Shown here piece after piece: positions 1 to 35,297 of a DNA stretch of 35,297 nucleotides. How positions within the stretch are numbered: the stretch's first letter is position 1; every line of letters begins with the position of its first letter. The translations under genes were made by a program, and so were the position numbers. This DNA is from Treponema sp. (GTDB lineage Bacteria > Spirochaetota > Spirochaetia > Treponematales > Breznakiellaceae). The notes below the pieces were generated by a model that saw nothing but the letters and a program-made list of their open reading frames with translations, was not told the origin of the DNA and did no database searches. The stretch lies in contig JAIRNP010000160.1 in the NCBI GenBank assembly GCA_031258005.1, positions 1-35,297 of the forward strand. The letters run 5' to 3'.

Positions 1-793
1 TATAATCTCTTGGTATCCATTTTTCATAATGATTCTTAAAATACTTTTCACCTTTACGCCACCTATCTTTGAGGGCTTTGGGCAGGCCGCTGATGTACCG
101 GTATACCGTAGCTTCGCCGGCCTGTATGCCGTATTGCTCCAACAATTCACACACTACTTTTACGCTGGGCTTATGGGGGTCAAGATAGAGCCACTCGATA
201 CGGTCTTTCGTTTCTTGGGATAATCCGGCGCACATACCGCCCCTGTCGTGGTATTGGGGTACAAGTCCCTCAAGACCGAATTGCTGATAGCGCCTGAGCC
301 AATTCTGGTAGAACATGGCGGTACTGCCGATGGTTCCCCAGCGCCCGAGGCGTTCTTTAATTTCCGGCAGGATCAACCCATCATTGTAATATTCAACAAA
401 CTGTTTTACTGAAACACCGGAATCGCTGTAATTATCAATGATTTTCTGCCGCTTGAAGGCGATGTCCCGTTCGGTTTCGGTGCAGTTGTCCCAGATTTTA
501 ATTGGTTTTTCCTCTTTTGATCTGCCTTTATAACCGCTTATATTGACCTTTAGGGGCGCTTTTGGCGGGGGTTTTAACTGGGTTTGAAGGGCTTCTAAAG
601 GCATTTGCAAGCCGGCTGCATAGGCGGCTTGGATGTCTTCGGGCAGGTCTTTGAGGTGGAACCGCTTCTGCTTGCCCCCGTTTCCGTTAATGGTTCGATA
701 TGCCCACTTTTCACGTTGCGCCTTTTTTTTGATGGCACTTTTGGTCAGAGATGTTAATTGAGCAATATCGTCAAAGATTAGCCATTTTTCCAT
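1..793 (-). CDS. MuA-like transposase, N-terminal part (runs off the window)
   Basis: The minus strand is open from an ATG at 793 to the window edge, giving about 264 residues; it is absent from the ORF track because it has no stop inside the window. It begins MEKWLIFDDIAQLTSLTKSA and continues with a region ending KQKRFHLKDLPEDIQAAY, which resembles the winged-helix Mu DNA-binding domain (about residues 1-60) that recognises element ends or enhancer sites. A second helix-turn-helix-like region follows (about 105-215, including GSTAMFYQNWLRRYQQFG), like the site-binding domains ahead of the DDE core in MuA. The catalytic core would lie off-window, so activity cannot be judged. The start lies 4 bp after the stop of the upstream small gene, so the two are probably co-transcribed. 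Confidence 0.75.
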   Translation of the reverse strand, partial: MEKWLIFDDIAQLTSLTKSAIKKKAQREKWAYRTINGNGGKQKRFHLKDLPEDIQAAYAAGLQMPLEALQTQLKPPPKAPLKVNISGYKGRSKEEKPIKIWDNCTETERDIAFKRQKIIDNYSDSGVSVKQFVEYYNDGLILPEIKERLGRWGTIGSTAMFYQNWLRRYQQFGLEGLVPQYHDRGGMCAGLSQETKDRIEWLYLDPHKPSVKVVCELLEQYGIQAGEATVYRYISGLPKALKDRWRKGEKYFKNHYEKWIPRDY

Positions 794-797
794 TAGA

Positions 798-983
798 CTA
801 TACAACCTTCGCCACCACATGGCGGTCATCAGGCATAAGTCCATATTGATTACGGAGAGCATTTTCCAATAGAATCTCCGCTTGCTGTGTAAAGCTCCGG
901 CGTTCTTCTTGGGCCATCTTCTCGATAATCTGTATCAGAGATCTTTCCATGCTTAAAGTCTTAGTTATTCTCTCTTTCCTCAT
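798..983 (-). CDS. small ribbon-helix-helix-like protein (Ner-position regulator)
   Basis: A protein of about 61 residues, basic at the N-terminus (MRKERITKTLSMERSL) followed by two predicted helices around IIEKMAQEERRSFTQQAEIL. This pattern fits the MetJ/Arc ribbon-helix-helix family of DNA-binding proteins. I chose the ATG at 983 over the GTG at 989 in the ORF track because a TTAGGAG ribosome-binding site lies 5 bp ahead of it. Its stop is 4 bp from the transposase start. It occupies the place of ner in phage Mu, so a role in controlling the early promoter is inferred. No sequence similarity to Ner is claimed. Confidence 0.65.
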   Translation of the reverse strand: MRKERITKTLSMERSLIQIIEKMAQEERRSFTQQAEILLENALRNQYGLMPDDRHVVAKVV

Positions 984-1002
984 ATTCACTCCTAATAATC
1001 CA

Positions 1003-1031
1003 AATATAATCTAAATAGAACCCATAGTCAA
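1003..1031 (-). promoter_or_regulatory. sigma-70-type promoter of the regulator-transposase operon
   Basis: On the minus strand TTGACT (1026-1031) is followed after exactly 17 bp by TATATT (1003-1008), close to the sigma-70 consensus. Transcription would start near 996, just ahead of the TTAGGAG site and the ATG at 983. It lies in the 63-bp gap between the two divergent small genes, where a repressor operator would be expected by analogy with Mu. Confidence 0.72.
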
Positions 1032-1046
1032 TAATTTTCAAAAAAA

Positions 1047-1310
1047 ATGAAAAAAATTACCGAAAATAAAGATATGGGAATTAAAGGAAATGAGATTAAA
1101 AAACAGTCGATAAATTTCGACAAATGGATGGCGGGTGCTATCCAGGATATAGCCGATAAAAATGGTTTAACATTTACATCTGTGGTAATTGAGCTATTAC
1201 GTCAAGAATTGGCTGCTATGGGCTATACAATGGGAATAGGCCGAGAATCCGTGAAGGAGCAATCGATCAAACAGGATTCCAGAGCAGAAAAAAGAGAAGC
1301 TACAGGATAG
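1047..1310 (+). CDS. small RHH-like protein, divergent from the transposase operon
   Basis: A protein of 87 residues, rich in Lys and Glu. The central part (FDKWMAGAIQDIADKNGLTF then TSVVIELLRQELAAMGY) has the helix spacing of a ribbon-helix-helix or CopG-like DNA-binding fold. The tail is charged and probably disordered. The ATG at 1047 is preceded by an A-run rather than a clear ribosome-binding site; an internal ATG at residue 11 is an alternative start. By position (divergent from the ner-like gene and facing the element end) it corresponds to the Mu repressor gene c, but the function is inferred only from position. Confidence 0.55.
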   Translation: MKKITENKDMGIKGNEIKKQSINFDKWMAGAIQDIADKNGLTFTSVVIELLRQELAAMGYTMGIGRESVKEQSIKQDSRAEKREATG

Positions 1311-1391
1311 TCCAGTATGAAGGGAATATAATATTTGTAGATTTCTATGGAAAGAACATAAATTTATAGATGTTTATATAGTGGTTATAAT

Positions 1392-1530
1392 TTCCCTACC
1401 TTTCCAAAATTTGGCTTCCCCACCTTATTTCCCCACCTTTTATTTTAGAGCGGGTATAAGTCTATATAATATATAGACTTATACCCAACTTCCCCACCTT
1501 TTCCAAGTTTATTTTTTAATTCCCCACCTT
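1392..1530 (+). repeat. cluster of 11-bp direct repeats TTCCCCACCTT
   Basis: TTCCCCACCTT occurs four times exactly, all in the same orientation, beginning at 1416, 1429, 1490 and 1520. A fifth copy with one change (TTCCCTACCTT) begins at 1392. Spacing is 24, 13, 61 and 30 bp. The copies flank the palindrome at 1452-1486. They look like protein-binding sites (regulator or transposase) in the element end. No coding region is seen between 1311 and 1769. Confidence 0.85.
1452..1486. repeat. perfect 35-nt palindrome
   Basis: Two 17-nt arms, GGGTATAAGTCTATATA and its exact reverse complement, are separated by a single A. The arms share 11 of 13 bases with the outer half of the 26-bp inverted sites at 1581 and 1726, so they may be two head-to-head half-sites for the same protein. 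It sits between the second and third of the four exact 11-bp direct repeats. Confidence 0.88.
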
Positions 1531-1580
1531 TGTGGTTTTTTCCGGGTTTTCTATCTGCACCTTTGCAAGTAAGCCCTCGG

Positions 1581-1751
1581 ATAAATCTATACAGGATAAT
1601 GACTTAAAGATTCTTAAACGGTCTTAAATGGTAAGTGGCCGTATGACAGTTTTATGGCAGTTTTAGGACATTTTATGACATTTTCTGCATTTTTTTTTGC
1701 AGAGACTTTGTTGGACTTTTGCCGATAAGTCCTTATCCTATATGGATTTAT
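1581..1751. repeat. 26-bp inverted repeat pair (candidate transposase end sites)
   Basis: The 26 bp at 1581-1606 (starting ATAAATCTATACAGG) match the reverse complement of 1726-1751 at 23 of 26 positions. The copies are separated by 119 bp. The length is close to the 22-bp MuA binding sites, and Mu ends carry several such sites. If 1726-1751 is the outermost site, the element would end 14 or 23 bp further right. The site role is inferred; the repeat is directly visible. Confidence 0.8.
1603..1683 (+). repeat. helically phased short repeats
   Basis: CTTAAA occurs at 1603, 1613 and 1623, exactly 10 bp apart. From 1642 a second run follows: TATGACAGTTT, TATGGCAGTTT, TAGGACATTT, TATGACATTT, with units of 11, 11, 10 and 10 bp. 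Repeats in step with the DNA helix favour bending or side-by-side protein binding. They fill the space between the two 26-bp inverted sites. Confidence 0.75.
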
Positions 1752-1769
1752 TGAGATTCCAAGCATTCC

Positions 1770-2876
1770 GTGCAATTCTTATTTTACGTGATCCCCTACA
1801 CAGAAACCGCGCCGCCTGAAACCCCTTCCCCGCCGGAGCTCACACCGGGTAACAAGAAACTGACCCTCACCTGGCCGGCCTCCCCTCGGGCCGCGGGGTA
1901 TAAACTGTACTACAGCGCCGCGAACCGTTTCAGTTCCGCAGAGCTCTATGCCGACTCCATCAAACCCGTCTTCGGTACGGTGCGGGAGGAGCTCATTCTG
2001 CCGACCAACAACCAGACCTATTATGTGTGGATCACGGCGTATAACTCCCAAGGGGATTCAGAGCCAAGTCAAAGCGCCGGCGGCAAGCCTGCGGCCCCGG
2101 TTCCGATTGATTTCACCAACGTGGACTTCACCCTAGGAATGGCCCAGGCGGAATACGTCTTCAGCGAAGTAAACCCTCCGGGCCCCTTCAACACCAGCGG
2201 TAAGCTCTGGGACAGGCTCACCCGCCGTAAGGAAACGGCCCTGGGGAATCTCTTCTGCGACGGCTCCGCCTGGTTTGTCCGAACCCACTACAACGAAACC
2301 TTTGATTTCGTATTCCTCAACGGGGGCTATCTGGATCAGCCCCTGGGCAAGGGTACGGTTACGGTGGGCGCCATCGAGAGCATCCCTCCCCCCAATGCCC
2401 GGGATGATTTCTACACGGTGATCACCCTGAAAGGGCCGGAGTTGAAACTCCTCCTTGACCAGGCTGCGGCCATACGGAACATGGGCAGGGGAGGGAAAAA
2501 TACCGGCGGCTGGGGCATGGTCTCCCAGGAGCTGCATTACACCATCCAGTATCCTGAACGGGGCAGCACCACGAACCTGGAACTGTTCTTCTATGGAACC
2601 ATCAAAGAAGGGTCCGTAAGCCTTAACGGGAAGACCCCCGACTTCAGCGAGGATGCGACCTACCGGATTTGTACCGCCAATTATCTGGCTTCAGGAGGGG
2701 ACGGGTACACCGCCTTTGTCATTGCGGTCCGGGATTATCCGGGCATAGCCAATGTGCGGAACATCCAGGTACCCATCTGGCAGGGGGTAAGCGAGTACAT
2801 CTACGACCAGGGGAAGATTACCCCTTATGTAGACGGCAGAGTGAAACAGGAAGGCGGAGGGGTAATGTGCGAATAG
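1770..2876 (+). pseudogene. 5'-truncated protein: fibronectin III + 5'-nucleotidase C-terminal domain
   Basis: The open frame encodes 368 residues from a GTG. Residues about 15-105 form a fibronectin type III domain (KLTLTWPASPRAAGYKLYYS, then TYYVWITAYN). Residues about 140-345 match the 5'-nucleotidase C-terminal domain: ETALGNLFCDGSAW, then FLNGGYLDQPLGKGTVTVG, and the hallmark ANYLASGGDGYTAF. No signal peptide, lipobox or ribosome-binding site precedes it, and the frame opens exactly where the AT-rich element ends. I therefore read it as the 3' part of an exported or surface protein cut by the insertion. The metallophosphatase domain that usually precedes this C-terminal domain is absent. 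Its last codons overlap the start of the TonB receptor, so the two were probably co-translated. Confidence 0.7.
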
Positions 2877-4961
2877 AAAACCGGATATTTTTGGCGGTAT
2901 GCCTTGTAGGGCTTGCGGGGTTTGCCTTCTCCCAGGAAGGCGCCTTCTTCGAGGAAGGTACCGGTGATGCATCCGTGGATTCATCCATGAATACGAATAA
3001 TGGAACGGATGAAGAGGTCATACTCCTGCCTGAGGCGGGGGTTGAAGCGGAACGGGATACGCCGGAACATATCACCCGGGAGGAGATGGACCGGGACGGG
3101 ACCGCGGATCTGTGGGAGGCGGTCCGGTATGTGCCGGGGGTGGTTCTTTCAGGCGGGGGCCGGCGGAACGATTCAAACTTCAGTGTCCGGGGTTTTGGAG
3201 CGGACAGTGTGCCCATATTCATCGACGGCATCGTCCTAGGCAATCCCTACCGGGGCGAGGGGGATGCGGCGCGGTTTTTAACCGCGGATCTGGAGAGCAT
3301 TGACATACAGAAGGGCTATTCCTCCATGCTCCTGGGGGCAAACACCATGGGGGGCGCCATTGTGATGCGGACCGCCAAACCGAAAAAGCCCCTGGAACTG
3401 TCCATAAAAACCAGTATGGACCTGGACAGCGCTTTTCAATTTGCCGGAACCACCACGGTTTTTAACCTGGGCGGCAGGAACGATACCTTGTACGGACGAG
3501 CGGTCTTTCAGTACCGGGATGTGGATCATTACCGGCTGCCCGCTTCATTCGAGGCGGATCCAGAAGGGGAAAATCCGCAAGAAGCCGGGGACCGGCTGTG
3601 GTCCGACTCGAAAGACCGCAAACTCACCCTGCTTGCGGGTATGACCCCCTTTCCGGCCTTGATGTATGGCTGAGTTATGTGTATCAGGATGCGAACAAGG
3701 GCTTTTCCCCCCCGGAAACCCGGGGACGGGACTACCAAATATGGGAGTGGCCCCTGTGGGAACGGCAGAGTATCGCGCTTAACGGCGCTTACGCCTTTAA
3801 CGATATAAGTCTGGATGTACTAGTCTATTTTGACTCCTATGCTAACCGCTTGGACGAATACTACAGTTGGGACACCTATGTGCTGGAAGTGCACAACGGC
3901 CATTCGGATTATGATGAATATACGACCGGCGGGCGGATCACCGGAAAATGGGATATAAGCCCCCAGCATACGCTCCAGGCTGCACTGACCTATAAGAAAG
4001 AGGATCATCAAGGCTTGTGGCGGGAGGCGTTGCACATGCACGTAAACGAAGACACCTGGTCCCTGGGCGGGGAATACGGGTTCACCCCGTTTTACGGCCT
4101 CACCCTGCGGGGGGACTGGGGTTTGACGCGCTCGTTCCCATTGACTATTGGGGAAAAGAAAACGAGCTTATGAAAAAACTGGGGAGCGCCTACTATGCGG
4201 ATCATTTTATCATCCGCACCAAGCCCATGTTTCTTATGACCTGGCAGGCCGGTGTATTCTACCAGATTACCCCGGATCACGAAGTGCGCCTGACCTATGC
4301 CCGGAAGAACCATTTTCCCACCATGTCCCAGCGGTATTCCACCCGGTTTGGCCGCAGCTTCCCGAATCCGAGCTTGGGCCCTGAAATCGCCAGCCATTTT
4401 GAGCTGGGGTATCACGGCACATTATTGGGAAAACTCACGGTAAACACCGTGGTGTATTACAGCCTCATCACCGGTAAGATCGTCAGCGTGGGCTGGCCCA
4501 GCCCCAACCGGCCGATGAATTCCCTGGACTATGCGAAGAACCTGGATCGGTCCGCCTTTTACGGGTTTGAGCTTGCCCCGGAATGGTATGGGAACGAGTA
4601 TTGCAGCGGGGGCCTCTCTTTTTCGGTGAACCGGTATTATATCTATCACAGCGAGAACAACGTTAAGGAGATACCCTACTATCCGATGATAACCGCGAAT
4701 GCCTATATGGTTCTCAAAGCCTTGAGGGTCCTGTCGATCCTTCCCCGCCTTGAATACCTGGATTCCCGTTACGTGAATACCGAAGGGGAGAAAAAACTAC
4801 CGGCCTATGTTCTGGCCCATCTGAAACTCAGCGCGAGTCTGGGGAAATACCTTGTTCTGTCCGCAGGGGTGGAAAATCTATTCGATACCCTCTACGAGAT
4901 AAAACAATACTTTCCCCTGGCAGGCCGGGTTTTCAATTTGTCCCTGGAGGCGAAGTATTGA
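2867..4961 (+). pseudogene. TonB-dependent outer-membrane receptor, two frameshifts
   Basis: A GTG at 2867, behind GGAGGGG, starts a signal peptide (FLAVCLVGLAGFAFS) and overlaps the previous gene by 10 bp. Then comes a plug domain (about residues 45-175, with DLWEAVRYVPGVVLSGGG, then VRGFGADSVPIFIDGI and MGGAIVMRT). A beta-barrel follows, ending in VENLFDTLYEIKQYFPLAGR, typical of the last strands. The barrel is split over three frames. Adding one C to CCCCC near 3645 restores MTPLSGLDVWLSYVY, and adding one G to GGGG near 4120 restores GDWGFDALVPIDYW. The repaired protein has about 698 residues, a normal receptor length. These could be true mutations or homopolymer sequencing errors. The substrate is unknown. 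Confidence 0.85.
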
Positions 4962-4986
4962 TCCCGGTTGGGGCCTCAAGAAGGGC

Positions 4987-5021
4987 TAGCCTGTAGTCTG
5001 GAAGCGCCGGACTACAGGCTA
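4987..5021. repeat. REP-like hairpin
   Basis: TAGCCTGTAGTC pairs exactly with GACTACAGGCTA around a GC-rich centre that can extend the stem further. No T-run follows on either strand, so it is not a standard terminator. It contains GTAG in one arm and lies just beyond the 3' end of the Y1-type transposase homologue, as REP palindromes often do. Confidence 0.6.
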
Positions 5022-5064
5022 AACATGACCCACGGAAGGGGAACAAAGAGCCCTATACGAGTGC

Positions 5065-5598
5065 TTAACCCGGTGGATGAACGCCGGAACATAAGAAAAA
5101 CCGTGAAAAAAGGGATGGTACCATCCTTTCCCGGTATTGGGGTCTGACCCTTATATCCCCACTCAAGGCGCTGCCTGGAGTTGCCCCTACAGGGGACCCG
5201 TCCTCCGGTTCCCCCTCCACCACTTGCGACCAATACCGATCCCCCCAGATATGCCCAATCCGCCCCACCAGCCGGTTAAACCTCTGCGCAAACACCTGCT
5301 TTATCCACTTCATAATCTGTGGCAGTTCAAACCCGTCCGCAGGCTTAATGGAGAACCTAAGCCGGTCGTCCACCATCTGTAACCCGTATAGCACAAATCT
5401 AAACCGCGTGGCTGCCTGCCGAAGTACCCGGGTAAACACCGCCAGGGCGTCCCGCCTACGGAACAGGGGTTCCCGGTTATTAATCCGTGTATGAATCTCG
5501 TACCATACATCCTTCCGTAATTCTCGTAAGAGTCTCATACATCGTATTAAGGGGTTACGCGGGGGTTTTGCTTTATTGCGGGTCAAGTTTAGCCTCAT
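5065..5598 (-). CDS. REP-associated Y1-type transposase homologue lacking the HUH motif
   Basis: The 177-residue product follows the REP-associated tyrosine transposase pattern: RKDVWYEIHTRINNREPLF near the N-terminus, a central strand, then LPQIMKWIKQVFAQRFNR and GHIWGDRYWSQVVEGEP. Where active members have an HUH motif (usually MPNHVHLL), this protein has MVDDRLRFSIKP with no histidine. The metal-binding pair is therefore missing and classical nicking activity is unlikely. The last 40 or so residues (after GEPEDGS) are low in family resemblance. The start is uncertain: ATG at 5598 or 5538, neither with a good ribosome-binding site. Hairpins lie on both sides. Confidence 0.7.
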   Translation of the reverse strand: MRLNLTRNKAKPPRNPLIRCMRLLRELRKDVWYEIHTRINNREPLFRRRDALAVFTRVLRQAATRFRFVLYGLQMVDDRLRFSIKPADGFELPQIMKWIKQVFAQRFNRLVGRIGHIWGDRYWSQVVEGEPEDGSPVGATPGSALSGDIRVRPQYRERMVPSLFSRFFLCSGVHPPG

Positions 5599-5618
5599 GC
5601 AACACGCCCAAGTGCCTT

Positions 5619-5641
5619 AGGGGTAGTTATGCTATGCCCCT
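5619..5641. repeat. imperfect hairpin with bulge at the aroC end
   Basis: AGGGGTAG, loop TTATG, CTA, a two-base bulge TG, then CCCCT. A GTAG with a bulged GC stem recalls REP elements, and it sits upstream of the Y1-type gene. It overlaps the aroC stop codon and may also act as the 3' end of the pfkB-aroC transcript. Confidence 0.45.
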
Positions 5642-6744
5642 ATTCGAGCGCCTCGGTGTAAGAGCATAAGGTCCGCCAGAACCAAGGCGGTCATGGCCTC
5701 TACGACGGGGACAACTCGGGGAACCATGCACACATCATGACGGCCTTGGATGATAAGCTCCCGGACCACGCCGCGGCGATCCAGGGTCTTTTGGGGGGCA
5801 GTTATGGAAGGAACCGGTTTGAAAGCCACCCGGAATTCCAAAGGCATCCCCGTGGATATGCCTCCGAGCATTCCTCCGGCCTTGTTACTTTGATACCCTA
5901 CACCGGGCACTTCCGGCGGAAGCCCCGGGACGCGTGCGGGGATGGGCCGGTCGTTCTGGGTTGAACCTCGCCCGGCTGCCGCCGCGAAGCCTGCGCCGAA
6001 TTCAATCCCCTTGGCCGCCCCTAAGGAGAGCATAGCCCCTGCAAGCCGGGCATCAAGCTTTCCGAAAACCGGCTCCCCCAGTCCAGGAGGCAGGCCCTGG
6101 ACCATACAGGAAACCGTACCGCCTGCGCTATCCCCTGCAGCGCGGATCTGCTCGATCACCCCGAGTACCTGGGCAGCGGTTTCCCGGTGGGGAATCCGGA
6201 GGGGATTTTTTTCCCGCTCCTCCAGATCAAACCCAGGATCCGCAGGATCAGGAACCGGTATCCCCGCCGCCGAGGAGGTCCACGCCTGAATCGTAATGCC
6301 GTATTCCCTCAAGAAAGCCTTAGCTACTGCTCCTGCGGCAACCCGCCCCAGGGTTTCCCGGCCCGAACTCCGTCCCCCTCCTCGGGGATCCCGAAAACCA
6401 TACTTGGCTTCCCAGGTCCAGTCCGCATGACCTGGCCGGTAAACATCCCTGAGGGCATCGTAATCCTCGGAACGCTGGTTGGTATTCCGAACCATGATGG
6501 CAATAGGGGTCCCCAAGGTCTTACCCTCAAATACACCGGAGAGGAGTTCCGGGGTATCCGCCTCAATCCGGGTGGTAGCAGGGCCGCCACCCCCGGGGCG
6601 GCGCCGCTGTAATTCCCGGCTGATCTCGTCGATACCCAGGGGAATCCCTGCAGGACAGCCCGCTACGACGCAGCCCAGGGCAGGACCGTGGGATTCCCCA
6701 AAGGTGGTAACCGTAAAGATGGTTCCAAAATGATTTCCTCCCAT
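5632..6744 (-). CDS. aroC: chorismate synthase
   Basis: Converts 5-enolpyruvylshikimate-3-phosphate to chorismate using reduced FMN, the last step of the shikimate pathway, in the cytoplasm. The 370-residue length is normal. Family signatures are present: FGESHGPALG near the N-terminus, GRSSGRETLGRVAAGAVA near 125-145, and GRHDVCMVPRVVPVVEAM near the C-terminus. The ATG at 6744 follows AAGGACTGATC, an acceptable ribosome-binding site. It starts 2 bp after the stop of the PfkB kinase gene, so the two form an operon. No other aromatic pathway gene is adjacent. Confidence 0.96.
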   Translation of the reverse strand: MGGNHFGTIFTVTTFGESHGPALGCVVAGCPAGIPLGIDEISRELQRRRPGGGGPATTRIEADTPELLSGVFEGKTLGTPIAIMVRNTNQRSEDYDALRDVYRPGHADWTWEAKYGFRDPRGGGRSSGRETLGRVAAGAVAKAFLREYGITIQAWTSSAAGIPVPDPADPGFDLEEREKNPLRIPHRETAAQVLGVIEQIRAAGDSAGGTVSCMVQGLPPGLGEPVFGKLDARLAGAMLSLGAAKGIEFGAGFAAAAGRGSTQNDRPIPARVPGLPPEVPGVGYQSNKAGGMLGGISTGMPLEFRVAFKPVPSITAPQKTLDRRGVVRELIIQGRHDVCMVPRVVPVVEAMTALVLADLMLLHRGARIGA

Positions 6745-6746
6745 GA

Positions 6747-7736
6747 TCAGTCCTTAACCGCTTTCACTTCCGCCAGGGTCGGAGGATTCGCCCCATACCG
6801 GGTACAAACCAAGGACGCGGCTTTATTGGCAAAACCCAGGGCTTCAGAGAGCTCCGCTCTGGTCAAGGAGGCCACCTGGGAAGGGGACAGACGGTCGTGG
6901 AGTTCAAGCCATGCGATGAAAGCCCCGTGAAAGGTATCCCCTGCGCCGATGGTGTCTGCTACGGTAACCGGGAAACCCGGTACCTGTACCTGGAGGACTT
7001 CGTTCCCTTCCCCGCGGAGCAGGGCCAAGGCCCCGGCAGCACCCTGGGTCAGCAGCACTAACCGGACCCCCCGACTCAAGACCCTTTCCACGGCTGCGTC
7101 TCGGTCTCTATCCGGGTAGATATAGGCCAGATCCTCTGCAGACATCTTCAGGATGCTTACCACCCTAAGCCATGTTTCAAAACGGTGTATATAGGCTTTC
7201 CGATCAGGGATCATAAAGGGCCGGATATTGGGATCCAGGGAGATAAGCAGCCGTTCTCTGCCCTGCTTTGAGGTATGTTCCCGGAAGATCAGAGACTCAA
7301 TGGCCGAAGCTACCGGTTCCAGGGTCATGGCAATGGAACCAAACAGTATACACCGGGTCTCTTCAGGCAGGCGCCCGGGAATATCCCTTGGCCTTAGGGA
7401 ACGATCCGCAGTTCCTTCGGTATAAAAGACATACTGAGGTTCCTTGCCTGCTTCAATATGTACAAAGGCCAGGGTTGAAGGCTCTCCGGACCGGATAATG
7501 AAATCAATCCTTACCTGGTTTTGTATGAGCCTGGCCATCAAATGTTCCCCAAAGAAATCCCGGGAAAGCCGTCCCAAGAACTGCACCGGTACGCCGAGTC
7601 GCCCTAGGGTCAAGGCGGTATTATAGGGACTCCCCCCAGGATAGGGAAGAAACCCGGTCTCGGTATCCGGTTTTTTCCCTGCGGGCACTTTTACAGGAAC
7701 CATATCGATCAGGGCTTCCCCGCAACATACAATCAT
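6747..7736 (-). CDS. PfkB-family carbohydrate kinase (fructokinase-like)
   Basis: ATP-dependent sugar kinase of the ribokinase/PfkB family, 329 residues. It has the N-terminal CGEALIDMVP, the sugar-binding glycine motif PYPGGSPYNTALTLGRLG (about 33-50), and the C-terminal ATP/anion-hole motif DTIGAGDTFHGAF with the catalytic Asp. The overall pattern is closest to fructokinases, but the substrate cannot be set from sequence. I use the ATG at 7736, spaced 7 bp from GGAGG, rather than the TTG at 7739. It is directly followed by aroC. Confidence 0.9.
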   Translation of the reverse strand: MIVCCGEALIDMVPVKVPAGKKPDTETGFLPYPGGSPYNTALTLGRLGVPVQFLGRLSRDFFGEHLMARLIQNQVRIDFIIRSGEPSTLAFVHIEAGKEPQYVFYTEGTADRSLRPRDIPGRLPEETRCILFGSIAMTLEPVASAIESLIFREHTSKQGRERLLISLDPNIRPFMIPDRKAYIHRFETWLRVVSILKMSAEDLAYIYPDRDRDAAVERVLSRGVRLVLLTQGAAGALALLRGEGNEVLQVQVPGFPVTVADTIGAGDTFHGAFIAWLELHDRLSPSQVASLTRAELSEALGFANKAASLVCTRYGANPPTLAEVKAVKD

Positions 7737-7758
7737 CAACTACCTCCATAACAGGATA

Positions 7759-7783
7759 AAGCCCTGGAAAACTTCCAGGGTTT
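7759..7783. promoter_or_regulatory. hairpin between the small ORF and the kinase gene
   Basis: CCCTGGAA, loop AAC, TTCCAGGG forms a perfect 8-bp stem that extends to about 11 bp with flanking A/T and G-T pairs. On the minus strand it lies between the stop of the 58-aa ORF and the kinase ribosome-binding site. It lacks a long T-run there, so it may be an intercistronic stabiliser or a weak attenuator. Confidence 0.55.
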
Positions 7784-7959
7784 CACCCTTTTTCCAAGAG
7801 ATCCTCTACAGGAGACTTAAACATGAGTCCCGCCCTCCAAAGGTCTGCTATGGGTTTATCCCCTCCGTTATTCTGAGGCGTACCGAAAAGAGGGTCCTTC
7901 TGGTTCTCATGTTGATACCCTGCTCCTTGTTCTCTACGGGGGCCTCTGGCTTGTCTCAT
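7783..7959 (-). CDS. possible small protein upstream of the kinase gene
   Basis: An open frame of 58 codons, just under the ORF-track cutoff. The basic, polar N-terminal half leads to an ordered-looking C-terminus (KPIADLWRAGLMFKSPVEDL) ending in LEKG. The composition is protein-like, and it lies 46 bp upstream of the kinase gene on the same strand. Only an AGG directly before the ATG could serve as a ribosome-binding site. The frame stays open for several codons upstream, so it may be a fragment. I recognise no family. Confidence 0.4.
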   Translation of the reverse strand: MRQARGPRREQGAGYQHENQKDPLFGTPQNNGGDKPIADLWRAGLMFKSPVEDLLEKG

Positions 7960-8396
7960 CCTAGGGTACCGGTTCTGCTCCTTTTCTGCAAGCTTATCTG
8001 GATTTCACATACGGCAATACCAGGGCATCGAAAATACAGGGCCGTTTCCCGCAGCACATTCAGATTCTCCGCCACACGGTTCGTCCGTACCCGGCAATCG
8101 TCCTCCCCAAAGCATACGTCTAAAAACCAGTGCAGCCGGTTCTCTATGGACCAGCGCCCTCTGGTCAGCCCCGCAGCCTCCTCCGCATCCAATGACCGCT
8201 GCTGATGTACTAGGGGGTATCTACCGTCGTTTTCTCCCCCTTCCGTTCCCGTGCACCGGTACTGAATGGACTTGTTCAACAACCAACCGGGCTTGTTGAA
8301 CAAGTCCATTGTATCCCGTCTTTGCTTGGGGCTGGTTTTAAATGACGTTGCCCTGGGGGTATTCTGGTAGAAACTCGGATAATCTACTAGAATCAT
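7956..8396 (-). pseudogene. ISAs1-type transposase remnant
   Basis: The C-terminal part matches the ISAs1 (IS4-like DDE) transposase core end: GRWSIENRLHWFLDVCFGED then RVRTNRVAENLNVLRETAL, with the conserved Glu of WSIEN. Upstream, the expected tract ERKGEKTTVDTPYYISS is readable only by crossing a TAG and a frameshift near 8200-8215. The preceding part is replaced by a hairpin insertion. The first two-thirds of the transposase are missing and no terminal inverted repeats are recognised. This is a dead remnant. Confidence 0.75.
8265..8310. repeat. perfect 18-bp inverted repeat, hairpin insertion
   Basis: AATGGACTTGTTCAACAA pairs exactly with its reverse complement across a 10-nt loop (CCAACCGGGC). 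It lies inside the transposase remnant and has no resemblance to the transposase reading frame. The perfect pairing in an otherwise decayed locus suggests a recently inserted, or selected, palindromic repeat. Confidence 0.85.
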
Positions 8397-8401
8397 ATAT
8401 C

Positions 8402-9274
8402 ATGAGTAATACACTCCCCATCATGCGTTCCCTTGGTATGAGTTTGGTCGGGGTTTATACGCTGTTGAGCATCGGCTGTTCTAAGACGGAAACCCGAAAT
8501 CCTGCTGAAGGGGACCGGCATAGTACGGAGCAGATCCTTCCCGCGAATCTCGAAGATGATCGGGAAGGACCCTATGCGGTTTTTTTAGCCCGTATCCTGG
8601 AGGAAGCGGAGATCCCTCAGGAAGATGCCCGGCATATTCAGGAGGTGGCAAGGGAAGGACCGGCTTTTCTCATGGATCTTTTGTCTGTCCTTGAGGGAGA
8701 TCCCTGCATCAGAGTGCTGGTGGACAAAGAACACGCCCTGGCTGCGGAGTATGAGCCTGAGGACCTAGTGGATCTTACCCACGGTTCCTACCAGGTGAGC
8801 CGCCCGGGTCTCAGGCTGCGTAAGGCTGCCGAGATGGCCCTGGAAGAAATGGCTGCGGCGGCTAGAGCCGATGGGGTAATCCTGACGGTTTCTTCGACCT
8901 ACCGTTCCTATGCCTACCAGGAAACCGTATATACCCGGAATGTCCGGGAGTTGGGGCAGGAAACCGCGGATAAGGAATCTGCCCGGCCAGGACACAGCCA
9001 GCATCAGTTGGGACTGGTGGTGGACTTTGGCTCTATTGATGATGCCTTTGCAGAAACCAAGGCAGGCCGTTGGCTCGAGGAGCAGGCTTCTTTCTTTGGG
9101 TGGTCCCTCTCCTATCCCCAGGGCTACGAGGGGCTTACCGGGTACCGTTGGGAATGCTGGCATTACCGGTATGTGGGCAGGGAACTCACCTACTTCATGG
9201 ATACCTATTTCAACGGTATCCAGCAGTACGCCCTCAGGTTCATCTACCAATGGGAAAAAGCCTGGGGCTTGTAA
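8402..9274 (+). CDS. VanY-type D-alanyl-D-alanine carboxypeptidase lipoprotein
   Basis: Predicted zinc peptidase that trims peptidoglycan stem peptides outside the cytoplasmic membrane. With the ATG at 8402 it has 290 residues and begins with a lipoprotein signal ending LLSIGC, a relaxed spirochaetal lipobox. The C-terminal half carries the VanY motifs: SSTYRSYAYQ, SQHQLGLVVDFG (zinc His and Asp of SxHxxGxAxD), and WECWHYRYVG (the ExxH zinc/catalytic part). The N-terminal 130 residues are not recognised. The ATG at 8402 is preferred over the track start at 8342 because it places the signal peptide first. No ribosome-binding site is visible; TAGAAT lies 8 bp upstream. Confidence 0.88.
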   Translation: MSNTLPIMRSLGMSLVGVYTLLSIGCSKTETRNPAEGDRHSTEQILPANLEDDREGPYAVFLARILEEAEIPQEDARHIQEVAREGPAFLMDLLSVLEGDPCIRVLVDKEHALAAEYEPEDLVDLTHGSYQVSRPGLRLRKAAEMALEEMAAAARADGVILTVSSTYRSYAYQETVYTRNVRELGQETADKESARPGHSQHQLGLVVDFGSIDDAFAETKAGRWLEEQASFFGWSLSYPQGYEGLTGYRWECWHYRYVGRELTYFMDTYFNGIQQYALRFIYQWEKAWGL

Positions 9275-9323
9275 GATCCTTTATTGCCTTAAAGACCCGA
9301 TCCGGGTACACTGGTTTCTATTC

Positions 9324-10169
9324 ATGGTTATTAACCCCCGTTTTCAAAGACTTGCCCTGCTCACCGGTTCTGAAGCCCTGGAGGCCTGTGATCGAACCAG
9401 GGTGACGGTTTTCGGTGTAGGCGGTGTGGGAAGCTGGTGTGCTGAAGCCTTGGTTCGTTCAGGGATCGGGAACCTGGCCATCGTGGATTCTGACCGAGTA
9501 TGCGTTACGAATATAAACCGCCAAGTCCAGGCGATAAGCAGTACCCTAGGACAGGCTAAAGTGGAAGCCCTGAGATCCCGGCTCTTGGCGATCAACCCGG
9601 GATGCCGGGTCCAGGCTTTTGGAAAGGTCTTCTCCCGTGCAACGGCAGATAGCTTTACGATGGAAAAGGCCGACTACATTATTGATGCGATTGACAGCCT
9701 CACCCATAAACTGGATCTGATTGAAGCGGTTACCCGGCGGGGAATACGGCTTTACGCTTCTATGGGAATGGCGCAGAAACTGGATCCTACCCAACTGAAG
9801 ATCGCGGATATTTGGGAGACTCAGGGCTGTCCTCTGGCACGACTGGTCCGGTCCGGTTTACGGAAACGCGGTTTTCAGGGACATGTTACCGTGGTATACA
9901 GCGCCGAGCGGATACCCCTCTCTCGGGGAATTCCGGTTTCCTGCGGTTCCGCCCAATGCCTCTGTCCAAAGGGGGCCGCCTCGAGGGAGGATGAAGCAGG
10001 GGACCTTTCGGTGGAATGGTGCAGTTCCAGGAAGGTGATCAATGGCAGCGCCGTACCGGTTACGGCTGCAGCAGGGATGATCCTCGCCAGCCTGGTGATC
10101 CGGGATATCTATGCCCGGTATGCCCTGGAACCTCAGGGGAAAGCTCCCTTTGAGGCTGCCGGGTTATGA
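9324..10169 (+). CDS. tcdA: tRNA threonylcarbamoyladenosine dehydratase
   Basis: E1/ThiF-fold enzyme that uses ATP to cyclise t6A37 in tRNA to ct6A. The 281-residue protein has the nucleotide-binding GVGGVGSWCAEALVRSGIG (about 32-50), the acidic strand VDSDRVCVTNINRQ and the central DAIDSLTHKLDLI. The C-terminal VINGSAVPVTAAAGMILASL is typical of TcdA/CsdL. The ORF track starts at 8910, but the first 138 codons there lie under the VanY gene; similarity begins at the ATG at 9324. It overlaps ttcA by 4 bp (ATGA), so the two tRNA modification genes are coupled. Confidence 0.9.
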   Translation: MVINPRFQRLALLTGSEALEACDRTRVTVFGVGGVGSWCAEALVRSGIGNLAIVDSDRVCVTNINRQVQAISSTLGQAKVEALRSRLLAINPGCRVQAFGKVFSRATADSFTMEKADYIIDAIDSLTHKLDLIEAVTRRGIRLYASMGMAQKLDPTQLKIADIWETQGCPLARLVRSGLRKRGFQGHVTVVYSAERIPLSRGIPVSCGSAQCLCPKGAASREDEAGDLSVEWCSSRKVINGSAVPVTAAAGMILASLVIRDIYARYALEPQGKAPFEAAGL

Positions 10170-10909
10170 GTAATCGCTGCCTCCGCCGAACCGGGGCCGG
10201 TCAAGTGGTGCAAAAATTGCTCATCAAAGCCATTCTGGAGCGGAACCTCATCCGTGAGGGCGACCGGATCCTCATCGCCGCTTCCGGGGGGAAAGACTCG
10301 ACGGTCTTGGCCTGGGCTCTTCAACAGGTGCGGCCGGCCCTTAAAACCGACTACGAACTGGCGGCGCTCCACATTTCCAGCGACTTCTGCGCCTGTTGTA
10401 AAAAATCCGTCCTTTCCCAGAAGCTGGAAGCCTGGGGCATTCCGTTTACGGACCTCTTCGTCCCTATCATGGGCAGACTCAAACCAGGGGAGAAAATGAA
10501 CTGTTATTGGTGCTCTACCCAGCGGCGCACCGAACTGTTACGCTATGCGGTAGCCCATAAGTTCAACCAGATCGCCTTAGGGCATCATCTGGACGACATC
10601 ATCGAAACCTTTTTTATGAACATGACCGCCAAAGGGGAACTTTCCGCCATGTCTATGGTCCTTTCCTATCGAAAGTACCCGGTACGACTCATCCGTCCCC
10701 TGGGGTATGTGGAGGAACAGCAGATAGTCGCCTGCGCTCAAGAACAGGATATCCTCCATGCCGCCTGTACCTGTCCCTACGGCATGCATTCTCAACGCCG
10801 GGATATACGGAACCGTATTGCCCGCTTTACGGATAACTCCAGTGCGGTAAAACGGCGCATCTTTACGGCCCTGTCTGCTTTACCGGTCCAGGGGGAACCA
10901 CGAGCATAG
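10166..10909 (+). CDS. ttcA: tRNA 2-thiocytidine synthetase-type PP-loop ATPase
   Basis: Thiolates cytidine 32 in tRNA. The 247-residue protein has the PP-loop AASGGKDSTVLAW (about 39-51) and a CYWC pair (about 113-116) in NCYWCSTQRRTELLRYA. It also has GHHLDDIIETFFMN and a later CTCPYGMHSQRR, all in the TtcA order; the cysteines fit a [4Fe-4S] cluster. The start codon overlaps the tcdA stop. TtuA-like thiolases are the main alternative, but the zinc-finger termini of that family are absent. A convergent cheB gene lies 68 bp downstream. Confidence 0.88.
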   Translation: MSNRCLRRTGAGQVVQKLLIKAILERNLIREGDRILIAASGGKDSTVLAWALQQVRPALKTDYELAALHISSDFCACCKKSVLSQKLEAWGIPFTDLFVPIMGRLKPGEKMNCYWCSTQRRTELLRYAVAHKFNQIALGHHLDDIIETFFMNMTAKGELSAMSMVLSYRKYPVRLIRPLGYVEEQQIVACAQEQDILHAACTCPYGMHSQRRDIRNRIARFTDNSSAVKRRIFTALSALPVQGEPRA

Positions 10910-10977
10910 GATAAACCCCCAGGAACGGTACAGAAATACCATGGCCCCTGGCTCCCCCGCTTGCCCCAAGGAACCGC

Positions 10978-12153
10978 TTAACCCTGTCCTTTAGCAATGG
11001 AACAGATCCGTTGGGCCATGTTCTCAAGGGGAACCTGTTCCATCACATGGCCCAACTCAAAGGCAACCCGGGGCATACCGTACACCACCGCGCTGGCCTC
11101 ATCTTGCCCAAGGGTAATGCCCCCCTCTTGATAAATAGTACCCAACTGTTCAGCGCCGTCCCGGCCCATTCCGGTCATGATGACCCCCAGGGCCTGATTA
11201 CCGTAGACCTTGGCCACCGAAGCGAAAAGCACATCTGCCGAAGGCCGATGCCCGCTTACCAGGGGGGTATCGGCAAGATGGGCTATTACCGACAAGGCTT
11301 TCCGTTCCAGTTCCAGGTGCTTATTCCCTTGAGCTATCAAGATGCGTCCTGCCTTGATGATGTCCCCTTCTTCCGCTTCCTTGACTTCCAAGGGACAAAC
11401 CCGGTTCAGGCTTTTGGCAAATTCATTGGTAAAGCCCGGGGGCATATGCTGCACTACCACTATAGGTACGGATAAATCCGGATCAAGCCGGGAACAAAGC
11501 AAGCGCAGCGCATCAGGGCCTCCTGTGGAAATACCAATGGCAATGATTTCCGTTTTACCTGGCTTCCGCAGCCGGGCCGGAGGTTCCGCGGGACTTTTAG
11601 GGGAAGACACCCCTAAGTTCGAGCGTATATGGTTAAGAAACGTATCTGCCGGGGGAGGGTGCGTACTGTCATGGGTGAACTCCGGCTTTTTAAACTCATA
11701 CTGCGTATAATCTATGGAAACCAGCTTCTTACCTGCGGAACGCCGGTATTTACTGCCGTATCCTAAGAGCATACTCGTGAGGGCGTCTTTCACCGTATAG
11801 ATATCAGCGTTCCCTAGATCCGAAGGTTTATGGATAAAATCACTAGCCCCCAAAGCCAGAGCTTCCATGGTTAGCTCCGCACCTCGACGGGCCAAGGCGG
11901 AAAGAATGATCACCGGTATCTCAATACCCAGTTTTTTACGCTCTTTAAGAAATTCGATACCGTTCATTTCCGGCATTTCCAGGTCCAGGACAATAATATC
12001 AGGATTGACTCGGGGGATTTTCCGCAGGGCAAAAATTCCATTCATAGCTTTTTCCGCTACCACGAGACCAGGAGTTGACTCCACCATTTTACCTATGAGA
12101 TTACGCATCAGCGCAGAATCATCCACAATTAATACACCAATTTCGTCAGCCAC
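10978..12153 (-). CDS. cheB: chemotaxis methylesterase/glutamine deamidase CheB
   Basis: Response regulator that removes methyl groups from chemoreceptors. The 391-residue protein has a receiver domain (about 1-125) with the acidic pair VDDSALMR and the phosphoacceptor Asp in IIVLDLEMPEMNG. A linker of about 70 residues follows, then the methylesterase domain with the catalytic Ser (GISTGGPDALR), His (VVVQHMPPGFT) and Asp (MTGMGRDGAEQL). The start is a GTG behind AAGGAG. It follows cheR on the same strand after a 167-bp spacer with unusual repeats. Confidence 0.96.
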   Translation of the reverse strand: MADEIGVLIVDDSALMRNLIGKMVESTPGLVVAEKAMNGIFALRKIPRVNPDIIVLDLEMPEMNGIEFLKERKKLGIEIPVIILSALARRGAELTMEALALGASDFIHKPSDLGNADIYTVKDALTSMLLGYGSKYRRSAGKKLVSIDYTQYEFKKPEFTHDSTHPPPADTFLNHIRSNLGVSSPKSPAEPPARLRKPGKTEIIAIGISTGGPDALRLLCSRLDPDLSVPIVVVQHMPPGFTNEFAKSLNRVCPLEVKEAEEGDIIKAGRILIAQGNKHLELERKALSVIAHLADTPLVSGHRPSADVLFASVAKVYGNQALGVIMTGMGRDGAEQLGTIYQEGGITLGQDEASAVVYGMPRVAFELGHVMEQVPLENMAQRICSIAKGQG

Positions 12154-12195
12154 GATTCATCTCCTTACTTCCACTTGTTATTCAAAGAACTAAAC

Positions 12196-12237
12196 AGCGG
12201 CTTTTTTAAAACAGCACATTTTGAAAAAGCAACCGCT
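12196..12237. repeat. imperfect hairpin in the cheR-cheB spacer
   Basis: AGCGGCTTTTTT pairs with GAAAAAGCAACCGCT apart from a three-base bulge, around an AT-rich loop. It lies between cheR and cheB together with the tandem palindromic repeat next to it. It may stabilise or partly terminate the cheR transcript. Confidence 0.45.
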
Positions 12238-12261
12238 AAAAAACGCAGGTTTCGCAGCCCG

Positions 12262-12295
12262 CGAACTTCCGGTTCGTGCGAACTTCCGGTTCGTG
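12262..12295. repeat. tandem 17-bp palindromic repeat
   Basis: CGAACTTCCGGTTCGTG occurs twice in direct tandem. Each unit is itself a hairpin (CGAAC...GTTCG), and the pair with its flanks GCCCG and TGGGC can fold into one long stem. This gives two alternative RNA structures within the cheR-cheB spacer, about 25 bp after the cheR stop codon. Confidence 0.85.
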
Positions 12296-12320
12296 GGCGA
12301 GAAACGGCAAGAAGCGCTAG

Positions 12321-13142
12321 TCATATAAATTTTCTATACAACGTAGCCCATGGGGTCTTTACAAACTCAAATGGGGTATCCATTCCAAAGAGGGACTCGG
12401 AATGACCAATAAATAGAAAAGACCGGGAAGCCATGGAATCCCAGAACCGTTTTATGACCCCGGTCTGGGCTGCTTCATCAAAATAGATAATAACATTCCG
12501 GCAAAACACGATATCCATGTTTCTCAAGCCTGAATCATGTTGCAAGTTATGATAATCAAAACGGACTTTAGCCATAATATCCGGTTTAACCTTATATCCC
12601 CCGGGTATTCTATCAAAATACTTATGAAGATAGGCATCGGGAATTCCCTCCAGATGGTTATCCCCATAAAACCCCTCTTTCCCGCTCATGAGGCACTTGA
12701 GGCTAATATCACTGGCCACGATTTCATATTTCCAGGGATACGGCAAGATTTCACTCATGAGCATAGCGATACTATAGGGTTCTTCACCGGTGGAACAGCC
12801 GGCACTCCAAATTTTCAAAACCGTATTGCCGGTATTCTTTTTTATGGTAAGTAGTTCAGGAACCACAAATTTTTCTAAGGTATCGAATTGGGGTTGATTG
12901 CGAAAGAACCGGGTGAGATTCGTGGTAATGGAATCAAGAAAATTTTTGAGTTCTTCTTTATCCCGGGTAATCATATTAAAATACGTCTGAGGTGAATCTA
13001 AACCCTTTCCTCTAAGCCGTTCTTTGAGCCTACTTTCTAAGATAGAACGGTTGGTTGGGGTAAAATTGATACCACTTTCAGCATAGATAAGGCTTCGATA
13101 CCGTTCAAAGTCAGTATCAGTAAAGAAAACAGCTTGTACCAT
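12321..13142 (-). CDS. cheR: chemotaxis protein methyltransferase CheR
   Basis: Methylates glutamates of chemoreceptors with S-adenosylmethionine. The 273-residue protein has an N-terminal helical domain and then TTNLTRFFRN (about 74-83). It also has the SAM-binding IWSAGCSTGEEPYSIAM (about 112-128), IVFCRNVIIYFD and FIGHSESLFG, all in CheR order. No ribosome-binding site precedes the ATG; the sequence just upstream is AAATTTATACT, so a leaderless message is possible. It pairs with cheB downstream and supports a motile, chemotactic cell. Confidence 0.95.
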   Translation of the reverse strand: MVQAVFFTDTDFERYRSLIYAESGINFTPTNRSILESRLKERLRGKGLDSPQTYFNMITRDKEELKNFLDSITTNLTRFFRNQPQFDTLEKFVVPELLTIKKNTGNTVLKIWSAGCSTGEEPYSIAMLMSEILPYPWKYEIVASDISLKCLMSGKEGFYGDNHLEGIPDAYLHKYFDRIPGGYKVKPDIMAKVRFDYHNLQHDSGLRNMDIVFCRNVIIYFDEAAQTGVIKRFWDSMASRSFLFIGHSESLFGMDTPFEFVKTPWATLYRKFI

Positions 13143-13267
13143 AGTATAAATTTAAGAAATGAAGGGTATCCTGTCAATGCTTCCATGCTTCATAACCAGG
13201 GCGAGGGCATATAAAAAAGAGCGCAGGGAGGCATACTTGGCATGGTTTTCTGGGAGGGGAACCCTAG

Positions 13268-13504
13268 GACAAGCAGAAGGCCGCTGGCGCCGATAATGAC
13301 CTGTTTTTCGGTCATTCAGGACCTGCGGATAGAGCGGAACAAGCAGGACCGGTTGTTTCTCGAAGAGGTTACGTCATCAACGGAAAGCCGTTAATACGGC
13401 CTTCTTGTACAGCAACTACAGTTTCGTTTGAGACCAATCATACTTTGTGGATCACCACCAATGATTTTTTTGGATGGCGTGAAGATTACCGTTCATTAGG
13501 GTGA
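13268..13504 (+). pseudogene. coding-like fragment without start codon, unknown
   Basis: Most of the 353 bp between cheR and the phosphatase gene is empty, but 13268-13504 is open on the plus strand for 78 codons. It has a protein-like composition (for example GADNDLFFGHSGPADRAEQ and ETNHTLWITTNDFFGWRED) and no ATG or GTG start. It ends by overlapping the phosphatase stop on the other strand. I recognise no family. It may be the tail of a lost gene or chance. Confidence 0.25.
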
Positions 13505-14239
13505 TGCTTCGGTATACCATTCCCGCATCCCTGCCGTATCGGCGCCTAATTCCTCCTGTACATACCGGTTTATCCCTCCAAAGGCAGCGTCTATGGCGGC
13601 AAAGGCCGCTTCCAAGTACCCCCGCCGAACCGACAGAACCGCTTCCAGCAATGGCTCTGCAGCGAGCCATTGCCGGATCATCTCCCTAAGGTATGCCGCG
13701 GAAAGCAGGTAATCCTGGTAGATCCGTTCCCGATCCACTCCCAGGGCAGAAAGTATAAAGGCCGCGGCAAGACCGGTCCGATCTTTACCGGCGGAACAGT
13801 GGAAGAGGAGGGGTGTATGGGCAGGATCCGCGAGGATACTGAAAAATTTCCGGTATTGGGGGCGGGCAATTTCTACCAAGCGGCCGTAGAGCTCCTGCAT
13901 CAAGGCCTCACCGCGGACCTCGGTTTCAGCAGCACATAAATCCAGGATGCTTCCCGCCTCAATAGGAAGCTCAAAGGTCTGTACCAGGGTAGCTAAAGCG
14001 CCGTCAGGAGCCCGGGTTTTTTCCTGGGTTCCTCGAAAATCGACGATGGTTTTGATATGCCGCTTTTCCAGAAAGGCTTGATCTTTTGAGGAGAGGCCGT
14101 GTAAATCTCCCGCCCGGTAGAGCAGTCCCCACCGAAGCTGTCTGCCCTCCTGTGTGGGGTATCCTCCCAGGTCCCGTAAATTATGCACCCCTTCAAGGGG
14201 CAAGAGCCGGCCTGGTTCATCATAGTGTTCCGTGTTCAT
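13496..14239 (-). CDS. tyrosine-protein phosphatase (Y_phosphatase3/PTP type)
   Basis: Cysteine-based phosphatase. About 247 residues with LEGVHNLRDLGGYPTQEGRQ near the start, the general Asp/Arg region KTIVDFRGTQEK, and the P-loop HCSAGKDRTGLAAAF (CX5R), typical of the bacterial Y_phosphatase3 group. The C-terminal helical tail is normal for the group. I use the ATG at 14239 rather than 14257 because TAAGGAT lies 8 bp ahead of it. No signal peptide is present, so it is probably cytoplasmic. Substrate (protein, lipid or polyphosphate) unknown. Confidence 0.85.
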   Translation of the reverse strand: MNTEHYDEPGRLLPLEGVHNLRDLGGYPTQEGRQLRWGLLYRAGDLHGLSSKDQAFLEKRHIKTIVDFRGTQEKTRAPDGALATLVQTFELPIEAGSILDLCAAETEVRGEALMQELYGRLVEIARPQYRKFFSILADPAHTPLLFHCSAGKDRTGLAAAFILSALGVDRERIYQDYLLSAAYLREMIRQWLAAEPLLEAVLSVRRGYLEAAFAAIDAAFGGINRYVQEELGADTAGMREWYTEASP

Positions 14240-14338
14240 ACTTATATCCTTACTCATGCGCCTGGTGTTGACCTGCAGGCTTCCCGATAGTGGAGTCCCT
14301 AGACTAAGCAGGGGGAGGGGCGTTATTTTTTAGCCATT

Positions 14339-14360
14339 GAGGCTGTTTTACAACAGCCTC
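14339..14360. repeat. hairpin in the divergent promoter region
   Basis: GAGGCTGTT, loop TTAC, AACAGCCTC: a perfect 9-bp stem between the divergent phosphatase and helicase genes. No T-run follows in either direction, and neither gene ends here, so an operator or leader structure is more likely than a terminator. Confidence 0.5.
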
Positions 14361-14508
14361 CCGTGTAACCTAAGGAAATAGGTTCCCGCCGATACCATAC
14401 AGATCACGGGGTAAATCCTTATCATATAAGAAACTATAATTTTGTAGGCCTTCCCGCCGGTCTAGACTATTCATTTCTCTCAAAATACGGTATACATAGT
14501 AATATAAT

Positions 14509-16326
14509 ATGGAATTTAAAGAATTAAACCTACATCCCGACCTTCAACGGGGTATCGCTGATGCAGAATATACGGTGTGTACCTCAGTGCAGGAACAGGT
14601 ACTCACCAACGCCTTTGGAGGTCAAGATCTTTACGTCCAATCTCAAACCGGGACCGGTAAAACCGCCGCATTTTTAATAGTTATCTTCCAGCGCATCCTC
14701 AGCGAATCCCTCTTAAAGGGAAAAAAAGCGATCATCATGGTGCCCACCAGGGAATTGGCGATTCAGGTGGAGGAAGAGGCCCGGATCCTGGGAAAATACC
14801 TGCCCTTTAAGGTGGGCAGTTTCTATGGAGGGGTTGGATACGGCACACAGCAGCAATTACTCAGGGATAATGTGCAGATCCTCGTTGGAACACCGGGCCG
14901 GGTGTTAGATCTAAATCAATCCGGCCAGATGAACCTCATGGATATCGCCTTCTTAGTGCTGGATGAAGCGGATCGTATGTTTGATATGGGTTTTTACCCG
15001 GACTTACGGAAGCTCATCAAGGTGGTTCCTCCGGCGGATCGCCGGCAGACCATGTTGTTCAGTGCTACCCTGAATGCCTGGGTGAAGAACCTCGCCTGGG
15101 AGTACACGAAATCCCCGTATGAAATAGAAATTGCTCCGGAAACCGTAACCCTTGATGAGGTGGAGCAAGTCCTCTACCATGTACCGACCAAGGACAAGAT
15201 GAAACTGCTTCTCGGCATCTTCCAGCGGGAGCAGCCGGAAAGCGCCATCGTCTTCTGTAATACCAAGCGGCAGACGGAAATCGTGGCAAAACGACTGCAG
15301 ATCAACGGGTTTAGCTGTGAATTTATCATTGGCGACCTGCCCCAATCAAAGCGCTTCAAGATTATCGATGATATTAAGGCCGGTCATATCCGGTATCTGG
15401 TGGCTACTGATGTGGCTGCCCGGGGGCTTGATATTGAGGGCCTTGCCCTGGTGGTAAACTACGATCTTCCGGTGGAAGCGGAAAACTACGTGCACCGTAT
15501 TGGACGGACCGCCCGGGCAGGAAAGACCGGCAGGGCCATTGCCCTGGTAAGTGAACAGGATGTGTATGAACTCGGGGATATCGAGAAATACATCGGGAAA
15601 AAGATCCCCGCGAACATAGCCGAGGAAGGGCTTTATGCCCAGGATACCAGTGAAGGTATGAGGCTTCAGCGTGATGTGATGGAAAAATATGATCGGTCCC
15701 CGGAAGACCGCAGAAGAGACAGAAACCCGGGGCATCAGGAAGAAGAAGGGAGACGCCGAGCCGAGGAACGGGGTAATCGTCGGGGCAAGGAGGGAAGCCA
15801 TGAACGGAGATCCCCGGGGAGAAGAACGGATCCGCAGCGTTCTGTATATAAAACCGCAGGACCGGTGCTGAGGAAAACCCAGGATCCTGACTATCAGGAT
15901 CTGTCCCATCTTTCCTTTGAAGAACGGATGGCCTATTACAAACAAAAATACGAAATGCCCCCTCCGGCGCCCAAAGCCCCGCTCCGGGAAGCAAGCCTGC
16001 AGCAAGGGAATTCGGATAATCCTAAGCGTCGGCGATCCCGGTCCAGGTCCGACAAGCAGGGTAAGGTTTCCCCGGGAAAAAGAAGTGAAGGTCTCCGTGC
16101 TCATACGTCCTATGGACAGAAAAGGTCTGGACAATCCCCTGCGGGGCAGCGTCCTTCGCGGAATCATGTTTCTCCCGATGCGGTTTCCTCGTCCCAGGCC
16201 ATGGCATCAAAGCCGGGGTTCCCAGAAACGCCCGAGCCTGCATCCGTAGGTTCTGGGAAAGAAGGTATTATTGCCCGTATGTTCAGCCTGTTTAGTAAAA
16301 AGTCAAAAAGGAGTCCTGATCTGTGA
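14509..16326 (+). CDS. DEAD-box RNA helicase with long basic tail
   Basis: ATP-dependent RNA helicase, 605 residues. Core motifs are in order: SQTGTGKTAAFL (about 45-56), PTRELA, TPGRVLD, VLDEADRMFDMGF, SAT, then in the second domain VATDVAARGLDI and HRIGRTARAG. The Q-motif is unusual (VCTSVQEQVL). After about residue 395 there is a 200-residue tail rich in Arg, Ser, Pro and Gly, likely disordered and RNA-binding. The last codons overlap the ABC-F gene start by 4 bp (GTGA), so helicase and ribosome-associated ATPase are co-expressed. No ribosome-binding site is seen; CATAGT lies 8 bp before the ATG. The RhlB/RhlE/CsdA subtype is not resolved. Confidence 0.93.
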   Translation: MEFKELNLHPDLQRGIADAEYTVCTSVQEQVLTNAFGGQDLYVQSQTGTGKTAAFLIVIFQRILSESLLKGKKAIIMVPTRELAIQVEEEARILGKYLPFKVGSFYGGVGYGTQQQLLRDNVQILVGTPGRVLDLNQSGQMNLMDIAFLVLDEADRMFDMGFYPDLRKLIKVVPPADRRQTMLFSATLNAWVKNLAWEYTKSPYEIEIAPETVTLDEVEQVLYHVPTKDKMKLLLGIFQREQPESAIVFCNTKRQTEIVAKRLQINGFSCEFIIGDLPQSKRFKIIDDIKAGHIRYLVATDVAARGLDIEGLALVVNYDLPVEAENYVHRIGRTARAGKTGRAIALVSEQDVYELGDIEKYIGKKIPANIAEEGLYAQDTSEGMRLQRDVMEKYDRSPEDRRRDRNPGHQEEEGRRRAEERGNRRGKEGSHERRSPGRRTDPQRSVYKTAGPVLRKTQDPDYQDLSHLSFEERMAYYKQKYEMPPPAPKAPLREASLQQGNSDNPKRRRSRSRSDKQGKVSPGKRSEGLRAHTSYGQKRSGQSPAGQRPSRNHVSPDAVSSSQAMASKPGFPETPEPASVGSGKEGIIARMFSLFSKKSKRSPDL

Positions 16327-17963
16327 TAACCGTTACTGATGTCAGCCTCAGCTATGGAGAGCGGGCCCTCTTTAAGGAGGTTAATCTCAAATTTACCCCG
16401 GGCAACTGTTATGGAATCATCGGCGCCAATGGGGCAGGAAAATCCACCTTCTTAAAAATACTCTCTGGGGAAATCGAACACGACCGGGGGACGATTACGG
16501 TCAGTTCCGGGGAGCGTATCGCGGTTCTCAAACAAGACCACTTTGCCTTTGAGGACTTTTCGGTCCTTGAAACGGTGATCATGGGGTATCCCAAACTCTA
16601 TGCCATCCAAAAGGAACGAGAAGGCATCTATAGTAAAGAAGATTTTTCCGAAGCAGATGGTATGCGAGCCAGCGAACTGGAAGGGGATTTTGCTGAACTG
16701 GGGGGTTGGGAGGCAGAGGCCCAGGCAGGGCAGCTCCTCTCCGGGCTGGGTATTGACGAAGCAGACCAGCGCAAGATGATGGCGGAATTGGACGAATCCA
16801 AGAAGGTCCGGATCTTGTTGGCCCAAGCGCTGTTCGGCAATCCTGATATTCTCCTCTTAGATGAACCCACCAACGGACTTGACCTCGAATCCATTGCGTG
16901 GCTTGAGGATTTCCTCATGGATTTTCCCAACACGGTTATCGTGGTTTCCCATGACCGGCATTTTCTTAACGCGGTTTGTACCCAGATCTGTGACATTGAT
17001 TTTGGGAAAATCACCCTCTATTCAGGAAACTACGACTTTTGGTACCAGATGAGCCAGATGCTCCAACGGCAGGCCCGGGATCAGCTTAAGAAACGGGAAG
17101 AAAAGGCCCGGGAACTCAAGGAATTCATCCAACGTTTCGCCTCTAATGCGGCAAAAAGCCGTCAGGCCACGAGCCGCAAAAAGGTTTTGGAGAAGTTGGA
17201 CCTGGAAAACCTCACCGTAACCAGCAGAAAATTTCCCTATGTAGGGTTCAAACCGGATCGGGAGATTGGGAACAAGGTGCTCCAGGTAGAGAACCTGACC
17301 TGTACCAGTGAAGGGACCCCGGTGCTTACCAACCTGTCCCTCACGATACACAAGGGAGATAAGATAGCCTTTGTAGGGACCGAACATCAGGCCAAGACAG
17401 CGTTTTTTGACTGCATCGCCGGAGTACAAAAGCCGAGCCTGGGAGCTTATTATTGGGGGCAGACCACCAGTTTTTCGTATTTTCCCAAGGAAAACAGCGA
17501 TTGGTTTACTGAAGAACTTTCCATTACCGATTGGCTCAAGCAGTATTCTCCGGATCAGGATGATACCTATGTACGGAGCTTTCTGGGACGGATGCTCTTT
17601 TCCGGAGACGAGGCCCTGAAGCCGGTGAAGGTCCTTTCTGGAGGGGAAAAGGTCCGGTGTATGCTTGCCCGGATGATGCTTTCCGGGGCCAATGTCCTCA
17701 TCTTGGATGAGCCTACCAATCACCTGGACCTGGAAGCCATCACTGCCCTCAACGAAGGCCTTGCGGCGTTTAGCGGGGTGGTGTTGTTTAACTCTCATGA
17801 CCATGAATTTGTCAATTCGCTGGCAAACCGCATAGTGGAAATCCTCCCCGCAGGTCATGCACTCATCGACCGGATGATGCTCTTTGACGATTATCTGGCA
17901 GATGCATCGGTCAAAGCATTGCGGGCTGCAGCTTCGGATCCTGCAGGCCGTTTGATGATATAA
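16323..17963 (+). CDS. ABC-F ATPase, YbiT-type
   Basis: Soluble tandem-NBD protein of 546 residues that probably acts on the ribosome. NBD1 has the Walker A GANGAGKSTFL (about 34-44), Walker B ILLLDEPTNGLD and SHDRHFL. Its signature is replaced by LDESKKVR, and E. coli YbiT is also altered there. The inter-domain linker includes NAAKSRQATSRKK as in YbiT. NBD2 has the normal signature LSGGEKVRCMLARMML and LILDEPTNHLD, but a divergent Walker A (VGTEHQAKTAFF) in which the second glycine is lost. It starts with GTG behind AAAGGAG. No membrane segment is present. It shares a transcript with the helicase. Confidence 0.92.
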   Translation: MITVTDVSLSYGERALFKEVNLKFTPGNCYGIIGANGAGKSTFLKILSGEIEHDRGTITVSSGERIAVLKQDHFAFEDFSVLETVIMGYPKLYAIQKEREGIYSKEDFSEADGMRASELEGDFAELGGWEAEAQAGQLLSGLGIDEADQRKMMAELDESKKVRILLAQALFGNPDILLLDEPTNGLDLESIAWLEDFLMDFPNTVIVVSHDRHFLNAVCTQICDIDFGKITLYSGNYDFWYQMSQMLQRQARDQLKKREEKARELKEFIQRFASNAAKSRQATSRKKVLEKLDLENLTVTSRKFPYVGFKPDREIGNKVLQVENLTCTSEGTPVLTNLSLTIHKGDKIAFVGTEHQAKTAFFDCIAGVQKPSLGAYYWGQTTSFSYFPKENSDWFTEELSITDWLKQYSPDQDDTYVRSFLGRMLFSGDEALKPVKVLSGGEKVRCMLARMMLSGANVLILDEPTNHLDLEAITALNEGLAAFSGVVLFNSHDHEFVNSLANRIVEILPAGHALIDRMMLFDDYLADASVKALRAAASDPAGRLMI

Positions 17964-17986
17964 CTTTTTTAAAATAAGGACGTATT

Positions 17987-19966
17987 ATGACCCAAGCAGG
18001 CATGATCAAAATACCCCTGCCTAAGGCGCTCAGAATGATTGGTATGTATGCCGCATCAAAGCTCGGCGCCCAGTTACGGGCAGTTGCCTTTGTCGTGATC
18101 TATCTCTTTCTTGCCCAGACGTTTATTTTAAAAGTACCGGTAGAACATGTCTTTTCAGTGGTCCTCGGCGTGGGGGCTACTGTGGTAGGACTGGCGTTTT
18201 TTCTGGAAGGGCTGTTTTTGGGAATTATGCCCCTGGGTGAACAGTGTGGACTGCGGCTGCCTCCCAAGGTAGGTCCGCTCGGGGTGGGGGTATTTGCCGT
18301 TATTATCGGGGTTACCGCAACCCTGGCAGAACCGGCGATCAGTTTCCTTAAACTGCAAGGGAGTGTGGTGAAATGCTGGGATGCTCCCCTCCTCTACCTG
18401 GTGCTTAACCGAGGTTCCACCTGGCTGGTCCTTGCCATTGCCGTAGGGGTGGGCCTGGCAGTGCTCCTTGGGGTGTTCCGGTTTATTTATGGCTGGCCCT
18501 TTAAACCCGCGGTGTTCATTATGATGCCTATCCTGCTGGTCATCGGGTTTATCTGCGAGCGAGATCCCATCCTCCGTCCGCTCGCTAACCTGGCCTGGGA
18601 TACCGGGGGCGCTACTACCGGCCCGGTAACGGTTCCCCTGGTTATTGCCCTGGGTATCGGGGTTTCCAAGATCGCCGGAGGTAACAAGGGCGGTGCATCA
18701 GGGCTCGGGGTCATTACCCTGGCTTCCGGCTTGCCCGTCCTCGCGGTCTTTGCCCTGGGTTTCTTTCTTTTACCGAAAGTTCCAGGGCCCTCCACTCCCG
18801 CGCAATTCTTTGCTACAGATCCTTTGGTTCGAAGCAAGGCGGAATATGTGGCGGGAAGCGAGGAAGCCTTGGTAAGCCTGGCCCGTCATGCAGTGGCCCA
18901 GGGTTTTTTGGAGGAAAACCAATTCCGTGCTTCCTTCCCCGGATCTGCCCTTGAAGAGAAACCCCTCGTCCCTGTCCCCCAAGCCTCTGCAAAGAACCCG
19001 AAAGCCCTGGTTTCGGGAAAGATCGGGCAATCCCTCAAAGACGCCCTCACGGCGGTGCTGCCCCTCACCCTGGTACTGGTGATTACGATCCTTATCGTGG
19101 TACGGGAACGGATCCGGGAGACGGATGTAAGCCTCCTGGGTATTGCCTTTACGGTTATCGGCATGTTTCTTTTTGGCTTTGGTATGGAGCGGGGGATTTC
19201 CGCCTTAGGTTCCCAAGCAGGTGCAGCCCTTCCCCATGCCTATGAGCAGACCGTCCGGAGCGACGCGGCGGTGGTGGTACGAGGGGTGGATAGGTCATCC
19301 CGGTTTGTGGTGCCAGGGCCTACCGGGGCCAAGCCCTATATCTGGATTAACGATGGTACTGGGCCTAAAGCAGTACCCTTTGACGCTACGCAAATGCAGG
19401 AAGCCACAGGAATTTACCGACATATTCCGGTAGAGGATGCGGTGTTCTCTAAATGGGGACGTATTGCGGGATTGGCAGCAGTGCTGATCTTTGTATTTGT
19501 CCTGGGCTTTGGGGCAACCCTAGCAGAACCATCTTTGGCAGCCTTGGGTATTACCGTGGAAGAACTGACCACCGGAACCTACAAGAAGAATACCTTGGTA
19601 TCCATGGTGGCGATTGGCGTTGGCTTAGGCATGGCCGCAGGGTTTGGACGAATTCTTTTTAACCTACCCCTCGCATGGTTATTGGGTATTCCCTATGCCC
19701 TTGCGATAGTGCTCACCTTGGTGTCTTCCGAAGAATTCGCCGCCATTGCCTGGGATTCTGCGGGGGTTACCACCGGCCCCATAACCGTGCCCTTGGTGAT
19801 TGCTGCGGGTCTGGGTATTGGTCAGAGTGCCGGAGCTGGAGCGGTGGGGGGTGCTTTCGGTGTCGTTGCCAGCGCCAGTGTTTTTCCGATTCTTGCGATG
19901 CTGCTTTCAGGGATGATCAACAACGCCCGCACCAAGAAGGTACTCCCCTTTAAATCAATCTTGTAG
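17987..19966 (+). CDS. DUF1538 family membrane protein, internally duplicated
   Basis: Polytopic membrane protein of 659 residues. The two halves repeat the same motifs: TATLAEPAI (about 110) and GATLAEPSL (about 508), and WDTGGATTGPVTVPLVIALG (about 204) and WDSAGVTTGPITVPLVIAAG (about 588). It is thus two DUF1538 units in one chain, with antiparallel-like or pseudo-dimeric symmetry. A partly soluble linker of about 150 residues (from about 265) lies between them. The glycine-rich TTGP tracts resemble pore or substrate loops, but the substrate is unknown. It begins 23 bp after the ABC-F stop with a ribosome-binding site AAGGA, and the PII-like gene follows after 9 bp. The short gap suggests that PII-like protein is its regulator. 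Confidence 0.82.
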   Translation: MTQAGMIKIPLPKALRMIGMYAASKLGAQLRAVAFVVIYLFLAQTFILKVPVEHVFSVVLGVGATVVGLAFFLEGLFLGIMPLGEQCGLRLPPKVGPLGVGVFAVIIGVTATLAEPAISFLKLQGSVVKCWDAPLLYLVLNRGSTWLVLAIAVGVGLAVLLGVFRFIYGWPFKPAVFIMMPILLVIGFICERDPILRPLANLAWDTGGATTGPVTVPLVIALGIGVSKIAGGNKGGASGLGVITLASGLPVLAVFALGFFLLPKVPGPSTPAQFFATDPLVRSKAEYVAGSEEALVSLARHAVAQGFLEENQFRASFPGSALEEKPLVPVPQASAKNPKALVSGKIGQSLKDALTAVLPLTLVLVITILIVVRERIRETDVSLLGIAFTVIGMFLFGFGMERGISALGSQAGAALPHAYEQTVRSDAAVVVRGVDRSSRFVVPGPTGAKPYIWINDGTGPKAVPFDATQMQEATGIYRHIPVEDAVFSKWGRIAGLAAVLIFVFVLGFGATLAEPSLAALGITVEELTTGTYKKNTLVSMVAIGVGLGMAAGFGRILFNLPLAWLLGIPYALAIVLTLVSSEEFAAIAWDSAGVTTGPITVPLVIAAGLGIGQSAGAGAVGGAFGVVASASVFPILAMLLSGMINNARTKKVLPFKSIL

Positions 19967-19975
19967 GAGTATGCC

Positions 19976-21136
19976 ATGTCTGAACAAACCGCTTTTTCAA
20001 AAATAAACTGTGTCGTTAATAGTAGGGTAACCCCTTTAATTGACAAGGCCCTCAAGGACCTCGCCATTCCCGAAGTATACATTCAGCAGGCAAAACAGAT
20101 AAGTCTCCTGGATCGCTCCACCTGGTTGGGCCTGCGTTCATCCACCACATTGGAAGAAGCCCGGGCGGTGTTTTATCGATTTTATGTGCCGACCGCCTAT
20201 GAAACCGGAATCATGCGGCGGATCGCAGAAGCCGCGGATCTGTATTTGCCTGGCCGCGGTTCCATTTATGCCAAAACGGTCAGCCTCCGTCGAAAGACCC
20301 CCTTGGCCTTTGATATGGAAAAGTTGGAAACCCTGGCCGGAAGCGGAGCCCCGGGTAAAGATAACTATGCGGTGATCTACTGTATTGTCCAGCGGGGCGC
20401 CGCTTCCTCCTTAGCCGCGACGGTGCTGGAGATGGGCCTCTGTGTACCCCTGATTTCCTTTGGGCAGGGCATGGGACTGCGGGATCGATTGGGCTTGTTA
20501 CGGATCACCATTCCCGTGGAAAAGGAAGTCATCTATTTCATTGTCCCTAAGATCGATGCGGAACTGCTGGAAAGCGTGATCATCCATAAGGCCCGGCTGG
20601 ATCTGCCGGGGCAGGGCTTTTTGTATAAAACCTACATCCGGGCCGTGGCGGTCAACCTCCATGTACGCCGGGGAAAACGGCATTATGCGGCCACGATGGA
20701 ACAGGTTATCGCTACCCTGGACGATCTTCGGGGGTCCAGTGATTGGCGGCGGCTGGGGGCAAGCCCTACGGAAAAAACAGAACCGGAAACAAAAGAGGAA
20801 CTCATCTGCCTTTCTCTCATTGCTGAAGAAGGTACCCTGGATGTATTCGGTAAAGCGGCTTTGGATTACGGAGCCGGGGGCGCCACGTTTATCATCTTGG
20901 AATTGCGTTCCCATCAGCAAGATGGGGAACATAGCCCCAGCTCTCATGCGCGAGAGATCTGTGATGTGGTAGTATCGAGCGATATTAAGGAGCATATCGT
21001 AGCAGGGATGCAGGGGGCGGGATTCTTTGACGGGGAAAATCCGGGGATGCTTGAAATATCCTCAGCCCATTCTGCAGTAACCTACCTTCGACTGCAGGAT
21101 AAAAGCAAGTCAGCCGCTGCTCATGGAGGTCCGTGA
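19976..21136 (+). CDS. PII-like protein with three candidate PII modules
   Basis: 386 residues, soluble. Three segments each fit the alpha/beta PII pattern. Module 1 (about 8-110) ends LPGRGSIYAKTV. Module 2 (about 130-230) is the clearest, with VQRGAASSLAATVLEMGL, then GQGMGLRD, EKEVIYFIVP and LPGQGFLYKTYI. Module 3 (about 274-370) has LSLIAEEGTLDVFGKAALDY and VVVSSDIKEHIVAGMQGAGFF. The PGxGxxYxK motifs are at the place of the PII B-loop. PII proteins work as homotrimers, so one chain with three modules could fold as a pseudo-trimer. GGAG precedes the ATG and the gene directly follows the DUF1538 gene. Ligand unknown; no glutamine-metabolism gene is adjacent. Confidence 0.7.
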   Translation: MSEQTAFSKINCVVNSRVTPLIDKALKDLAIPEVYIQQAKQISLLDRSTWLGLRSSTTLEEARAVFYRFYVPTAYETGIMRRIAEAADLYLPGRGSIYAKTVSLRRKTPLAFDMEKLETLAGSGAPGKDNYAVIYCIVQRGAASSLAATVLEMGLCVPLISFGQGMGLRDRLGLLRITIPVEKEVIYFIVPKIDAELLESVIIHKARLDLPGQGFLYKTYIRAVAVNLHVRRGKRHYAATMEQVIATLDDLRGSSDWRRLGASPTEKTEPETKEELICLSLIAEEGTLDVFGKAALDYGAGGATFIILELRSHQQDGEHSPSSHAREICDVVVSSDIKEHIVAGMQGAGFFDGENPGMLEISSAHSAVTYLRLQDKSKSAAAHGGP

Positions 21137-21240
21137 TAGCGGCCGTATGGGATAACCGGTACTTCAATCAAGCTGTCGTCCCGTAAACAGCCCTTCACGG
21201 TAACCGCAATTAAGATAAAAAAGAGTATATTAGAATCATA

Positions 21241-22113
21241 ATGTCCATATCTTGTTACCCTGAACTAGTACCGATAAGTTTTGCATTACAGGCGGAGATA
21301 CAGGGTCGATTATTCCAGATTCCTGACGGGGTTTCAGAATACACTTTTGCCAATCTCTATTTGTTCAGAAAACGGTATAATTATCATATTGCCTTACATA
21401 AGAACAGCGTGATCATTTCTGGAGAACGGGAGGGTACGCGCTTTTTTATGAGTCCTTGTGCGGTTCCTGAACAGGAAGTGATTCGGGAACTTTTTAAAAC
21501 CCACCATTACTGGAAAGGCATACCCGAGTCGGTATTGACACCGAACCGGGAGCGGCTGATGCAGTGGGGGATTGAAATCACCGAGGATCGGGATAATTTT
21601 GACTACCTGTACCGGAGAACGGATCTGGCCCACTTACCCGGGAAGAAGTATCATAAGAAACGTAACTTAGTCAACGCCTTTCTCAGCGCCTATAGCCATG
21701 AAGAACGGCCGTTCAGCCCGGAACTCCTTCCCCATGCCATGATGGTCCTGGAACGATGGCGGCAGGACAAAGGGGAGGATGGGGATTACCATGCGGCCAA
21801 GGAAGCGCTGGAACTATGTACGGTCCTCGGTATGCAGGGGATCATCTATTATATAAACGGAAAACCCGCGGGCTGGTGTTTAGGAGAAGCCGTAGCCCAG
21901 GGGAGTATCTTTGCCATTCATTTTGAGAAAGGCATTGATGAGTACAAGGGGATTTATCAGTTTATGAACCAGACCTTTGCGGCGTCCCTCGCGGAGGAAT
22001 GTACCTATATTAACCGGGAACAGGATCTCGGGGATGAAGGGCTTCGTCAGGCGAAAATGACCTATCGCCCGTGGGGGTTTGTACGCAAATATATCGGTCA
22101 TTACAAGCCGTGA
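21241..22113 (+). CDS. DUF2156 (GNAT-fold) protein
   Basis: 290 residues matching the DUF2156 family, related to the catalytic domain of phosphatidylglycerol lysyltransferases (acyltransferase-like fold). Visible features are an N-terminal SEYTFANLYLFRKRYNYHIA, the central LPGKKYHKKRNLVNAF and the C-terminal FEKGIDEYKGIYQFMNQTFA, then NREQDLGDEGLRQAKMTYRP, which is strongly typical. No membrane segments are present. Donor and acceptor are unknown. The ATG has no ribosome-binding site; TATATT lies 9 bp upstream, so it may be leaderless. It stands apart from the DUF1538 operon by 104 bp. Confidence 0.82.
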   Translation: MSISCYPELVPISFALQAEIQGRLFQIPDGVSEYTFANLYLFRKRYNYHIALHKNSVIISGEREGTRFFMSPCAVPEQEVIRELFKTHHYWKGIPESVLTPNRERLMQWGIEITEDRDNFDYLYRRTDLAHLPGKKYHKKRNLVNAFLSAYSHEERPFSPELLPHAMMVLERWRQDKGEDGDYHAAKEALELCTVLGMQGIIYYINGKPAGWCLGEAVAQGSIFAIHFEKGIDEYKGIYQFMNQTFAASLAEECTYINREQDLGDEGLRQAKMTYRPWGFVRKYIGHYKP

Positions 22114-22208
22114 ACAAAATGCCGGGAGCTGCCGGTTACCTGCGGGGGACCGGTAATTCTCTCGATTGATTGATTTATTTAGTTCAATAGTGCATAGTAA
22201 AAGTAATC

Positions 22209-23588
22209 ATGGATAAAAATTATCAAACCGCCCTTTCTGAAGCCATACAAATTCGACGGGAATATATAGAAAAATCGGTATTGGATCCTTTAAAAGAAGA
22301 CCTCCGTGCATTCTATAACGCGTATGAAGCATTGTATCGTATGTTACTCACCAAGGGGATGGTCAAGGAAGATCCTTATAGACAGGATGTCCAAATCGGG
22401 GAAATTCAAATTCCCGAAACTGAGGCATTCGCAGAAGCTGAAAAGGATAAACACCTTACGATCCGGCTGTCCCATTATGATATACAACTTGATGTATTGG
22501 TAAATTTTTACCAGTTTAATACCGCCTATTTTACCCTTGACCGGATTAAGCGGGTCCTGGGTCTCATAAAATATATTGACTGGATTAATCTCACGCCTGA
22601 TTCTTCATCCCCCATTACCCGGGCGGTGGCTGAAATAACCAATCAATTGCGGAGAGGAACCGATGCTTTGGGAGTGGGGGGTATCATAGGGCTCATCCAG
22701 CGTCTAGCCAGATTAAGCCGTTCGGTTCTGGCTACTTTAAAGATCCTCTTTGATTTTAACCGGGAGGCGTATAAACTTGAAGTACGCACCGCGGTAAGCA
22801 GCCGTATACCCCAAGGGAAAAGCCCCACGGTAGGGGATATCAAGAAGCACATGGCTGCTTCTATGCCGGGTACGCCGGTGTATACTGAATTGCTTGAAGA
22901 ATTGATAAAAGAAGACTATTCATCTATGGGTCCAGAGTTGCAGGAACGGATCCTCCAATCCTTGAAGCTGGCTGAGCATAAGCAAGAGACCGATACCCAG
23001 GAGGTTTCATTCAAGCATTTTCTCGTTGAAGGAGTTCAGATCCTCAGCGGCCTTGCGCCGATTCTGCTGGAAATAGGGATAAAATTAGATGCGAATGAAG
23101 CGGTTCTGGCAAATCGGAAGCTCAGTCTTTGGGATAAAATCAAGCGGCTATTGGCGCAGATGGTGAACAAGGAACCGGAACCCATCCTCTATGAAGTGGT
23201 ATATCAATATTCGGGCTCTACTCCGGTCAGAGAACTCGTTAATTTTGACCAGTTACGCGGTAAAATTGCTAAAAAGGCAAAACAATTTTCCTCTGCCCAG
23301 GCTATGACCCTGGCACAGATTAACGCCCTGGGAGATGAGCAGCTTATGCAATTCCTCGAATATGGTATCAAGGATATCCAGTCCCTGTATAAAACCTTGA
23401 ACGCCGTGGATGATTATGTTAAGCAGAAGGTTGATCCGAAGGATCGGGATCAGATAAAGGGTATAAAACCGGAACTCTCTACCTTGAAGAACAGCTATAT
23501 CAAGGCAAACCAGCGATGTTCTGACTACACCCTCCTTAAGGAAGAAGCAGAACAACTTAAAAAGCTGGATATTGCCCAAAAGGGTTAG
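22209..23588 (+). CDS. conserved-type helical protein of unknown function
   Basis: 459 residues, no signal peptide and no clear membrane span. The protein is mainly alpha-helical, with charged coiled-coil-prone ends (SEAIQIRREYIEKSVLDPLK at the start, LKEEAEQLKKLDIAQKG at the end) and a Gly/Leu/Ile-rich patch near 155-185 (LGVGGIIGLIQRLARLSRSV). I recognise no domain. The general look resembles cytoplasmic proteins kept in treponemes, but this is only an impression. No ribosome-binding site precedes the ATG; CATAGT lies 10 bp upstream. It stands alone between the DUF2156 gene and the peptide-binding lipoprotein gene. Confidence 0.75.
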   Translation: MDKNYQTALSEAIQIRREYIEKSVLDPLKEDLRAFYNAYEALYRMLLTKGMVKEDPYRQDVQIGEIQIPETEAFAEAEKDKHLTIRLSHYDIQLDVLVNFYQFNTAYFTLDRIKRVLGLIKYIDWINLTPDSSSPITRAVAEITNQLRRGTDALGVGGIIGLIQRLARLSRSVLATLKILFDFNREAYKLEVRTAVSSRIPQGKSPTVGDIKKHMAASMPGTPVYTELLEELIKEDYSSMGPELQERILQSLKLAEHKQETDTQEVSFKHFLVEGVQILSGLAPILLEIGIKLDANEAVLANRKLSLWDKIKRLLAQMVNKEPEPILYEVVYQYSGSTPVRELVNFDQLRGKIAKKAKQFSSAQAMTLAQINALGDEQLMQFLEYGIKDIQSLYKTLNAVDDYVKQKVDPKDRDQIKGIKPELSTLKNSYIKANQRCSDYTLLKEEAEQLKKLDIAQKG

Positions 23589-23717
23589 GATTTTGTTCTC
23601 CATATGCTAAAGGGCAGGAAGTATCGATTATAATAAGGGGTTTATCACCTACTGGATGATGGGTAAGTACCTGCCAGTACCTGATGAAGTCGAATCTATA
23701 GGGTAACAGGTGTATAT

Positions 23718-25439
23718 ATGAAAAAGTTCAAGGTCAGGGATCTCGGTTTCAGGATTAGGCTCGTATATATGGTTATCATCCTGGGCGTGGTATCGTGCAA
23801 AAGCGCTTCTATACGGGAAGAAGCGGCGCCGCTGTCTGGGGGATCCCAGGATCGCCTTGTGGATCAGGGGGCAGTCCCTCAAGGGCCGGATTTCGCGGAA
23901 ACTCGGCCTCGGTCGCTGGTTCGAGACCAGCTTACGGTAACCTTTTCCCAGGGGGAATTGGAATTGGATTTCCGGAAGTCCTATCTGGCCTATGAAGCCC
24001 AGCTTTTCACCGGACTATATGAGGGTCTTTTTTCTTATCACCCGGTTACTATGGAACCGGTTCCTGGGCTTGCTGCCCAGTGGGAGGTTTCGGAGGATAA
24101 AACGCAGTGGACCTTTACGATCCGGGAGAATGCCAAATACTGGAACGGGGATAGGGTGAGGGCGGAAGATTTTCGGGCGGCCTGGATCTCCCTTTTGGAT
24201 CCTGCGGCGAATTCTCCCTATTCATCGTTGTTTGACATTATCCAGGGAGCCAGGGAATACCGGACAGGGCGGCTCCGGGACCCGCGACGGATCGGCATTA
24301 AGGCCGATGACGAGCGAACCCTGGTAGTGCAGCTCAATACCCCGGCATCGTTCTTTCCTAGTATGCTCTGCCATCATTCTTTTAGCCCTATTCATCCGTC
24401 TATGCTGAACCAAGCGGATTGGTCCCAGGTCCTCCCGATTTCTAATGGACCTTTTTATATTGAGGAACATAACCAGGATCGTATGGTGCTGGTTAAAAAC
24501 GAGGTATATTGGGGCGCTAAAAATGTATCCTTGAATAAGATCATTTTAAGGTTTACCGAAGATGGGGATGAAGCTACGGCTATGTGGAATTCCGGGGAAG
24601 CCCGGTGGATTTCCGGGGAGGTGAACCTGGAAACCCTTACGGACCGCAGCGGGATCATGGTCAATCCTATGTTTGCCACCCATTATTATTTTATTAGATC
24701 CGCAGAAAAGCCCTGGAACGATCACCGGATCCGGCGGGCCCTTTCCCTGGCGCTGCCCTGGGAGCAAATCCGGGAGGGACACATGCTTCCTGCGAAAACC
24801 CTCATCTACCCTATTCCCGGATATCCGCAAGTAAAAGGCTTGGATAGTACAGATATGGAAGAGGCTCAGCGGCTTTTGGCGGAAGCGGGGTTTCCCAAAG
24901 GGGTGGGCCTTCCGGATCTGGTTATCAAGCTGACCCCTTCTGCGGAGGCTTCCCGTATCGGGACCCTCATGGCTGGAGTCTGGATGGAAAAGCTCGGGGT
25001 TCCGGTAAAAATTACCGTGATTCCCTATAATCAATACTTTCAGTCGCTGAAACAAGACGACTACGAGGTGGGTTTTTCTACCTGGATTGGAGATTTTGCC
25101 GATCCCTATACCTTCCTCCAAATGTGGCGTAGAGATTCCAATCTGAATGATGCCCAGTACAATGATAGGGATTATGAAAACTTGATGGACAAGTCCATGA
25201 CCGAGGATGGGGAAAAACGCTGGGCCACCTTGGCAGAGGCGGAAAAGCTCCTCCTGGACCGGGGTACGGTGCTCCCCATTTCCTATAGTCCTGCTATAAA
25301 CATCGTCGATACGGATGAACTAGACGGGTGGTTTCCCAATGCCCTGGATATTCATCCCTTTAAGTACCTCTCCTTCAAGGCCTATAAGCCCTTACCCGGG
25401 GTAACCCAGGTACCGAGGCAGCGGAAGCTGCGGGGCTAG
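23718..25439 (+). CDS. oligopeptide ABC transporter substrate-binding lipoprotein
   Basis: Extracytoplasmic solute-binding protein of family 5 (OppA/DppA type), 573 residues. The N-terminus is a lipoprotein signal with lipobox VVSC (Cys27). The SBP_bac_5 body includes LYEGLFSYHPVTMEPVPGLA, then WTFTIRENAKYWNGDRVRAEDF and PWNDHRIRRALSLALPWEQI, with the usual C-terminal domain DYEVGFSTWIGDFADPYTFL. No permease or ATPase gene is next to it, so it is an orphan binding protein or serves a transporter elsewhere. It carries a long polar N-terminal linker (about 28-70). A possible TATAAT lies at 23629-23634. A hairpin follows the stop. Confidence 0.93.
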   Translation: MKKFKVRDLGFRIRLVYMVIILGVVSCKSASIREEAAPLSGGSQDRLVDQGAVPQGPDFAETRPRSLVRDQLTVTFSQGELELDFRKSYLAYEAQLFTGLYEGLFSYHPVTMEPVPGLAAQWEVSEDKTQWTFTIRENAKYWNGDRVRAEDFRAAWISLLDPAANSPYSSLFDIIQGAREYRTGRLRDPRRIGIKADDERTLVVQLNTPASFFPSMLCHHSFSPIHPSMLNQADWSQVLPISNGPFYIEEHNQDRMVLVKNEVYWGAKNVSLNKIILRFTEDGDEATAMWNSGEARWISGEVNLETLTDRSGIMVNPMFATHYYFIRSAEKPWNDHRIRRALSLALPWEQIREGHMLPAKTLIYPIPGYPQVKGLDSTDMEEAQRLLAEAGFPKGVGLPDLVIKLTPSAEASRIGTLMAGVWMEKLGVPVKITVIPYNQYFQSLKQDDYEVGFSTWIGDFADPYTFLQMWRRDSNLNDAQYNDRDYENLMDKSMTEDGEKRWATLAEAEKLLLDRGTVLPISYSPAINIVDTDELDGWFPNALDIHPFKYLSFKAYKPLPGVTQVPRQRKLRG

Positions 25440-25454
25440 GGGTCAGGTTTTGCA

Positions 25455-25472
25455 GAAGCCCTTTAGGGCTTC
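25455..25472 (+). terminator. possible weak terminator after the binding-protein gene
   Basis: GAAGCCC, loop TTTA, GGGCTTC, 15 bp after the stop codon. The stem is perfect, but no T-run follows on the plus strand (GATATGCTGGG), so efficient intrinsic termination is doubtful. Confidence 0.4.
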
Positions 25473-25580
25473 GATATGCTGGGAGAAAAAAACGTGTCGG
25501 TAGCTATAGGCTCCACCTTATTAACGAGATCGGTAAAGCCCTCCTCCTTACCCTTGTTGCAGGAAGGCTAAAAGTCGGAA

Positions 25581-25693
25581 CGTGAGTTCGACAGAGAGAA
25601 AAAAGTCCGCCGGACTTTAGTCCGCTATTACATAAATTTATTCGAATAATTCGCTAAAATGAGCGTTCATTCGCGGATTCCATCGAACTCACG
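25581..25693. repeat. 11-bp inverted repeat bounding a 113-bp segment
   Basis: CGTGAGTTCGA at 25581-25591 and its exact reverse complement at 25683-25693 bound an AT-rich segment that contains the terminator below. It could be a small non-autonomous element or a long cruciform. No clear target duplication is visible. The rest of 25440-25826 holds nothing else I can identify. Confidence 0.6.
25595..25618 (-). terminator. intrinsic terminator of the bactofilin-mtaB-transporter operon
   Basis: Read on the minus strand: AAAGTCC, loop GGC, GGACTTT, followed by further Ts and then CTCTCTGT. This is a standard stem plus T-run, about 210 bp after the transporter stop codon. Confidence 0.7.
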
Positions 25694-25826
25694 GTACTTA
25701 GCGCTATAAGGCCGGGGTGGATCGGGATACAATTTCGCCAAACCATGAGAGCACAGGCAGCTGATAGTTCTCCCTCTTTTCGGCTGGAATACGTATGAGG
25801 CAACAGCAATTTCGCAGCCCCAACGG

Positions 25827-26795
25827 TTAGCTTGCAAGTCTATTCTTTTCGTTCAGCTTCTTCAAGATAGCTGCATCTATTGCAAGCACCGGTAATTCAA
25901 TTAAAGGACCCATTACCAATACCAATGATATTATAGGCTGTAAAGGAAATGTTATGGTTGCTATGGCCAATGAAACGGGTGAATTCCGTGCCGATGTGGT
26001 AAATATGAGAGGGATAATATTGTTAAACGGCAGTTTTAATACCCTCCCCGTGAAAAATGAACAGAAGAAAATAACCACAAAGAAAACTAATAAGGGAGGT
26101 AATAATCTAACAAATACTATCGTATTTCCCAGCAATAAGGCCCCTTGAGATGCAAACATTGCAATTATGGCGAGACAAAGTAATATAAATTGAATATCAT
26201 CAGATTTCTTTTGAATTTTTGCAAGGCTTTTATGCAGGTTATTTTTTTTTGCAACAGCCTTTACTACGTTTGCAGAGATAAGGGGGACAATTAAAACAAA
26301 TAAAATACTATGCATAATTGTACTAACCTCAAAGGAAACTGCTGTTCCCATAAACAGTAATAAATATACTGGTAATAAACCAATCTGCAAAATCAGATTT
26401 AACGGGAGAATTGAAGCGCCCAACGGGACATTGCCCTGTGCAATGCCGGTGAAAATCAAATACCAGTCCGTACATGGAGTAACCATTAACATGATAAATC
26501 CTATTTGCAAGTCAATCTGTCCGGCAAGAAATATTCTAGAAAGCGCATATATAAATAAAGGAGTTAAAACAAAATTTAATACTAATGCGGTAACAGAAAA
26601 ACGCAATTCGGAAAATGATTTCGTAATTTCCCTTATTTCAACATTCAGAAAAAGGAAAAACAACATAAACATCAGAAATATCTCGATGAATTTTCCTGAA
26701 TACTGCTCAAGAGAAGGGCTTAATTCTCCAACCACAACTCCGATTAAAGCCGAAAGAATGATAAAAACCGGCTGTAACCTGGAAAAAATACTCAT
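25827..26795 (-). CDS. ACR3/bile-acid-symporter-type membrane transporter
   Basis: 322 residues with about 9-10 hydrophobic spans, of the bile acid:Na+ symporter/ACR3 superfamily. Typical tracts are MLMVTPCTDWYLIFTGIAQG (about 103-122), the Cys region linked to metalloid transport in ACR3, then GNVPLGASILPLNLILQIGL and TTSARNSPVSLAIATITFP. Arsenite export is possible but not proved; no arsR, arsC or arsA is adjacent. The gene is clearly more AT-rich than its neighbours, suggesting acquisition. Even so, its ATG overlaps the mtaB stop by 4 bp (ATGA), so it is translationally coupled. Confidence 0.82.
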   Translation of the reverse strand: MSIFSRLQPVFIILSALIGVVVGELSPSLEQYSGKFIEIFLMFMLFFLFLNVEIREITKSFSELRFSVTALVLNFVLTPLFIYALSRIFLAGQIDLQIGFIMLMVTPCTDWYLIFTGIAQGNVPLGASILPLNLILQIGLLPVYLLLFMGTAVSFEVSTIMHSILFVLIVPLISANVVKAVAKKNNLHKSLAKIQKKSDDIQFILLCLAIIAMFASQGALLLGNTIVFVRLLPPLLVFFVVIFFCSFFTGRVLKLPFNNIIPLIFTTSARNSPVSLAIATITFPLQPIISLVLVMGPLIELPVLAIDAAILKKLNEKNRLAS

Positions 26796-28249
26796 ACATG
26801 CATGCCTTTTTCAACGTTTCGAGACGCATCCTTTAGGTACTCCCCTAAGGCGTCAAACCGGGAAAATTCCTTTTCCCTATCAGGCAGCTTGCAGATCCTG
26901 CACCGGATAGTGCTGCCCCAGGAAGGGGGCGCTTCATCGGGAAAGGACACGAGCAGTTTAAGATAATTATCCGATACCGCAGCCGCAAAGGGAGGATTGA
27001 ATTGCTTGGATGCCTCCAGGATCGCTTCTACTTCCCGTCCCTGCCAACGGCGGCTATAGGCCTTTCGTCCCGCACGGCCTAGGCCCTCAAGCTGCGCTAC
27101 CCGCAGGACCGCGTTTCTTTCACTCACCGCCCCCGGATAGGTATATGCCGCAGTACCCGGCCGGGGGGAATAGGGAAAGGCATGGATCCAGGCAAAACCG
27201 CTCCGCTCACAGAGGGCATAGGTCTCTTCAAAGGCTTCCTCGGTTTCACCGGGAAACCCCGTAATAATATCGCACCCAAGAAAGGGGTCGTCTTTTACCG
27301 CCCGTAAGCGGCGTATCCCCTTTTCCACATCCTCCGGGGTATACCTGCGGCCCATCCGCTCCAGGATCCGGGGACTGCCTGACTGGAGGGAAAGATGAAA
27401 ATGGGGCCGAATCCGGGGAGACCTCAGAACCGCAAGCAGATCCTCGGTGATCCCTTCCGGTTCAAGGGAAGAGAGGCGTAACCGGATACGTTCGGTTCCT
27501 GCAAGGAGATACCGCAAGAGTGCACCCAGATGCAGGGCCCCTTCCCGGTGTACACCGGTATCCCGATATTGGGTGATGTTTACCCCGGTTAACACCGCCT
27601 CTCCATACCCTTTGGCTTCCAAGGCTTGTAACGTAGCGCGGATATGGTCCGCTTCACGGCTTACACTCTTTCCTCGGGCAAGCCGTACCCGGCAATACGA
27701 ACAATGATTATCACAGCCGTCTTGGATCTTCACCGAGGCCCGAGCATGGCGGGAAAAATCCCCGGGAATAAATCGGAATCGCTCAGTGGCAGCAGCCTTG
27801 GAAGCCTCCTTTTCCCGAAGCCATTGGGAGAGCGAAACCAGGGCCGCCTCTTCCGGCATGGTTTTCGCAAGAAATTCCGGCAGATCCAAGAACAGGCTCT
27901 TCGTATCCCCGGATACCACCACCAGCCGGTTTGCAGCTAAACCATCAGAACCACCTTCCCTTCCCAGGGCATCCAGGGCCTCTCTCGCCACCTGGGCATA
28001 ACAGCCGGTTACCATAAGCACCGCCTGGGGATGATCCCGCAGGGCTTTTCGAATGACTCGCCGGGCCTTTTGTTCAGCCTTGGAAGTTACCGTGCAGGTA
28101 TTAAACACGAGGATATCCGCACCCGGTTCCCCTGCGGCTCCATCCCACGGCAACACGCTAAAACCCTGCACCCTGAACGCATGGGCGATAGCTTCGCTCT
28201 CAAGCTGATTGACCTTGCAACCCAGGGTATATAAGGAGACGGAAACCAT
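26792..28249 (-). CDS. mtaB: tRNA t6A37 methylthiotransferase MtaB
   Basis: Radical-SAM enzyme that converts t6A37 to ms2t6A37 in tRNA. The 485-residue protein has an N-terminal MTTase domain with three cluster cysteines: TLGCKVNQLES, FNTCTVTSKAEQKARR and VTGCYAQVAREAL. The radical-SAM motif follows (GCDNHCSYCRVRLARG, CX3CX2C), then GVNITQYRD and SLQSGSPRILERMGRRYT. A TRAM-like region ends the protein. The start is 4 bp after the TPR gene stop. It works on the same tRNA position as TcdA, which is encoded elsewhere in this window. Confidence 0.94.
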   Translation of the reverse strand: MVSVSLYTLGCKVNQLESEAIAHAFRVQGFSVLPWDGAAGEPGADILVFNTCTVTSKAEQKARRVIRKALRDHPQAVLMVTGCYAQVAREALDALGREGGSDGLAANRLVVVSGDTKSLFLDLPEFLAKTMPEEAALVSLSQWLREKEASKAAATERFRFIPGDFSRHARASVKIQDGCDNHCSYCRVRLARGKSVSREADHIRATLQALEAKGYGEAVLTGVNITQYRDTGVHREGALHLGALLRYLLAGTERIRLRLSSLEPEGITEDLLAVLRSPRIRPHFHLSLQSGSPRILERMGRRYTPEDVEKGIRRLRAVKDDPFLGCDIITGFPGETEEAFEETYALCERSGFAWIHAFPYSPRPGTAAYTYPGAVSERNAVLRVAQLEGLGRAGRKAYSRRWQGREVEAILEASKQFNPPFAAAVSDNYLKLLVSFPDEAPPSWGSTIRCRICKLPDREKEFSRFDALGEYLKDASRNVEKGMHV

Positions 28250-28253
28250 AGGC

Positions 28254-28907
28254 TTATCGAGCGCCTAAAGCCTGGCGGGCCCGATTCAACCCTCGGCGGG
28301 CATCCCCGAGTTGGGCATTGAGGGACAGGGCCCGTTCATAGGCGATAATCGCTTCTGATAAATCCCCGGCATTTTCCCGGGCATAGGCCAGTCTGGTCCA
28401 CCAGTTTGCATTTCCCGGCTGCCAATGCACCGCGGTGGAGAGGGCAATATCCGCATGGCGAAAGCGGCCAAGGCGGATATAGATCTCGCCGATAAAATAG
28501 TACACCGTTTCGATCCGGGTTCCTTCTGGGGCAAAGTTGATATATTCCTGAAAATACTGCAAGGCTTCCCGATTCCGGCCTTCATAATAGCTGATTTCTC
28601 CGAGAATTTCGATGACCCGAGGATCATAGCGACTGAGATTCCGGCCTACCAGGGCGTAGGGCAGGGCATCTTCGTACCGGTTGAGCCGTATCAGACTCCA
28701 GCAGAGCACCACATGAGCATCCAGGTTATAAGGATTTACCGCGATTTCATCCATACAAATGGAAACTGCCTGTTCGTAGTTACCATTTCGATATTCCACC
28801 AAGGCATCAGGCCGTTGTGCAAAGCCAAATCCCCAGGGAATCAGCAACAGTATAAACCCTAAACAAATACGCTTATGAGATGGGTACATTTCCTGATTTT
28901 TTTTCAT
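28254..28907 (-). CDS. exported TPR-repeat protein
   Basis: About 217 residues from the ATG at 28907, chosen because it gives a basic start (MKKNQ) and a signal peptide ending GFGFAQ; the track start at 28952 adds 15 residues inside the bactofilin gene. The mature part consists of TPR-type helical repeats (GNYEQAVSICMDEIAVNPYN, GRNREALQYFQEYINFAPEG, GDLSEAIIAYERALSLNAQL). It probably acts as a periplasmic scaffold. It overlaps the bactofilin gene by 35 bp and leads into mtaB. Function beyond protein binding is unknown. Confidence 0.8.
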   Translation of the reverse strand: MKKNQEMYPSHKRICLGFILLLIPWGFGFAQRPDALVEYRNGNYEQAVSICMDEIAVNPYNLDAHVVLCWSLIRLNRYEDALPYALVGRNLSRYDPRVIEILGEISYYEGRNREALQYFQEYINFAPEGTRIETVYYFIGEIYIRLGRFRHADIALSTAVHWQPGNANWWTRLAYARENAGDLSEAIIAYERALSLNAQLGDARRGLNRARQALGAR

Positions 28908-29250
28908 GCATAGTACAGTAGCCATTAAAATGGCACCCTGCCTCCAGTGCAATCTCCTGGGTGGTGATGTTCCCCTGAAGCCTTCCTGAGGGACTTATTT
29001 CTATCTTATCCGCGGCGGTAATATTTCCATTGACTAAACCTCGGATGATCACCTGCGGGGCGTTAATATGAGCATCCACCACGCCCTCCTTATCGATCAA
29101 AAGGAGTCCACTGGCAACGATTTCACCCCGTACCTTACCCCGGATAAGAAAGGGCTTTTCAAAGCTCAGGGTCCCTGAGAAATCAATGTCTGAAGATAAA
29201 ATAGTATCGAAATCTTCATCCTCTAACGTATCACTATGCAAATCGATCAT
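28873..29250 (-). CDS. bactofilin (polymer-forming cytoskeletal protein)
   Basis: 125 residues with the bactofilin right-handed beta-helix pattern from about residue 20 to 110: FSGTLSFEKPFLIRGKVRGE, VVDAHINAPQVIIRGLVNGN and GRLQGNITTQEIALEAGCHF. Bactofilins self-assemble into filaments without nucleotide and help set cell shape or anchor envelope enzymes; in spirochaetes a link to helical shape is plausible. A strong GGAGG precedes the ATG. It heads the operon with the TPR protein, mtaB and the transporter. Confidence 0.88.
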   Translation of the reverse strand: MIDLHSDTLEDEDFDTILSSDIDFSGTLSFEKPFLIRGKVRGEIVASGLLLIDKEGVVDAHINAPQVIIRGLVNGNITAADKIEISPSGRLQGNITTQEIALEAGCHFNGYCTMHEKKSGNVPIS

Positions 29251-29343
29251 TACTAGGCCTCCATGAAATGCTTCTCATACAACAAGTTCGATATAGTACC
29301 GGTGAAGCACATAGGGGAGCTTGGGAGAAACCTCTTTATGCTG

Positions 29344-29376
29344 TAACCATGCACCCATTTTTGGGTATAATGGTTA
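29344..29376. terminator. hairpin between the oad operon and the bactofilin gene
   Basis: TAACCAT and ATGGTTA pair as outer arms, with CCCA/TGGG as an inner stem around TTTT. It lies 56 bp past the oadB stop on the minus strand. No T-run follows in that direction, so termination is uncertain. Confidence 0.4.
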
Positions 29377-29431
29377 AAGTATAAAGAAGAAAGGGTAAAG
29401 ACCCCTCACTCCCCGAAGTGCAGAGCAATCT

Positions 29432-30793
29432 TTAGCCGCCGTAGACGGCAATCATAACCCCCGCGGCTATGGCGGTTCCGATCACCCCCGCAACATTCGG
29501 CCCCATGGCGTGCATGAGGAGGAAATTTCCCGGATCCTCCTCAAGGCCCACCTTATTGGAAACCCGGGAGGCCATAGGTACTGCGGAAACCCCGGCGGAC
29601 CCAATGAGGGGATTGATCTTCTCTTTGAGGAACAGGTTCATGAACTTGGCCACCAAAACCCCGGTAGCCGTGGCAATGGCAAAGGCCACCAAGCCCATAA
29701 CTACAATGATCAGGGACGAAGAATTGAGGAATTTTTCCGGGGTCATCTGGCTCCCCACGCCCAGAGACAGGAAGATAGACACGATGTTCATCAGTTCGTT
29801 CTGGAGGGTCTTGCTGAGCCGTTCCACCACACCGCACATCCTGATGAAGTTACCGAACATGAGACAGCCGATAAGCGGCGCCGCAGAGGGGATGAGCAAA
29901 ATAGCCAGAACAAAGACCACCATGGGGAAAAAGATCTTTTCCACATTGGAAACAGGCCTGAGCTGTTTCATTCTAATGAGCCGTTCCTGCTTGGTGGTTA
30001 AGGCTCGCATGATGGGGGGCTGGATGATGGGCACCAGGGCCATGTAGGAATAGGCCGCTACTGCCACGGTAGCCAAGAGGTGGGGCGCAAGTTGGGCGGC
30101 GATGTAGATCGTAGTAGGCCCGTCTGCGCCGCCGATGATGGCCACTGAACAGGCTTCCTTGAGGTTAAAGTTCACCCCAGGGATGAAGTTGGCCAGACTG
30201 ATACCGAACAGGGTACCGAACACCCCAAACTGGGCCGAGGCTCCGAGGATCGCCGTCTTGGGATTGGCGATAAGGGGACCAAAGTCAGTCATGGCTCCGA
30301 TACCCATGAAGATGATCAGGGGAAAGAATTCGTTCCCCACCCCGGTCTCATAGATAATATGGAGGAACCCGTGAGGAGGATCCCCCATCCCTGCAAAGGG
30401 AATGTTCACGAAGATGGTCCCAAACCCAATGGGGATGAGGAGCAGCGGTTCAAAGCCCTTTACCGCACCCAGATACACGATGAGGAAACCTACCGCCACC
30501 ATAAGGAATTCCTGCCAGCCGAAGATGGTGATAGGATCTCCTGCGGGAGTCGCTTTTTGGACCGTATCGGTGATAAAGGCAAAGAGTCCCGTGGTTTCCG
30601 CAATATTCCGGGCAAAACTGCCAAAGGAAATGTTGGGAATATTCTCGCTTCCCGGGATATGATACGCTCCGGAATTTTCCTTCCCTGATGTCTGGGCCAA
30701 GGCCCGGGGCATAAAGGAAAACACCACGGATCCCGCCACCAAAACAAGGCATATTTTTGTAACCCATACCGGGTCCTTTTTATGGTTGCGCAT
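29432..30793 (-). CDS. oadB: oxaloacetate decarboxylase beta subunit (Na+ pump)
   Basis: Membrane subunit that decarboxylates carboxybiotin and exports Na+. The 453-residue protein has family motifs [39 protein letters not shown] (with the key Asp), [16 protein letters not shown] and [19 protein letters not shown]. The N-terminus is longer than in many homologues and begins with a signal-like hydrophobic stretch ([20 protein letters not shown]). It follows oadA by 11 bp with AGGAT as the ribosome-binding site. Related methylmalonyl-CoA or glutaconyl-CoA decarboxylase beta subunits are excluded mainly by the partner alpha subunit. Confidence 0.94.
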
Positions 30794-30804
30794 GTATGCT
30801 AATC

Positions 30805-32583
30805 CTATTGAATCTCAGCGACGGGCTGCTGGGAAGCTACCTGGGTTCCCGTAGGAACCAGGAAGTGAATCTTTCCCGGGGTAGTAGCCTTAATCTCCAG
30901 TTCCATCTTCATCGACTCAATGATGATGACCGTGGTACCGGAAGTTACCGGGGTTCCTTCACCCACTACATAACGGATGATGGTACCTGCCACAGGCGCC
31001 GGGATCACCGTACCCCCTCCAGAAGGCGGAGGGGCTGCAGGAGCAGGGCTACTTGCAGGAACCGAAACCGGGGTACCGGGAGATACCCCTACACCGGCAA
31101 GGGAAACCACCACCGTATAGTCTGCGCCGTTCACGTTGACCACGTATGTAGCCGGTTGATTCGAAGGGGCAGCGGCGGGAACTGCTGCCGGAGCCGGGGG
31201 TGGAGCTGCCGCTTCCGCGGTAAACTTCACCGGCCCCTGGGACCGTTTCTTGAAGAAGTCTGGAGCAACCTTGGGGAACATGGCGTAGGTGAGCACATCT
31301 TCTACGGTAACCTGGTCGGTTCCCAGTACCTTTTTAGTCTCTCCTTCGAGTTTTTCATATTCCTGGGGAATATCATCCGCGGGCCGATGGGTGATCTCCT
31401 TTTCGAGTTTGAGCGCCTCCAGGGCTTTTTTTACGGCTTCAGGATTTTTGGGAGCCGGACATGCGCCGTATTTACCTGCCAAGAGGTCTATGGATTCACC
31501 GGTGAGTTTATTGTACCGGCCAAAGAGGACGTTGAAGACCGCCTGGGTTCCCACGATCTGGCTTGAAGGAGTAACCAGCGGGGGATAGCCAAAGTCCTTC
31601 TGCACTACCGCGATTTCCTTGAGGACCGCATCGATCTTATCGGAAGCGCCTTGTTCCTTTAATTGCCCCTCCAGGTTAGAGAGCATCCCACCCGGAACCT
31701 GGGACACCAGGATCCGGGTATCGGCTCCCAGGAAACTGGACTCGAACTTCTTGTAATGCTTCCGAACCTCCCGGAAATACGCGGCAATTTCTAAAAGCAG
31801 CTTGATATCCAAGCCCGTGTCGTAGGGAGTCCCTTTGAATATCTCCACCATGGTTTCGGTGGGGCTATGGCTCGTACCCATGGCCAGGGAGGAAATAACC
31901 GTATCCAGAATATCCGCCCCTGCCTCGGCACACTTGACTAAGGTTGCCACGGACATACCCGTGGTCGCGTGAGAGTGGATTTCTATGGGAATATCCACCG
32001 CTTTTTTGAGGGCCTTCACCAAGTTATAGCCTTCATAGGGCTTTAAAAGACCCGACATATCCTTGATACACAAGGAATCCGCGCCCACCGCGGCGTATTC
32101 TTTGGCCAGTTCTACATATTTTTCAATCGTATGAAAGGGAGTCGTGGCATAGGAAATCGCCGCCTGAATATGCTTGCCGGTTTTCTTGGCTGCGTTGGTG
32201 GCGGCCTTGAAATTCCGCGGATCGTTTAAGGCGTCAAATATTCGGAACACATCCACCCCGTCTTTTGCCGCGGTCTCTACGAACTTAGCCACCACATCGT
32301 CTGCATAATGCCGGTACCCCAGAAGGTTTTGCCCTCGCAGGAGCATCATGATCTTGGTGTTGGGTAAGGCTGCCTTAAGCTTCTTGAGCCGTTCCCAAGG
32401 GTCTTCGTTCAAGAACCGAATCGCCGAGTCAAAAGTCGCTCCTCCCCAGGCTTCCAGCGCCCAATAGCCGACCCGGTCTAATTTATCGGCAATAGGAAGC
32501 ATATCACTCGTAACCATACGCGTAGCGAACAGGGATTGGTGGGCATCCCGCAATACCAGATCGGTAAGTTTAACCGTAGCCAT
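30805..32583 (-). CDS. oadA: oxaloacetate decarboxylase alpha subunit (biotin carboxyltransferase)
   Basis: Cytoplasmic subunit that transfers CO2 from oxaloacetate to biotin. The 592-residue protein has the carboxyltransferase domain (about 1-460) with [27 protein letters not shown] and [20 protein letters not shown], typical of OadA/PycB. A Pro/Ala-rich linker follows (about 465-520). The C-terminal biotin domain carries the lysine in [11 protein letters not shown]. It is preceded by AAGGAG. The order oadG-oadA-oadB matches known Na+-pump operons and points to fermentation of oxaloacetate/citrate or pyruvate-linked metabolism. Confidence 0.96.
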
Positions 32584-32610
32584 TTTTAAACTCCTTGTGT
32601 AGAAAAAAAA

Positions 32611-32874
32611 TTAAGAATAAGTCTTGCGATATTCAGCAACTGCAGCGGTGATAACCGCAGTTATCACCTCATCGTTACGGGTGCGGCTTACCATAGGAAC
32701 GGGAGAGGCAACGCTTACCGGGGCCTGCTGGACATCCCTATCCCAACCCAGGGCATGGATTACCTTCCCCAGGGTACTGATACAGATAATCATAATAACC
32801 AAGAATCCAAACACGATTCCCATGCCTAATAGGGTAAGGACCCCGCTTTGCTCTAACATGACCGTTATCGTCAT
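32611..32874 (-). CDS. oadG: oxaloacetate decarboxylase gamma subunit
   Basis: Small membrane subunit (87 residues) that joins alpha to beta. It has one transmembrane helix (about 14-36, LTLLGMGIVFGFLVIMIICI), a linker, and a C-terminal segment of type VITAVITAAVAEYRK, typical of OadG. It lacks the usual His-rich zinc tail. A strong GAGGGAGG precedes the ATG. It is the first gene of the operon. Confidence 0.88.
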   Translation of the reverse strand: MTITVMLEQSGVLTLLGMGIVFGFLVIMIICISTLGKVIHALGWDRDVQQAPVSVASPVPMVSRTRNDEVITAVITAAVAEYRKTYS

Positions 32875-32885
32875 AAAACCTCCCT

Positions 32886-32992
32886 CGGTACCGGCAATCT
32901 TCAGGTACCGCCGAAAATCTCATATTAGTATGCTCTATAACGAGCTACCAGTATCTTTTACTATGATACTAGAAATATCTCGATAAATGCAA
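32886..32992 (-). promoter_or_regulatory. oad operon promoter, operator-like palindrome and leader hairpin
   Basis: On the minus strand TTGCAT (32987-32992), an 18-bp spacer and TATCAT (32963-32968) form a fair sigma-70 promoter. An inverted repeat (CCAGTATC and GATACTAG, one mismatch) at 32948-32972 overlaps the -10 box, as expected for a repressor site. In the leader, CGGTACC (32886-32892) and GGTACCG (32904-32910) form a stem directly before the ribosome-binding site. Regulation by metabolite or repressor is inferred. Confidence 0.5.
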
Positions 32993-33036
32993 GGGACTAT
33001 TGCCTCATAAATAACCTAGCAGAAAAGGGGCGGTTG

Positions 33037-33134
33037 GATAAACGCCGCATTGGGCGTTTATCTTCGGAGTTTTGCTTTGCAAAGCTCCAGCCGGTGCATG
33101 CGGGGCAGCCGAAATCAGGCCGCTGGGGCCTGAT
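33037..33134. repeat. cluster of three hairpins
   Basis: Three successive stems: GATAAACGCC/GGCGTTTATC (33037-33062), GGAGTTTTGC/GCAAAGCTCC (33066-33088, one G-T pair) and ATCAGGCC/GGCCTGAT (33114-33134). They lie between the oad promoter and a transposase remnant, with no gene. They could be a structured small RNA or an intergenic repeat family. Confidence 0.6.
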
Positions 33135-33258
33135 CACCTCCCTGATAGGGGGCGTTTCCACTGCAACCCTTTTCACGGTTTAGCTTCAAGAGCTTTTCCT
33201 TCGCCTCCTTCTGCGCCTTTGCGGTTTGAACACCTTCAACAGAGCGGTTGAAACACCT

Positions 33259-33614
33259 TCAACAAGGCGGTTTGGGTTCCTTTTCGTAGACTTTCTTGTA
33301 TCGTCCATCGGCCTTTTGTCTTTCGACAGTACCTTGAAGGACGGATGCCCATAGTGGTACAGGAATTGGTACACCTCCCCTAGGGCAGCGTACTCGGCGG
33401 GGGGTATCGAAACGGAAGGAGCCGACGGTTTTCCGCACGGCGTCGAAGTTCTTTTGTTCCATATAACCGGTATCGTCTTTGTGGCAGGCCCTGGTTCGTG
33501 TCGGCTCGATATACCCCTCAAGACACCCCTTGAGCAGGGGTTCGCTGATGCATTCCATGCCGTTCCTGTAATGGGGCCCTTTCAGAGTGAACGGAAGCTC
33601 TCGCTGAATGCCCT
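33259..33614 (-). pseudogene. integrase-core (DDE) transposase remnant
   Basis: Across two minus-strand frames one can read the end of an integrase-core transposase: LPFTLKGPHYRNGMECISEP, GCLEGYIEPTRTRACHKDD, GYMEQKNFDAVRKTVGSFRF, then EYAALGEVYQFLYHYGHPSF and DGRYKKVYEKEPKPP. The second catalytic Asp is replaced (HYRNG where HSDNG is usual), while the Glu of EQKN remains. Two frameshifts leave the frame and later return to it, and the N-terminal half is absent. The element is dead. The exact IS family is not assigned. Confidence 0.7.
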
Positions 33615-33700
33615 GGGCAACGCTGATTAATTAATGAGATTCAGCTCTTTGTCATTTTTTGAAATCATGAATGCCGGGTAGCCATTTTCCGGACGTGTCC

Positions 33701-33764
33701 GGCGGCCTGCTTCCGTCCCGCCGCGCTTCTCAGGCGGTTTACTTCCGCCCTGCCGCGCTTCTCG
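33701..33764 (+). repeat. two tandem 32-bp GC-rich repeats
   Basis: Two units of 32 bp match at 26 positions and share GCCGCGCTTCTC exactly. They begin GGCGGCCTGCTTCC and GGCGGTTTACTTCC. They lie between two transposase remnants and have no coding role that I can see. Confidence 0.6.
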
Positions 33765-33791
33765 GGGCAAAAGGACACCCCTTCCCCGGCC

Positions 33792-34255
33792 TCACTCGGC
33801 TGACCATGACCACAGAAGCAGGTGGGCGCTACAAAATAGCATATACTGCCGGGCCAGCTTCTTTTTTAATCCCCCGTAAACCGTCTTTCGATACTCAAAC
33901 TTCCCCTTTACCACCGCAAACACGTGCGCCACTTTACACCTCACCTTTGCCTTCATATATTCAATATGCCCCTCCCCGTCCGGCTGCCCGATATACTCAA
34001 GCTGGTTCATCGGATCGCTTAACCGCCGGTCTTTCCGTTTCCGGTCCGCTCCTTTCCGCTTGTTAATCCTGAAATCAACCGTTGATAACGGTTCGTCATG
34101 TTGTATCTCCTTTCCCGCTTTTCTATGCCGCTATAGCCGGCATCGCCGGTCGCCTCCACCGAATGAACCATCCCGGTTCCCGTATCCACCCCTCTATGCG
34201 CCTTCATCCCGAAATGCCATTCATTCCCTTTTTTCGTCTGTTTCATCCCCTGCAT
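33792..34255 (-). pseudogene. IS5-family transposase remnant
   Basis: The first part ([39 protein letters not shown]) matches the IS5 transposase core around the first and second catalytic Asp. About 25-30 residues that normally separate VEAT and DAGY are missing. A frame change then leads to the C-terminal part (KVRCKVAHVFAVVKGKFEYR, GLKKKLARQYMLFCSAHLLL) with the catalytic Glu position replaced (VAHVF for VEHVF). N-terminal sequences are gone. It abuts the mtnK remnant, whose end it probably cut. Confidence 0.75.
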
Positions 34256-35085
34256 AGTCCGGCATCCTTTGCCGAATCAAGGAATATATCGACAAAACTA
34301 TTTCCATCGTGGATATTTCGCCGGTCAAAGATAAATTGCTTTGCGGCGATGATATTCAACCTTGAAACCTGAGCGCGTTTTTTTTCATCGCCGATTGCCG
34401 TCAAATCTTTCACCGGGGCCATACCGATAGTCCGGCGGATAAGCTCCGTGCCGGTGTACGCGGCGGCATCGGCGATTATCGTATCCAGATAAAACCGGGC
34501 AAACCCTTCAGTTTTTGCCATGATTTCAGTTGCCTGTTCGTTAAACGCGGAAAGAAATTTTTGCTTGAAAATATCAATCACCGAACCGGCTGTTTCCATT
34601 ATCCATGTGCAAAACGATTCATCGCCTGATACTTTTCCGTTGCCCCATGCAAAAAAGAGGTTAGCGATAATATTGCCTACATCGTAACCAATAGGACCGA
34701 AGAATGCAAACTCAGGATCAAAAACCCGCGTGGCGGCCTCGTCCGTTTTCCGCATTCGCTTTTACAAAAATAGAACCGGTATGGAGGTCCCCGTGAATTA
34801 GTGCTTGCGCATTGTTCATAAAGTCGAACTTCAATTTTGCAATTTCAATGTGTAGTTTTTTATCTTCGTATAATTCTTTGCGGACAAATTCGCCATTCTC
34901 CGGAATAATGATGTTTCTTTTTTTATATCGTTGTAGGGCTCGGTTAAAACCAGATCCTAGGTAATTTCACACAATTCTGGATTTATAAAACTTTTTACCA
35001 GGGCCTTTTTTTCTTTGTGGTCAATCACCGCATCGGTCGTTGGAAGCGTCGTATGTACAAGATATGTCGTAATATCGTAACCGTT
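34243..35085 (-). pseudogene. mtnK: decayed 5-methylthioribose kinase gene
   Basis: MtnK phosphorylates 5-methylthioribose in methionine salvage. Here only the C-terminal two-thirds remains: [19 protein letters not shown], a TAG in place of the next Glu, then DLVLTEPYND. After a frameshift in an A-run it continues KLKFDFMNNAQALIHGDLHT (with the kinase catalytic HGDLH). After another frameshift comes VFDPEFAFFGPIGYDVGNII (with the DPE metal-binding motif) to the C-terminus. About 140 N-terminal residues are missing and no mtnA partner is seen. The gene is inactive, so this salvage route is lost or encoded elsewhere. Confidence 0.85.
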
Positions 35086-35114
35086 CACCAGTTAATCATG
35101 AGAGTGAGTATAAT

Positions 35115-35297
35115 TTAGCCTTGCAACAAGGATGGTGAAGGAAGATTGTTCAAACCAGAATAGACACAATCGTACAGAAAATCAATAACCGGTTTCCCCT
35201 GTTGGGTACAGCTTGTCAGTATACTCAAGAACCGTTCCATCCACCGGTTTCCCCATTCACTGCGTGTCCCTTGGGTTATTTTCCGGTCTATTACTAG
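35115..35297 (-). pseudogene. IS66-type transposase C-terminal end (partial at window edge)
   Basis: The last 60 codons of a frame entering from the right edge read KITQGTRSEWGNRWMERFLS and then QQGKPVIDFLYDCV, resembling the C-terminal region of IS66 transposases (the SerGluArgGly/RW.ER region). The upstream part lies outside the window, so it may be complete or a fragment; I list it as partial. Confidence 0.55.

Follow-up and report, generated by a model that had tools for sequence, protein, structure and literature searches.

A Mu-like element end in a gut Treponema genome that probably carries an Arc/Mnt-type ribbon-helix-helix switch in place of c and Ner

INTRODUCTION

The regulatory switch and the transposition ends of phage Mu are textbook systems, known mainly from proteobacteria. 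The stretch of DNA analyzed here (the window; 35,297 nucleotides) is the whole of contig C77 in a 2.65-Mb draft genome of Treponema sp., and its first bases raise the question of what kind of element ends there and by what kind of repressors it is controlled. We found that window bases 1-1800 are the left end of a Mu-family element, truncated by the contig start inside transposase A, and that the two regulatory slots next to the transposase gene hold small proteins best read as ribbon-helix-helix (RHH) proteins, a reading that rests on weak profile scores and on conservation.

RESULTS

A repeated element has its tip inside a host gene

The window shares its end sequence with the starts of several contigs of its own genome and diverges from them after about base 1800: C127 matches at 97% over 120 bases, C135 at 86%, and C1 and C27 at 72% over 276. 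In the genome of a sister species, G002 (G002:C130, L243), the host gene is uninterrupted and forms a 623-aa open reading frame, with which the window alignment begins at the tip. Since the end is common to own-genome contigs and the host gene is intact in G002, a repeated element has interrupted this gene, and its tip is base 1800 (Table 1). The earlier note on this DNA had placed the boundary at 1770; the diverging contigs and the intact sister-species gene put the actual tip 30 bases further. Scanning 200 family genomes with the terminal-sequence pattern yielded 26 sites in 13 of them and none with the reversed control, so the element end stands far beyond chance. The claim of an element end as such is thus borne out by the shared tip, the empty site in the sister species and the pattern scan.

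Table 1. Features at the left end of the element and in the adjoining host gene (window coordinates)
Feature	Position	Strand	Remarks
MuA-like transposase, N-terminal 264 aa	2..793	-	ATG at 793; contig start cuts just before DDE domain
ner-position gene, small RHH (Arc/CopG-type) predicted DNA-binding protein	798..983	-	ATG at 983; AGGAG upstream; four bases before A start
Candidate RHH operator	995..1017	-	two 11-bp-spaced TTWGRTTAT repeats covering the -10 box; L348 has them with equal spacing and location
Promoter of inward ner-A operon	1003..1031	-	TTGACT-N17-TATATT; TTGACG-N18-TATATT at the same place in L348
c-position gene, small RHH protein, Mnt-like by position	1047..1310	+	divergent from ner-position gene
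Iteron 5	1390..1403	-	AAAGGTAGGGAAAT
Iteron 4	1413..1426	-	AAGGTGGGGAA core
Iteron 3	1427..1440	-	AAGGTGGGGAA core
Site 3, third 27-bp dyad copy	1452..1486	.	35-bp perfect palindrome with 17-bp perfect arms; between iterons 2 and 3
Iteron 2	1488..1501	-	
Iteron 1	1518..1531	-	
Site 2, 27-bp dyad	1581..1607	.	about 194 bp from tip
Site 1, 27-bp dyad	1725..1751	.	50 bp from tip; inverted relative to site 2
Terminal sequence	1767..1800	-	5'-TGTAGGGGATCA...AAAATAAGAATTGCACGG; element end at 1800; own-genome contigs shared then diverging, and terminal-pattern scan
Interrupted host gene, 3' part	1801..2876	+	fibronectin III and 5'-nucleotidase C-terminal type domains (Pfam); intact 623-aa ORF in G002:C130

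A defined TG..CA tip with copies at differing places, as in Mu-like phages, is present in the window element, whose own copy ends in TG..CA; some family copies have TA. Own-genome contigs C124 and C139 share a 118-base tip, identical in both, next to unrelated flanks, and represent a second type of end. They (as L226 and L227), together with L022 and L023, form one end subfamily that ends in TA, not CA (CCCCTATA), which is unusual for Mu-type ends.

The contig holds no catalytic core, MuB, late genes or right end of the window element. The other half of the interrupted host gene, sought as a route to the right end, is absent from the genome bin, as is the other half of the tatD gene interrupted on C135. 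Among the own-genome ends, pairing of tips by 5-bp duplications gave no fitting pair by eye, and two dyad-motif matches inside C90 and C21 were rejected as right ends, because neither has a terminal sequence beside it. Among viral contigs, the terminal motif matched only L144. On C135 (L011, bases 1-640), another tip of the family interrupts the tatD-type DNase gene, of which two further full copies are present. Next to the window element, a TonB-dependent-receptor-like gene (2867-4958) is broken into three frames, where its 695-aa homologue in G002:C130 is intact; the break reflects either a frameshifted pseudogene or assembly errors.

Transposase A belongs to a clade that includes Mu-type phages

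Read inward, the end presents the tip, the rightward c-position gene, a divergent promoter, the ner-position gene and A, so the Mu gene order described earlier stands. The N-terminal part of A was likewise correctly recognized: it matches phrog_310 (E=8e-25) and shares, along its length, 41-49% identity with its nearest MuA-like relatives, from metagenome-assembled genomes (MAGs) titled Treponema sp. or Spirochaetaceae, while its match to HTH_Tnp_Mu_1 in Pfam is sub-threshold. In the shared part, the MuA of L022 is 49% identical; beyond it come DDE_2, rve and Mu-transpos_C domains, and the next gene encodes an AAA ATPase in the MuB position, where relatives carry an ATPase. The DDE core expected of such a transposase is thus present in this relative (DDE_2, Mu-transpos_C) beyond the shared N-terminal part, and the window copy ends before it. 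No MuB of the window element was found in its own genome bin with a relative's MuB as query, and the MuA query found no close relative among viral contigs and phage records. Known phage transposases share about 22-25% protein identity with the full-length relative, and none was detected with the window part.

Across relatives, the clade carries Gam, GemA, Mor, Portal_Mu, Phage_Mu_F and Mu-like protease domains: GemA and Mor in L144, Gam in G060, and a Mu-type portal, F protein and protease in G107, whose terminase-position gene has no Pfam match. Because clade members carry portal, F and protease genes, the transposase family includes Mu-type phages, and a compact transposon as the hallmark of the family was rejected on the same grounds. 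The compact Mu-like transposon family proposed in the earlier note is therefore not supported as a description of the family, and L144 keeps that reading alive for some members. In more distant spirochaete Mu-like phages (L145, L026 in G037, L334 in G179 and L328 in G069), head genes that read leftward are found beyond the c gene, a permutation of the Mu gene order.

The ner and c slots hold RHH-like proteins

The best matches of both small proteins in PHROGs are Arc-like repressors, phrog_228 for the ner-position protein (E=2.5e-4) and phrog_582 for the c-position protein (E=0.0012). Neither passed the Pfam cut-off, and neither matched a c or Ner family in Pfam or PHROGs. Searches of the PDB gave no significant match (all E>0.04), and RHH proteins rank first or among the first in three of these non-significant lists: CopG for the ner-position protein, AmrZ for its small alignment, and a HicB-type antitoxin and Rv0298 for the c-position alignment. 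The single-sequence PDB search with the c-position protein returned no RHH protein, and Arc and Mnt were not returned with either regulator. No RHH regulators were found by sequence in the phage and viral collections. Single-sequence structure models of both proteins are all-helical and lack the RHH strand; such models are uninformative for an obligate dimer and lend no support.

The pair recurs in relatives. Homologues of the c-position protein occur in G003, G106, G004 and G222, with 60-73% identity in the first three, and RHH-like proteins in the ner position of L348, L351 and G066:C6 share 28-37% identity with the ner-position protein. In L348 (G003; bases 1-1561), a c-type RHH gene is divergent from a second RHH-like gene that is followed by a Bro-N/Ant anti-repressor gene, and a divergent RHH pair is also found in L351. 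In G004, a second species, the c-type RHH gene adjoins an element tip with the same iteron as the window. A decayed copy in another genus, G066:C6, has a different small protein in the c slot, RHH-looking by eye, and in the ner slot an RHH-like frame with one stop, followed by pieces of MuA. The earlier assignment of both regulators as RHH-like, and not Mu Ner/c, thus agrees with weak Arc-like PHROG matches and with the recurrence of the pair. Most clade relatives, by eye and profile search, have helix-turn-helix (HTH) regulators in the c and ner slots (L023 and L068; HTH and S24-like in L066 and L085), and the RHH regulators are one variant within the transposase clade, not its hallmark.

The promoter of the inward operon has the sequence given in the earlier note, and its homologous position is conserved in L348. 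The promoter-pattern scan found six promoter-like sites with 4.1 expected and is, on its own, not above chance. Over the -10 box lie the TTWGRTTAT repeats of Table 1. An 11-bp spacing is expected for adjacent RHH dimers, and since the repeats fit it, we propose them as the operator.

Dyads and iterons keep a common geometry with element-specific sequence

The repeat-rich terminal zone seen earlier is real and spans 1386-1751. It contains three copies of a 27-bp dyad at 50, 194 and 319 bp from the tip, and many ends of the family have two or three copies at similar distances. Two copies of AAGGTGGGGAA lie on one side of site 3 and three on the other, one of them with AGGG; other elements keep this arrangement, with spacings almost unchanged but a different core (AAGGTRGGAAA, AAGGTGCGAAA, AAGGTGTAAA, AAGGTGGGACA or AAGGTATCAG). 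The outer arms of site 3 co-vary between elements: 43 of 77 pairs match when both arms come from one element, compared with 24+/-4 when arms were swapped between elements (maximum 38 in 2000 shuffles), a count that is not a strict probability, as the shuffles ignore relatedness.

The rigid array of dyads and iterons extends 50-411 bp from the tip. Most likely it offers a platform to which A or an element-specific partner would bind, similar to the Mu enhancer. Less likely, it is just the terminator of the c gene, an explanation weakened by L144, which carries the palindrome at an end that does not adjoin c. The left end of Mu has three MuA sites, to which the three sub-terminal dyads may be compared, with a binding protein that is putative here. 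We tentatively suggest, as a possibility that has the odds against it, that the three dyads and five iterons form a control and assembly zone of rigid geometry and element-specific cores and arms, which would co-evolve with a protein, restrict recognition to the element's own ends and be combined with exchangeable HTH or RHH switches.

DISCUSSION

Window bases 1-1800 are probably the left end of a Mu-like transposable phage or prophage that sits within a host gene of a termite-gut-type Treponema and is equipped with an Arc/Mnt-type RHH switch. We infer both the phage nature of the window copy and the function of every site. With phage Mu and its relatives, the end shares the tip, with TG..CA in the window copy, c placed toward the tip, the divergent ner-A operon, a MuA-type transposase, MuB as the next gene in relatives and, in clade members, Gam, GemA, Mor, portal, F and protease. 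It differs from Mu in the sub-terminal set of three 27-bp dyads and five iterons and in the class of its regulators: c and ner are divergent at the left end by position, whereas the proteins in these slots are of RHH type and those of Mu of HTH type. The HTH-type Mu-like elements of Treponema MAGs (L023, L066, L068, L085 and G163) share the transposase clade and, where the end is present, the tip, dyads and iteron geometry, but their c is a DicA/RstR-like HTH protein (L023) or HTH and S24-like (L066 and L085), and their ner a small HTH-like protein.

Divergent transcription and autoregulation of two small RHH-class repressors are features of the immunity I region of P22. In the window, too, two small proteins of this class are transcribed divergently, one of them heading an operon, an RHH assignment that is weak but consistent. 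The window operon drives the transposase and no ant, which enters only by comparison with L348, where the sister cassette heads the anti-repressor gene. The layout of the P22 region (mnt, arc and ant; PMC2629481) is matched by the L348 cassette, so that bases 1-1561 of L348 present a P22 immI-like divergent pair on a Treponema-type MAG contig.

In the proposed switch, an Arc/Mnt-type RHH repressor pair would replace Mu Ner and c in the control of lysogeny. During quiescence, the c-position protein would bind the repeats over the -10 box and shut off the ner-A(-B) operon, which would be transcribed upon induction. Ner in Mu and Arc in P22 down-regulate their own operon and the repressor gene, and the ner-position RHH protein might then do the same, limiting A. 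Transposase A would assemble on the tip and sub-terminal sites, leading to replicative transposition.

How much of a phage the window copy belongs to can be read in other ways. One reading, unlikely but with a real chance, is a compact Mu-like transposon or phage satellite of about 10 kb, with regulators and early genes and without virion genes. The one contig that speaks for such a form is L144 (IMG/VR, 12 kb), whose MuA is 45% identical to that of the window. On it, A, B, ThyX-like, GemA, Mor and DUF4406-like genes are followed after about 0.7 kb by a tip (9340-10131) that has site 1, site 3 and iterons, with no head or tail genes between. However, in G107, of the same MuA/MuB clade, portal, F and protease genes come behind these early genes, and Mor, which activates the middle operon in Mu, would have little purpose in an element that lacks late genes. 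Moreover, the left end of L144 is missing, and the contig may be an internal deletion or a chimera; if it is neither, the tip that follows the early genes is a right end of like architecture. The window copy could also be a defective remnant in which the left end and part of A survive, the rest is lost, and nothing is regulated or moved any longer. Many ends of the family are decayed (G002:C138, G066:C6, G013:C62 and G001:C172, the last without most of the c gene), the contig ends inside A, and its own MuB was not found in the bin, yet we consider this improbable: the reading frames of both regulators and of the A part are open, conservation of the c-position gene between species is 60-73%, and assembly is expected to break contigs within multi-copy elements. 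In the G001 element (L022:3440-3560), ner and most of an S24-type c gene are lost and the last c codons adjoin an intact A, possibly a derepressed derivative or an assembly junction.

The switch itself would disappear if the two RHH genes were a toxin-antitoxin type or otherwise unrelated cargo pair that sits in the ner and c positions by chance. RHH proteins are common antitoxins, and the c-position protein has a weak BrnA match. Against this, no toxin gene adjoins either gene, the pair is divergent around the promoter with the ner-position gene four bases from A, the same pair stands ahead of an anti-repressor in L348, and it is precisely these slots that carry HTH repressor genes in other members, all of which leaves a chance pair very improbable. 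The preferred reading thus remains a Mu-like (pro)phage end with an RHH-type switch.

We found no description in the open-access literature of c and ner replaced by RHH proteins, or of an iteron and palindrome zone of this kind. While a Mu-like end itself is of a known kind, we regard an RHH-type switch that replaces c and Ner at a genuine Mu-like phage or transposon left end as new. In this spirochaete family, the whole c/ner module has apparently been replaced by an unrelated repressor class with the gene order kept, which suggests that Mu-like phages can swap their on/off switch wholesale and lets one ask what the ner slot really must do. Moreover, the constant geometry and element-specific sequence of the sub-terminal zone offer a model, open to testing, for the way in which related transposable phages that share a genome may keep their ends apart.
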